Of a stretch of 45,871 nt of DNA, positions 1 to 45,871 are shown piece by piece. The DNA is taken from positions 1 to 45,871 of IMG/VR virus record IMGVR_UViG_3300022821_000030. One strand, 5' to 3'. A program made the position numbers and the translations under genes. Source of the DNA: a virus. Position 1 is the first letter of the stretch. Each line of letters opens with the position of its first letter. The notes under the pieces are model-generated. The model was not told the origin of the DNA. It did not search any database and was given only the letters and a program-made list of their open reading frames with translations.

Positions 1-335
1 CCCCCTATATGTATATAAAAAAAAATCTCTAAATACCTACCTACATACACAACGGCCCACTATCCTCAACCAAAAATTCCCTCCCCTCCCTCGTAGCCTC
101 CTCCCCTTCACACCCTACCTCCTCCCTCTTCCCCTTCCTCCCCTCCACACGAAGCAAGGGCGCAAATATATGGCCCGTCCTCCATTCCATTCGCCATAAG
201 GAGCATAGTGCGTGCGCCACCCACCCACCCACAAGATTGATTTTGAAATTTCGCAGCTACGTGGCACGTGGAGGCGAAGGCGCAGGCTCGTGTGGTGTAG
301 GTGGCGAACTTGCTTTTAACACCGCATGGGTGCAC
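1..335. other. Left-end non-coding region
   Basis: No convincing gene is seen. The first 30 bases are AT-rich, followed by a pyrimidine-rich stretch at about 60-160. The words CTCGTAGCCTC (90-100) and GTGCGCCACCCAC (212-224) recur in the right-end non-coding region, which suggests that the two ends are related or adjacent in the native molecule. Open frames here are low-complexity and unconvincing. Confidence 0.6.
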
Positions 336-371
336 AAAAAAGGACGGACCAGCCCGAAGGCTAGCCCGTCC
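336..371 (-). terminator. Rho-independent terminator with UUCG loop
   Basis: Read on the minus strand, 371-359 pairs with 354-342 over 13 bp (two G-U wobbles). The loop is TTCG (358-355) and six T follow (341-336). The UUCG tetraloop, GC-rich stem and U-tract are those of a strong intrinsic terminator. It lies 11 bases past the stop of the leftward 113-aa gene and would isolate that gene from the left end. Confidence 0.93.
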
Positions 372-381
372 CTTGCTTCAT

Positions 382-723
382 TTACACGCCATACTGAGCT
401 CCAAGCGCAGCTTTCCCGGCGGCGTCATAGATCCCAGCCTCAACTGCCTTCCTCTGAATCGTGCTTCCCTGATTCAGCGGTCCTTCAACAAACGCGAAGT
501 AATAAAGCCCAGCGATTCTCGCCGTTTGCTCCTCAGTCAGATCCAGCTGAGCATCAGAGGCAATGAGCTCTTTCAGCACCTCAGCTTGAACAAACGTAAC
601 CCGATCACGCGGAAACACGTTGGGCTTCCCTTGTTCTTTCTCAATCCCAACAATATCCAGCATAGCTTTGCGGGCTGCTTCATTCACCGTACGTTGTGAA
701 ACCGTCATTGTATCAACATTCAT
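382..723 (-). CDS. Hypothetical 113-aa phage protein, isolated leftward gene
   Basis: Not recognised as a family. It is a soluble, probably helical protein: the N-terminal third is polar, the middle (about 40-75) is rich in Leu/Glu/Ala, and the C-terminal part is rich in Ala and Gly. The start at 723 is supported by AAGG six bases upstream; an in-frame ATG at position 711 is the alternative. This is the only minus-strand gene left of 27 kb and forms its own transcription unit. It has an intrinsic terminator just downstream, and a 22-bp element 70-90 bases upstream that is shared with the front of the right-hand early block. The shared element suggests early expression. Confidence 0.75.
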   Translation of the reverse strand: MNVDTMTVSQRTVNEAARKAMLDIVGIEKEQGKPNVFPRDRVTFVQAEVLKELIASDAQLDLTEEQTARIAGLYYFAFVEGPLNQGSTIQRKAVEAGIYDAAGKAALGAQYGV

Positions 724-791
724 ATCTTACCTTATTTAGTAGAGAAAAGCCTGCCCGCGATGCGCGAGCAAATCAAGCTTCGTCTCCTGTA

Positions 792-813
792 CCTTATGCT
801 ATGCTGTCGCGCC
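792..813 (-). promoter_or_regulatory. Shared upstream element, copy 1 (candidate early promoter)
   Basis: This 22-bp stretch begins CCTTATGCTAT and ends TCGCGCC on the + strand. It matches 45531-45552 at 20 of 22 positions. Both copies lie upstream of a minus-strand gene (about 70 bases here, about 50-60 at the other copy). Read on the minus strand the core is ATAGCATAAGG. No sigma70-like -35 box is evident at the right distance, so a phage-specific promoter or an operator is the inference. Confidence 0.5.
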
Positions 814-890
814 AGATACACCCATTTGCATTAGGCTCCCGAAGATTCGAGCCACCTCCACAACCGCGTGCCGGCCGACGCCCTCCCGGT

Positions 891-937
<47 letters not shown>

Positions 938-1114
938 TCGAATGGGTACCTTCCCCTCGGCAGGTCTCCCATCTATCTTATATCCTGCTTCCCGTCGTTT
1001 TTGAATTTGAGCTTCGTGTTTGTGTAGGGAGGGGATGGTTGTGAGGTGCGGGTGGAGGTCGAAAATCTTCGGAATTAGCTTGCGGCTGAGAGCGGTGGGT
1101 GTGAGGATTAGGTC

Positions 1115-1228
1115 ATGAGCAAAGCTTTCAAGATTCTGGCGAGGCGGAGCCGTGCGAAGGTGGGGGTGAAGTTGTCTCGACCGATTGAAGGGGCTGCGAA
1201 ATCGAAGTTGACGAAGGGCGCGAAGTGA
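1115..1228 (+). CDS. Small basic 37-aa protein preceding terminase
   Basis: An ATG at 1115 opens a 37-codon frame starting MSKAFKILARRSRAK and ending LTKGAK. It has 12 Lys/Arg and one acidic residue. Its TGA overlaps the GTG start of the small terminase gene in a GTGA arrangement typical of translationally coupled phage genes, and GAGG lies about ten bases upstream. The charge suggests nucleic-acid contact, but no family is recognised. The alternative is that the frame is only a leader for terminase translation. Confidence 0.5.
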   Translation: MSKAFKILARRSRAKVGVKLSRPIEGAAKSKLTKGAK

Positions 1229-1824
1229 TCACGGTGGAGGATTATGTTCCATCTCCGTTCGACACCCGCGAGCCGTCCCGGGTTGTCGCGCGTAACAAAG
1301 CGCAGCTCCAGCCTGTGGTGGATGAGGCGAAAGCCACCAACACCTACTTGCCTAATACGGTGCTGCATTCTACAGACTCACCGAAGTGCCAGCTCATTGC
1401 GTATCTTGCCGCGAGCGGGTTAAACCGAAGAGAAATCGCCGAGCGCGTAGGGATGCACTATTCGCAGGTCAACATTATCCTGAGTCAGCCTGAGGTCAAG
1501 AAACAAATCCGTCAGATTATCACCGAAAACTGTGGCGACGAGGTTGAGGCTTTTTTGAAGTCAGAAGTCGTCCCTTCCATCGAGGTGTTGAGCGAGATCG
1601 CCCAAGACCGCAACGCGCCGAAGTCAGCCCGTGTGTCAGCCGCCAACTCAATCCTCGACCGAGCCTGTGGCAAAGCTGTAGCGAAGCTCGAGATCACGCG
1701 TGGACCATCCGCGGCTGAGATTGATGTCGAAACTGAAGAGCTTCTCAAACGAAACAAAGAGCTTGACCTCCAACTCCGTGCGCAAGGCGTGGGTGCTTTG
1801 AAGGTCCAACCGCACTCCTCATGA
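1225..1824 (+). CDS. terS: Terminase small subunit (putative)
   Basis: A 199-aa protein directly upstream of, and overlapping, the large terminase gene (ATGA junction at 1821). Residues about 64-85 (LNRREIAERVGMHYSQV) form a clear helix-turn-helix, as expected for a small terminase that recognises the packaging site. The middle (about 105-150) is helical with a repeated Ala/Ser pattern seen in TerS oligomerisation regions, and the C-terminus is a short charged helix. The start is GTG, coupled to the preceding small gene; no in-frame ATG gives a complete HTH. Function rests on the HTH and gene order. Confidence 0.8.
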   Translation: MITVEDYVPSPFDTREPSRVVARNKAQLQPVVDEAKATNTYLPNTVLHSTDSPKCQLIAYLAASGLNRREIAERVGMHYSQVNIILSQPEVKKQIRQIITENCGDEVEAFLKSEVVPSIEVLSEIAQDRNAPKSARVSAANSILDRACGKAVAKLEITRGPSAAEIDVETEELLKRNKELDLQLRAQGVGALKVQPHSS

Positions 1825-3299
1825 ACCTCGACACCGACACACGTGAAGTCATCCTTGAGCAAATTCGTATCAAAGAGCGCATTCTGGAACTGTCGAAACA
1901 AGTCGGTATTCGGTTCTACAACCCCTTCCCAAAACAAGTCGCCTTCCACGCCGCGGCTGACTACAAATATCGCATGATGCGTTCGGGCAACCGGTTTGGG
2001 AAATCCACCATGGGATGTGCCGAGGATTGTGCGTGGCTCATGGGTGAGCGAGTTTGGATCCCTCAAGGCAACCCGTTGAGGAAGCTCGGCATCCCACCAC
2101 ACGCGGTCAAAGGTCTCGTCATTACCACCGATTGGGATAAGGTCGACGAAGTATGGACTGGCACGCAAGGCGAAGGCGGTAAGATATGGCGGATGCTCCC
2201 CAAAGGGTTTGTGATTAAGACCAAACGAAACCACTCAGGTTGTATCGAAACCATCGAGTGCAAGAATGGTTCAATCCTCCGTTTCGACACCGTGCAGTCA
2301 TTCCTCAAAAACCCACAAGGTGCTGAATCCTCCGACTGGGACTTTATTCACGTCGACGAACCATGTTCGCAAGAGCAATGGAAAGCCGCCTCACGGGGAC
2401 TCATGGATCGCAACGGTAAGGCCTGGTTCACCCTCACACCACTTTCAGAATTCTGGATCAACGATATGTTTTTCCCCGACGAGCTGACCAACCAACGAGC
2501 CTCCATCTGGGCCGAAGTCGGAAACACGCGAGACAACCCCTACCTCACCGAAGAGGCTATCGCGGAATACGAAGCCAGTCTTACCGAAGAGGAACGCCAG
2601 TGTCGTTTGAACGGAATCCCGCTCGAGCTCTCCGGTCTCATCTACAAAGAATTCTCCCGCGAACAACATGTGTTGAAGGAACTCCCTATTGGTTGGACAG
2701 CTTGGAACAAGCCCCCACGTGACTGGACTCGCTACGTCGCAATCGACCCACACCCGCGCACCCCGCACGCTGTCCTCTTCATGGCAGTCGACCCGTTCGA
2801 CAACATCTACATCTACGACGAGATATTCTTAAACATGTCTCACCGTGATCTCGCAGCAGCCGTCCTCATGAAACTACGGCACACATCACACGCTCCAGTA
2901 AAATGTGACCCAATCGCCTTCATTGCAGACCCTGTGACTGGCGCCTCCATGGAAAGTGAGTTTCGCAAAGCCGGCCTCATAGTCCACAAAGCCTCCAAAG
3001 CCAAAGAGTTCGGCATCCTCCACGCACGTGGTCAATGGGCTCGCAAAAACTACATCCGCGTTGCCCCAACCTGCACATACTTTATCTGGGAAATCTCCCG
3101 CTACTGTTTCGATCCCAAAAACAACAAACCAGTCGACCGCGACGATCACATGATGGAGAACATGTATCGGCTACTCATCAACACACCACGTTACGCAGAA
3201 GAGGAACCATCCGAATCTGTTGAATCAATTGTGCTCGACGACGTCACCATCAACCCGGCCGAAGACGACTCACTAATCCTCTCCGACGCCTATCTTTAG
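1821..3299 (+). CDS. terL: Terminase large subunit (packaging ATPase/nuclease)
   Basis: A 492-aa motor protein that translocates DNA into proheads and cuts concatemers. The N-terminal ATPase has a Walker A-like motif SGNRFGKST (residues 55-63) and Walker B with catalytic acid at FIHVDEP (D179, E180). The C-terminal RNase H-like nuclease begins at YVAIDPHPR, with D309 as the likely first metal ligand, and continues through FIADP and the DDHMMEN region near the end. The length is typical of the family. It starts in an ATGA overlap with the small subunit and ends 4 bases before a copy of the dispersed dyad repeat. Confidence 0.96.
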   Translation: MNLDTDTREVILEQIRIKERILELSKQVGIRFYNPFPKQVAFHAAADYKYRMMRSGNRFGKSTMGCAEDCAWLMGERVWIPQGNPLRKLGIPPHAVKGLVITTDWDKVDEVWTGTQGEGGKIWRMLPKGFVIKTKRNHSGCIETIECKNGSILRFDTVQSFLKNPQGAESSDWDFIHVDEPCSQEQWKAASRGLMDRNGKAWFTLTPLSEFWINDMFFPDELTNQRASIWAEVGNTRDNPYLTEEAIAEYEASLTEEERQCRLNGIPLELSGLIYKEFSREQHVLKELPIGWTAWNKPPRDWTRYVAIDPHPRTPHAVLFMAVDPFDNIYIYDEIFLNMSHRDLAAAVLMKLRHTSHAPVKCDPIAFIADPVTGASMESEFRKAGLIVHKASKAKEFGILHARGQWARKNYIRVAPTCTYFIWEISRYCFDPKNNKPVDRDDHMMENMYRLLINTPRYAEEEPSESVESIVLDDVTINPAEDDSLILSDAYL

Positions 3300-3303
3300 T
3301 TCA

Positions 3304-3324
3304 TGTCAATTTCTGACACCAACC
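3304..3324 (+). repeat. Dispersed dyad repeat, copy a
   Basis: TGTCA-ATTTC-TGACACCAACC. It fills the gap between the terminase stop (3299) and the ATG at 3329, leaving four bases before the start codon. It occupies the place of a ribosome-binding site but contains no Shine-Dalgarno sequence. The downstream gene begins ATGACTATTACA, the same 12 bases as the gene after copy c. Confidence 0.85.
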
Positions 3325-3328
3325 ATTT

Positions 3329-3718
3329 ATGACTATTACATCTATCAACACCGGCCTTGCTATTGGAGGCACCGAGTCCTCGGCAGTTGGACCAGTAAAA
3401 ACAACCCTCGGAGCTAACACCGCTGCCGTGGCACTGAATTTGCAATACACAAACGGAGCGTCTGTGGGGGACTACATGGAAGCCCCACGGGTGTTTTATG
3501 CCGTTAGCCCGTTTAGTGTAACCGCTGCGCAAGCTGTCACTCAAATGCTTCCTGTGGCTGAGAGTTTCGATATAGTGCCTGCGAGACTACCACGAGGGGT
3601 TACGACTCAAAGGTCCGACCTCATCGTCAACACCGGCGGGTTCTTATACACTTGGTTTGAAACTCCGAAGATGCCCGATGCCGCTACGGTAACCCTTAAC
3701 GCTGCGGAGATCGACTAA
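3329..3718 (+). CDS. Hypothetical virion-associated protein, 129 aa
   Basis: Not recognised. It is a small beta-rich, Thr/Ala/Val-rich protein with no charged clusters, transmembrane segment or signal peptide. Its composition fits a structural or fibre-adaptor protein. It sits between the large terminase and a long fibre-like gene and its TAATG junction couples it to that gene, so a role at the tail tip is a reasonable inference. The start ATG at 3329 follows dyad repeat copy a directly. Confidence 0.75.
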   Translation: MTITSINTGLAIGGTESSAVGPVKTTLGANTAAVALNLQYTNGASVGDYMEAPRVFYAVSPFSVTAAQAVTQMLPVAESFDIVPARLPRGVTTQRSDLIVNTGGFLYTWFETPKMPDAATVTLNAAEID

Positions 3719-5460
3719 TGAGTAGCACTATCTTATTTCTAGGTGGTGCTGCGAGGGCTAGCGCTAGTGCTGCTGAGGCTGCTGCTAGTGCTGCTACCGC
3801 GGCGGGTATTGCAACTGGCTTGACTTACAAAGGCGAAGACGCCGGAGGCGACATTGCTGGGCTTACTCCTGACGATGGTGACATGTATCTTATTGACACA
3901 GCCGGTGGTGGTTATGCTGTCGATGATTGGGTTGTATACGACGGAAGCGCGTGGGCTGTGTTGCCTAAGAGTGCGTTGTATAACGTAGCTTCAATGGAAG
4001 AGGAGTTTGAACAAGTCCAATCCCAACTCGCCACCAAGGCCAGCCGAGGCCGTGCGATCAGCGACGGGGCGACGCCAGACCGTGCGACGCGATGGGTTCC
4101 CGGCGCGATTGGCGACGTGGCGGGGTTGCCCTCCGCGCTTGCGTTAGAGGGCGTCGATGTCCCAGCGGCCAACCCGGCTGGTAAGCTGTATCTCGCAGCG
4201 TGGGCGGCCAGCGCGACCAGTGACCCCGAAACCCAAGCGTGGGCCGCGGCGCTGTATATCGACACCTCGGGCTATTTAGTTTTCCACGTTACGGGTGCGA
4301 CGCCCGCGACGGACTATCGCACTTATACGAGCGACGCTGCCGTGGTCACCGGCGAAGCATATACCACGCGAGCCGTCTTATCCGGAAACAGCGGCACCGT
4401 CTCCCCGTCACTTAGCTTGGGTGGTGCGACGCTCGCAGCGACCGAGGCCAATGGAGCGGGCACAGACCCAGATTGGTTCTCCCCCTCGCTCAACACCACG
4501 TATCTGCTCGGCGGCTACGAATTGCCGGCCGGTCAAATGCCGACGGTAATCCCCACCCTCGGCACATGGACCGACCCAGAGGCGCTGGCGTGGACCGCAG
4601 GCGGCGCGTTTCCGGATCGGTTTGAGCAGCCGGGGAGCGCGGTAAATCTGCGAGCTGGGCTTAGTTTTCAAAATGGTGCATCTGCGCCCGACACGCTGAC
4701 GGTTTCAGGCATGTCGATCACGCAGTGCGTGGTGACGTCTCCTGTCGATCAAGTTGTGACCTCATCGGCATTCACTACCGAGGTGGGCAAGACCTACGCG
4801 ATCATCATTCCAGACTTCGCGCTGGCGTCCGGCTCTTATCCGCAAGTCAGGATAGCAGAAGCTACAAACTTGACGACAGCGGACGGTTCTGACGGAGGAA
4901 AAGATTTCAATGCCTACGCAGGCGAGGCAGTCCTGACGTTCACCGCTGGCGGAAACGGATCAAATTTGCGCCTCGGTTTTCGTTGTGATAGTGCCACGGA
5001 TTTTTCGTGCGGTCCTGTGCAAATGGTTGAGGTGGGCTCCATCATCCGACCCTACCACCAACCGGGCCTCGCCGTGGGCGACATGAACGGGCGCCTCGCC
5101 GGTCGGCTCGTCGGCGGCTTCCAAGTGCCGGAGGCGGGCGTGCGCGACATCGTGATTGATGTGCCTTACGCCTACGAGGGCAGCTCAATCCAAGTTCTCG
5201 GAGGAGATATACTCGGCGGACTCGATGCTCGCGTCGTCTCGGTATCGGGTTACGCCGATGACGACACCACGGGCTCACTCGGCACCACGAGCGGAGGCAC
5301 GGAGATCGTAAACGCACAGGCGATTGATGGCGACTTCGACATCGCAACCTTCGCCTCTCGCGTGATTTCAGCCGGGGCCAGCCTCTACTGGACTCCCGCA
5401 GCGGACCCAACCAACGGCACGCTGCAAATCGTGCTACGACCAATCAACCAAGGAGCCTAA
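3718..5460 (+). CDS. Tail fibre / receptor-binding-type protein, 580 aa
   Basis: The N-terminus has an Ala-rich helical stretch (about residues 10-30) followed by a motif around GLTYKGEDA and DMYLID...VYDGSAW, reminiscent of phage fibre and collar adaptor domains. Residues about 95-110 look like a short coiled coil. The rest is beta-rich, Gly/Thr/Ser-rich and laid out like a carbohydrate-binding or LamG-type module. No catalytic residues are recognised. From about base 4030 the DNA becomes clearly more GC-rich than the N-terminal third, the pattern expected when fibre tips are swapped by recombination. Fibre function is inferred from composition, size and position. Confidence 0.7.
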   Translation: MSSTILFLGGAARASASAAEAAASAATAAGIATGLTYKGEDAGGDIAGLTPDDGDMYLIDTAGGGYAVDDWVVYDGSAWAVLPKSALYNVASMEEEFEQVQSQLATKASRGRAISDGATPDRATRWVPGAIGDVAGLPSALALEGVDVPAANPAGKLYLAAWAASATSDPETQAWAAALYIDTSGYLVFHVTGATPATDYRTYTSDAAVVTGEAYTTRAVLSGNSGTVSPSLSLGGATLAATEANGAGTDPDWFSPSLNTTYLLGGYELPAGQMPTVIPTLGTWTDPEALAWTAGGAFPDRFEQPGSAVNLRAGLSFQNGASAPDTLTVSGMSITQCVVTSPVDQVVTSSAFTTEVGKTYAIIIPDFALASGSYPQVRIAEATNLTTADGSDGGKDFNAYAGEAVLTFTAGGNGSNLRLGFRCDSATDFSCGPVQMVEVGSIIRPYHQPGLAVGDMNGRLAGRLVGGFQVPEAGVRDIVIDVPYAYEGSSIQVLGGDILGGLDARVVSVSGYADDDTTGSLGTTSGGTEIVNAQAIDGDFDIATFASRVISAGASLYWTPAADPTNGTLQIVLRPINQGA

Positions 5461-5461
5461 C

Positions 5462-5902
5462 ATGACCGACGAAATTGAAGAAACTATCCCGGTGTTTGAG
5501 CCTTACGGCCTTGAAATTGGCGCGGCCACTTACACCGTGCTCGAACCCGAGGAAGCCGTAGCCCAGCGCGTGCAAACGCCGCAAGGCCAAGTGATCGGCG
5601 TGCCAGTAGCAGACAGCTCCATCGCGCTGACTGCGGAAGCCTTGCAAGCGCATCTGGACAACCCACCCGCGCAGCCTACTCCAGTCCGCATGCTCTCCAA
5701 ACTCACCATCCGCCGATACTTCCGCGAACTGGGTAAGGAAGCTGCCTTCGACTCAGCTCTGGATCAAATCCCCAACGCACGAGCCGATTGGACTGACTGC
5801 AACGAGGTGAGAACTGACGACGCCATGTTCACGACTCACCGTGCGGCCCTCCAAGCCGCGCTTTCTCTCACCGACGCGCAACTTCAAACCCTTCTAATCT
5901 AA
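5462..5902 (+). CDS. Fibre-associated small protein, 146 aa
   Basis: The second half contains a stretch common in small phage proteins that follow fibre genes: a short LSKLTIRRYFRELG helix, then a QIPNARADWTDCNEV segment, then a C-terminal helix rich in Leu/Ala/Gln. Such proteins are usually annotated as hypothetical or tail-assembly related. The start at 5462 has AAGGAG at the end of the fibre gene as Shine-Dalgarno. It shares the GC-rich composition of the preceding fibre, suggesting that the two moved as one module. It ends in a TAATG junction. Confidence 0.75.
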   Translation: MTDEIEETIPVFEPYGLEIGAATYTVLEPEEAVAQRVQTPQGQVIGVPVADSSIALTAEALQAHLDNPPAQPTPVRMLSKLTIRRYFRELGKEAAFDSALDQIPNARADWTDCNEVRTDDAMFTTHRAALQAALSLTDAQLQTLLI

Positions 5903-6390
5903 TGCCACTCTGGACACGCAAGTCCCCCACATACACCGACACCGACGAGCGGTCTGACATGTCCGCAACACGTCAGCGGATCCTCACCAAGGTTGGTCGG
6001 CTACCTGACCTCCGTGATCGCACCACGTCGCTAGTTTCACACGCTTGGTTCTTTCACAAATCAACCCAAGACGCGCTTCGTAAATACTTCTGGGCGTTGC
6101 CTTGTTACAAAGTCAACGCTTGGGATTGTGAAAACTTCTCGGTCGAGCTAGTGCAGTGGGTCTGCAAAGAAGCCACGAAGTGCGGAGGCTTCGACGCTTC
6201 ACCAGCCATCTGGGTCAACTGTGTTTACAACAAAGTCCCCTTCGCTGGTGTCCGTGATGGCAACCATGCTCTGAACCTCCTCGAAACAGACGAAGGTGAC
6301 TACGCCATCGAACCTCAATCTATCCGCAACCGCATCGAGTATATTGAATACTCAAAATACGCAAACGCATCATTCGACATCTACCAATGA
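5902..6390 (+). CDS. Papain-fold/transglutaminase-like protein (possible lysin)
   Basis: A 162-aa protein with the arrangement of a cysteine-peptidase or transglutaminase-like domain: NAWDCENF with C76, then DGNHALNL with H122, then YAIEPQS with an acidic residue at E137. Phages carry related proteins of uncertain role, some with cell-wall hydrolase activity. It lies immediately before a lipoprotein and a single-span membrane protein, so it could be the endolysin or a virion-associated hydrolase of a lysis cassette. No signal peptide is seen. The family call is by motif order only. Confidence 0.55.
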   Translation: MPLWTRKSPTYTDTDERSDMSATRQRILTKVGRLPDLRDRTTSLVSHAWFFHKSTQDALRKYFWALPCYKVNAWDCENFSVELVQWVCKEATKCGGFDASPAIWVNCVYNKVPFAGVRDGNHALNLLETDEGDYAIEPQSIRNRIEYIEYSKYANASFDIYQ

Positions 6391-6668
6391 AAACTCTGCT
6401 GCCTCTTATCATCATCACCGGGTTGCTCTCTGGCTGCTCGGTCTTTACCGGCTCCCGAACCGAAGTTAAAATCGACGGACTCGGCTCCTACTCCTCACCA
6501 AAAGAGCAAGACATTGAGCTGCGTTATAACCCACAAACCGGTGAAGTTTTCGTGAAATCCATCTCGAAGCAAAACGCCGATATGGCTGCTCAAGCTGGTC
6601 AAACCATGGGCGAAGCTAACAAATCTCTCGCGGAAGCTGCGAAGGTTTTGATTGAGAAAATCCCATAA
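6387..6668 (+). CDS. Lipoprotein, spanin-like (93 aa)
   Basis: The N-terminus MKTLLPLIIITGLLSGCSVF is a classical lipoprotein signal with lipobox L-S-G-C and acylated Cys at position 17. The mature part is short and polar, with a C-terminal helix rich in Ala/Gln/Glu. It overlaps the preceding gene (ATGA) and is followed one base later by a membrane protein gene. Small lipoprotein plus adjacent single-TM protein is the arrangement of two-component spanins that fuse the inner and outer membranes at lysis. If so, the host is Gram-negative. Confidence 0.65.
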   Translation: MKTLLPLIIITGLLSGCSVFTGSRTEVKIDGLGSYSSPKEQDIELRYNPQTGEVFVKSISKQNADMAAQAGQTMGEANKSLAEAAKVLIEKIP

Positions 6669-6669
6669 C

Positions 6670-7038
6670 GTGTCAAATCCTCTAACCGAAAAGACTCAAA
6701 TCGCAGTTCGAGCCGCTGCTGTCCCTGTAGTGATCTGTGCACTTGTGGTCGCAGGCTGGACAGTTCGAGGATTTATCGAATCGTTCCGTCACGAAACCAA
6801 CGAACGCATAGCTCTTGTTGCGGCCAAGCAAGCTAAAGAACTTGAGATCGTCATGACAGCAGTGCGAGTCAACCAAGAGTTCTTAAAAACCGCACAAATA
6901 AACATTGAAGCAAACCGCTCCACAATTGCCGAAGGCAGTGTCGACAGGTTCTACGGAAAAGAATTTGACTACTGGGTGCAGCTCGCAGAAACTATGAACG
7001 AAGGTAAAAACATAATCTGGCCCAAACGTCCTCGATGA
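6670..7038 (+). CDS. Single-TM membrane protein (i-spanin or holin candidate)
   Basis: A 122-aa protein with one hydrophobic segment at about residues 12-31 (AVRAAAVPVVICALVVAGW), followed by a long charged, helical region (about 38-85) and a basic end. A short N-tail, one membrane span and a periplasmic coiled-coil-like domain match an inner-membrane spanin better than a multi-span holin. The GTG at 6670, right after the lipoprotein stop, is preferred because it places the membrane span close to the N-terminus. Confidence 0.6.
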   Translation: MSNPLTEKTQIAVRAAAVPVVICALVVAGWTVRGFIESFRHETNERIALVAAKQAKELEIVMTAVRVNQEFLKTAQINIEANRSTIAEGSVDRFYGKEFDYWVQLAETMNEGKNIIWPKRPR

Positions 7039-7457
7039 AATACCGGAAACTCAAAGGCTACAAATACCAAACCGTCCGTGACTACGCTTGTATTCTCCCA
7101 GAACTTGCCACCGTCAACGCCAACCACGCAGACTTAATAACACTTAACAACGGAAAGTTAGTAATCAAAAACCACTACTGTTGGAACGGGGCATCAGGCC
7201 CCACCTTTGACACCAGAGCCACGATGATACCTTCCCTAGTCCACGACGCTCTCTACCAACTACTAGCTCTGGGTCTGCTACCTTCCCACTATCGCACAGA
7301 AGCTGACGCCATCCTGCACCGTCTCTTAAACGGCACAACTCGTTGGTCCAAATTCAGAGCCTCCTACTACCACACCGCGGTCACACTTTTCGGTTCCTTC
7401 GCCATTCATCAAAAAGCGACTGAGCCGCAAGACGAAATCTACACAATATTCAAATGA
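7035..7457 (+). CDS. DUF1353-like phage protein, 140 aa
   Basis: The central segment CWNGASGPTFDTRATMIPSLVHDALYQLL is the hallmark region of DUF1353-type phage proteins: a W-N-G-A-S turn, then S-x-x-H-D. These are widespread in phage genomes, often near lysis or tail genes, and have no established activity; the conserved His-Asp suggests metal binding or catalysis. The gene overlaps its neighbours at ATGA on both sides, so it is part of the same translational chain as the lysis-like cluster. Confidence 0.7.
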   Translation: MKYRKLKGYKYQTVRDYACILPELATVNANHADLITLNNGKLVIKNHYCWNGASGPTFDTRATMIPSLVHDALYQLLALGLLPSHYRTEADAILHRLLNGTTRWSKFRASYYHTAVTLFGSFAIHQKATEPQDEIYTIFK

Positions 7458-7753
7458 AATATCAACTCTCCATCGGCGCAACCAGTCTTCTGTTACAATG
7501 CCTAGAGAACTCAGGTTGGTCCGAATCGCCAAAAGACGTCTACCAAGCCGGTAGCCTCACAGTCATCCTCGACCAGCATCGCCCGCCCACCGACGTCACA
7601 AAAGAAACCCTCTGTGGTCAAGTCGAAATCGAAATCACAGACGGGCAATTCGCCGTAGCTCAAAAAGCCGTAACCCACTTCTGCTCCAAAGGCGCAGTGC
7701 CTGCAAACAACCACGCCGTCTACCTAATCGGAGTCCTAAAACTCTCAGAGTAA
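7454..7753 (+). CDS. Hypothetical protein, 99 aa
   Basis: Not recognised. It has a mixed alpha/beta composition with three Cys residues and no membrane segment. It is the last gene of the accessory chain and its stop codon TAA (7751-7753) is followed after one base by dyad repeat copy b. The start overlaps the preceding stop (ATGA). Confidence 0.7.
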   Translation: MKYQLSIGATSLLLQCLENSGWSESPKDVYQAGSLTVILDQHRPPTDVTKETLCGQVEIEITDGQFAVAQKAVTHFCSKGAVPANNHAVYLIGVLKLSE

Positions 7754-7754
7754 G

Positions 7755-7775
7755 CGTCAATTATTGACATCAACC
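7755..7775 (+). repeat. Dispersed dyad repeat, copy b
   Basis: CGTCA-ATTAT-TGACATCAACC. It fills the whole gap between the stop at 7753 and the portal ATG at 7779, three bases before the start codon. Its left flank GTAAG is shared with copies e and f. The left arm pairs only over four bases, so the sequence appears to be conserved rather than a stable hairpin. Confidence 0.85.
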
Positions 7776-7778
7776 ATC

Positions 7779-9659
7779 ATGGAACGCGACAAACTTTACA
7801 AACTTTTAGGAGCTGAAAAGCCCACCACAGAAATCAACACCTTGCGAGACTACTGCAAGGATTTGGTAAAGATGTCTCGTGATGAGATGCAAAAATACTA
7901 CTCGACGTGGGATGCTGCTGATCGTGTGTATCGTGGTCAACGCGCTGAGGATAGACAGGATAAGAAAGCCAAGTCACGCGGCGAGCCTGTTAAAATGATT
8001 GTGCCGCTGACGTATCAGCAAGTTCAAACCTTTGTTGCTTTCGCTTACACCGTATTAACACAGAGAGATTACTTTTACGAACTTTCGGGTTCGGGGACTG
8101 AAGATGAACAAGCCGCCAAGTTGCAACAAGCCTTACTTGAGCGTGACTTGGAATACAACAAGTTCAAGACTGAGAAACTCACCCAGATTCTAACCGACGT
8201 CGCCCGTTACGGCATTGGCATCGTGAAAAGTGGGTGGGTGAAAGAGACTACACCTATTGTAGAAGAAGTTGTTGTGGAAGAACAGTCTCCGGACCCGACC
8301 CTTCCTGTTACGCCGAGAACACAAAAGCAAGTCCGTGATGTCACGAAGTTTCTCGGCAACAAAGTCACTGTTGTTAGTCCGTATAAGTTCTTTCCAGACC
8401 CAAGACTCCCACTCACCAGGTTCCAAGAGGGCGAATTCTGTGGCAGCGAGGATGAGTATTCCAAGTCAGATCTAAACGCGTTGCAGCGTCAAGGTCAGGT
8501 GGCTGGCATCGAGCACGTTCAAGCACTTACAAAAGAAGACGGCGACGGTCGTAGGCTCTTGTGGGTCCAAGCTGAGTCTGCCACGAATGGTTCAGACGAT
8601 AAATTCCAACTCATCACTGAGGTTCAGTTCCTGTTAAACCCAAGCGAGACCAAGATCACAGAAACTGAGATGCTTGACAAAGACGTAGACCGTGATATTA
8701 AATACCTAGTCTGGATCGCTAACGATCAACGGATTGTAAGGCTCGAACCGATGGGATACGCGCACGACGAATTCACCTACGACGTCGGACAATTTGCTAA
8801 TGACCAAACAAAGTTCATAAATGAAGGTTTGGTAGAGGTGTTAGGACCTTTACAAGATACAATCACATGGTTCATCAACGCTAGAATCACCTCGGTTCGG
8901 AAAGTCATTAGCAACTTCTTACTAGTCGACCCAGATGCCATCGAAATCAAGGACCTAAACGAGCGTTCTCCGGTCATTCGACTGAAGAAAAAATACGCAG
9001 GCTCCGGGTTGGACAACTATGTCAAACAACTCAAGGTCGAAGATGTCACCAAGAGTCACCTAGACGACGTAGCCATCCTTACCGGTTATGCCCGTGACGC
9101 TACAGGCATCTCGGAAAACCTCATGGGTCAGTTTTCGTCAGGTCGACGCTCAGCTACCGAAGCAAGAAACGTCTCCAGCAACGCAGCTGGAAGGCAGCTT
9201 CTCGTGGTCAACGGGTTGTGGGACACGATTTTCCAACCGCTTGGGCGTAAAATGAGCTCAAACCATCAGCAAGGGCTCGACGAAGAACAGCTTATCAAGG
9301 TTGCAGGCCTGAGTAACGTAATGGCGAACCAACAAGGAGCCATACAAATGCTTAATATCACCAAAGACCAACTCATAGGTAACTACGACTTCATTATGTT
9401 TGAAGGTAGCCTCCCGTCACAACGCCACGCGAACGCTGGCACCTTACAAGAACTTCTCATAGCCATGATGAGTAACCCAATGGCGATTCCTCTTCTCGGG
9501 CTCGACCCGAAACTCCTAACCCTCGAAGCGTTAACCCTACGCGATATTAGAAATGTGGACAGATTCAACCTCACCCCAGAAAGACTTGGCGAACTTACTG
9601 GAATGGCGGGACAGCCCCCAAACCCAGCAGACCCTAACGGAGCTCCGCCAGTTGGCTGA
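7779..9659 (+). CDS. Portal (head-tail connector) protein
   Basis: A 626-aa protein in the standard portal position: after terminase, before scaffold and major capsid. It begins with a helical, charged region and has a large alpha/beta clip-and-wing-like middle. The stretch IKYLVWIANDQRIVRLEP is followed by a long helical stem region (about residues 330-480) including a GYARDATGISENLMGQ motif. That motif strongly resembles portals of short-tailed phages. The C-terminus is Pro/Gly-rich. ATG 7779 is preferred over the upstream TTG because it lies just past dyad repeat copy b. Portals form the dodecameric DNA entry ring. Confidence 0.88.
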   Translation: MERDKLYKLLGAEKPTTEINTLRDYCKDLVKMSRDEMQKYYSTWDAADRVYRGQRAEDRQDKKAKSRGEPVKMIVPLTYQQVQTFVAFAYTVLTQRDYFYELSGSGTEDEQAAKLQQALLERDLEYNKFKTEKLTQILTDVARYGIGIVKSGWVKETTPIVEEVVVEEQSPDPTLPVTPRTQKQVRDVTKFLGNKVTVVSPYKFFPDPRLPLTRFQEGEFCGSEDEYSKSDLNALQRQGQVAGIEHVQALTKEDGDGRRLLWVQAESATNGSDDKFQLITEVQFLLNPSETKITETEMLDKDVDRDIKYLVWIANDQRIVRLEPMGYAHDEFTYDVGQFANDQTKFINEGLVEVLGPLQDTITWFINARITSVRKVISNFLLVDPDAIEIKDLNERSPVIRLKKKYAGSGLDNYVKQLKVEDVTKSHLDDVAILTGYARDATGISENLMGQFSSGRRSATEARNVSSNAAGRQLLVVNGLWDTIFQPLGRKMSSNHQQGLDEEQLIKVAGLSNVMANQQGAIQMLNITKDQLIGNYDFIMFEGSLPSQRHANAGTLQELLIAMMSNPMAIPLLGLDPKLLTLEALTLRDIRNVDRFNLTPERLGELTGMAGQPPNPADPNGAPPVG

Positions 9660-9843
9660 GAGTCTTGACATGCGAATTGGCAAAATACCCACAAGTCTCC
9701 TCGATGTGGTAGCAAGAGAACAATTTATCGGAGAAGTCCGAGGAACACTAGGTTTAGAGCGTATGCTGGATGCTCGGATCAGTGACTTACAAACAAAAAT
9801 CAGCGATTCCGAACAACCCATAAATCATGACATCGACATATAA
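9553..9843 (+). CDS. Small protein overlapping portal 3' end, 96 aa
   Basis: It overlaps the portal gene by 107 bases in another frame. The N-terminal part (LEWRDSPQTQQTLTELRQL) resembles the start of small helical proteins that often follow phage portal genes, and this favours the ATG at 9553 over the non-overlapping ATG at 9670. The rest is helical and charged, likely oligomeric. No function is established. Confidence 0.65.
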   Translation: MWTDSTSPQKDLANLLEWRDSPQTQQTLTELRQLAESLDMRIGKIPTSLLDVVAREQFIGEVRGTLGLERMLDARISDLQTKISDSEQPINHDIDI

Positions 9844-10720
9844 CGTATTACGTAACGAAATGACAGACAGTTCTGATGGTGGTGGTGGTGGTGACACGAG
9901 TGCACCAGCCGCGCCTTCAAAACCGCCTAGCAATCCGTTTTCCTCCAACCCTCCAGAAGCTCCGGCTTCACAAATAGCACCTACTGAGCCCAAAGTTGAG
10001 CCCAAAGTTGAGCCGGTTACCCCACCAGCCGAACCTCAGACCCCCACCCCTACCGACCCAAAATCACCAGAAGCCCCTTTACTCACAGCCGACGCACTAG
10101 CCGAAGCCCTCAAGAAAAGTGGAGCGTTCGGTAACCAACCCCCACCACAAGCTCCGCAGCAGCCACAAATGTCGGCTGAAGAGTTCAACAAAAAGTTCAA
10201 CGTCTTTCAGGTTACGCCCGAAGTCTACAAAAGTATTCTTGGTGTCGATGCAGAACCTGAACAAGTGCAAGCCCTCAACAGCACCCTGCAAGGGATCTCC
10301 AAGCAAGCTGTGACGGTTGCACGCCACGTAATGCAACAGCAAATGGAGCAGGTGCAGAAGCAATACGCACCAATGGTGCAGGCTTTCCGAGATCAAACCG
10401 CCAAAGCCGCGGACGCTGAGTTCGTAAACTCAAACCCCGATCTCAAAGACTATCTTCCAGTAGTTCGTGAAGTCACCGCTTCGGCCAAAAGCCGCGGCAT
10501 GACGTTCAACACACTCGCAGAAGCAAACAAATTTGTCGCAGATAAAACAAGGGAACTGATGAAACTTGGGCCTCAGCGTCCAGTAGCAGCAGCTCCACAA
10601 GCCTCAGCACCGGCTAAGGCAGTTCAGACTCCAATGACCCCCGTTTCGATGGGAGGGCGCAGTGGCCAAGGTGGAACGGCGACACCATCCAAGTCCCTAC
10701 CTGAACGTTTATTCGGTTAA
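9827..10720 (+). CDS. Scaffolding protein (putative)
   Basis: A 297-aa protein directly upstream of the major capsid gene. The N-terminal third is Pro/Ser/Gln-rich and disordered, with a five-Gly run and a tandem 12-base repeat at 9986-10009 encoding two copies of EPKV. Residues about 85-230 are helical and Gln/Ala/Glu-rich. The C-terminus is short, basic and Gly-containing (GGRSGQGGTATPSKSLPERLFG), like capsid-binding tails of scaffolds. An alternative start is ATG 9860, which avoids overlapping the previous gene. The assignment rests on position and composition. Confidence 0.8.
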   Translation: MTSTYNVLRNEMTDSSDGGGGGDTSAPAAPSKPPSNPFSSNPPEAPASQIAPTEPKVEPKVEPVTPPAEPQTPTPTDPKSPEAPLLTADALAEALKKSGAFGNQPPPQAPQQPQMSAEEFNKKFNVFQVTPEVYKSILGVDAEPEQVQALNSTLQGISKQAVTVARHVMQQQMEQVQKQYAPMVQAFRDQTAKAADAEFVNSNPDLKDYLPVVREVTASAKSRGMTFNTLAEANKFVADKTRELMKLGPQRPVAAAPQASAPAKAVQTPMTPVSMGGRSGQGGTATPSKSLPERLFG

Positions 10721-10742
10721 TCAATAAGCAAGTTAAAACATT

Positions 10743-12092
10743 ATGGCTATTCTAGGTCTCATGACAGCCGAATCGTTCGCAGACGAACGGTTCAAAAACA
10801 TCCGTCGTTCGGTATTTTATTTCTACCCGAACGGCGCCGCTCCACTAATGGGTCTTCTTTCGATGATGAAGGAAGAGGTTACGAACGATCCTGAGTTCAA
10901 ATGGTATGAAAAGCGTATGCAGCTCCAGCGGACTACCACCGCGGCTATCGCTTCTACCATTGTGATCTACAAGACCGTTTCGCTTCCTTCGACGTTCACG
11001 GTTGCCGATGCTAACCTCGCGTTAGCCATCAACACCCAATACGGCATCAAGGTTGTCTCCAATGCTGAGTTCCGAGTTGATCATCTGATCAAATTCAACA
11101 TAACTCTGGCGGGTGGAGACACCCAAGAGGTCATCGGTCGTGTTACCGGCATCTCCAGCACCGACAAGATTGCCTTCATGGTGATTCGTGCCGCTGCTAC
11201 CATTGACTATGACGCAGCTGCTAGCGTGGGTGAAGAAGTCTTCATCGTCGGTAACGCCGCTGCTGAAGGTCAAGTCGGAGGCGAACTCGGTTCTTACGAG
11301 CTCCCGGTTGAAATCAGCAACTACGCTGGTATCTCCCGCACGGCGTTCCGTATCTCCGGCACCGCCCTCAAGACGTCCGCGAAGTATGACGAAACCGGTC
11401 CCTACGCGGATCAGGCCAAGGACTACTCCGTGAAGCACATGATCGAACAGGAAAAAGTCAAGATCTTCGGTGAGAAGCATCTCGATACTTCCACCACGGA
11501 AATCTTCCGCTACTCCGGTGGTATCCTCTGGTATCTTCGCCAATGGGAAGCGGCCAACTCGATCTATCGTGGTGGAACCGGTGCAGCAGCAATCACTGCC
11601 GACACCAACGATGACAAGCGAATCGTCACCCCCACCGGTGGCTACCTCACGCCAAAGCTCTACAACAAGTATCTCGAGCGTGTGTTCCGTGTCACCAACA
11701 ACAAGACGAACGAGAAACTCGCCATCTGTGGCTCCGGTTTCTTGAACGTCGTGAACGAAATGTACGAAGGTCGCACCACGCTGAACAGCAACCTGCCATC
11801 CACGGATACCTACGGTATGAACGTGACTGCGCACGAAACTCCATTCGGCACGATCTACTACAAGACCCATCCGTTGTTCACGCAGAACCCAGTCCTGCGC
11901 AACAACTGTTTGATCATCGACGTGCACAACTTGAAGAACCGCCCCGTCAAGGGTCGCGACACCGAGTTGCTCACCGAACGTCAAATCCCCAATGCCGACT
12001 ACCGTGAAGACGAGTGGTTCACCGAAAGCGGACTGGAATTCCAGTTCCCTGAAAGTGCCATGTATCTTCAAGGCGTAGTCGACCATCGTTAA
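10743..12092 (+). CDS. Major capsid protein
   Basis: A 449-aa protein after portal and scaffold and before a small decoration-like protein, the expected place for the capsid shell subunit. The N-terminal region has NDPEFKWYEKRM (residues 48-59) and a central GQVGGELGSYELPVEISNYAGISRTAFRISG stretch, resembling HK97-fold capsids annotated as SU10/N4-gp56-like. Codon use is unusually uniform, as expected for the most highly expressed phage gene; this also leaves a long but spurious antisense frame. There is no Shine-Dalgarno; the leader is A-rich. Confidence 0.88.
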   Translation: MAILGLMTAESFADERFKNIRRSVFYFYPNGAAPLMGLLSMMKEEVTNDPEFKWYEKRMQLQRTTTAAIASTIVIYKTVSLPSTFTVADANLALAINTQYGIKVVSNAEFRVDHLIKFNITLAGGDTQEVIGRVTGISSTDKIAFMVIRAAATIDYDAAASVGEEVFIVGNAAAEGQVGGELGSYELPVEISNYAGISRTAFRISGTALKTSAKYDETGPYADQAKDYSVKHMIEQEKVKIFGEKHLDTSTTEIFRYSGGILWYLRQWEAANSIYRGGTGAAAITADTNDDKRIVTPTGGYLTPKLYNKYLERVFRVTNNKTNEKLAICGSGFLNVVNEMYEGRTTLNSNLPSTDTYGMNVTAHETPFGTIYYKTHPLFTQNPVLRNNCLIIDVHNLKNRPVKGRDTELLTERQIPNADYREDEWFTESGLEFQFPESAMYLQGVVDHR

Positions 12093-12094
12093 TC

Positions 12095-12454
12095 ATGGCC
12101 GCAATCACCTCCGCTAACGTGACTATCCACGACTCTTACGAAATTGGCTCGCGCCAAGGTAAGTTTCGTGCGAAACGTCTCCAAGCGACGGTGGCTTTGA
12201 CCGCTCAAGGTGCTGCCGCAGGAGACATTCCTGCGTCGGCCTTTGGGCTCAGTCAGATCACCAACGCTTACGCGATGGGTTCTCTTATCTCCTCCGTCCG
12301 CAAAGGTGCCACTATTGGCATCTCAGCTCTCGGTGTTGATGACAACTACATCTACCCAGTCAGTCTAATTCAAGGAACCGATGCTAACCGTGCAGACGCC
12401 GCTAACCTGACTGGCGACCTCTTCGTCTGTATTGAAGGCATCCCAGCATCATAA
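12095..12454 (+). CDS. Capsid decoration/stabilisation protein (putative), 119 aa
   Basis: A small, beta-rich, Ala/Gly/Ile-rich protein two bases after the capsid gene. Size, composition and position match head-stabilising or decoration proteins. Codon bias matches the capsid gene, pointing to high expression. Confidence 0.65.
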   Translation: MAAITSANVTIHDSYEIGSRQGKFRAKRLQATVALTAQGAAAGDIPASAFGLSQITNAYAMGSLISSVRKGATIGISALGVDDNYIYPVSLIQGTDANRADAANLTGDLFVCIEGIPAS

Positions 12455-12458
12455 TACT

Positions 12459-12644
12459 ATGGATAAAATACCAAACCTCCGCACGATGAAGATCACGACT
12501 TCATCCGGTAAGCCTGTCAGCCAAACTCAAAAACTGAAAGGCGAAGCCTCCAACTCCCTCAGTGGTAAAAATGATACCACCGAGTATTCCACCTCTGGTG
12601 GCGCGAAAATGGGTAAGCTCGGCGGATTGCCGAGCCACACCTAA
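12459..12644 (+). CDS. Hypothetical small protein, 61 aa
   Basis: A polar, Lys/Ser/Gly/Thr-rich, probably disordered protein between the decoration gene and the terminator. The ATG at 12459 is chosen since the longer frame overlaps the previous gene with a TTG. It may be a minor head protein; no family is recognised. Confidence 0.6.
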   Translation: MDKIPNLRTMKITTSSGKPVSQTQKLKGEASNSLSGKNDTTEYSTSGGAKMGKLGGLPSHT

Positions 12645-12662
12645 TCGGTAACAACTAACAAT

Positions 12663-12699
12663 CCCGGTTGGTGTCAGTTATTGGCATCAACCGGGCTTT
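12663..12699 (+). terminator. Intrinsic terminator built around dyad repeat copy c
   Basis: 12663-12676 pairs with 12682-12695 over 14 bp (two G-U wobbles). The loop is GTTAT and CTTTT follows. The inner part is dyad repeat copy c (12672-12692), extended outward by matching CCCGG/CCGGG arms, so here the repeat forms a true hairpin. It lies after the capsid operon and before the tail genes, a usual position for a terminator that limits readthrough from capsid to tail genes. Confidence 0.85.
12672..12692 (+). repeat. Dispersed dyad repeat, copy c
   Basis: TGTCA-GTTAT-TGGCATCAACC. It is the only copy whose flanking bases extend the stem to 14 bp and are followed by a T-tract. The next gene starts 14 bases downstream, again with ATGACTATTACA as after copy a. 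Confidence 0.85.
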
Positions 12700-12706
12700 T
12701 CCGGTA

Positions 12707-13393
12707 ATGACTATTACACAATTTCGAAAAAGAGTAGCCGGTTACATGCATCGGGATCAAGCTGATTTCGTGGTGGACGGTGAAGACAATCTTCTGCACG
12801 CTATTAACGACACTCGTTCGTTGGCGCAGCAGGCTTACAATTTTGGTATGCTTTTACGGCGTGCCTACGCAGTAGTCGACGCTGATGGCATCAACTGGAG
12901 AACCGATTGCACAGATGTTCCTGGCGGCACGTCGATCAAGCTCAAGCTCATCGAGTCGACTTGGTTGCATGACGCCTCTAGCCCGTTTAAAGAAACCTAC
13001 CGCATCGACATGCCGGGTCGTAGTGCTGTTAGGTTTAACACGCCCGAACGCTCCGACGCAGATGTTTATTCAGCCGGGGAGTCTTATTCGAACCAACAAG
13101 TCTACGCGTATATTGTTGGGCAGACCCTACGTGTGAATAATCAGTCCAGCATGAGCATGTGTGTGTGGGGGACTGAGATCCTTCCAGACCTCACACCCAG
13201 CGACACCGAAGACTACTTCGTTACGAATTACTCAAACTGGTTGCTACTTGCGACTATTCAAAATCTAAACTTCTACCTTAAAGAAGACCAACGCGTTGCT
13301 ATAAGTGACGGTGCTGTCCAACGGCACTGGAACTCAATGACCGAAGACGATGGTCAAGCAGCAGCTTCTGGCGACGTTCTTACCCTCGACTAA
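12707..13393 (+). CDS. Tail tube / head-tail adaptor protein (TTPA-like)
   Basis: A 228-aa protein immediately before a 636-aa nozzle-like protein, an order that matches gatekeeper/adaptor (T7 gp11-like) then nozzle (gp12-like) in short-tailed phages. The N-terminal helical part resembles adaptor proteins and is followed by a beta-rich middle containing a small insertion around SYSNQQVYAYIVGQTLRV. ATG 12707 is preferred to the upstream TTG, which lies inside the terminator hairpin. It ends in TAATG. The assignment is mostly by synteny and size. Confidence 0.7.
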   Translation: MTITQFRKRVAGYMHRDQADFVVDGEDNLLHAINDTRSLAQQAYNFGMLLRRAYAVVDADGINWRTDCTDVPGGTSIKLKLIESTWLHDASSPFKETYRIDMPGRSAVRFNTPERSDADVYSAGESYSNQQVYAYIVGQTLRVNNQSSMSMCVWGTEILPDLTPSDTEDYFVTNYSNWLLLATIQNLNFYLKEDQRVAISDGAVQRHWNSMTEDDGQAAASGDVLTLD

Positions 13394-15303
13394 TGCCTTC
13401 TACCACACAACCAATACCAGTCTTTCCAGAAGGTGGCATTAACCGTGCCACCGCACGCCATCGTGTGCCTTTGGGTGAGTGGTGGGACGTGCAAAACATG
13501 CGGTTCCATCGTGGGCGTATGGAGCAGACTCGCCAGATCGGGGTCGCCGCCGGGTTAACCACGCTGAACTCAGTCGTTCCTAATACACCTATCAGGCTCA
13601 TGATGCCTACACGAACGGTATCGAACGCTGTGAGGTATCTTATCTTGGATCAACAGACCGCGAGATATGCTAACCCAGACGGGTGGGCTCAGACGGCCAT
13701 CCCTTGTGTATTACAGACTAAGATCCCAGACAACGAGACCATAAACGGTGAGTGCTTGCTTTATGGTCACAATGTTACGGACTTCTCAACCGCCGGTGAT
13801 AAGATCACGGTTGAGATTCAAACCACCACAACCTTCCGCTGGAGACGCAATGCGGGAACGTGGACCAGCTCGATAACGGTGGGGCCTGAGGTTGCACTAG
13901 GCGTCAATGGCCTCAAGGTCTCGTTTCAAGACGATGCGGGGTTTGTTGCTGGTAATCTGTGGGAATGGACCCGCCAAGTAGCCACCCCATACACCGGAGC
14001 TGATTCAAGCACTTTCAATTTTCCTTTCGATACTACTTTGTATGATAAGGATGTCTATCTCGGAGGAGTCGAGCGAAACGTAATGCGTGTTAGAGATAAC
14101 TTCATCACAAGTGTCGGTTATGTTAGGGCATACGGCAAATATGTGAGACTCTTTAACAACCACCTCGTGGTGGGCCACTATAGTAGGGGTGCTTTTAGTG
14201 GCGTCACAGGCGTCGTGGACTCCTCCGAGTCTTCTACTCCGTATACCGTAGGCTGGTCACACCTGGGTAACCCAGATCAGTTCTTTTCGACCGACATAAA
14301 CGAAGCTGACGAGTATCAGATTCCACAGAACGAACAGCATGAAGATAACAATCTCGGGATCACGGGAATGGAGATTTGGGCTGGTCGGTTGTTTGTGTTT
14401 ACTTCTGACGCTGTGACCCTGATGAGCTACGTCGGCCTCCCTACGGTGATGCAGTTTGAGCACTCCGGACCAGCCATCGGGAGTATCTTCCAAGCCGGTG
14501 TGATTAAGACATCACTTGGTATCTACTTCATCGCGAGAGACAACGTGTATTTGTTCAACGGTAGTATGCCACAACCCATAGGGACTAAGGTCAAAGACCG
14601 GTTCTATGCTGCGCTGCCTCGCAAAACCGACTCGTATTATCAAAGAACCTACGCGTTTTACAACCCGGACACAAAAGAAGTCGGGTGGGTTTACTTTCAA
14701 CAAATAGACACCGGGGTGTATCAGCCTACTGCTATGATACTTAACGAAGAGACCGGTGAGTGGTATTTTAGAAACCTCCCTGTCGACACCGGGTCGGATG
14801 GCTTGCCTTTGTGTGCAGCTCCGGCTTACGACGACAACGACAGCATGATCTGGGGTCGCACGGCTGAGGTGCTTCAGGACATCACACCAGGTGTTAATAC
14901 TGGTGCTGTAAAAGACCTAGCACTTGCCGATTCGGAAAAGTTTACAGCTCCGCAACTTACAACCGGCTTGATCGCATTTGATGATCCGTTCTATCGCAAA
15001 GAGATCAACACCTTGTTTTTGGACGGGTATGGTCAGATTGCAGGCGGTGGCGACATAGCTGTTAAGGTTGAATATGCGGTGCAGAACTTCGCAGAAAACG
15101 GAGACGTAACCTGGGTTGCTCTGGCTCGCAAATGGACTAACGCGGTAAAAGAAGGTCGCTTGACCGAACTCATCAAAGCTTTTGGGTATCTGAGTCTGAG
15201 GTTTACTTTTGAAAACGAGGCTGATACTACTACCGCTGTGTATGACTGCAAACTAAATATCTGGCAACCCTTTATCTATCGCGGAAGCGACGTAGAAAAA
15301 TGA
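13393..15303 (+). CDS. Tail nozzle protein (TTPB-like)
   Basis: A 636-aa protein, beta-rich throughout, with repeated beta-strand pairs separated by Gly/Asp/Thr turns. The N-terminus FPEGGINRATARHRVPLGEWWDVQNMRFHRGRM resembles the start of nozzle or stabilisation proteins of podoviruses. The middle (about 300-450) carries WAGRLFVFTSDAVTLMSYVG and LGIYFIARDNVYLFNGS, typical blades of the propeller domain in such nozzles. It overlaps the fibre-like gene at its end (ATGA). Confidence 0.75.
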   Translation: MPSTTQPIPVFPEGGINRATARHRVPLGEWWDVQNMRFHRGRMEQTRQIGVAAGLTTLNSVVPNTPIRLMMPTRTVSNAVRYLILDQQTARYANPDGWAQTAIPCVLQTKIPDNETINGECLLYGHNVTDFSTAGDKITVEIQTTTTFRWRRNAGTWTSSITVGPEVALGVNGLKVSFQDDAGFVAGNLWEWTRQVATPYTGADSSTFNFPFDTTLYDKDVYLGGVERNVMRVRDNFITSVGYVRAYGKYVRLFNNHLVVGHYSRGAFSGVTGVVDSSESSTPYTVGWSHLGNPDQFFSTDINEADEYQIPQNEQHEDNNLGITGMEIWAGRLFVFTSDAVTLMSYVGLPTVMQFEHSGPAIGSIFQAGVIKTSLGIYFIARDNVYLFNGSMPQPIGTKVKDRFYAALPRKTDSYYQRTYAFYNPDTKEVGWVYFQQIDTGVYQPTAMILNEETGEWYFRNLPVDTGSDGLPLCAAPAYDDNDSMIWGRTAEVLQDITPGVNTGAVKDLALADSEKFTAPQLTTGLIAFDDPFYRKEINTLFLDGYGQIAGGGDIAVKVEYAVQNFAENGDVTWVALARKWTNAVKEGRLTELIKAFGYLSLRFTFENEADTTTAVYDCKLNIWQPFIYRGSDVEK

Positions 15304-16817
15304 TCGCACAAAGTTACGCAAATTCTTTAGAAGGTCTGAGAAACGACCACAACACCCTCGTTCGAGAGCTTGAGCGCCGGTGGAATGTGGTGTCGAATGG
15401 GACTGTTGGTAAAGGAGCTAATCGGTTAACCGTAGGCACTCTGGGGCTGGCTCTTGGGTCTGTCACAGCTCCGATACTCGCCGACTTTGCAGTAACGACT
15501 CAGAAGGTGCTTGATGGTGCGATTAGCGAGTTGAAGGTTGCAGACTTGGCGGTAACCGAAGCAAAGGTGGCAGCGAATGCTATCACTGCTGTGAAAGTTT
15601 CCAACGGCGCTATTGAGACTGATAAGCTCGCTGCGAATGCGGTGACAGCTGCGAAGATCACGGCCGGCACGATAACAGCAACGCAGATTGCTAGTGAGAC
15701 GATTCTTGCAGATAACCTAGCAGCGAATTCGGTGGTGGCTGGTAAGATCGCAGCTCTTGCTGTGACTACTGGGAAGCTTGCAGCTCTTGCTGTAACGGCT
15801 GCTAAGATTGCAGCGAATACTATTACAGCTAATGAGATTGCTGCGAATACTATTACGGTTGACCAGATGGCAGCGAACTCAGTCACCGCGACAGAGATCA
15901 ACGTCAGCACGTTGTCTTCTATGGCAGCAGACATGGGAACGGTCACAGCAGGCACTCTTACGTTACCTAGTGGTGGTCATGTGAAGTCAGGTCAAACTGC
16001 GTATGACTCAGGAACTGGTTTCTGGCTGGGTAACGATAGCGGGACTCCAAAGTTCAGTATTGGTAACTCGGGTGGGGACAAACTTATCTGGAGCGGCTCT
16101 GCGCTAACGATTACAGGGGCTATTAGTGGTGGTAGCATTGATGTAGGCAGCGGAGATACTAAGTTCAAGGCAGTTACGGGATGTGTCACAATCGGTGATG
16201 ATACTGCTCGGCATTTCAAGTTTGACTCTGTTTCATCACAACCTAGGTTTGACCTAATTGCTAATGATGGCACGAGTCCGCTGGTTTATATAGGTGAGCA
16301 AGCCACGAAAGGTGTAGTTGTAGTCGCTAGCACAGCAGCTACCGTAGAAGCTGTTATCTTTCCTACTTACTTTGAAATCCATGAGACTCCGGGGACTGTA
16401 AGCTCAAGGCTTTCAATAGACACGTTGAGACTTCACGACACCAACCTTTACCGTGACTCCGCTAACGTCTTAAAAACTGACGACGCTTTTGTTTCTGCCG
16501 CTTCTGTAACCGTAGACAACGGAGCTGACGAATCGGTGATTATATCGACCGGTAGTGGATATGCTGTAATCGAGGTTGGTGGTGATAGCGGTGCCTATAT
16601 GGACCTCAAAGCACCTGCGAGTGACGATTATGATCTCAGACTTATAGCCGATGGTAATTGCAGTATCCAAACAGCCAACAACCAAGACTTGCGACTCACC
16701 CCACACGGCACAGGTTATGTGCGATTCGGCACCTACGTTGGCGGCCTCGTAACTGTTGGTGGTAAAGTCGCCTTCCGTGACGCTGGTGGAACCCTTAGAT
16801 ACTTACTTTGCGAATGA
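15300..16817 (+). CDS. Tail fibre-like protein with pseudo-heptad repeats
   Basis: A 505-aa protein. Residues about 60-215 are a run of imperfect repeats of the type AAxTITAxKIAAxxI, the beta-strand/turn pattern of trimeric fibre shafts. The later part holds smaller repeats of GSGYAVIEVGGDSGAYMDL type. The C-terminal motif VAFRDAGGTLRYLLCE is similar to many phage fibre ends. It is directly coupled to the nozzle gene, so it likely attaches to the short tail. It differs in composition from the first fibre gene near 4 kb, so the particle may carry two kinds of spike. Confidence 0.75.
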   Translation: MIAQSYANSLEGLRNDHNTLVRELERRWNVVSNGTVGKGANRLTVGTLGLALGSVTAPILADFAVTTQKVLDGAISELKVADLAVTEAKVAANAITAVKVSNGAIETDKLAANAVTAAKITAGTITATQIASETILADNLAANSVVAGKIAALAVTTGKLAALAVTAAKIAANTITANEIAANTITVDQMAANSVTATEINVSTLSSMAADMGTVTAGTLTLPSGGHVKSGQTAYDSGTGFWLGNDSGTPKFSIGNSGGDKLIWSGSALTITGAISGGSIDVGSGDTKFKAVTGCVTIGDDTARHFKFDSVSSQPRFDLIANDGTSPLVYIGEQATKGVVVVASTAATVEAVIFPTYFEIHETPGTVSSRLSIDTLRLHDTNLYRDSANVLKTDDAFVSAASVTVDNGADESVIISTGSGYAVIEVGGDSGAYMDLKAPASDDYDLRLIADGNCSIQTANNQDLRLTPHGTGYVRFGTYVGGLVTVGGKVAFRDAGGTLRYLLCE

Positions 16818-17269
16818 AATCTCTACGTCTATCAAAAGCCTCCCATGTTGTCAAGCTGTGGCCGTTCTTCGAAACCGCACTTAACACACTTAACGCGAAG
16901 CAAAAACGAAACAAGTTCGACCTCACCATCGTGCGAAAGCAGATGCTTTGGCAGGTCACCGACCCCACCGTCTGGTTCTCGGTATCCTTTGACGACGACC
17001 GCGAACCTGTAGCTTTTGCATTAGCTCAAGAATCTACTGCACCATTTTCAACAGAACGCACCTACATAGGGCGTTGGTTTTACCACACCCCCTCGCACTT
17101 CCAAGCCCTTGTGAGGTTACAACATGAGTTCGAAGCGTGGGCCAAAGAGGAGAACATCAGTAAATACGCAGTTACTACTGACAGCTCCTCCGGGTCCGCA
17201 ATTCGATGCTTCCAATCTAAGAAGTATGGCTTCCGCCGTAGCTTCATAACCCTTGAAAAAGAAATCTAA
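16814..17269 (+). CDS. GNAT-fold protein (gp13-like), 151 aa
   Basis: The pattern resembles the acyl-CoA N-acyltransferase fold found in some phage internal proteins (T7 gp13 type). It has an early helical part, then IVRKQMLWQV and VWFSVSFDDDREPVAFALAQ strands, an IGRWFYHTP strand, an amphipathic helix and a final SSGSAIRCFQSKKYGFRRSF segment. That last segment corresponds to the GNAT C-terminal 'N..A..lYek.GF' region. Activity is uncertain since the pyrophosphate-binding loop is not obvious. The ATG at 16814 overlaps the fibre stop (ATGA). Confidence 0.65.
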   Translation: MKSLRLSKASHVVKLWPFFETALNTLNAKQKRNKFDLTIVRKQMLWQVTDPTVWFSVSFDDDREPVAFALAQESTAPFSTERTYIGRWFYHTPSHFQALVRLQHEFEAWAKEENISKYAVTTDSSSGSAIRCFQSKKYGFRRSFITLEKEI

Positions 17270-18711
17270 TGGACCAATATTACACAGAGTATAACAAGGT
17301 CAAGACAGCAGGCGATAGCCGAACGTTTGACCAATGGCTCACGGATCACGTGCAGCAGACAAACAACTACGACCCGGCGGCGCAGGAGTATCTCGCCGGT
17401 AAAGGCATCGACGTCAACAGCGGCACGCATCGCGATAACGCCACCCAACAAGGTATCGACAATGCTTCCGCCGCTGGTGCTGCTCGCGCTGCAGCTGGTG
17501 GTAACACCGATCAGGTGCAAGTCGGAAACCAAACAGGCGTTCATGCCAGTTCAGGCACTACCACGCAAGAAGGCACTACGGCTGATTTGGTGAAGACGAC
17601 AGGTTCAGGCACAAGCAACAACGTCGGCACCTCGAATCAGACGACATCAGGCACCTCAACAGACACGAACAATTCACAAACAGTCACTGACATCAACACG
17701 CAAGCTGCGACTACCAACACAGTAGACGACACGCTTGGTATGGGTGCTCTTCTTTCCGACCAAGGTGGAATGTTAGCAGCGAGTGATGCGGAACGAAATG
17801 CGTTCTTAACAGACGTGATGCAGACCGGAGGCTCACAGTTTAACGACCAGTTACAAGCTGGAATTAACAATAGCTTGAGCGGTCCTGGAATGGTTGGTGT
17901 TGGTAATGGTGCTCGTGGTCGTGTGGCTGGTTCTGCCGCCGCCGACATTGGGAGGAATAACTTGAGCCAGAGACTCGAAGCGGCTCAAGGCCTGACAGGT
18001 ATTACTGGCATCGGCACCGCGGCTGGTGCTGCAAGTCCGTATCTAGGCACTAACAGTTTGGTGAATAATACGGGTCAGACGACAGCAAACACCACCGGCA
18101 CAAGCACGAATAACTTCACCCAAGGCACTCAAGGATCGACCACAAACGTAGGTAACACCACAAATCAAGGCACCCAATCTTCGACTGGTGTGTCTTCGCT
18201 TGTAGGAACTGAAGCTATGAACGGTGTCGCAAGTGGGACTTCTTCGCAGGTCGCAACCGGTAACGTGCCTGAATCCCAAAGCGGAGGTGGTGGATGTTAT
18301 GTTTGCACCGCTTATCACGCACACAAACTCATGGGACCTCGGGTCATCCGGCTCGGGGCGCAGTATAAACTTGGAAACTTGAAACGCTATGGACTCTCCC
18401 TGCACGGATATTCAATTATCGGACCCGCGATTGCGAAACTGGTCTTTAATAACTCGCTTGTGCGTAAGATACTCGCTAAACCCGTTCGAGCTATTATGTA
18501 TGAAGAATGCAGACTCGCAACAGGAGTTCGACTTCGTAAAAAGCTTTCAGCCACGATTTGGCATGGGGCTTTTCATCACGTCTCGCAGTTCGTCGGTAAG
18601 CTTGCGACGGTATTTGGAGTTCGAGAGTTCAAGACCAGAGACAATTATTTCACACAATACGGTAAAGAAACTGGACTTTGGTTCCCAGTAAACAAGGAGG
18701 CATTACAATGA
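17269..18711 (+). CDS. Internal virion/ejection protein with Thr/Asn/Gly-rich region
   Basis: A 480-aa protein. Residues about 60-340 are low in complexity (Thr, Asn, Ser, Gly, Gln) around an Ala/Leu-rich helical island. A Gly-rich linker leads to a compact C-terminal domain, about residues 342-480, starting CYVCTAYHAHKLMG with two close Cys. That domain contains HGYSIIGPAIAKLV and WHGAFHHVSQFVGKL. Similar Cys-containing C-terminal domains occur in phage ejection proteins. It couples to the next gene by an ATGA overlap. No enzymatic motif is certain. Confidence 0.65.
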   Translation: MDQYYTEYNKVKTAGDSRTFDQWLTDHVQQTNNYDPAAQEYLAGKGIDVNSGTHRDNATQQGIDNASAAGAARAAAGGNTDQVQVGNQTGVHASSGTTTQEGTTADLVKTTGSGTSNNVGTSNQTTSGTSTDTNNSQTVTDINTQAATTNTVDDTLGMGALLSDQGGMLAASDAERNAFLTDVMQTGGSQFNDQLQAGINNSLSGPGMVGVGNGARGRVAGSAAADIGRNNLSQRLEAAQGLTGITGIGTAAGAASPYLGTNSLVNNTGQTTANTTGTSTNNFTQGTQGSTTNVGNTTNQGTQSSTGVSSLVGTEAMNGVASGTSSQVATGNVPESQSGGGGCYVCTAYHAHKLMGPRVIRLGAQYKLGNLKRYGLSLHGYSIIGPAIAKLVFNNSLVRKILAKPVRAIMYEECRLATGVRLRKKLSATIWHGAFHHVSQFVGKLATVFGVREFKTRDNYFTQYGKETGLWFPVNKEALQ

Positions 18712-19184
18712 GTTGGAAATCTGAAGATTGGATGAAACTTGGCGGCGGCGTAGGGCTTGGTTTGCTGGGCCTGATAAGTGCTGGTGTCATTCCTGCTGGT
18801 TTGGGGCTTGGTGCTGCACCCGTTGTTGCTGGTGGAGCCGGAGCAACTGCAGGTGCAGGTGCTGGCACAGCAGGTGCTGTTGGAGCTGGTGGTGGTGCGC
18901 TTGGTGCACTCGATGCTGGCGCAATGGCATCTGGTATCGGGAGCGCAGCCGCTCCTGCTGCTACCGCTGGAGCAGGTGCAGGCACAGCCGCTGCAGAAAC
19001 CGCCGCTGGGTTAGGACTTGGCGAGCTTGTTAAAAACGCGGCAGTTACTACAGCAGTCGGCACAGGCGGTGCAGCTGCAATGCCAAAGTCAGAACAAACC
19101 ACACCCGGCCAATGGCAGCTAGGTGATATGTCTGAACTCGAAGCAATGATGGCACAAATGAAGCAACGGAGAGGGCAAATGTAA
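18708..19184 (+). CDS. Gly/Ala-rich hydrophobic internal virion protein, 158 aa
   Basis: The protein is almost wholly Ala/Gly/Val/Leu with two hydrophobic stretches (about residues 10-40), then Ala/Gly repeats and a short charged, Met/Gln-rich C-terminus. The start at 18708 has a perfect AAGGAGG at 18694-18700, one of the few strong ribosome-binding sites in the window. By position it resembles small ejection proteins (T7 gp14-like) that enter the outer membrane; a holin is a less likely alternative given the surrounding virion genes. Confidence 0.6.
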   Translation: MSWKSEDWMKLGGGVGLGLLGLISAGVIPAGLGLGAAPVVAGGAGATAGAGAGTAGAVGAGGGALGALDAGAMASGIGSAAAPAATAGAGAGTAAAETAAGLGLGELVKNAAVTTAVGTGGAAAMPKSEQTTPGQWQLGDMSELEAMMAQMKQRRGQM

Positions 19185-20476
19185 TGGCACTCCCAGTAGC
19201 ACAACTCGGCCACATGGCGAGTATAAACCTACCCACGAGTATTCCTAACCGTGAACGGCCCAGTATTTGGGAACAAGCTGCGGCTAGTATGCTGACCCAG
19301 ATGGCCACACAAGGGGCTGGAAACTTGTTGGCTCGTGACTTCACCGACGTAGCTCAGGAGATTGATCCTGAAGCTGTGTTGGGAGAGAGGCCTGGCTTTC
19401 TTGGTCGGGCGATCAACGGACCAAACATGGACCGTGGCGACTTCCGTGACTTCAAACAGGCACAGCATAACCAAGCTCAGTTTGAGAAGAACTTCGGTAT
19501 CGCCGACAGAAACGCTACAGTCAACGAAGATCTTGCACAAGCTGCGGCGACTCAAACCGAAGTAGACAACTCGTTTCGAGCTTTGACTTTGGGTCAGCGA
19601 GAGCAGATGAATCAGCACAGTATCTTTATTGATAACGAGAGCTTAGGTTTGAATAAGCAACGAGTTGGTTTTGAAGGTGACAGAGTTGAGCAAGAAGCTG
19701 CCAAGTTCAAATGGGCACAAGCTCAGCAAGACATCGAGAACCAGATTAACGCGTTCAATCAAGGGTTGGACGCTCGTGCTGATGCTCGTGCTGATATGTT
19801 GGTAAATTCACAGGTGCCGGGTATCGACGCTTCGACTCATCAGACCAATGTCGTCACCGGCAAGATAGAGGCCGAGCGTGCTGCTGCGTTGGCACAAGCT
19901 AAGAGATTTGCTGACATGGGTCTAACAGTCGAAGGCGAAGATGTCGAAGGTGGTGGGTTTTTGAACACTCTCGGAAGGCATCTTCTTGAAAACAACCCTG
20001 GAACGCTTATGGGTCAAGGTGCTGGGCATTTCGTCAATCTAATAGACCCATTCCTTGGCAACACACCAGCAGCGGCTATTGAAGAGGCGAAAGGGTTTGA
20101 GACTAGCTCTGATTTGTTAGAACAGATCGAAGCCACGCAAGGAAGCGTGTCTCCTGGAGCTCCTACCGCAAACGTAGTCATCGAGCCCGAGCCTCAGTTC
20201 CGTGAGTCTTTCCTCCGCCAGTTGGCAAAAACTCCACAACACCCGTCCGGGTTAGTCAACGCACCTTTCAATCCGTTTGCACAGATTAGTAAACTCGGTG
20301 GCCAAGGTGTGGAAATGGACGCGCCAGCACAAGCACCTCTGCCGGGCATGGAAGATCCGTATGGTGGTGCTATGCAACATATCATTATGCAGATGAATGA
20401 GCCGTCGATTGACCCAAGAACACGCATGCAGTTAGAACATCAACTCGCAATCCTACAAAGCCTCAGCGCCCAATGA
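19184..20476 (+). CDS. Internal virion/ejection protein, 430 aa
   Basis: Mostly helical and rich in Gln, Ala and Glu, with a long coiled-coil-like middle (about residues 90-240) and a Pro-rich tail (about 310-400). It follows a small hydrophobic virion protein and precedes the giant protein, which matches a gp15-like ejection component. The TAATG junction upstream and the ATGA junction downstream show translational coupling. No known enzymatic motif was found. Confidence 0.6.
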   Translation: MALPVAQLGHMASINLPTSIPNRERPSIWEQAAASMLTQMATQGAGNLLARDFTDVAQEIDPEAVLGERPGFLGRAINGPNMDRGDFRDFKQAQHNQAQFEKNFGIADRNATVNEDLAQAAATQTEVDNSFRALTLGQREQMNQHSIFIDNESLGLNKQRVGFEGDRVEQEAAKFKWAQAQQDIENQINAFNQGLDARADARADMLVNSQVPGIDASTHQTNVVTGKIEAERAAALAQAKRFADMGLTVEGEDVEGGGFLNTLGRHLLENNPGTLMGQGAGHFVNLIDPFLGNTPAAAIEEAKGFETSSDLLEQIEATQGSVSPGAPTANVVIEPEPQFRESFLRQLAKTPQHPSGLVNAPFNPFAQISKLGGQGVEMDAPAQAPLPGMEDPYGGAMQHIIMQMNEPSIDPRTRMQLEHQLAILQSLSAQ

Positions 20477-23400
20477 ACCCACAAAACCCAAAACGCTACT
20501 TCGAGGTCCAACAAGAGTTCGAAGACTGGAAGATCAAATACCCTCAAGGGGCTGAGGTAGTAACGCTCGAAGACTTCGCAAAGGGTATGGACCATCGGGA
20601 GTTTTCCTCCCAACGTGCCGCTGCGTATAACCCGGACTGGCTAAAAAACGCTTCGGGGTCGGCGGATCAGTTGGGCACACCTGCAAGTGACAAGACCTCA
20701 CAATTCGGCGGCTTCGTTGGGCGTGGGTTGGACAAAGTGTTTGACCTTGACGGCGTAGGAGAACAAGTGCTAAGTGAAATTGGGCGTGACCTCCCACGGG
20801 ACTTGATAGAGACGGGCATAATGGCGTTGGTTCCAGGTGGTCAACTCAAAGGTGCTGCGACTACAGCCAAATACGGCAAACGTCTGGCCCAGCTCGGAGC
20901 CGGTTTGAGCGCAGGCACACGAGTCTACACCGACACAGACAATATCGGAGCGGGTGCTGCTATTGGTGCAACCTTACCACTAGCCGACGAGCTCATGCCG
21001 TTGATCTCTCGAGCAGCGGTAGAATTTGTAAACCCCGCGATCAAACGCACGAAAAACCTCGTCGAATCTGGTGCTGGTGCCGGGCGTATCGCCTCGTCTG
21101 CTGCTGAGGTAGCCGGTAGCAGTCAACTGAGAACCACCCTCGCAGGTGCTACCGCAGAAGCGGCCACCGCTGTTGGTGTGAACGAGCTAGGTCGCCAAGG
21201 TATGATGTCTGCAATGGGCATCGGACTAGACGATCCAAACCGTAACCCATTAACCGTCGAGAACATCTTAGCCCAAGGTGTTGGTGGTGCGATGCAGTTC
21301 TCTCCACAACTAGCTCGTGGACTCATCACCAACCGTCGCTTCAACGTAGACGCAAATAACATACTCAAAGACTACGCCATCTCACGTGCTAAAGGAAGCC
21401 AGAATCCGGTGGCTGATATGATTCGTGGCACCTCGTGGGAGCCAGAGTTTCTATCCCACGCGTTAACGAAATCAAAAGCTCTCCAAGGTGAAGCTCGCGA
21501 ACAATACCTCAGCTACATTTTTGACGCTTTAGAGACAGGCCGAGAAGCCACCGCTGCGAGTGGTGAAGCAAACGAAACCCTTAACGAGTATAAGTTGACA
21601 CCCCCTGAAACCACTCAAGATGCCGTTGATCGGCTGGTAACCCTGCAACGTCTTCGCAAAGACGTGATTAGTGAGTTTGACGCCCGTAACGAAGCGGCTA
21701 ACAGACAATTCGGTGACGACACACCGCTCGACCGCAAAGGACGTGATCTGCGCAAAGAGGTTCCAGGTAGAACTACTTCCAGCGCAAACGTCAAAGACTT
21801 GTGGGAGAAAGGGTTTCTACCAGAGATTGACGAGCGTTGGGTGGCTAAACAGCTTGGCGAAGATTATGGAAAGTTGACGTCAGATTCTGACGCGAACGCT
21901 TGGGATGTTGTGATTCAGAAGGTCACGAATCAGCTTACTATGTTGCTCGAGACTGCTGAGTCGAATCGGCGCGAGAATACGTTTGTGCGTGAGTTCGGGT
22001 CTGAACAACGGGTAAAAGAGAAGGAGAGTTTTCGTAAGATGGTTCAGGCATTGGATGCGTTGGATGAACAGGAGGCTTTGAGCGGTCCTATTATGTTTGA
22101 TGGTGACCCTGAAAACCCAGTAAGACTTCAAGATGCATTGCTTGCTGAGTGGGTTGGCTTCTTGCGCAAACCCGAAGACGTTGATAGTCGGATTAAGTCC
22201 GTCCCGTTTGTGGATGATATTTCTGAAATTGTGTTGAGGTTGAAGGGCAAGCCCGGAGTTGACTATTTGAACGACCGTATTGGGTTGACCAAACAGGTGT
22301 CCGAAAGCAAAGGGATGTATGATCCGAACGATGTCGAAGGCCGAACTGCTGCGACCATTGCAGACTTAGACGGAAAAGCTCCCAAGACCGAGATCCGTCC
22401 GGTGCGAGAGATTCAACGCAGCTTACGGGATTATCTCGGCAGCGGCCCTGGGTCAGCAAAGGCACGAGCTACCAAAGGGTTCCAACGTGATTTGACTAAC
22501 TCTAAAGGGTTGGTGAAGACGGAAACTGATTTGACTGCCGAAGGTGCGACTCCTTTTCTGGACAGGTTTAGCGATACTGATACTGATGCCGGGTTGGATG
22601 TGCAAGTCATGCGTGAGTTTGGGTTGCTTGAAGACGGCGATGCGACACCGATTACAAGTGCTGCTGATGTTCCGGTAGAGGCCAACAATCGGTATGTAGA
22701 AATGGTTGGTCGGCTACGAGATTGGTTGGACGTGCAGACAGAAGACACCTTGTGGGTGAACTTTGCTGACTTTTTTGGACCAAAGAGTCGGAACGCTAAA
22801 AAGCCGTTACTTAAGAAGGCTATTGATGCTTTACTTGAGGCTGGACCTACGTTCTCGAAGTCTGAGATTAAACAAAGCCAACGCATTGTGGGTCCGAAAG
22901 GCCGGGCGTTTATCCAGGCGGTTAGACAGAAGTCCCAAGTGTCTACTGAGTTTGCTGATTTGGCTCGGGCCGTGCAGTTGTTCTTTCGTAATTCTTCAGA
23001 CCGGAGTGACGGGCGTCTTGATGTTATGAAGTTGCTTGTGGAGGCGAGTGGGGCTAAGACTGAAGTAATGGAGAACAGGCTTCTTGGTAGTGGTGAAGGT
23101 GACTACAAGACTGTTAAAGTCGAAGGTGGTGCTGAGGTTCCAGCGTTCGACGCGTATAAAGTGTTTGACCGGTTCTTCAAACGTCAAGGTTACGACGAAG
23201 GACTTGCAAGACATTTTAGCACGTTGGCGGTGAATGTGGCTTTGCAGTCTCAGGACTTCCAAGTTATGATCACGCGTGATAAGACGGCTGGTCGATATTA
23301 TACACCTGACCAGTTACTCGCGAAGATGACTCCGGTGTTTAATGATGTCAAACGGCATGGGATGATTCTGTCGAGTGGGGATATGTCCCCTATCATTGCG

Positions 23401-26400
23401 CTGTCACTAGAGCATGTGGCTGGAACAGACCCACAGAGCTTGGTGTCCCATTACGCGTTGGCGACGCTGGCTCATGAGTATACCCATATGTTGCAGCTCG
23501 AAAGCAGTTTGACTCGGAAGCCCGGTCAACGAGGGTTTGCGGATGATCGTGTCAAAGCCTGGGAACAGATGAAGGCGTTCGAAGACACGTCGAATGAGCA
23601 TCAAAAACGTATGATGTTACAGACGGTTGCTGAGGCTACTATCCCACATCAGATTTTGTTCGATGCTGAGGGTAAGCTTCACGACAAGGTCGCTCGGAAT
23701 TTGCATTACGGGGCTACGAAGCCTAACGAGTTTGCGACTGTGTTTTCTCAGTTCACAGCTTTGGGCTTTATCACCGGAACGAAGAAGGTCAAGCCAAGCG
23801 AGATGTTTAAGTGGATGCCTGAGGAAGTCAGTATGTATGCGAAAGGTATCTACCGAGACTTGCATGATAATGCGTCAGCTCTGGCACAGGCTATTCGTGA
23901 CCCGGATTTCGGACCTCAGATTATGTCGAAGGTCAAAGACCCTCTCATACGTCAGCAACTAGCTGCCCGACTCGAAGACTTGGTTAGTGCTTCAAGGGAT
24001 GCGTTTGTTGGGTATGACCCGCGAGCCACAGCTAAGCAGGCTGAAGCTATTGTAAATGCTATGGATAGCGGTGCTGCTGGTGGGTTTACAGAGCCGGTCA
24101 CTTTGTCATTGGGTAAGGAGGAAGTCTCTGCGTCGGGTGAGGCTGCTATTAGAGAAGTTCAAACCATGTTGGGGTTTGACGTTGGTGGTGACCCGTCGAA
24201 GACCAGCACAAGACCGTTTGGTAAAACAGGCCAAATAAAGGTGCCGTGGTTTTACAAACGATTCGTGCCGTTTTTCCAGGTTATGAACCGTATGCGCAGG
24301 CAGGGACTTGAGCTCGCTGACGATGCTACGAACGCGTTAATGGGTTTGCAACCGGGAGCCGCCCGTGTAAGCACTGATTTGTTGAGCCCTATGTTGGTCA
24401 AAAATGCAACAGGGCACAACGTGTTTGACCCGAAGAGTGTGTTTCTGAAAGAGTTACAGAACAAAGGAGCTACTCCGTTTCGTGCGGCTTTGGACGCAAC
24501 CTTAAAATGGCAGCAGAAGGTAGGGCAACATGCGTTGAAGAGTGCGAAGGATGGGACTACGTTGACGCCTGCGGCCTCGAACGCACTAAAGGCGAAGTAT
24601 GACAGGTTAAATCCTACGCAGAGGCAGGCTTTGATGGATGGTGTGCAGATGGTTGAACAAGTCTACCAGAATGCTGCGAAAGCTGTTGTGACTGGGTTCA
24701 GATCAAAGTCTTCGTATCGAATTGCTAAGATGTTGCAGTTTCACCACCCAGAGATCGCATGGAAACAAACCAACGATCTAGCTAACAAGATTGTGGATGA
24801 GGCTTATGTGACCAACGCCATGCCGACTCGGGCAGGGTTGGAAGGTATGAAGCCCGAGCTGTCCGCGATGGTTGAGCAGTATCTGTTTGGTGAGATCAAC
24901 GCGATTAAGAAAATCCACGAGCTTGAGGGCAATTTTGCAGGTCGCACATGGTTTGCTTCTGAGCGTCGACCTGGGTCTCATGTGGTCAAGGGGTCTAAAG
25001 ATGGCGTAGTGCACACGGATGGTGCGCAGAATGCCCGCCACGCCAAGAAACTTGAGCAAGAGATGAGAGACAAAGGGTTTACCGATGTCAGCTCATGGAG
25101 CAAAAACGACGAGCGAGGGTTACGTAGATATGACGCGCCTGATCGGATTCTTGATAAGTATATTGAAATCGAAGAAGGCGCGTTTGGTAGGTATTTGGAG
25201 TCCAATCCTGGGAACTTTGATGCTGATACTCTAAAGACACTGCGTGAGACGTTTGAACCTGGTGGTGGAGTGCGAGCCGAGATGGCCCAACGGGGGATCA
25301 ACAGCTTCAAGGCTAAACGTAAACAGAAGCCAACCGCTTTTGGTGTGGACTACCTCGACACCATGCGTGATTATGTTACGTCGTTGTCTGGGTCGATTGC
25401 AAAACAAGAGACTCGGCAACAGATGGATTTGATTCTGAACGACTCCAGAGCGCGCAATCAACAAGACTTTAAGACGCTCGCTACTGAACAGTTACAGGCT
25501 GTGATGTCACCCACCGGGCATGAGTTTCAGAATCTGAAGTCTATGCTGTCGTCTTACTACCTAGCGCTTAACCCCTCTTCAATGGCGGTTGAGGGGACAC
25601 AGAGTTTACAAACTCTCGTGCCTGTGCTGCTCGATCAGGGGTCTGGGATGCGCGAAAGCTACGGTCTGATTGGTAAGTCGATCAAAGATGTGGTGATGTT
25701 TAGTCGTAAGCTCGAACAAGGCAAGATCACGAAGCTCGAAAAGGTTGCTGATATGAAGCGCCGACGAGGTGATGAGTTGACGCGTGACGAAACCATGGCT
25801 TGGACTTATCGCAGAGCGTTGAATGAAGGCGTGCTTGACCACGGTGTGATTGAGGACTTTGTGTTCGGTCGTGACCAGGAGTTGCTGCTCGCTAGCAAGT
25901 TTGGTCATGGCGAATACGGAGGCACGAGTTATCCACAAATGGCTACTGATGGTGTGTATACTGCGAGTAAGTTTGCTATGCAGTTGTATTCGAAGGTTTC
26001 TAACTTTAATCAGAAAATCGCGTTCATGGCGGGGCTTCGTCAAGGCATGGACCGGGGATTGAAAGGCACCGAGCTGTATGACTTTGCTCAGAGAACCAAA
26101 AACTTAAGTATGTTTGGTGGAGGCAAGGCTAACCAACCTGGGTATATCGCTCGCTGGTCAAACGAGAACACACGTTCTACCTTCGGGGTGATTCACACGT
26201 TGCAACAGTATGGGTTTGGTATGCTGGGTATGTATGCCGAGCTTGCCTCAAAAGCGTTTAGTAAAGACACCCGATTGAGCCCGAAACAAAAGATACAAGC
26301 TAAGAAAGCGTTTGGCACTATGCTCGCCACCCAAACAGCCTTCGCAGGGGCTATGGGGTTGCCATTTGTTGGTGCGACCTTGACCATTATTGAGAAGCTG

Positions 26401-27342
26401 TTCGATGTCGAAGCAAGCCAAGCTGTTCGTGAAGGGTTGTATGGTATGCTTGGTGGTGATGAAGAAGACGAGACCGGGTTTAGAACCTTGTTGGCAGAAG
26501 CCGCCTTGAATGGTGCGGGTAATCAGTTCTTCGGTGTCGACTTATCGAGCCGCCTCGGTGCAAACAACGTGTTGGGCTTTTCGGAGTATCAAGGGTTTAA
26601 CCTGAAAGACTTGTTAGGCCCGGCTCCTAGTGTGGTGGAGAATATGTTCAAGACTTTGAACTACGCATCCACAGGCAAACCCGGTAAAGCAGCTCATGCC
26701 TTCGTTCCTCAAGCGTTTAAGAATGGGATTGACCTAGCCATGACGCGGGTAAAATACGGAGACAACGCGTTTCGCGATAAGTCTGAGAACATGATCTACA
26801 ACCCCACAAACCGTGAAGCATTTTTATATGCGACAGGGTTTAGACCCACAAACCTCAAGCAAGCCAAGCAAATGCAGAACGAGCTGAGGCAATCGGATGA
26901 GCGGTTTGGGCGTCGCAAGAGTCGCGACCGGGACCAGGTGGCTCGTCGGATGCTTGAAGGTGATCAGCAGGCTGTGCAAGCATGGGTCATGAGCCAGATG
27001 GAAGCTGACCCTACGATGGCAAACCAACGTGGGTATGAGAGCTTGGTGAACGACATTTCACAACGTGCGACTTCGATGATGCACGAACGTGATGCGTTGG
27101 CTCGCGGAGCTAGTGGGAATGAAGCGGCCCGCCTTGGTATTGTTGAATCGTATCCTTCCCGTGTAGCACAGCGAAGGGACGAAGTTGGTGAGTTGCAATT
27201 TCGTGATCGTCTAAACAGCATGATGGGGCTGGCCCCTTCGAGTATAGACGACTACTCACGTGCTAACATTTTGAACAACATGAGCCAGCAGGGTATGACC
27301 CGCGGTCAGTCGTTACAAGCGATGCGCCAGCTCGGGCTTTAG
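20473..27342 (+). CDS. Giant ejection protein, 2289 aa, with HExxH metallopeptidase-like motif
   Basis: The largest gene in the window and last of the late block. The N-terminal about 170 residues contain a Gly/Ala-rich, membrane-like stretch; long helical regions follow. The sequence LATLAHEYTHMLQ places HEYTH at residues 1001-1005, and KPNEFATVF gives a suitable third zinc ligand at E1086. This looks like a gluzincin-type domain, as occurs inside large polyvalent phage proteins. The C-terminal part (about 1900-2130) has FGTMLATQTAFAGAMGLP and ATGFRPTN segments like large-polyvalent-protein-associated domains. Such proteins are packaged and ejected with the DNA. No lytic transglycosylase motif was identified. 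Confidence 0.8.
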   Translation: MNPQNPKRYFEVQQEFEDWKIKYPQGAEVVTLEDFAKGMDHREFSSQRAAAYNPDWLKNASGSADQLGTPASDKTSQFGGFVGRGLDKVFDLDGVGEQVLSEIGRDLPRDLIETGIMALVPGGQLKGAATTAKYGKRLAQLGAGLSAGTRVYTDTDNIGAGAAIGATLPLADELMPLISRAAVEFVNPAIKRTKNLVESGAGAGRIASSAAEVAGSSQLRTTLAGATAEAATAVGVNELGRQGMMSAMGIGLDDPNRNPLTVENILAQGVGGAMQFSPQLARGLITNRRFNVDANNILKDYAISRAKGSQNPVADMIRGTSWEPEFLSHALTKSKALQGEAREQYLSYIFDALETGREATAASGEANETLNEYKLTPPETTQDAVDRLVTLQRLRKDVISEFDARNEAANRQFGDDTPLDRKGRDLRKEVPGRTTSSANVKDLWEKGFLPEIDERWVAKQLGEDYGKLTSDSDANAWDVVIQKVTNQLTMLLETAESNRRENTFVREFGSEQRVKEKESFRKMVQALDALDEQEALSGPIMFDGDPENPVRLQDALLAEWVGFLRKPEDVDSRIKSVPFVDDISEIVLRLKGKPGVDYLNDRIGLTKQVSESKGMYDPNDVEGRTAATIADLDGKAPKTEIRPVREIQRSLRDYLGSGPGSAKARATKGFQRDLTNSKGLVKTETDLTAEGATPFLDRFSDTDTDAGLDVQVMREFGLLEDGDATPITSAADVPVEANNRYVEMVGRLRDWLDVQTEDTLWVNFADFFGPKSRNAKKPLLKKAIDALLEAGPTFSKSEIKQSQRIVGPKGRAFIQAVRQKSQVSTEFADLARAVQLFFRNSSDRSDGRLDVMKLLVEASGAKTEVMENRLLGSGEGDYKTVKVEGGAEVPAFDAYKVFDRFFKRQGYDEGLARHFSTLAVNVALQSQDFQVMITRDKTAGRYYTPDQLLAKMTPVFNDVKRHGMILSSGDMSPIIALSLEHVAGTDPQSLVSHYALATLAHEYTHMLQLESSLTRKPGQRGFADDRVKAWEQMKAFEDTSNEHQKRMMLQTVAEATIPHQILFDAEGKLHDKVARNLHYGATKPNEFATVFSQFTALGFITGTKKVKPSEMFKWMPEEVSMYAKGIYRDLHDNASALAQAIRDPDFGPQIMSKVKDPLIRQQLAARLEDLVSASRDAFVGYDPRATAKQAEAIVNAMDSGAAGGFTEPVTLSLGKEEVSASGEAAIREVQTMLGFDVGGDPSKTSTRPFGKTGQIKVPWFYKRFVPFFQVMNRMRRQGLELADDATNALMGLQPGAARVSTDLLSPMLVKNATGHNVFDPKSVFLKELQNKGATPFRAALDATLKWQQKVGQHALKSAKDGTTLTPAASNALKAKYDRLNPTQRQALMDGVQMVEQVYQNAAKAVVTGFRSKSSYRIAKMLQFHHPEIAWKQTNDLANKIVDEAYVTNAMPTRAGLEGMKPELSAMVEQYLFGEINAIKKIHELEGNFAGRTWFASERRPGSHVVKGSKDGVVHTDGAQNARHAKKLEQEMRDKGFTDVSSWSKNDERGLRRYDAPDRILDKYIEIEEGAFGRYLESNPGNFDADTLKTLRETFEPGGGVRAEMAQRGINSFKAKRKQKPTAFGVDYLDTMRDYVTSLSGSIAKQETRQQMDLILNDSRARNQQDFKTLATEQLQAVMSPTGHEFQNLKSMLSSYYLALNPSSMAVEGTQSLQTLVPVLLDQGSGMRESYGLIGKSIKDVVMFSRKLEQGKITKLEKVADMKRRRGDELTRDETMAWTYRRALNEGVLDHGVIEDFVFGRDQELLLASKFGHGEYGGTSYPQMATDGVYTASKFAMQLYSKVSNFNQKIAFMAGLRQGMDRGLKGTELYDFAQRTKNLSMFGGGKANQPGYIARWSNENTRSTFGVIHTLQQYGFGMLGMYAELASKAFSKDTRLSPKQKIQAKKAFGTMLATQTAFAGAMGLPFVGATLTIIEKLFDVEASQAVREGLYGMLGGDEEDETGFRTLLAEAALNGAGNQFFGVDLSSRLGANNVLGFSEYQGFNLKDLLGPAPSVVENMFKTLNYASTGKPGKAAHAFVPQAFKNGIDLAMTRVKYGDNAFRDKSENMIYNPTNREAFLYATGFRPTNLKQAKQMQNELRQSDERFGRRKSRDRDQVARRMLEGDQQAVQAWVMSQMEADPTMANQRGYESLVNDISQRATSMMHERDALARGASGNEAARLGIVESYPSRVAQRRDEVGELQFRDRLNSMMGLAPSSIDDYSRANILNNMSQQGMTRGQSLQAMRQLGL

Positions 27343-27361
27343 TTGACGTCAGTAATTGACA
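27341..27361 (-). repeat. Dispersed dyad repeat, copy d (between convergent operons)
   Basis: On the minus strand it reads TGTCA-ATTAC-TGACGTCAACT. It fills the 24-base gap between the stop codons of the late and early blocks. The arms pair imperfectly (AGTT...GTCA with TGAC...AACT) and there is no long T-tract. A bidirectional terminator is possible but not well supported. Confidence 0.8.
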
Positions 27362-27366
27362 CGAAC

Positions 27367-28113
27367 TTAGAGCTTCCATTTGACGAAGTTTGGGTGGCGG
27401 AATGAGCCGGAGGCGAACTTGCGGCGTGCTTCGATTTCGAATGTGCGACCGAGGTATTTGCCAGGCTCGTTCCAGATGTCTTCGCGAAGTGCGTCGGAGA
27501 AGCCGCCACCGACTTTAACCATGATGCCTTCGGGTGTGCGTCCGTTGATACCTCCGAGCCGTCCGGAGTGTTTACCTTCGCCTTCGTATATGGAGATGAG
27601 TGTGAGGTCTTCGGTGACTATGAGCTTTTGACGGTAGAGTTTGTGGTTGAGATCCCATTTTGTGGACCGGAAGACGACACCTTCGTAGTCCATGTTTATG
27701 ACGTAGGTTTCCCAGAGCTCGTGGAAGGCTGCGATGGGGTAGTTTTGGACGAGGGAGAAGTTGTGGGGGAGTTCTGGTTGGAGGGTGCGTAGCAGCGCGT
27801 GGCGGTCACGGTAGGTTGTGCTGTCTAACGCGATGCTGTTTATTGATGCGAGGTCGAAGGCTATGGCTGTGTCTTTACGGGAGGCGGTTTGAGCCCATTG
27901 TGTGCCGGTGAGGGTTTCGGCTATGATCTCACATTGGCGGGTATTGGTGGTGAGGTCTGAGCGAAACTCCCGATGCGTCTTTGAGAAGTATTTTATGGAA
28001 GGACCGTTGAGGATGATGTGTGACCACCAACCGTCGTATTTGAGTTGGACAACGTCGCAACCTGCGGCTAAGGCTTCGTCGTAGTTTGAGTCCTTGTATG
28101 ATACTGCGTTCAT
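27367..28113 (-). CDS. ATP-dependent DNA ligase
   Basis: A compact 248-aa ligase that seals nicks through an enzyme-AMP intermediate. Motif I is LKYDGW with the adenylated lysine K25. Motif IIIa is AIAFDLAS, motif IV is DYEGVVF, and the motif V region is HKLYRQK. A C-terminal OB-fold follows with GIMVKVGGGFSD and FEIEARRKFASGSFRHP. It is shorter than T7 ligase (359 aa) but has all the nucleotidyltransferase motifs. It is the last gene of the early block, three bases after the preceding stop, and most likely acts in replication and recombination. Confidence 0.92.
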   Translation of the reverse strand: MNAVSYKDSNYDEALAAGCDVVQLKYDGWWSHIILNGPSIKYFSKTHREFRSDLTTNTRQCEIIAETLTGTQWAQTASRKDTAIAFDLASINSIALDSTTYRDRHALLRTLQPELPHNFSLVQNYPIAAFHELWETYVINMDYEGVVFRSTKWDLNHKLYRQKLIVTEDLTLISIYEGEGKHSGRLGGINGRTPEGIMVKVGGGFSDALREDIWNEPGKYLGRTFEIEARRKFASGSFRHPNFVKWKL

Positions 28114-28116
28114 GGT

Positions 28117-29325
28117 TTAGTCTTCTGACTCCTCTGGGAGCTTGATGAATAAGGGTTTGCCGTCGATGATTTGACGTGTGATCTTGTTGGCTTCTAGGAG
28201 GTGCTGGAAGGTTTCGGTTAGTTCTCCACCACGTGCGTCTCGGTAGACCATGGCTTTGAGTCTCTTTTCGTGGATGAATGGGAGGTCGTGTTCGACGCCG
28301 CCGACTTTGAATTTACGAGTCGGGCATGAGTCTATGATGTTCATGATTTTGGCAGCGACTGAGTTGAGTTCGTTACGCCCGATGCCGGCGAATACACGGG
28401 AGAGGTTGTTCTCGATGAGTTGTAGGAATTCAAGCCCTGTTTTCAGGTGCTCGGTGGTGAGAATCATGTCGGTGGATTCTGAGATCGAGAGCAAGGTGGC
28501 GACCTTGAGGAGCTGCATATGTTTGGTCTCGAAGTAGCCCGTGGTTGTGGGGTCGTTGGGCATCTTGAGCTTCATATACCAGTCTTCGAAGAATTTCTTT
28601 GCGGCTGGGTCCCAGGTTAGGGGGCCGCAGAGTTGTTGCACTTGGCGGGAGTAGGCTTTGAGGCGTATCCAAGCGTCGGCCATGGCGGGGGTTACGGTAG
28701 GGAACGCGATTCGACCAGCCTTGCCTGTTTCGTAAACGAAGATTGCGCGGCGGGAAAATCCACCGGATATTACGTCTTGTTTGAGGTATGTGGTGATCCA
28801 ATCTGGAGTCGTGCACGCGAGGAGGGTGAGGTATGGCCCGGTGATAACGGTGTCGCCCTTGTTTTTGGTGCGGATGTCGTAGAAGTCTTGGTCGTAGATG
28901 GTGGTTAGGAAGTTAACCATGCCGAGGCCACCACCGCCTAGGAACTCAGAGAGTTCGGTGACCATGACGGTCATAGGGGAGAACATCTTTTGGTCCTCGT
29001 GTTCGGTTGGCATATTTGCTATGACTTGTTCGGTGTCTTTGACATCGAGGACTAGTTTTTCTTTGGTGACACACTCGGCTGAGAAGGGGATTTTGAGTTC
29101 CCTCATGAGGTTCTTGGCTGGAGTCATGGCGGAGGTTTTGCGGTTCCCAGCGGGACCTACGAGGACTACGTAGAGGTTAGGGAAGACCTTGAAGTGGCCC
29201 ATGTCGATCCAGACCCTGCGAGAGACTATCGACGATAGTGCGACGAGGGCTGAGAACATATGGTAGGTTGGGTGAGCCTCCGTGCCTGAGACGTATTCCC
29301 TGTAGTTTGGTAAAAAACCTGTCAT
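28117..29325 (-). CDS. DUF3987-like P-loop ATPase, candidate replicative helicase
   Basis: A 402-aa protein with Walker A at VGPAGNRKTS (K63, T64) and a Walker B-like VMVTELSEF (E124), followed by a TLLACTTPDWI sensor-like strand and an arginine-containing GGFSRRAIFV segment. This arrangement is that of DUF3987-type ATPases, related to primase-helicase C-terminal domains of phages and plasmids. It sits between ligase and nucleases in a replication operon with a DNA polymerase but no other helicase, so it is the best candidate for the replicative helicase. The start overlaps the upstream gene by ATGA. Confidence 0.75.
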   Translation of the reverse strand: MTGFLPNYREYVSGTEAHPTYHMFSALVALSSIVSRRVWIDMGHFKVFPNLYVVLVGPAGNRKTSAMTPAKNLMRELKIPFSAECVTKEKLVLDVKDTEQVIANMPTEHEDQKMFSPMTVMVTELSEFLGGGGLGMVNFLTTIYDQDFYDIRTKNKGDTVITGPYLTLLACTTPDWITTYLKQDVISGGFSRRAIFVYETGKAGRIAFPTVTPAMADAWIRLKAYSRQVQQLCGPLTWDPAAKKFFEDWYMKLKMPNDPTTTGYFETKHMQLLKVATLLSISESTDMILTTEHLKTGLEFLQLIENNLSRVFAGIGRNELNSVAAKIMNIIDSCPTRKFKVGGVEHDLPFIHEKRLKAMVYRDARGGELTETFQHLLEANKITRQIIDGKPLFIKLPEESED

Positions 29326-29627
29326 TTGAATGGGTTCGATTCTGGTGTGGTGAAGGTGAGGTTTGGTTCTTCACCGATTTGCAATTGCGTGATAGCGACT
29401 GAGAGTTGGTGCTCGAATTGTGATCCAAGGCCGTGGGTGTGTATGAGTTGGATAAGCGCGATCTGGGTTGCAGCTAGGGAGTTGAGGGTTACGTCGAGAC
29501 CGAGGCCGGAGGTTTCTGACATAAGATAGACTTGGACCTTAAGGTTGTCTAACGCTTGTGCTAGGATGGCTGGGTCTGGGTCGTTTGGGTGGGAGGAAAA
29601 TTTAGGCCCGCGAGGGTGTGCGAGCAT
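29322..29627 (-). CDS. Hypothetical protein, about 101 aa
   Basis: Not recognised. It is rich in Leu/Gln/Thr with a predicted helical middle, and polar ends. The start is uncertain: ATG 29627 gives 26 bases of overlap with the upstream gene, ATG 29660 gives 59. It is coupled to the ATPase gene downstream (ATGA), which suggests a helicase accessory role, but this is only inference. Confidence 0.6.
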   Translation of the reverse strand: MLAHPRGPKFSSHPNDPDPAILAQALDNLKVQVYLMSETSGLGLDVTLNSLAATQIALIQLIHTHGLGSQFEHQLSVAITQLQIGEEPNLTFTTPESNPFK

Positions 29628-30090
29628 TACGTTTCTTACCTGGTTTAATACCTGTTGCATTTGTTATAAGGGACAGTGAGGGTTGAAGGAATAAGTAGTT
29701 GAAGTCTTGACGCTGAGTGGCCGAGAGTTGAACCATGAGATTTCCGAATGTTGGGTTGGAAAGATTTTGAGAACCAGTCCACACGTGGGAGAGGTTGCCA
29801 AGACGGTATTCGAAGGACTTGACGTGCCCGTTGTATTCGAAGTTCCACTTGATGGATTTGAATAAGCGTTGAGTCTTTTTGATCCGTTTGATTTCTGCGT
29901 CTGAGGTGAAGCGGTTGTAACCTATGGAGACTTGGGCTCGGCAGAGAGCTAGGTGGGTCAGCAAGGCGTGGAGTATGCTACCGGGTTTTGGGTCGCCTAG
30001 GAGGAAGGTTCGGACTTTGACTTCGGAAGCATGTGGGAGGACGATACACATGTGTTCGAAGAAATCTGGTCCGTGCATTATTTCACGCAT
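29602..30090 (-). CDS. PLD-like single-HKD protein (putative nuclease), 162 aa
   Basis: Residues 89-109 read H-V-K, then about 14 residues, then G-S-Q-N. This is the HxK...GSxN core of the phospholipase D superfamily, whose small one-HKD members are dimeric nucleases. The acidic residue usually four positions after the Lys is not present, and the N-terminal half (strand-rich, KVRTFLLGDPKPGSIL) fits the family only loosely. It lies between replication genes, consistent with a nuclease. The ATG at 30090 is chosen; it overlaps the previous stop by eight bases, while the longer frame would need a TTG. Confidence 0.55.
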   Translation of the reverse strand: MREIMHGPDFFEHMCIVLPHASEVKVRTFLLGDPKPGSILHALLTHLALCRAQVSIGYNRFTSDAEIKRIKKTQRLFKSIKWNFEYNGHVKSFEYRLGNLSHVWTGSQNLSNPTFGNLMVQLSATQRQDFNYLFLQPSLSLITNATGIKPGKKRNARTPSRA

Positions 30091-30436
30091 AGTCGGTGGT
30101 GGTGAAGTCGTCAAGGCGCACGAGTTTGATGGGGAGTTTACGTCGACGCGCTTCGGCGAGCTCTAGGGTGGTTCCTTTGGAGGCTTGCCAGTCACGGAAG
30201 TCGAGAATGTGGAGTTGGTTACAGGCGGTCATAAGACCGAGGGATATTTGGATCCACGCGTCGTTGGTGATGGGTTTGTTTGTGGGTTGAATGTCAATGA
30301 AATGCCCATGAGCAACTGGGGAGAAGGCTGGGTGGGAACGTTCGATCAGGTGTCTTGCGTATACGGCGTGGGTTTGTGCGCGGTAGGCTCTCATGTGGAA
30401 GTCTTTGTGCCAGTATGGTCCTGCTATGTATATCAT
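30083..30436 (-). CDS. DUF1937 / nucleoside 2-deoxyribosyltransferase-like protein
   Basis: A 117-aa protein starting MIYIAGPYWH, with later RAYRAQTHAVYARHLIERSH, FSPVAHGHFID, ITNDAWIQISLGLMTACNQLHIL and a final SKGTTLELAEARR. This is the standard order of the nucleoside 2-deoxyribosyltransferase/DUF1937 fold, including the Ser-Gly...Glu segment that carries the catalytic Glu in active members. It probably works in nucleotide salvage or modified-nucleotide metabolism. It overlaps the polymerase stop (ATGA), so it is coupled to the replication genes. Confidence 0.78.
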   Translation of the reverse strand: MIYIAGPYWHKDFHMRAYRAQTHAVYARHLIERSHPAFSPVAHGHFIDIQPTNKPITNDAWIQISLGLMTACNQLHILDFRDWQASKGTTLELAEARRRKLPIKLVRLDDFTTTDYA

Positions 30437-32982
30437 GTTAGTAGTGGGTTGATGGTTGTTTTCCACGAGTCGCCCCAGCCACCGTCTGCGGGGATGGAGA
30501 CATCAATACCGTGGATACGGAGATTGTTTTGAAACCAGTGGTGGAGTTTTTTGCAGCCCCATTCGCGGTTTGACTTGTGCCATTGACCCGCAAGCGCGTC
30601 GTGGATGGCGAGGAAAGGTTCGACATGGAGCCAACCGGTGGAGGATCGGTTTGTAGGATCATACCACATATTCACAAGGGCCATGTTGGTAACTCCGGTG
30701 GTGTTGGCTTGAGGTTCGAGTGAAGCTGCGGTGCGGAGAATCTGCGGGTCGACGTAGGCACGGGAACGCATCCCGAAGAACTTACGACGGAAGCCTATGG
30801 CTGTTTGTATACAACCGGTTTCTTTAAGCACGTCCGCAATCCATTCGGTCCTATACTGAGGGTTGTATCGGAGTTTATAAAGGTATTGGTAGATCCCGGC
30901 TTCCGCTTTGGTGAGATCAACGAGGCCATCGGACCGCTTAAATAGAATGGCTGATATGGTTTCGGCTTTTCCGTCATAATTAGTAGCGTGTTGGGTGGCT
31001 TTACAGGCGTCGTATTTCCACGAAGCTGAACGACCTTGGGAGTCGCGGCCTTCGGGAATGACTAGGGCTGAGGTTAATTTTTTAAGTTCTTGAATAGGGA
31101 GCTTGTTGATCACCATTGGGTCACGCTTGGCTTCGTATTCTGCCAGCATGAGCATGAGGACTTTGGCGGGTTTGATACCTGCTAGGTAGTCTTCTAGCAT
31201 GGCGGGGTAGCCTAAGGCTGCGAGGTCGGCGGCAACGGTCCACCCGTCAGCACCTTCCAAATCGAGCTGCCAAAAGTCGTAGTCTTCGGTGTCTGGCACG
31301 AAACAGTCACGGAGTTCCTTGGTGACGTTTTGCAGGTTGGTGCCTGTGTTGACCCACTTGAGCACGTTTCCGTCTTTGCCTAGTAGGGGCACCATAGCCA
31401 TAGATTCACGGGAGGCTAGGCGGGAAGTGCCTGTGTCACAGAGGTTTAAGGAGGTGCGGATACGACCGTCTGGGTCACAACGGAGCTTTTCGATGTCTGA
31501 GAGTCGAGTGCGTTTACGAACCGCTTGGATGACGGTGCGCAGGATAGGGTCTCGTGACTTCTCATAGTATCTCAGCATCGTGGAGTCGTCGGTTTTGGGC
31601 CCCCAACGGGCGGAGGGTTTGAAGCCTAGGTGGTTGTAGAGGAGCCACTGCTTTTGCTTGGTGGATTTTACGTTAAACGCCCAAGGGTCGGACTTGCGTT
31701 TACGTGTCAACACGTCGGCGGCATGGGCTGCGTCAAGGAGGACGCTGTCGATCTTAAGCTGGTAGTCGTCGAGTTCGGATTCAGCTGCGTCTTTGTGGGC
31801 TTTGAGTCTGTCTTGGTCAAGACGGCAACCGCGTATGTTCATGAACGAGATTGGAGGAGCGAGCTTCATGTTAAACCTGTAGTGGTCGGATGATTTTGGG
31901 TAAGCATCCATCATGGGGTCCATTGCTTCTTCGGCTTCGTAGGTGTAGGTGATGTCCTTAAAGTTATAACCTAGTTTGGTGCGGGTGTCACTTGTGGTGC
32001 GCTCGTCTTTGTAGTATGACTCTTTGGTCCAGATTGAAACAACGGTGCCGAGGCCTTTGGGTAGTTCAGGAAACAGCTCGTAGTGTTTCATCATGGAGTC
32101 TTCGGTGAAGTTCGCGATCACCATACGGTGACGCCACATACACACGAATTGTTCGTAGAATAGATTCTGTGCAGTTTTGGCGATATCACCATCCGCCATG
32201 ATGGTGGCGAGGAGGGACCAGATTTGAACCTCCTCATCATGCTGCCAGTAGTTGTCTCCGTCGATCCAGAACGGGATCACGATACCTTGGTAGGGACTGA
32301 TGGCTATACCAAACATGGTGATTCCTATGTCGTCTGGGTAGCCCTCGATGTCGACCGAGATTTTAGGTTTCTGATCCCGGATACGGGTGAGCCATTCGAT
32401 GGTTTCTACGAAGGTGGGTTTGATGTATGAGTCGTCACGGGATTTATATGGGTAGTCCAGAGACTTGGATTCTGACACAGCTCGTGCGATGTCGAATTTG
32501 AAGAGCCCGATGTTTGTGTATACACGTTGGACATCTTCGGGAGAGTAACAGACAACACACTTGTGACGACCGTCGAAGCCGGGGATTATACTGCCTCGGA
32601 AGTTGTCGACCGGGATACGCCACCCGGAGGGGCTCGCTTTGGTGGGCCGGGTTCGGTAGCACAGGTCAGGGCGGGCGGCACGTAAGGCATGTTGACCTAG
32701 GAGCAACACACAATTTGGGGAGTAAGTGTCAATCTCTGACATCAACCAATCACGATACGTGGCGTTTGTGGCGTTGTCCCATGAGGAGAGGGACGAGGTT
32801 TGGGAGGCGTAGGTTAACAAGCATTGTTCGGTGGCTAGGCCCCGAGCTTGGAGTTCGATGGTGAGGAGCCGACCTCCCGACCCGACGAAGGGTTTGCGGT
32901 GAGCAAGTTCTTCTTTGCGGGGGTATTCACCGATGATGGCGAGCTTGTTGGTTGGGTGCGGGAGGGTCGGATGTTGTATCAC
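30433..32982 (-). CDS. DNA polymerase family A with N-terminal UDG-like domain
   Basis: An 849-aa replicative polymerase. Residues about 12-190 resemble a family 4-type uracil-DNA glycosylase (IIGEYPRKEEL, KPFVGSGG, VLLLGQHAL), a fusion known from some phage polymerases such as that of SPO1. The 3'-5' exonuclease begins at SVDIEG (D211, E213); its second and third motifs are weakly conserved. Polymerase motif A is LDLEGAD (D574), motif B is the KYDACKATQHATNYDG region, and motif C is IHDALAG (H794, D795). The usual Glu after HD is Ala here. Dyad repeat copy e lies inside the UDG-like domain at about residues 79-86. It overlaps both neighbours by ATGA. Confidence 0.92.
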   Translation of the reverse strand: MIQHPTLPHPTNKLAIIGEYPRKEELAHRKPFVGSGGRLLTIELQARGLATEQCLLTYASQTSSLSSWDNATNATYRDWLMSEIDTYSPNCVLLLGQHALRAARPDLCYRTRPTKASPSGWRIPVDNFRGSIIPGFDGRHKCVVCYSPEDVQRVYTNIGLFKFDIARAVSESKSLDYPYKSRDDSYIKPTFVETIEWLTRIRDQKPKISVDIEGYPDDIGITMFGIAISPYQGIVIPFWIDGDNYWQHDEEVQIWSLLATIMADGDIAKTAQNLFYEQFVCMWRHRMVIANFTEDSMMKHYELFPELPKGLGTVVSIWTKESYYKDERTTSDTRTKLGYNFKDITYTYEAEEAMDPMMDAYPKSSDHYRFNMKLAPPISFMNIRGCRLDQDRLKAHKDAAESELDDYQLKIDSVLLDAAHAADVLTRKRKSDPWAFNVKSTKQKQWLLYNHLGFKPSARWGPKTDDSTMLRYYEKSRDPILRTVIQAVRKRTRLSDIEKLRCDPDGRIRTSLNLCDTGTSRLASRESMAMVPLLGKDGNVLKWVNTGTNLQNVTKELRDCFVPDTEDYDFWQLDLEGADGWTVAADLAALGYPAMLEDYLAGIKPAKVLMLMLAEYEAKRDPMVINKLPIQELKKLTSALVIPEGRDSQGRSASWKYDACKATQHATNYDGKAETISAILFKRSDGLVDLTKAEAGIYQYLYKLRYNPQYRTEWIADVLKETGCIQTAIGFRRKFFGMRSRAYVDPQILRTAASLEPQANTTGVTNMALVNMWYDPTNRSSTGWLHVEPFLAIHDALAGQWHKSNREWGCKKLHHWFQNNLRIHGIDVSIPADGGWGDSWKTTINPLLT
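32727..32747 (+). repeat. Dispersed dyad repeat, copy e (inside polymerase gene)
   Basis: TGTCA-ATCTC-TGACATCAACC on the + strand, antisense to the polymerase gene. The coding strand uses it for LMSEIDT. The flank GTAAG and the following CAAT match intergenic copy f, so the similarity extends past the core. Presence inside a conserved gene rules out a purely intergenic spacer role. Confidence 0.85.
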
Positions 32983-33179
32983 AGGATTGGGTTGTTTAAG
33001 AGGTCTCGGATTTCGGTTTGGATGTAGTAGGGTAGGGTGTTGAGGGTGACGAAGGCGCCGCGACGACGACCTGGTTCGAAGCGGGTGATGTAACGGAGGT
33101 CTGCGTTGTGTTCGGAGATATGGTCGATGAGGACTATGTAGGTTACTCCGAGGTCTGAGGTGAAGGATAGTGAGATCAT
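32979..33179 (-). CDS. Hypothetical protein, 66 aa
   Basis: Small beta-rich protein (MISLSFTSDLGVTYIVLIDH...) ending in a charged helix. It is coupled by ATGA overlaps to both the ParB-methyltransferase and the polymerase genes. No family is recognised. Conservation between the two replication genes hints at an accessory factor. Confidence 0.6.
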   Translation of the reverse strand: MISLSFTSDLGVTYIVLIDHISEHNADLRYITRFEPGRRRGAFVTLNTLPYYIQTEIRDLLNNPIL

Positions 33180-34672
33180 TTGAACTGGACGTTTGGTATT
33201 GATTGGGTGAATTGTTGCATGAGGTTGTCTTTGGTCATTTGGACATAGGTGTCGTTGATGTCGAGAGCGATGGGGGTAAGGCCTACGGTGATGGCGGCGC
33301 ATGAGGCTGTGCCACTGCCGCAGAAGGGGTCGAGGACTGTTTGGCCGCGCATGGCGACAGCGTTGTAGACCCAGTGCCAGAGCTTGATAGGTTTGGCGAA
33401 TGGGTGCCCGTATTTGGTCTTTTCGTCGAGCCCTGAGCCGGTCCAGACTGAGGAAGGTTGGTTGGTTTGTAAGGTAGCATTGCCTTTACGACAGATCAAG
33501 GCGACCTCGAAGTTTTTGGTGAAGTTGTATTGAGCCATTTGGTTCATACATTGGTGGGACTTTGACCAGATGAGCGGCCACGATTGGACCTTGAATCCGG
33601 CAACACGGGCACGTTCGGTGAGGAAGTTCCAGTGATCGAGGTCACACCACAAGACGAAGAAGCCGTTGTCACGTAGGGCGGCGTGGGCGGCTAAGAAGAG
33701 TTGACGCATGAGGGAGACGTTGTCTTTGACGTCGTGTTCGGCTGCTGTGTGTGAGACATCCATGCCGGTGTTGGTTTGTTGGAGGTTCTTCATGTCTATG
33801 CCGTAAGGGATGTCGGTGACTATGTGGTCGCAGCATCCGGGGTGGTCATGCATCCATTTGATGGAGTCTGTGTGGTGGACCATGGAAGAGATCGGGACGG
33901 TGACTTGAGGTTGGGCTGTCTCACCTTGTGGGGTTTCGGGAGCAGGGCGTGAAGCTGAACCTGTGGCGAAGCCCGGAGCCATTGCTGGTGAGGCTGAGAA
34001 GAACGCATCGTCGTCGTCGTAGCGGGACTTGAAGTCTGTGAGGTCGGTGAGGAGATTGTCTAGCCCGTTGACTTGGGAGCTACCGGCCACCTGCGGTATC
34101 GCAGAGGATACAAGGGATCTGACCGCTTCATCTTCGCGTCGTTTAACGGTAATTCTAATTGCTTCGGTAAGTGAGTCTGCTGCGATGATTTGTTTGTCAC
34201 CTTTACGGATGAGGGATGTGATTGATAGTGCATAGGAGATTGAGGAGCGTGAGACGCCGATGAGTTTGCCGGTTAGTGCGGTGGTCCAGGTTTTTTTTGT
34301 GTCGTCTGAGAGGAGGGCTTCACGTTCACGCGCTTCGTGGACTAGGGTGATAGCTTGGACGGTTTCTTGCCACGACATCTGTTTGCGTTGGACGTTTTCT
34401 TCTGCTTCGAGTGTGCGGAGGGCTGACTCCGAGAGCACTTCGAGGAACATGACTGGGATTTCGGTTAGCCCGAGGACTTCGGTCATGGCTTTGAACCGAC
34501 GGCCACCGCCGATAAGCCGGTGCTCGTGGTTGATGACTGGCGGGTGGAGCAGGCCGTGGGTGGCGATGGAGTCGGCTAGGTCTGCGACGTCACCGTAGTC
34601 TTGACGCACACGGTCGGCGATGTCGATTTTGCTGGCTTTGACTAGGACTGCTTGGTCTGGATATTTTATCAC
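33176..34672 (-). CDS. ParB-domain / DNA methyltransferase fusion
   Basis: A 498-aa two-domain protein. Residues 1-110 form a ParB/Srx-like domain (DLADSIATHGLLHPPVI, RLIGGGRRFKAM, EENVQRKQMSW). A ParB-type helix-turn-helix follows at about 130-155 (LTGKLIGVSRSSISYAL). After a Pro/Ala-rich linker (about 225-260), residues 262-498 form an amino-DNA methyltransferase with catalytic motif TDIPYG (D287-Y290) and cofactor motif DPFCGSGT (448-455). Motif IV before motif I with a recognition region between is the beta-class order, producing N6-methyladenine or N4-methylcytosine. The start is GTG in a GTGA overlap. It is a candidate binder of the dispersed dyads, by inference only. Confidence 0.9.
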   Translation of the reverse strand: MIKYPDQAVLVKASKIDIADRVRQDYGDVADLADSIATHGLLHPPVINHEHRLIGGGRRFKAMTEVLGLTEIPVMFLEVLSESALRTLEAEENVQRKQMSWQETVQAITLVHEAREREALLSDDTKKTWTTALTGKLIGVSRSSISYALSITSLIRKGDKQIIAADSLTEAIRITVKRREDEAVRSLVSSAIPQVAGSSQVNGLDNLLTDLTDFKSRYDDDDAFFSASPAMAPGFATGSASRPAPETPQGETAQPQVTVPISSMVHHTDSIKWMHDHPGCCDHIVTDIPYGIDMKNLQQTNTGMDVSHTAAEHDVKDNVSLMRQLFLAAHAALRDNGFFVLWCDLDHWNFLTERARVAGFKVQSWPLIWSKSHQCMNQMAQYNFTKNFEVALICRKGNATLQTNQPSSVWTGSGLDEKTKYGHPFAKPIKLWHWVYNAVAMRGQTVLDPFCGSGTASCAAITVGLTPIALDINDTYVQMTKDNLMQQFTQSIPNVQFK

Positions 34673-34908
34673 GAAAGTGGGTTGTTTTTGGTTAGGATTT
34701 GGAAGGCTTCTTGAAATGTAGCGACGTGGCCACCTACTTCACGAGCTACGATCTCGGCAGCTTTTTTATTGGTGTGGTGGTAGGGCTGGTTTTGACCGGG
34801 GTCTTGGAGGAGGGCGGTGTGGTCTTTATTCATGACGACGTAGGTGTTGTTGCCTAGGCGGGTGAGGATTCGCTCGGCGAGTTCGGGTGGGAGAGAAGAT
34901 ATATTCAT
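34669..34908 (-). CDS. Hypothetical protein, 79 aa
   Basis: Starts six bases after the terminator T-tract and couples to the ParB-methyltransferase by GTGA. It contains ELAERILTRLGNNTYVVMNKDHTALL and a basic end, and resembles small helical phage proteins of unknown role. ATG 34908 is chosen because the longer frame would run through the terminator hairpin. Confidence 0.65.
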   Translation of the reverse strand: MNISSLPPELAERILTRLGNNTYVVMNKDHTALLQDPGQNQPYHHTNKKAAEIVAREVGGHVATFQEAFQILTKNNPLS

Positions 34909-34913
34909 CACCG

Positions 34914-34946
34914 AAAAAGCCCCGAGGGATTGAGGTCCCTCGAGGC
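34914..34946 (-). terminator. Rho-independent terminator after ssDNA-binding gene
   Basis: On the minus strand, 34946-34936 pairs with 34929-34919 over 11 bp (one G-U), with a six-base loop and then five T (34918-34914). It separates the likely single-strand-binding protein gene from the ParB-methyltransferase/polymerase unit and would give higher expression of upstream genes. Confidence 0.92.
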
Positions 34947-34967
34947 GTGTTGGTTCGGTGGTGTGTG

Positions 34968-35411
34968 TTACGACTGCTTCAAGAACCGACTGATGCGGGC
35001 ACGGTCGCCCCATTCGTCACTGAGTTCGACCTTCGTGCGGAAGGTTACGGTTTTGCCGATGAACTGCTCGAACGGGAGAGCAGAACCCTCCTTGGTGCCG
35101 AGGGCTGCTTGCATCAGTTCCGCAATCTTTTCGAGAGGCTCGTACTTTTCAGTGCGCACGAGGCTGATCGAGTGGAAGATCGGGTAGCCGGGGTTGACTT
35201 CGCACGGGATACCTTCCTTGGTTGCGGGTGTTGGGTTGGTCAAGGCGATCTTCATTTCCAGAAGGTGGCCTGTTTTCTTGGAGTTCTCACGAGTGTCGAT
35301 TTCGATGATCTCACCTTCGTGCACGCCGTCGTCGATGATGGGCATGACTGCGGAGACTTGGGTTAAGTCAGCGGATTGGAGTTCGTTGAGGACGTCTACT
35401 GTTTCGGACAT
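34968..35411 (-). CDS. DUF669-like ssDNA-binding protein (putative)
   Basis: A 147-aa protein with an OB-fold-like pattern: VHEGEIIEIDTRENSKKTGHLLEMKIALTN forms consecutive strands with a basic loop, followed by a helical EPLEKIAELMQAALG segment and a final strand with KTVTFRTKVE. This is the pattern of DUF669-type proteins, thought to act as phage single-strand DNA-binding proteins. The start ATG 35411 is preceded by an A/C-rich leader without Shine-Dalgarno. Next to Sak4-like and Cas4-like genes and followed by its own terminator, it fits a replication/recombination module. Confidence 0.7.
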   Translation of the reverse strand: MSETVDVLNELQSADLTQVSAVMPIIDDGVHEGEIIEIDTRENSKKTGHLLEMKIALTNPTPATKEGIPCEVNPGYPIFHSISLVRTEKYEPLEKIAELMQAALGTKEGSALPFEQFIGKTVTFRTKVELSDEWGDRARISRFLKQS

Positions 35412-35461
35412 ATGTTTTGTGTGTTTTGTTTTTGTGTTCACCAGAGGCGGATTGCTTCTGG

Positions 35462-35770
35462 TTAAAGTGGGGGGAGGTCTACTCGTGAGAGCAGGTTGTG
35501 GATGGAGTTCATAGTCGAGTTGAGGCGATTTATTGCTTCACGCACTTGCGAAGTTAGTGGACTGCAAGGTGTCTCAGGGTCGAGCCCTTGCTTACTAGAT
35601 GGTGATTCTGGTATTTGGTCAAGGAGGACTGTTCCGAGGACACTGCCGACAAAATTGTCAAGCCCGTTCATGCGGTCGCACACGTCCTCAAGGTCTTTCA
35701 TTGCTGCGACGATGGGTAATTCTGGGCTTACTTGGTTGTTAGCGGCAACTGGCTGGTTTATGTTATTCAT
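35462..35770 (-). CDS. Hypothetical protein, 102 aa
   Basis: A polar, acidic N-terminal region, then helical MKDLEDVCDRMNGLDNFVGSVLG and a second helix near the end (REAINRLNSTMNSIHNLL). It overlaps the Sak4-like gene by ATGA. No family is recognised. Confidence 0.65.
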   Translation of the reverse strand: MNNINQPVAANNQVSPELPIVAAMKDLEDVCDRMNGLDNFVGSVLGTVLLDQIPESPSSKQGLDPETPCSPLTSQVREAINRLNSTMNSIHNLLSRVDLPPL

Positions 35771-36519
35771 ACTTCTAACTTAAGTTTAGGTTGGAGGATA
35801 GACCAGATTTGTTCTGGGTTTTTGTCGGTGACGTCGATGGCGGCATCGAGAGGGAATGATGTGCCGAGGGCTACGTGGAATCCGGTTGGTTTGGTGCGGA
35901 TCTCGTATTTTACCTTGTTCTGTGGGGCAGGCTTTGCGGTGGTGGCCCAGACGTCGGTGAACAGACCACCAAGGGTGTCTTTCGACTGCCCGGGGATAGC
36001 GAGGCAGTAACGTATGGCCTTGGTGACTTCATCTTTGTCACCGGTTTGGTGCGATGTCACAAAGACAATCTTGCCGGAGGCTCGAAGCGTCATTACGTAG
36101 GAGCGGAGAAGCCGCGCGAGGTCGCCGTAGGTTTGTAGCTCCATTTTACCTGTCTTGTTCGAGCCTGCGCGTTTACCTTCGTAGACACAGTGGTCGCATA
36201 GGAAGGTGGCTGCGACACCGAGGCCGTCGATGCAGATGGTTTTGACCTCAGGATCTTTGATAGCCGCGAGGGTTTCGTTGACGAGACGGGTCCACCGTAG
36301 GTGTTCAGGAACTTCCTTGCCCGCGTCGTCGGTGTTGAATTGGGAGAATTTGAAAGTCTTGTCCGGGAGGCGACGGGTGGCGGAGGCTAGGTTGAGGTCT
36401 AGGTCTGCAATCCATGGTGAGGGGAAGGCAAACATGAGGTTGGTTTTGCCGGACTTCGGCTCACCGACTGCAAGAATAGCAGCCGATGCGTCAGCGTTGT
36501 AGTGTGTTGAGGACTTCAT
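35767..36519 (-). CDS. Sak4-like RecA-family ATPase
   Basis: A 250-aa single-domain ATPase. Walker A is GEPKSGKT (residues 19-26). A strand with Walker B acid lies at VKTICIDGLG, and FVTSHQT is a strand ending in the polar sensor residue. The order and short length match Sak4-type annealing/strand-exchange ATPases that phages use for single-strand DNA recombination. It is flanked by a Cas4-like nuclease and a likely SSB, which together make a recombination module. The start overlaps the upstream gene by 29 bases. Confidence 0.85.
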   Translation of the reverse strand: MKSSTHYNADASAAILAVGEPKSGKTNLMFAFPSPWIADLDLNLASATRRLPDKTFKFSQFNTDDAGKEVPEHLRWTRLVNETLAAIKDPEVKTICIDGLGVAATFLCDHCVYEGKRAGSNKTGKMELQTYGDLARLLRSYVMTLRASGKIVFVTSHQTGDKDEVTKAIRYCLAIPGQSKDTLGGLFTDVWATTAKPAPQNKVKYEIRTKPTGFHVALGTSFPLDAAIDVTDKNPEQIWSILQPKLKLEV

Positions 36520-36757
36520 GGTATGTGGTGGTTAGTTGTTCCAGAATTTCTGGGGTGTGATTGATAAGGATTGCTGAGTGTGGGTCGGAGAAGCCTTCGA
36601 CGTAGGTGAAGAGAGGCTTGCCGGATTGGAAGAGACAGGTGGCTGTGACGTGAGACTCGTCGGCGAGTTGTAGGTAACAGTAGAACTTAAACAGCCAAGG
36701 GGTCCCAGGTGACGTCTTTGTATTCGCCGGTGTTGAGGTAGATTTTTCTTTGGGCAT
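36491..36757 (-). CDS. Hypothetical protein, 88 aa, overlapping nuclease 3' end
   Basis: The C-terminal two-thirds (LFKFYCYLQLADESHVTATCLF...HEVLNTLQR) have the hydrophobic periodicity of a folded alpha/beta protein. The start is uncertain: ATG 36757 overlaps the nuclease by 71 bases and gives a Lys/Thr/Ser-rich leader, while a non-ATG start near 36690 would avoid it. Confidence 0.5.
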   Translation of the reverse strand: MPKEKSTSTPANTKTSPGTPWLFKFYCYLQLADESHVTATCLFQSGKPLFTYVEGFSDPHSAILINHTPEILEQLTTTYHEVLNTLQR

Positions 36758-37667
36758 CGGTAGGGAGGGTGCAGACAGGTTTGTAAGGACAGGCGCCGTA
36801 TTTACCTTGGCACCATTTGGTGTGTTTTGGGAGGTAACCGCGGCGGCACATCTCGAAGAAGTCTGACACGATGTAGATGGTGTCTTTGACCCATTCGTCG
36901 AGGAGACCGTCGTAGATCGGGATGGTGTGACGTTTGAAGGTGAATTGCTCGCCGGTGCGGGTGGGCTTGCGGAAGCCAAGGCCGTTGATGGTGAAGCCAC
37001 GTATGCGTTGACCTATGAGCTGCTCAATCGCCCATGCGTAGCCGTGGACTTGGTGAGATAACTCAAATTCTTTGAAGAATTGTGGTCCCATGATTGAGGT
37101 TGTCTTGTGGTCGAGGCCGTAGATGCTGCCTTGTGAGATGTAAACCATATCAATACGCCCTTTCCATACGATGATGATGGATTTGACGTAGCGTTGCCGG
37201 ACTGTACCGTTAGGTTCTTTAACCCAGATGGTGTCTTCAATGGAGACTTCACCGATTGGGAACGCGAAGCCTATTTCGATAGCAGGTTTGCCATCCACGG
37301 GAAGGATATTCCACGGCTCGACGGGGTATGTCTGAGCGTAGTGTTGAATACCCGCCACCGCAGCACCATAGTTGCGGAAGTCGTCGTCGGGTGGGGAGTA
37401 TGCAGCGAACCCTTCCTGTGCTGCGAGCAGCATGGCGTTGGTGTCGGCTTCGGTGATGTAATCAGTGCCACGTAGATAACGAGCTTCGAGAATCTTGTGG
37501 AAAATACCGCCAAAAGCAAGTGCCGGTTTGTCGACGTTGGTCTCGCGTTTATTGAGGATGTAATATTCAGCAGATCGTGGGCACGTGACATGGCGTTCTA
37601 GCGTTGAATTGTCGATGAAGAATGTGTCTGAGTCATCGAGCGGGATTGGTTTTGGGTCGTTATTCAA
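36687..37667 (-). CDS. Cas4/RecB-like PD-(D/E)XK exonuclease with Fe-S cysteines
   Basis: A 326-aa nuclease. The first motif has FHKILE with a conserved Glu, GRIDMV gives the catalytic Asp, DHKTTS is the D-x-K core, and HQVHGYAW matches the QxxxY-type motif. Four Cys (C29 near the N-terminus and C286, C293, C299 near the C-terminus) are placed as in Cas4/AddB-type iron-sulphur nucleases. The start is TTG at 37667 in an overlap with the upstream gene; no ATG comes before C29. With the Sak4-like ATPase it forms a recombination pair. Confidence 0.88.
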   Translation of the reverse strand: MNNDPKPIPLDDSDTFFIDNSTLERHVTCPRSAEYYILNKRETNVDKPALAFGGIFHKILEARYLRGTDYITEADTNAMLLAAQEGFAAYSPPDDDFRNYGAAVAGIQHYAQTYPVEPWNILPVDGKPAIEIGFAFPIGEVSIEDTIWVKEPNGTVRQRYVKSIIIVWKGRIDMVYISQGSIYGLDHKTTSIMGPQFFKEFELSHQVHGYAWAIEQLIGQRIRGFTINGLGFRKPTRTGEQFTFKRHTIPIYDGLLDEWVKDTIYIVSDFFEMCRRGYLPKHTKWCQGKYGACPYKPVCTLPTDAQRKIYLNTGEYKDVTWDPLAV

Positions 37668-37959
37668 TGTCGTATAGGTCGGTTAGTTTTTTCATCGACA
37701 CACCTGTGCCGGGCTTCTTGGCTTTTTTGGACTTGGTTTGCCCGATGCGGACTTGCTTGTGGAGGGTTTGTGCGTTGGACCGTGCGGCCCTGAGGGCATC
37801 TACGTATGCACGCTTCTCCTCCATCGACATGTCGTTGAGGCTAAGAGCTAGAAGTGCGTCGAGGGGTTGTTCTGCGAAAGGAACTTTCTTCGATGGCGCG
37901 GATGAGGACGTCACTGGATTGGTAGGAGAGGCTGTGTTTTCTGATGAAGTCGGCGGCAT
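37660..37959 (-). CDS. Hypothetical protein, 99 aa
   Basis: Ser/Thr/Pro-rich start, a helix DMSMEEKRAYVDALRAARS, and a Lys-rich C-terminus with KKAKKPG. ATG 37959 overlaps the upstream gene by 119 bases; an inner ATG at 37830 would avoid that. The basic tail suggests nucleic-acid contact. It couples to the nuclease gene. Confidence 0.55.
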   Translation of the reverse strand: MPPTSSENTASPTNPVTSSSAPSKKVPFAEQPLDALLALSLNDMSMEEKRAYVDALRAARSNAQTLHKQVRIGQTKSKKAKKPGTGVSMKKLTDLYDIE

Positions 37960-38119
37960 GTTTGTAGGCGTATTGAATTAGTAAGGTGTTGATGCCCCGG
38001 TCGGGGTATATTGACATAAGGAGGGTTTTATCTTCTGCTGACACGAGGCATTGAGCTTTCACTAACTCATCCTCGGGGAGGTTGCGGTATGGATACTGCT
38101 GTTGGATGGACGATGGCAT
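37841..38119 (-). CDS. Hypothetical protein, 92 aa
   Basis: The helical middle includes DKTLLMSIYPDRGINTLLIQYAYKHAADFIRKH and the C-terminus is basic. The pattern (short helix, turn, then long helix) recalls small DNA-binding proteins, but there is no clear family match. Its ATG comes one base after dyad repeat copy f. Confidence 0.65.
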   Translation of the reverse strand: MPSSIQQQYPYRNLPEDELVKAQCLVSAEDKTLLMSIYPDRGINTLLIQYAYKHAADFIRKHSLSYQSSDVLIRAIEESSFRRTTPRRTSSS

Positions 38120-38120
38120 T

Positions 38121-38141
38121 GGTTGATGTCAGTTATTGACA
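38121..38141 (-). repeat. Dispersed dyad repeat, copy f
   Basis: On the minus strand it reads TGTCA-ATAAC-TGACATCAACC, preceded by the stop TAAG of the upstream gene and followed by A-ATG. It occupies exactly the stop-to-start gap, the same arrangement as copies a and b on the other strand. It has a 26-base near-identity with copy e. Confidence 0.87.
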
Positions 38142-38142
38142 C

Positions 38143-38700
38143 TTACATGATTATGGTTTGTTGCGTGAGGTTGTTATACTCAATCGCGAGATTCGGGTAG
38201 GAGGAGGTTAGTCCTTCGACGAGTGGGAGTGGGAGTTCTTGTTTGACAAGGAGGGCACCTTCGAGGATACCGTCGTCGAAGAGGGCTGCGAAGTGTGGAA
38301 TGAGAGGGGATGAGGCGTCGACTGGTCCCCATTCTAAGGCGGTGGTGTGGGAGGAAACTTGGGCGGTATGTGTGTCGGCGGAGGCGACGGAGGTGTTGAG
38401 GCCTACTGTACCGCGGGGGCGGAAGAGGATGTCGCCGTTGCGGGGGTCGCGGGAGACCACGAAGTGACCGTCGATGGCTTCAAATTGCTCGTGGGTGAAT
38501 TGGTTGGTTTCCCATTTGTTGAGACGGTAGCCGAGGATGGCGTCACGTAGACGAGCTATGAAGGTGGAAGGTGCTTGGTGGGAGAGGGGTAAGAGGCGCG
38601 TGGGGGTGGGGTAGGCTCGAACGCATTGACCGAGGATGAGTTCGTAGCGTTTAAACGAAGCGAGGCCTAGACGAGGATCGAGTGCTTTACCTTGAGGCAT
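38143..38700 (-). CDS. Hypothetical protein, 185 aa
   Basis: Not recognised. It has a basic N-terminal half (RYELILGQCVRAYPTPTRLL) and a strand/loop-rich C-terminal half with a hydrophobic ending. The stop lies one base before the core of dyad copy f. It overlaps the upstream gene by 14 bases. Confidence 0.65.
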   Translation of the reverse strand: MPQGKALDPRLGLASFKRYELILGQCVRAYPTPTRLLPLSHQAPSTFIARLRDAILGYRLNKWETNQFTHEQFEAIDGHFVVSRDPRNGDILFRPRGTVGLNTSVASADTHTAQVSSHTTALEWGPVDASSPLIPHFAALFDDGILEGALLVKQELPLPLVEGLTSSYPNLAIEYNNLTQQTIIM

Positions 38701-39004
38701 GGATGGTGATGTTGATGGTGTCGAAGGTGATGGTGAGGGTGGTTAGGAAGGAGCGGATGATGGTTGTGTGGGGGATGGCTTTTAAGGCGACGGAGCAGGC
38801 GATGAAGTCTGAGTCATGGACTGTGATGGTGACGTGGGTGGGCTCGTGGTTTTCGATCCGGTAGGTGGTGGTGTGTGGAGCGAGGGCTACCGAGATTAGT
38901 TTGGCGGCGGCGGTGTAGAGTTGCTCGCGGGCCAGCCGGTGGTTGGAGGAGAAGGTTAAAGACTCGAAGAGGGTTGGTGGTGTGGTGGGTGGTGATTCGT
39001 GCAT
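38687..39004 (-). CDS. Hypothetical protein, about 105 aa
   Basis: A beta-rich protein with Thr/Ile-rich C-terminal strands (THVTITVHDSDF, TTLTITFDTINITI), typical of a sandwich fold, with no motif. The ATG at 39004 directly follows the T-tract of the folded element at 39015-39091. A TTG start 25 codons earlier would put that element inside the gene. Confidence 0.55.
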   Translation of the reverse strand: MHESPPTTPPTLFESLTFSSNHRLAREQLYTAAAKLISVALAPHTTTYRIENHEPTHVTITVHDSDFIACSVALKAIPHTTIIRSFLTTLTITFDTINITIHASR

Positions 39005-39014
39005 AAAAATTGGT

Positions 39015-39091
39015 CCACCCGAGGGCTTGCGGTTGTGGCTACCCGCCACGGAGGGTTTGAACTTAGTTCGTGGTTGCAAGCCGACGGGTGG
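39015..39091 (-). promoter_or_regulatory. Folded RNA element/attenuator candidate upstream of start codon
   Basis: 39015-39021 pairs with 39085-39091, and 39024-39030 pairs with 39076-39082. The two 7-bp helices are separated by AG/GA, a tandem sheared G-A mismatch. Two smaller hairpins lie inside (GTGGC/GCCAC, and GAAC/GTTC). On the minus strand the stem is followed closely by TTTTT and then the ATG of the 105-aa gene. The layout is that of a regulatory leader or attenuator. It is not a tRNA: no cloverleaf fits. Confidence 0.5.
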
Positions 39092-39169
39092 AGGTTAGGG
39101 GAGAAGTATTTAAGTGTTATCGCGAGCCGTCCTTGCTGTGGCCCTCTTTGATGTTGATTTCGGTGTTAT
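39092..39169. other. Short non-coding stretch
   Basis: No gene, promoter or strong hairpin was recognised between the folded element and the stop of the upstream gene. Confidence 0.5.
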
Positions 39170-39520
39170 TTATGATTGATCCTCCCATTCGCCTATGGTA
39201 TGTAAGTAGGCTTCACATCGTTGGCGTGCGGTGGCGGTCCCCCACCTAGTCCCTAACATGTCTATAAGTTGGTGCCGATATTCACCAAACCGCTCCTCCG
39301 TCAGCGTAGCCTCAAACTCAGCACACGCATTTAGGTCGCTGTAGCAGTCAGGAAGCTGATCGCAGTGGTCTTCTTTGCGCCTAACTTCATAGAATAGTGT
39401 TCGTTCTGCCCAGTGTCCGTCTGGCCTGTGCCAGCAGTGGCCAGTCGGCTTAAGCGTCTCGGGTTTCCACTCCCATCCCAGTGACTCCGCGATTGTGATG
39501 TTCATGCGTTCGGGGGTCAT
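39170..39520 (-). CDS. Phage ABA-sandwich-domain-like protein, 116 aa
   Basis: The region LPDCYSDLNACAEFEATL matches the conserved P-x-Y-S-x-D-x-x-A segment of phage ABA-sandwich proteins, preceded by a Trp-rich N-terminal strand. It resembles the 134-aa protein at 41790-42194 (CGWKEV..., LPKYSQDLNAMHEAEKTL). The function of the family is unknown. It overlaps upstream by ATGA. Confidence 0.65.
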   Translation of the reverse strand: MTPERMNITIAESLGWEWKPETLKPTGHCWHRPDGHWAERTLFYEVRRKEDHCDQLPDCYSDLNACAEFEATLTEERFGEYRHQLIDMLGTRWGTATARQRCEAYLHTIGEWEDQS

Positions 39521-39858
39521 AGCGCACCTCCGGTGTTCGCCTGAGACGGGCCTTCTGTTCGCTCCTCGCGTTCTCGGATGTAGCGTAGCGCCGTTTCGTG
39601 CCGCATCTCGCCGGGATGCTTGGACTCGACCGCCAATATTAAATCGTAGTAGAGATTGTTTAGACGGTCGAGTTCCCCAGCCGCATCTCGTAGCCCTTGG
39701 ATTTGCCGACGAGCATCTTGCTCCTCTTCGGGATCAGCGGCGGGAAACGCATCTTGCATTCTTGCATATTCATCGGCTTGCGTCCTAAGCCAAAGCGGCG
39801 AACCAAGCGATGGAGGAGGAACGCCGACAGTCGCGGCGGTTTCATTAGGTGGTGTCAT
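39517..39858 (-). CDS. Hypothetical phage protein, 113 aa
   Basis: The end HPGEMRHETALRYIREREE matches a motif common to short phage proteins of the early region (PGETRHETALRYIRE). The start is Pro/Thr-rich, the middle a helical DPEEEQDARRQIQGLRDAAGELDRL. The ATG at 39858 is preceded by an A-rich leader. Confidence 0.65.
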   Translation of the reverse strand: MTPPNETAATVGVPPPSLGSPLWLRTQADEYARMQDAFPAADPEEEQDARRQIQGLRDAAGELDRLNNLYYDLILAVESKHPGEMRHETALRYIREREERTEGPSQANTGGAL

Positions 39859-39877
39859 ATTCGTATGTTTTTTGTGG

Positions 39878-40591
39878 TTACGAGAGATCGCCGTCTCGGC
39901 GTTCCTCATCTGATCTGTTCACCGAAGAGAATTGCGCGACGACCTCGCCCGCGAGTTCGAGCGAGAACCAGTCGTCCACGCGGAGCTTTCCCTCCATGTC
40001 GGCCCACCATCCGGGACGGGCGATTTCAAGGATCGTTTGCAGCTCACGGGCGATATTGTCCGGGCCGAGTCCGCCCGCGAATCCAACGGGTTTTTCCGTC
40101 GCCGGTTGCGCCCATGCGCTCGGTGAGATTCCACGCCCTCCGCTGGTGTCGAGTAGAACGGCGTGATTTAGCGAGCGGACGAACAGCAGGTGCGCGTTGT
40201 TGTCGTGGTGTTGGGTGATGATCGTGTGACGCGGATACATCTCGCAGAGATGCTCCACCTCCAGCGCCAGGATTCCGCCGTTGACTTGGATGCGCTGGAA
40301 GCCGCTGACCGGCAGCTTGCCGTCCATCAGCATCGCGCGCGCTCCGCGCCCGCAGACATGCAGGGACGCCCTTCGGAGTTCGAGCGAAGTTTCCCGAATC
40401 CATTCCCATCGCGGGTATCGTTTCCGCCCTTCGGGCGTTTCCGTGTAGAGCAGGCCGATTTCGGCATCCAGCTTTGCGAGTTCGGTTACGTCCGTTCGTT
40501 CATCCGCGCCTGTCACAGTTAAGAACGGTGAACAAGACGGTGATCCCAACGGGGACCGCTCTGCTGTCGAGATTTTAGGGGGGGTTATCAT
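39878..40591 (-). CDS. TrpF-like TIM-barrel protein, cargo gene
   Basis: A 237-aa protein resembling bacterial proteins annotated as phosphoribosylanthranilate isomerase. Conserved segments are FLTVTGADERTD (23-34), RYPRWEWI (58-65), SLHVCGRGA (76-84), LLDTSGGRG (146-154) and VGFAGGLGPDN (169-179), in the order of TIM-barrel strands, with the last two forming phosphate-binding loops. The usual N-terminal KICG, with its catalytic Cys, is replaced by VTGAD, so isomerase activity is doubtful. The gene is GC-richer than its neighbours and lies between 18-bp direct repeats. No other tryptophan gene is present. A single-gene cargo insertion is inferred. Confidence 0.78.
   Translation of the reverse strand: MITPPKISTAERSPLGSPSCSPFLTVTGADERTDVTELAKLDAEIGLLYTETPEGRKRYPRWEWIRETSLELRRASLHVCGRGARAMLMDGKLPVSGFQRIQVNGGILALEVEHLCEMYPRHTIITQHHDNNAHLLFVRSLNHAVLLDTSGGRGISPSAWAQPATEKPVGFAGGLGPDNIARELQTILEIARPGWWADMEGKLRVDDWFSLELAGEVVAQFSSVNRSDEERRDGDLS
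39904..39921. repeat. 18-bp direct repeat, left copy, in TrpF-like gene 3' end
   Basis: CCTCATCTGATCTGTTCA, identical to 40663-40680, 759 bp away (a multiple of three). On the coding strand both copies read NRSDE in frame. The repeat lies at the end of the cargo gene. Confidence 0.9.
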
Positions 40592-40636
40592 GATTTTTGT
40601 GTTGTCGGAGTGGCGCTGCCGTCCCCGTGGGATACC

Positions 40637-40843
40637 TCAGCGTTTGGAGGAATGAAAAGGTCCCTCATCTGATCTGTTCAGCTCGGATTCATCCAAAATC
40701 GTTTCGAGCGTGAATTCGGGGCTCTCGTCCTTCGTTTCGCTTTGCGCACTGGGGAAGATTTGGTCAGCAAGTTTCCCCAGTCGAGCAGCCTCGTTCTCGC
40801 GGAACTCTCGGGTCGTTCGGGTTTGGTAATAGTCCTCACTCAC
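40637..40843 (-). CDS. Hypothetical protein, 68 aa
   Basis: The GTG start is in a GTGA overlap with the upstream gene and a GGAGG lies upstream. The N-terminal part is helical and charged. Near the C-terminus ELNRSDEG carries the right-hand 18-bp repeat. Removing the sequence between repeats would fuse the first part in frame to RRDGDLS at the end of the TrpF-like gene, which suggests that the original gene was split by an insertion. Confidence 0.65.
   Translation of the reverse strand: MSEDYYQTRTTREFRENEAARLGKLADQIFPSAQSETKDESPEFTLETILDESELNRSDEGPFHSSKR
40663..40680. repeat. 18-bp direct repeat, right copy, in 68-aa gene
   Basis: Identical to 39904-39921. Together the two copies bound a 759-bp unit that contains the TrpF-like gene. 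Confidence 0.9.
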
Positions 40844-41088
40844 AGCACACCTCCGTCCTTGGTGCCTTCGGTGATCATCGCGTCAGCGTATTGGTAGGCT
40901 TCCTTAGCAACGTCGTCAGGTCCGATTTCCTTATACTCCTGAGCAACTAAAATAATCGCAGGCAATGCGTGCATCGCGATCTCGGTGCGGATGGATATGC
41001 CAGGGCAGACGTGGCGGATGGGCCGTGCTCGACCTCCGTTGTTTGGTGGTGGGAGGGTGGTGGGCTCTTCACCTTCGTATTTACTCAC
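40840..41088 (-). CDS. Small early phage protein with IAMHALPAI motif, 82 aa
   Basis: ISIRTEIAMHALPAII and DVAKEAYQYADAMI are recognisable as the pattern found in many uncharacterised early phage proteins. The start is GTG with a strong GGGAGG upstream, in a GTGA overlap. No function is established. Confidence 0.75.
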   Translation of the reverse strand: MSKYEGEEPTTLPPPNNGGRARPIRHVCPGISIRTEIAMHALPAIILVAQEYKEIGPDDVAKEAYQYADAMITEGTKDGGVL

Positions 41089-41333
41089 TCCTCCCTCCCT
41101 TCACGAAAGGCTTTTTCGAGTTCCACGTGAGCTGCATCTTCAACACCGTATAGGTGCTCAAGGCCGTTGCCGTCTGAGTCCGTAATGCTTTCGATTTTGA
41201 TATAAACGGTGGGTGGGTCCACTGGCTTGCCGTCGACTAGGGACTGGGTGTCCCACATGACGTCGGCTACGAGCAGGAGGTTTGTCACCTCGTTAATGCC
41301 CGTGTCTATCGGGCGTATGATGGATAGTTTCAT
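41085..41333 (-). CDS. Hypothetical protein, 82 aa
   Basis: MKLSIIRPIDTGINEVTNLLL begins a strand-rich protein with a charged helical end (EDAAHVELEKAFREGREE). ATG 41333 in an ATGA overlap with the preceding stop is chosen over an upstream start that would overlap more. Not recognised. Confidence 0.68.
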   Translation of the reverse strand: MKLSIIRPIDTGINEVTNLLLVADVMWDTQSLVDGKPVDPPTVYIKIESITDSDGNGLEHLYGVEDAAHVELEKAFREGREE

Positions 41334-41683
41334 GTTAAATAAGTCACCCATGACTGGTCCTCCACTGGTTCACCTTGTTCTTCGTCCAAACGCTGTTGTT
41401 CGGCTTCGGCTTTGTCGTACCGCAGCACCCATTGTTTGTCTTCGAGCATTTCCTCCACCAATTGACCTGCAGACTTTTTAGTACTCAACCGCATTGACAG
41501 GTCAACGCCTAACCGACAATGTTCGATGTACACGCTAAGCATACCGAATACCGTTTCCACCGAATAGTTAGCTCCACACTCGTGAACTTTCTTGTCCGCT
41601 TCCTCGTACTTGTCGTCGATCTCAAGCGGTAGCTCTTGCTTACGTCCGTTGGGTCGGATGTATTGAATGATTACTGTATGCAT
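41330..41683 (-). CDS. Hypothetical protein, 117 aa
   Basis: The first strands (MHTVIIQYIRPNGRKQELPLEI) suggest a small beta fold. The middle contains ECGANYSVETVFGMLSVYIEHCRLG, a helix with two Cys, and the end is helical and acidic. It is the first gene after a terminator, with an AT-rich leader and no Shine-Dalgarno. Confidence 0.68.
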   Translation of the reverse strand: MHTVIIQYIRPNGRKQELPLEIDDKYEEADKKVHECGANYSVETVFGMLSVYIEHCRLGVDLSMRLSTKKSAGQLVEEMLEDKQWVLRYDKAEAEQQRLDEEQGEPVEDQSWVTYLT

Positions 41684-41732
41684 AATATATGTTTCTAATA
41701 GTTATTGTGTAGGCACCATGCCTCTTCACTAG

Positions 41733-41760
41733 AAAACCCCACACCGTTACCAGTGTGAGG
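41733..41760 (-). terminator. Rho-independent terminator with GTAA loop
   Basis: On the minus strand, 41760-41751 pairs with 41746-41737 over 10 bp (two G-U). The loop is GTAA (GNRA type) and TTTT follows. It lies 30 bases downstream of the ABA-sandwich gene and divides the early block. Confidence 0.9.
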
Positions 41761-41789
41761 TTGTTGTGGGGGAGTGAGCTACTGCGCTC

Positions 41790-42194
41790 TTACTCCCCGT
41801 CGACCGGAGTAGGCTCGTCAATACCGTACTCGGACTTGGACGCTGTGTTGTTTAAGATTTGAACAAAAGCGCGAGCCCGTTGGTAGGCTGACGCTACTGT
41901 CGCCGAGGCTATGTAAACCTCACAGTCTTCTTTTACTATCAGTCTAAGAGTCTCTACATAGTTCCAAAACTCATGCGAGGTCAGCGTTTTCTCAGCTTCG
42001 TGCATGGCGTTCAAGTCTTGCGAATACTTAGGCAGGTAGCACGGTGGAGTGACTTCGTGCGTCTTTCGATTAAGCCACCAGTTGTTATCACCAGTCAAAA
42101 ATGCTACCTGTTGGTAGATTCCGTTTGGTGGTGGAGCTACTTCTTTCCACCCACAGTGGGTAGCTATGACTTTATTAAGCTCGTGAGGTTTCAT
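41790..42194 (-). CDS. Phage ABA-sandwich-domain-like protein, 134 aa
   Basis: HELNKVIATHCGWKEV, then PPPNGIYQ, and YLPKYSQDLNAMHEAEKTL follow the family pattern (N-terminal helix, Trp, P-x-Y-S-x-D). It is a diverged paralogue of the 116-aa protein at 39170-39520. The start overlaps the upstream gene by 20 bases. A terminator follows. Confidence 0.68.
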   Translation of the reverse strand: MKPHELNKVIATHCGWKEVAPPPNGIYQQVAFLTGDNNWWLNRKTHEVTPPCYLPKYSQDLNAMHEAEKTLTSHEFWNYVETLRLIVKEDCEVYIASATVASAYQRARAFVQILNNTASKSEYGIDEPTPVDGE

Positions 42195-42540
42195 CAGATT
42201 TCTCCGCACAGCACGTCAGCACACGAACGGTTTCTTTAAGTTCTTTAAGTTCGGTCGACAGCTCGTTGTTGTGTTTGCGAACGTATTCGAGCTGCTGATT
42301 CGCGATGGTGAGTTCTTTATGCTCACGCTCTTTCTTACTTTCACGTTCGACCAGCGACGCGTCAAGAAGCGTGACTGAGGTGCGGGAAGGCTCGCGAGGT
42401 ATTTCATACTCAGCTTTTGGGGCTGATTGGTAGGTCTTTACAACGTGTTGAATCTTAGTAAGTTCGCCTAGTTGACCTAGAAGCGACATAGGCACGAGGA
42501 AGTGATCGGTGCCGACTGAGAGGATGATTTTTGTTTTCAT
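42175..42540 (-). CDS. Coiled-coil protein, 121 aa
   Basis: N-terminal strands MKTKIILSVGTDHFLVPMSLLG, then a helix, then about residues 65-105 with a heptad pattern (SKKEREHKELTIANQQLEYVRKHNNELSTELKELKETV), an evident coiled coil. No family match. The leader is CA-rich without Shine-Dalgarno. Confidence 0.68.
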   Translation of the reverse strand: MKTKIILSVGTDHFLVPMSLLGQLGELTKIQHVVKTYQSAPKAEYEIPREPSRTSVTLLDASLVERESKKEREHKELTIANQQLEYVRKHNNELSTELKELKETVRVLTCCAEKSDETSRA

Positions 42541-42589
42541 TGTGTGGTGTGGTTGTGGACTTACGTCCGAGAGTGGGTGACCCAGTCTT

Positions 42590-43021
42590 CTACGTCTGCG
42601 TAGGGCCAATTGGCATTTCATGGCTCAAAAGACCAGCCTTATGCCATGCTTCGATCACGTCAGCGATCTCTTCAAACGTAACACCCTCTTCGTCGTTGAG
42701 TTCGGACAGTGAACGGCCCGTGAGGTGGGGAGCTAGCCCGAGGTTGTAGGTCTTTAGGAAGTCAGTTGGGTTGCCTCTGTTGTTCAGACTCAACTCATTA
42801 GCGAAGTCGAGAGGTAAGAAGTCAATACTAGCTTTACTTTTTGATTTGTGAAAATAGGTTAGCGTGTTTATGGCCGAAAACTTTTTATAACTAAGTCCAT
42901 GCAGGTCACAAAGCACGCCTAAGCAACAGAATCCGTTGACGTTGCATAAAGCACCTTTGCCTTGTTTATATTCACCAGACCGAAGCGCATCAGTCCATTG
43001 TTTTACTTGTTCGTTTGTCAT
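42590..43021 (-). CDS. Conserved phage protein with GALC...CCLGVLCD motif, 143 aa
   Basis: ALRSGEYKQGKGALCNVNGFCCLGVLCDL is the hallmark of an uncharacterised family of phage proteins with conserved cysteines. The end (TFEEIADVIEAW) is also typical of it. The Cys pattern may bind metal; the function is unknown. Confidence 0.78.
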   Translation of the reverse strand: MTNEQVKQWTDALRSGEYKQGKGALCNVNGFCCLGVLCDLHGLSYKKFSAINTLTYFHKSKSKASIDFLPLDFANELSLNNRGNPTDFLKTYNLGLAPHLTGRSLSELNDEEGVTFEEIADVIEAWHKAGLLSHEMPIGPTQT

Positions 43022-43040
43022 GTTGTGGCGTGGTTGTGGG

Positions 43041-43124
43041 TTAAAACTGAAACCCGCATAAGATGCTCTTTTCTCCGGTCACAAACGCAACGTATTCAGT
43101 TTGGGTTAGTTTGATATGGGACAT
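43041..43124 (-). CDS. Possible small protein, 27 aa
   Basis: An ATG at 43124 opens MSHIKLTQTEYVAFVTGEKS... ending in FQF. It has the amino-acid make-up of a real protein and no Shine-Dalgarno, in line with its neighbours. Support is weak. Confidence 0.35.
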   Translation of the reverse strand: MSHIKLTQTEYVAFVTGEKSILCGFQF

Positions 43125-43305
43125 CTTATACGGGTAATTGGTAGGTGGGTAGGTGGGCATAAATTGGGAGCAGTTTTATGTCATGCTCAGGACATCTTGC
43201 GAGGAGGTGAGAAAGGTAAGAACTCACTTCGACTCAGCCAGCAACCGCAGCTGCTGCATGGTGGGGGCCACCTGTGTAACCCCCACGTTGCAGAAGCGAC
43301 TTCGC
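43125..43305. other. Non-coding stretch with hairpins
   Basis: GTGGGGG (43261-43267) pairs with CCCCCAC (43280-43286), a 7-bp stem with a 12-base loop and no T-tract on either strand. A short AAGCG/CGCTT hairpin follows. No gene is seen. Confidence 0.5.
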
Positions 43306-43950
43306 TTAGACCGAATAAACGTCGGTAAGCTTGGTAGCTTCGCGGATACGACGTTGGTCTTCGGAGACCGCTTTCGCAACCGAATCGACGGTTTCTTCGA
43401 TTCTCCACGAGTCACCCAGTTTCTCGCGCAGGGCGTTGGCTAGGGCTATGAGCTTCCCGTTGTCGGAGGCTTTCTGGGCCAGCTCGACGTAGCTCTTGGC
43501 CACCTTACGAGGGCCGGAAGCTGCGCGTTCTGGTTCGGACGGATCGAACGCGATGGTGTCGATGGTATTTTGGGCCAACGCACCAAAACTAGCCGCGGCC
43601 AGTTCTTTGTTCTCGAACTCGCCGGTTTTGACTAGCTTTGCAACAACGCGGTCAAAGTAGATCTTCTCGGACTCGCAGTAACGCTCTTGGTCCTCGTCGG
43701 TATCATTACCTTCGTCGTCCTTGACCTTCTTGCCGGTTTGCTCGGTCTTGCGGGGGATGCTGGTTTGGTTCTCTACGGCCTCACTGAGACTCGCGCGAAA
43801 CTTCGCTAACACCGAGCGGTACAGGACGTTCCGATTCGCATACTCAAGTGCGGCACCGACAGCCTTCGCAAGAGTATCAAACTCTTCGATGGTCTCTGGC
43901 ACTTGCACGTTAAGTTTGAATCCTAGGGTGGATGCTTCAACTGTTTTCAT
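43306..43950 (-). CDS. Hypothetical protein, 214 aa
   Basis: Starts MKTVEASTLGFKLNVQVPETIEEFDTLA. A charged, disordered insertion (KKVKDDEGNDTDEDQE) follows a helical section, and the end is helical with Lys/Arg. It appears cytoplasmic and abundant in Glu/Lys. ATG 43950 is chosen over TTG 43959. No family was recognised. Confidence 0.7.
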   Translation of the reverse strand: MKTVEASTLGFKLNVQVPETIEEFDTLAKAVGAALEYANRNVLYRSVLAKFRASLSEAVENQTSIPRKTEQTGKKVKDDEGNDTDEDQERYCESEKIYFDRVVAKLVKTGEFENKELAAASFGALAQNTIDTIAFDPSEPERAASGPRKVAKSYVELAQKASDNGKLIALANALREKLGDSWRIEETVDSVAKAVSEDQRRIREATKLTDVYSV

Positions 43951-44069
43951 AATAAACAATGTAACCGAGTGGTAGAGGCGGTTACGTCCTCCGGTGGGCG
44001 ATGCAATTGGGGTCGCTCACCAGTTTTCCCCATTGCGCTCGAAAGGGCGAGCGCTTCCCATATTAGTAG
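43951..44069. other. Gap with GC hairpin
   Basis: 44035-44041 pairs with 44048-44054 (7 bp, six-base loop). No T-tract follows on the minus strand, so it is not a standard terminator. No gene is seen. Confidence 0.5.
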
Positions 44070-44489
44070 CTATGATGTCGCGCCGGATGGACGAGCACCT
44101 ACCTCTGCTTGCGTGAGATGGAGCGCGAGCTGGTTAGACTCAGCGGCTTGAGGCACCACAAGTTCAAACAGCACCGAATTAAACCCCGGAGTGCTTAACG
44201 CATCAGCGTCTTCGACACCGGCTAGTTCGATCTGGGTGCACGAAGCCATGCTCCGCACCCTGCTGACCTGATACAACCGATTAAACACCAGCCAGTCAGC
44301 AGCTAATGCCACCGACGCTCGGGAGCCACGATCCCTGTGCACCCACTTCACAATATCCCCAACCTGAAACTCATGAGGCACGAGCTTGCGCCGGTTGGTG
44401 TCAGGTATTGACATCGACTTAGGATCAGACAAAGAAGGCCCTTGTGGTGGGCCATGAGGTTCTTGGTATGATAATATCTTATTCATCAC
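44070..44489 (-). CDS. Hypothetical protein, 139 aa, carrying dyad repeat
   Basis: The first 35 residues are Pro/Ser-rich, followed by HEFQVGDIVKWVHRDRGSRAS, resembling a small beta-barrel (KOW-like) start, then strands and a Gln/Ala/Glu-rich end. Dyad copy g encodes MSIPDTNR near residues 26-33. The GTG at 44489 and the ATG at 44486 are equivalent starts; both overlap the upstream stop. Confidence 0.65.
   Translation of the reverse strand: MMNKILSYQEPHGPPQGPSLSDPKSMSIPDTNRRKLVPHEFQVGDIVKWVHRDRGSRASVALAADWLVFNRLYQVSRVRSMASCTQIELAGVEDADALSTPGFNSVLFELVVPQAAESNQLALHLTQAEVGARPSGATS
44393..44413 (-). repeat. Dispersed dyad repeat, copy g (inside 139-aa gene)
   Basis: On the minus strand it reads TGTCA-ATACC-TGACACCAACC. 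It lies within the coding sequence in the sense orientation. The flank GTCGA is like that of copy h. Confidence 0.83.
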
Positions 44490-44805
44490 GAAGTAAAACG
44501 GTTGTGACTAAGTCTACCTTAGTCTTGTTATCTTGTGGGTGAGCTTTAAGCACCGCAAGTGCGAATTGTAACATTGCGAGGTCCACCGCTTCACGCCACA
44601 CCTTCGGATCCATCTCACGTAGCAGTTGCATGAGTAACGTCTCAGGAGCTCTCGGATCGTCAGGTAACACCATAATACACAACACCGACCCGAAGAGGCG
44701 TTTGGTTGCGTGTTCGCGTGTTTCGATCTCCGTGCTGGTGAACAGAGCATCCGCGAGCTTTACGGTGCTGGCGAATTTTACGTCTTTCAATATACTAGTC
44801 TTCAT
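44479..44805 (-). CDS. Hypothetical protein, 108 aa
   Basis: MKTSILKDVKFASTVKLADALFTS is followed by helices (PETLLMQLLREMDPKVWREAVDLAMLQFAL). No family match. ATG 44805 is chosen because AAGG lies just upstream, in an A/C-rich leader; the longer frame would overlap the previous gene. Confidence 0.65.
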   Translation of the reverse strand: MKTSILKDVKFASTVKLADALFTSTEIETREHATKRLFGSVLCIMVLPDDPRAPETLLMQLLREMDPKVWREAVDLAMLQFALAVLKAHPQDNKTKVDLVTTVLLRDE

Positions 44806-44833
44806 ACCTTGTTTTGTTGTTTTTGTTGTTTTG

Positions 44834-45478
44834 TTAGATACCATACAAGCTCGTAAGCTCGGTGGTAGAAAGATGTTTAACAGCCACCCGCTTTGGCTTC
44901 CGCGCTTTGGCGGTGAGGCGTGGCTTGCGTGCTTCACGTTCAGCCACCTTCTTTACCCGTGCTTCCTGAAGCATAGCGGTGCGTTCAGCACTTGCGGTCA
45001 TAAACCGCCCGAAGTTACTAATCGTGGCTTCAACCAACACGTGCTTGCGATTCTGTTCTTCGACGTGGATGTCACTCCGCAACACCAAAGTGCGGATCAC
45101 AGTATCATCACACGCGTAAGTCTGCAACACCGTAACCTCCACGAGCTTCGTCGGGGTCAACCCATACCAATCTCGCAGCACACTCCTCTGTCCAGGTGTC
45201 AGCGCATACTTACGACCTACTACGAGCCGTCGGGTCAACACCGGCCGTCCACCCTCAAAATGCTCCGCAATCCCTTCACCAACCTCAAGCCTCCACCTCA
45301 GGTCTTCCTCATCCGGCACCATCCGCACCTGCTCAAGTAAGTCCTCAAACTCACCAAGCACAGCCCGTGCCATTTTCAGCCCGTGCTTGTGCAACAACGC
45401 GCAAGCCTCACGCACCGCCTTCTCCTCCTTCACCGCCGGATGGTTTTCCGGGTCATACACCTCATTGTTCATACTCAT
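44834..45478 (-). CDS. Hypothetical protein, first gene of the early block, about 214 aa
   Basis: The N-terminal half is acidic and helical, the middle has strands (RLVVGRKYALTPGQRSVLRDWYGLTPTKLVEVTVLQ), and the C-terminal 60 residues are very basic (EREARKPRLTAKARKPKRVAVKH). Basic tails of this sort suit binding of DNA or RNA. The first-transcribed phage genes often encode host takeover factors, so this is a candidate, by position only. GAAAGG seven bases upstream favours the ATG at 45478; in-frame ATGs at 45484 and 45493 are alternatives. Confidence 0.68.
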   Translation of the reverse strand: MSMNNEVYDPENHPAVKEEKAVREACALLHKHGLKMARAVLGEFEDLLEQVRMVPDEEDLRWRLEVGEGIAEHFEGGRPVLTRRLVVGRKYALTPGQRSVLRDWYGLTPTKLVEVTVLQTYACDDTVIRTLVLRSDIHVEEQNRKHVLVEATISNFGRFMTASAERTAMLQEARVKKVAEREARKPRLTAKARKPKRVAVKHLSTTELTSLYGI

Positions 45479-45530
45479 ATCCATACCTTTCATTTAAGAT
45501 TGCCTTCAGCTTGCACCCCACAAGCCTCTC

Positions 45531-45552
45531 CCTTATGCTATCCTCTCGCGCC
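45531..45552 (-). promoter_or_regulatory. Shared upstream element, copy 2
   Basis: 20 of 22 bases are identical to 792-813. It lies just upstream of the early block's first gene and is read on the same strand as that gene. Candidate early promoter or operator. Confidence 0.5.
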
Positions 45553-45585
45553 GAATGGACCCCGACCTACCCCACGCCCAGTCGG

Positions 45586-45606
45586 TGTCAATTCCTGACA
45601 TCAACC
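45586..45606 (+). repeat. Dispersed dyad repeat, copy h
   Basis: TGTCA-ATTCC-TGACATCAACC, intact, in non-coding DNA about 34 bases beyond the shared element. The order element then dyad matches the left-end pair at 792-813 and 891-908. Confidence 0.85.
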
Positions 45607-45871
45607 AGAGCCTCAGCGACCCTCCCTCGTGCCTCGTAGCATCCTCGTAGCCTCCGTATGCGTTGGCTGGGTGGTTGTGAGCTTCGAGCTTCGCTCCTGC
45701 ACTTAAGCCCAACCGGGCAAGCACGCAGCCTTGAAGCCTCGTAGCCTCACCCACCCGCCTCCGAATCTTCAAATCTTTTTCGTGCGTGGGTGGGTGCGCC
45801 ACCCACTATCCCCCCTATCCGCCAAGCTATGAGGCATTGCAAGGGGGGCTGAGGCAGGCAGTCACCCCATA
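45607..45871. other. Right-end non-coding region
   Basis: No gene is seen. CTCGTAGCCTC occurs at 45644-45654 and 45737-45747, with a variant near 45632, and also at the left end. GTGGGTG (45790-45796) and CACCCAC (45800-45806) form a 7-bp inverted repeat; the 13-mer GTGCGCCACCCAC (45794-45806) recurs at the left end. It may be an end, packaging or origin region. Confidence 0.55.

Follow-up and report, generated by a model that had tools for sequence, protein, structure and literature searches.

A probable integrase-less array of two attC-like cassettes in a tailed phage's early region

A tailed phage represented by IMG/VR virus record IMGVR_UViG_3300022821_000030 very probably carries, in its early region, a two-cassette array without an integrase of its own, akin to a CALIN, the cassettes of which would have been gained through an integrase supplied from elsewhere. 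CALINs are clusters of attC sites that lack an integrase. We refer to the whole stretch of DNA analysed, all 45,871 nucleotides of that record, as the window. Looking beyond it, we consider it likely that uncultured tailed phages have an integron lineage of their own with reversed polarity, in which the site at the 5′ end of each gene provides the translation start, the cassettes are expressed from phage transcription, and methyltransferases, TrpF-like proteins and other genes are exchanged through phage integrases. How short early genes are reshuffled between unrelated tailed-phage lineages is a long-standing question, to which illegitimate recombination is the usual answer; phage-borne integrons, with cassettes that bring both a recombination site and a start codon, would be a dedicated and testable mechanism, and one with a polarity new to integron cassettes. 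Cassettes common to several phages would let this gene flow be traced unit by unit.

The starting observation was an 18-bp direct repeat, CCTCATCTGATCTGTTCA, which a sequence-only reading had taken to bound a single, recombined cargo gene. Both plus-strand copies were confirmed, at 39904–39921 and 40663–40680, in the same frame and 759 bp (253 codons) apart from start to start; extended, the copies are identical at 20 of 21 bases. With up to three mismatches allowed, two matches are found against 0.02 expected by chance, and none of 100 shuffles gave two. A single main open reading frame (ORF), of 237 amino acids on the minus strand, does occupy the interval, but it overlaps the right copy, and its last 13 residues are encoded by that copy and the bases beyond. 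The cargo is GC-rich, as had been claimed (0.61–0.64, against about 0.50–0.58 nearby). The supposed 759-bp mobile unit did not hold up: it is the sum of a 34-bp remnant and the actual unit, a 725-bp cassette. The idea of an insertion survives in part, in that a single-gene cargo unit does appear to have been gained by recombination, but the repeats are neither a duplication made by insertion nor the unit of recombination.

The same cargo gene recurs in phages that are otherwise unrelated. In IMG/VR contig 3300022222_000016 (L002), where the array adjoins phage replication and packaging genes, it is present at 86% amino acid identity and 85% nucleotide identity over 641 bp, with no DNA in common with the window beyond the gene. 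The identity ends at position 39917, inside the right repeat and at the C of the AAC that opens a second site, attC2, and this is the right border of the cassette. A third copy (L039; 75% amino acid and 78% nucleotide identity) lies in yet another context. The gene is absent from G002, G003 and G004, three relatives of the window phage with terminases at 50–56% and a common gene order, and the region 38.7–43.4 kb varies within this group. No such attC-like sites were found in four phages of the window phage's terminase family.

In the window, L002 and L039 copies alike, the start codon lies within a long, imperfect palindrome, the arms of which differ together. A pattern scan of IMG/VR gave 54 stretches, many of them there by chance, with a clear cluster of one architecture at a total length of 87–91. 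The first half of this site consists of AAC, 5–6 unpaired bases, two long arms and about 60 variable bases; in the second half, the return arm carries two extra bases that do not pair and is followed by five unpaired bases and GTT. Across 19 seed sites, the 18 pairs are 98.8% paired; there are 30 double changes, and single-sided changes are absent. A covariance model (R1) recovers 57 sites from 20 sequences, and most of them belong to co-oriented arrays on viral contigs. A second, broader model (R2) was built from these 57. In their alignment (56 distinct sites), 98.5% of cells are paired and 295 double changes are seen; as this alignment was fitted to the structure, the argument leans on the count from the 19 seed sites and on separate features that agree with one another. 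Over the 56 distinct sites, 99.4% of cells have the three R-box pairs formed. Base changes are nearly all from one Watson–Crick pair to another, with very few G–U pairs, as expected for folded DNA. Extra bases are absent from the outer arm in 53 of the 57 sites and number two or three on the gene-side arm in 56, and the spacers measure 5–6 nt and 5 nt in nearly all.

An attC site is defined by R boxes, an unpaired central spacer, extra-helical bases on the R″–L″ arm and a variable terminal structure (PMC2727003). Because the hairpin matches attC in its R boxes, unpaired central spacer, one-arm extra-helical bases and variable terminal structure, we identify it as an integron-type attC site; as for attC, the structure is kept across sites with little sequence conservation. 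Of the GTTRRRY/RYYYAAC consensus, the R boxes keep GTT and AAC alone, the next four bases being variable; secondary sites need only GNT (PMC10127599). No match in an RNA-family search reached any gathering score, and a narrow scan for the exact attC pattern of the main subtype gave no hit in 84,980 bacterial and archaeal species genomes.

In the window, all parts of the array lie on the minus strand. Upstream of the cassettes is the 68-residue ORF (40637–40843), the last residues of which, NRSDEGPFHSSKR, are read from a putative attC remnant. This 34-bp remnant (40643–40676) has AA^C at both ends and holds most of the left repeat. The intact attC1 (40531–40644) reaches into the start of the TrpF-like gene and scores 117.4 bits with R1 (E = 2.7e-38), a model whose training set included the window copy, and 113.4 bits with R2. 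It has an AAC/GTT R box, an unpaired 5-nt spacer, a terminal part of about 60 nt that holds the cargo ATG, and L arms with two extra-helical bases (T and C), both on one arm. Cassette 1, which is attC1 plus the TrpF-like gene, spans 39918–40642 from AA^C to AA^C. The gene itself (39878–40591) encodes a predicted TIM-barrel protein of which residues 1–20 come from attC1 and about 225–237 from attC2. The latter site (39801–39919, with an R2 match over 39792–39919) reads AAC-AGATCA-GATGAGGAACGCCGA ... TCGGCGTTCCTCCTCCATC-GCTTG-GTT, with the same AAC/GTT R boxes as attC1 and a 4-nt bulge on the arm that carries the extra-helical bases. It was outside the R2 training set and is nevertheless recovered by R2 in the whole window at 40.1 bits (E = 1.4e-8), the next best match having E = 0.64; related arms also emerged from the repeat analysis of the window. 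A placing of the right border in a 'recipient gene' was rejected once the broader model found attC2 there. The second cassette gene is the 130-residue ORF at 39517–39909, with a likelier start at ATG 39858, inside attC2. Towards its C terminus it matches a gene of an array contig that also encodes an integrase, L118/G026 (76 bp at 85.5%). Searches of the window gave no PF00589 integrase and no recognised attI, and there is no transposase among the ORFs of the insert. Two further window ORFs, at 39170–39520 (116 residues) and 41790–42209 (139 residues), look alike by eye, with an LGW/CGW start and a DLNAxxEAE-like motif, and may be paralogues flanking the cassette region.

This layout accounts for the repeats. 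Since attC2 begins at the AAC where the identity with L002 ends, the right 18-bp copy consists, for the most part, of attC2's R′ box, its spacer and its L′ arm. Counted from its AAC, the left copy repeats the same sixteen bases, which are followed by 18 others and then by attC1. Flanks joined at AA^C show a 16-bp repeat at a spacing of 34 bp, and on this ground the left copy looks like a fossil of an attC2-type site that was cut short. In seven further copies of such cassettes the flanks have no comparable duplication; the repeat is therefore peculiar to this locus and does not mark the mechanism as such. What had been offered as the end of an original, uninterrupted gene, ...NRSDEERRDGDLS, is what any upstream gene in that frame would read on entering attC2, and the cargo ends in the same peptide; searches of IMG/VR found neither a relative of the 68-residue protein nor, with the 18-mer, an empty site. 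The segment upstream of the cargo, NAEVSHGDGSATPTTQKS*, was considered as the end of a donor gene and rejected, as L176 shows it to be attC read in that frame. Excision of the cargo unit is a natural expectation, although no excised form was observed; if it happens, it would be integrase-mediated at AA^C, not between short repeats.

In classical cassettes, attC lies 3′ of the gene. Here the order is reversed: attC precedes the gene, and in most cases the start codon lies within it. The recurring units carry the site on the 5′ side of their gene, an ATG falls inside attC in 42 of 55 sites and within 40 bases after the site in 7 more, and the extra-helical bases, which by definition belong to the R″–L″ arm, sit on the gene side. 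The ATG borne by attC is presumably the start codon used. At L123 the site is read in a frame other than that of its sister sites, an indication that it is the structure of the DNA, and not the peptide, that is conserved.

Co-oriented arrays of eight or more sites each are present in G022, G026, G013, G016 and G020. Three cassettes occur as pairs in different contexts (L119/L153, L133/L139 and L136/L138), with borders exactly AAC to AAC and flanks that diverge at once at AAC. Three uncultured phage contigs carry complete integron-like arrays of 8–15 co-oriented sites, in which the cassette genes include DNA methyltransferases and read toward an integron integrase placed directly after the array: G022 (L173, 1212–6880), G013 (L175, 11642–16726) and G026 (L188, 1101–9471). 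Against TIGR02249 (NCBI cut-off 265 bits), these integrases score 281.2 (G013), 274.9 (G026) and 247.1 bits (G022), the last just under the curated cut-off. The G022 integrase has Vibrio cholerae IntI4 as its best solved relative and, in a viral scan, matched itself only. AACAGT lies just upstream of all three integrase genes, which suggests a candidate attI at this motif. A tyrosine recombinase in G024, at 28.6 bits, was rejected as an integron type. Of 12 contigs tested, seven, the window included, have a match to one of two terminase families (G026 yielded no terminase); from these matches, together with the replication and packaging neighbours of the L002 array, it follows that the array carriers are phages, and not one lineage.

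Several smaller observations belong to these contigs. On the minus strand of L176 (G023), at 6671–7957, two neighbouring cassettes carry related methyltransferase-like genes (about 70% nucleotide identity over 345 bp), which looks like a cassette that was duplicated and then diverged. The best terminase match in the array contig G016 (G016:C1:17632-18648) has one TGA and one TAG in frame, for which a broken gene, a sequencing error or another code are the alternatives. An integrase 40% identical to the G013 integron integrase is encoded at 4818–5639 of KX853513.1 (Virus Rctr41k, from an enrichment culture).

We propose that, in phages with complete arrays, the integrase at the array end would act on one strand of each hairpin-folded site and cut at AA^C, by which single cassettes, each an attC-like site followed by one gene, would leave as circles and be integrated at other places. 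The TrpF-like cassette and that of the 130-residue gene would have reached the window phage through an integrase from a co-infecting phage or the host, and the 18-bp repeats would be equivalent arms of two sites of the same type, one intact and one truncated. The sequences directly display the sites and their structure, the exact borders of the cassettes, the presence of one cassette in phages that otherwise differ, and integrases next to arrays, whereas we infer recombination activity, the source of the integrase and the manner in which the left site was truncated.

Some features do speak against an array: the R boxes beyond GTT/AAC, the reversed polarity, the lack of an integrase, attI or empty site for the window, the incomplete left copy, the sub-threshold score of the G022 integrase, and G026's want of a terminase match. 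The perfect, in-frame 18-bp repeats and the foreign, higher-GC cargo could instead indicate insertion with target duplication or illegitimate insertion, by which a segment of 741–759 bp entered the 68-residue gene, duplicated 18 bp and can loop out again. We hold this to be improbable, given that the right copy belongs to an intact attC-like site, that the insert has no transposase, that the seven other cassette copies lack such a duplication, and that the L002 identity breaks off at AAC within the repeat and not at the repeat's outer end. Transposon insertion proper, which entails a transposase, terminal inverted repeats and a target duplication, was rejected: there is no such gene, and the repeats are attC arms.

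Stem-loop cassettes in T4-type phages are a comparable element, and the hairpin might likewise be a regulatory RNA or mobile stem-loop leader of phage early genes, spread by homologous recombination without an integrase. Its position at gene starts, usually with the ATG inside, and its covarying stem would agree with this. The arrays are, however, directly followed by integron integrases, the substitutions follow the Watson–Crick pattern of folded DNA with hardly any G–U pairs, and the extra-helical bases are confined to one arm. Cassette borders, moreover, fall exactly at AA^C, where the flanks diverge and where integron integrases are known to cut (PMC2727003, PMC10127599), and we regard a leader as very improbable. 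That the window is a single metagenomic contig leaves room for an assembly chimera or a chance repeat, but two further contigs have the cassette gene, in one case with an identical right border, and the family model recognises both attC1 and attC2, which makes such an artefact extremely improbable. An array of attC-borne cassettes is thus our preferred reading.

CALINs have been described in lytic phages, with IntI1 recombining phage attC sites (Qi et al. 2023, PMC9892861); integrons and CALINs in phages and the competence of phage attC sites are already published, and the 5′ attC polarity is the novel part. The present arrays resemble integron arrays and CALINs in having one gene per folded site, a likeness of structure and not of sequence, the AA^C/G^TT cut and a TIGR02249 integrase. 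They differ in that attC lies at the 5′ end of the gene, and in that several unrelated uncultured phages have cassettes in common. In the atypical Treponema integron, intI lies ahead of the cassettes and reads toward attI (PMC3607928). There, as here, cassette genes and intI have the same direction, but in the phage arrays the integrase keeps its classical place relative to attC and it is the cassette genes that are inverted. In the part of the literature covered, we found no account of cassettes with a 5′ attC or of arrays common to uncultured phages.

The earlier description of the cargo as TrpF-like is upheld for the fold, but not for membership of the curated family: its match to Pfam PRAI (PF00697; E = 0.0045, 17.1 bits) is below the 22.7-bit cut-off. 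The AlphaFold model has a mean pLDDT of 90.2, with low confidence mainly in residues 1–20, as an appended tag would lead one to expect. Phosphoribosylanthranilate (PRA) isomerases (4aaj, 1v5x, 1nsj and 4wui) are the closest matches to the model in the PDB. On this model, the cargo is a TrpF-like TIM barrel with a fold nearest PRA isomerase. It has the conserved D-x-S-G-G-x-G and AGGLxPxN motifs in common with TrpF, but the position of the first-strand catalytic cysteine, in a motif that we take to be KICG in TrpF, is TxTG in the cargo family. Active-site-like residues are invariant across 27 cargo relatives; placed by alignment and by general knowledge of TrpF, the sixth-strand Asp (D148) is invariant, and the Cys position is occupied by a threonine (T27) that is invariant or nearly so. 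A narrow, single-protein scan of bacterial genomes found no relative of the cargo, although family members at 30–52% identity do occur on large plasmids of Proteobacteria. Relatives are encoded by 177 IMG/VR stretches and are also present in Microcystis phage Mwe-JY13 and in huge phage genomes. TrpF-like barrels in which the catalytic cysteine position is replaced thus form a wide family on phages, huge phages and large proteobacterial plasmids.
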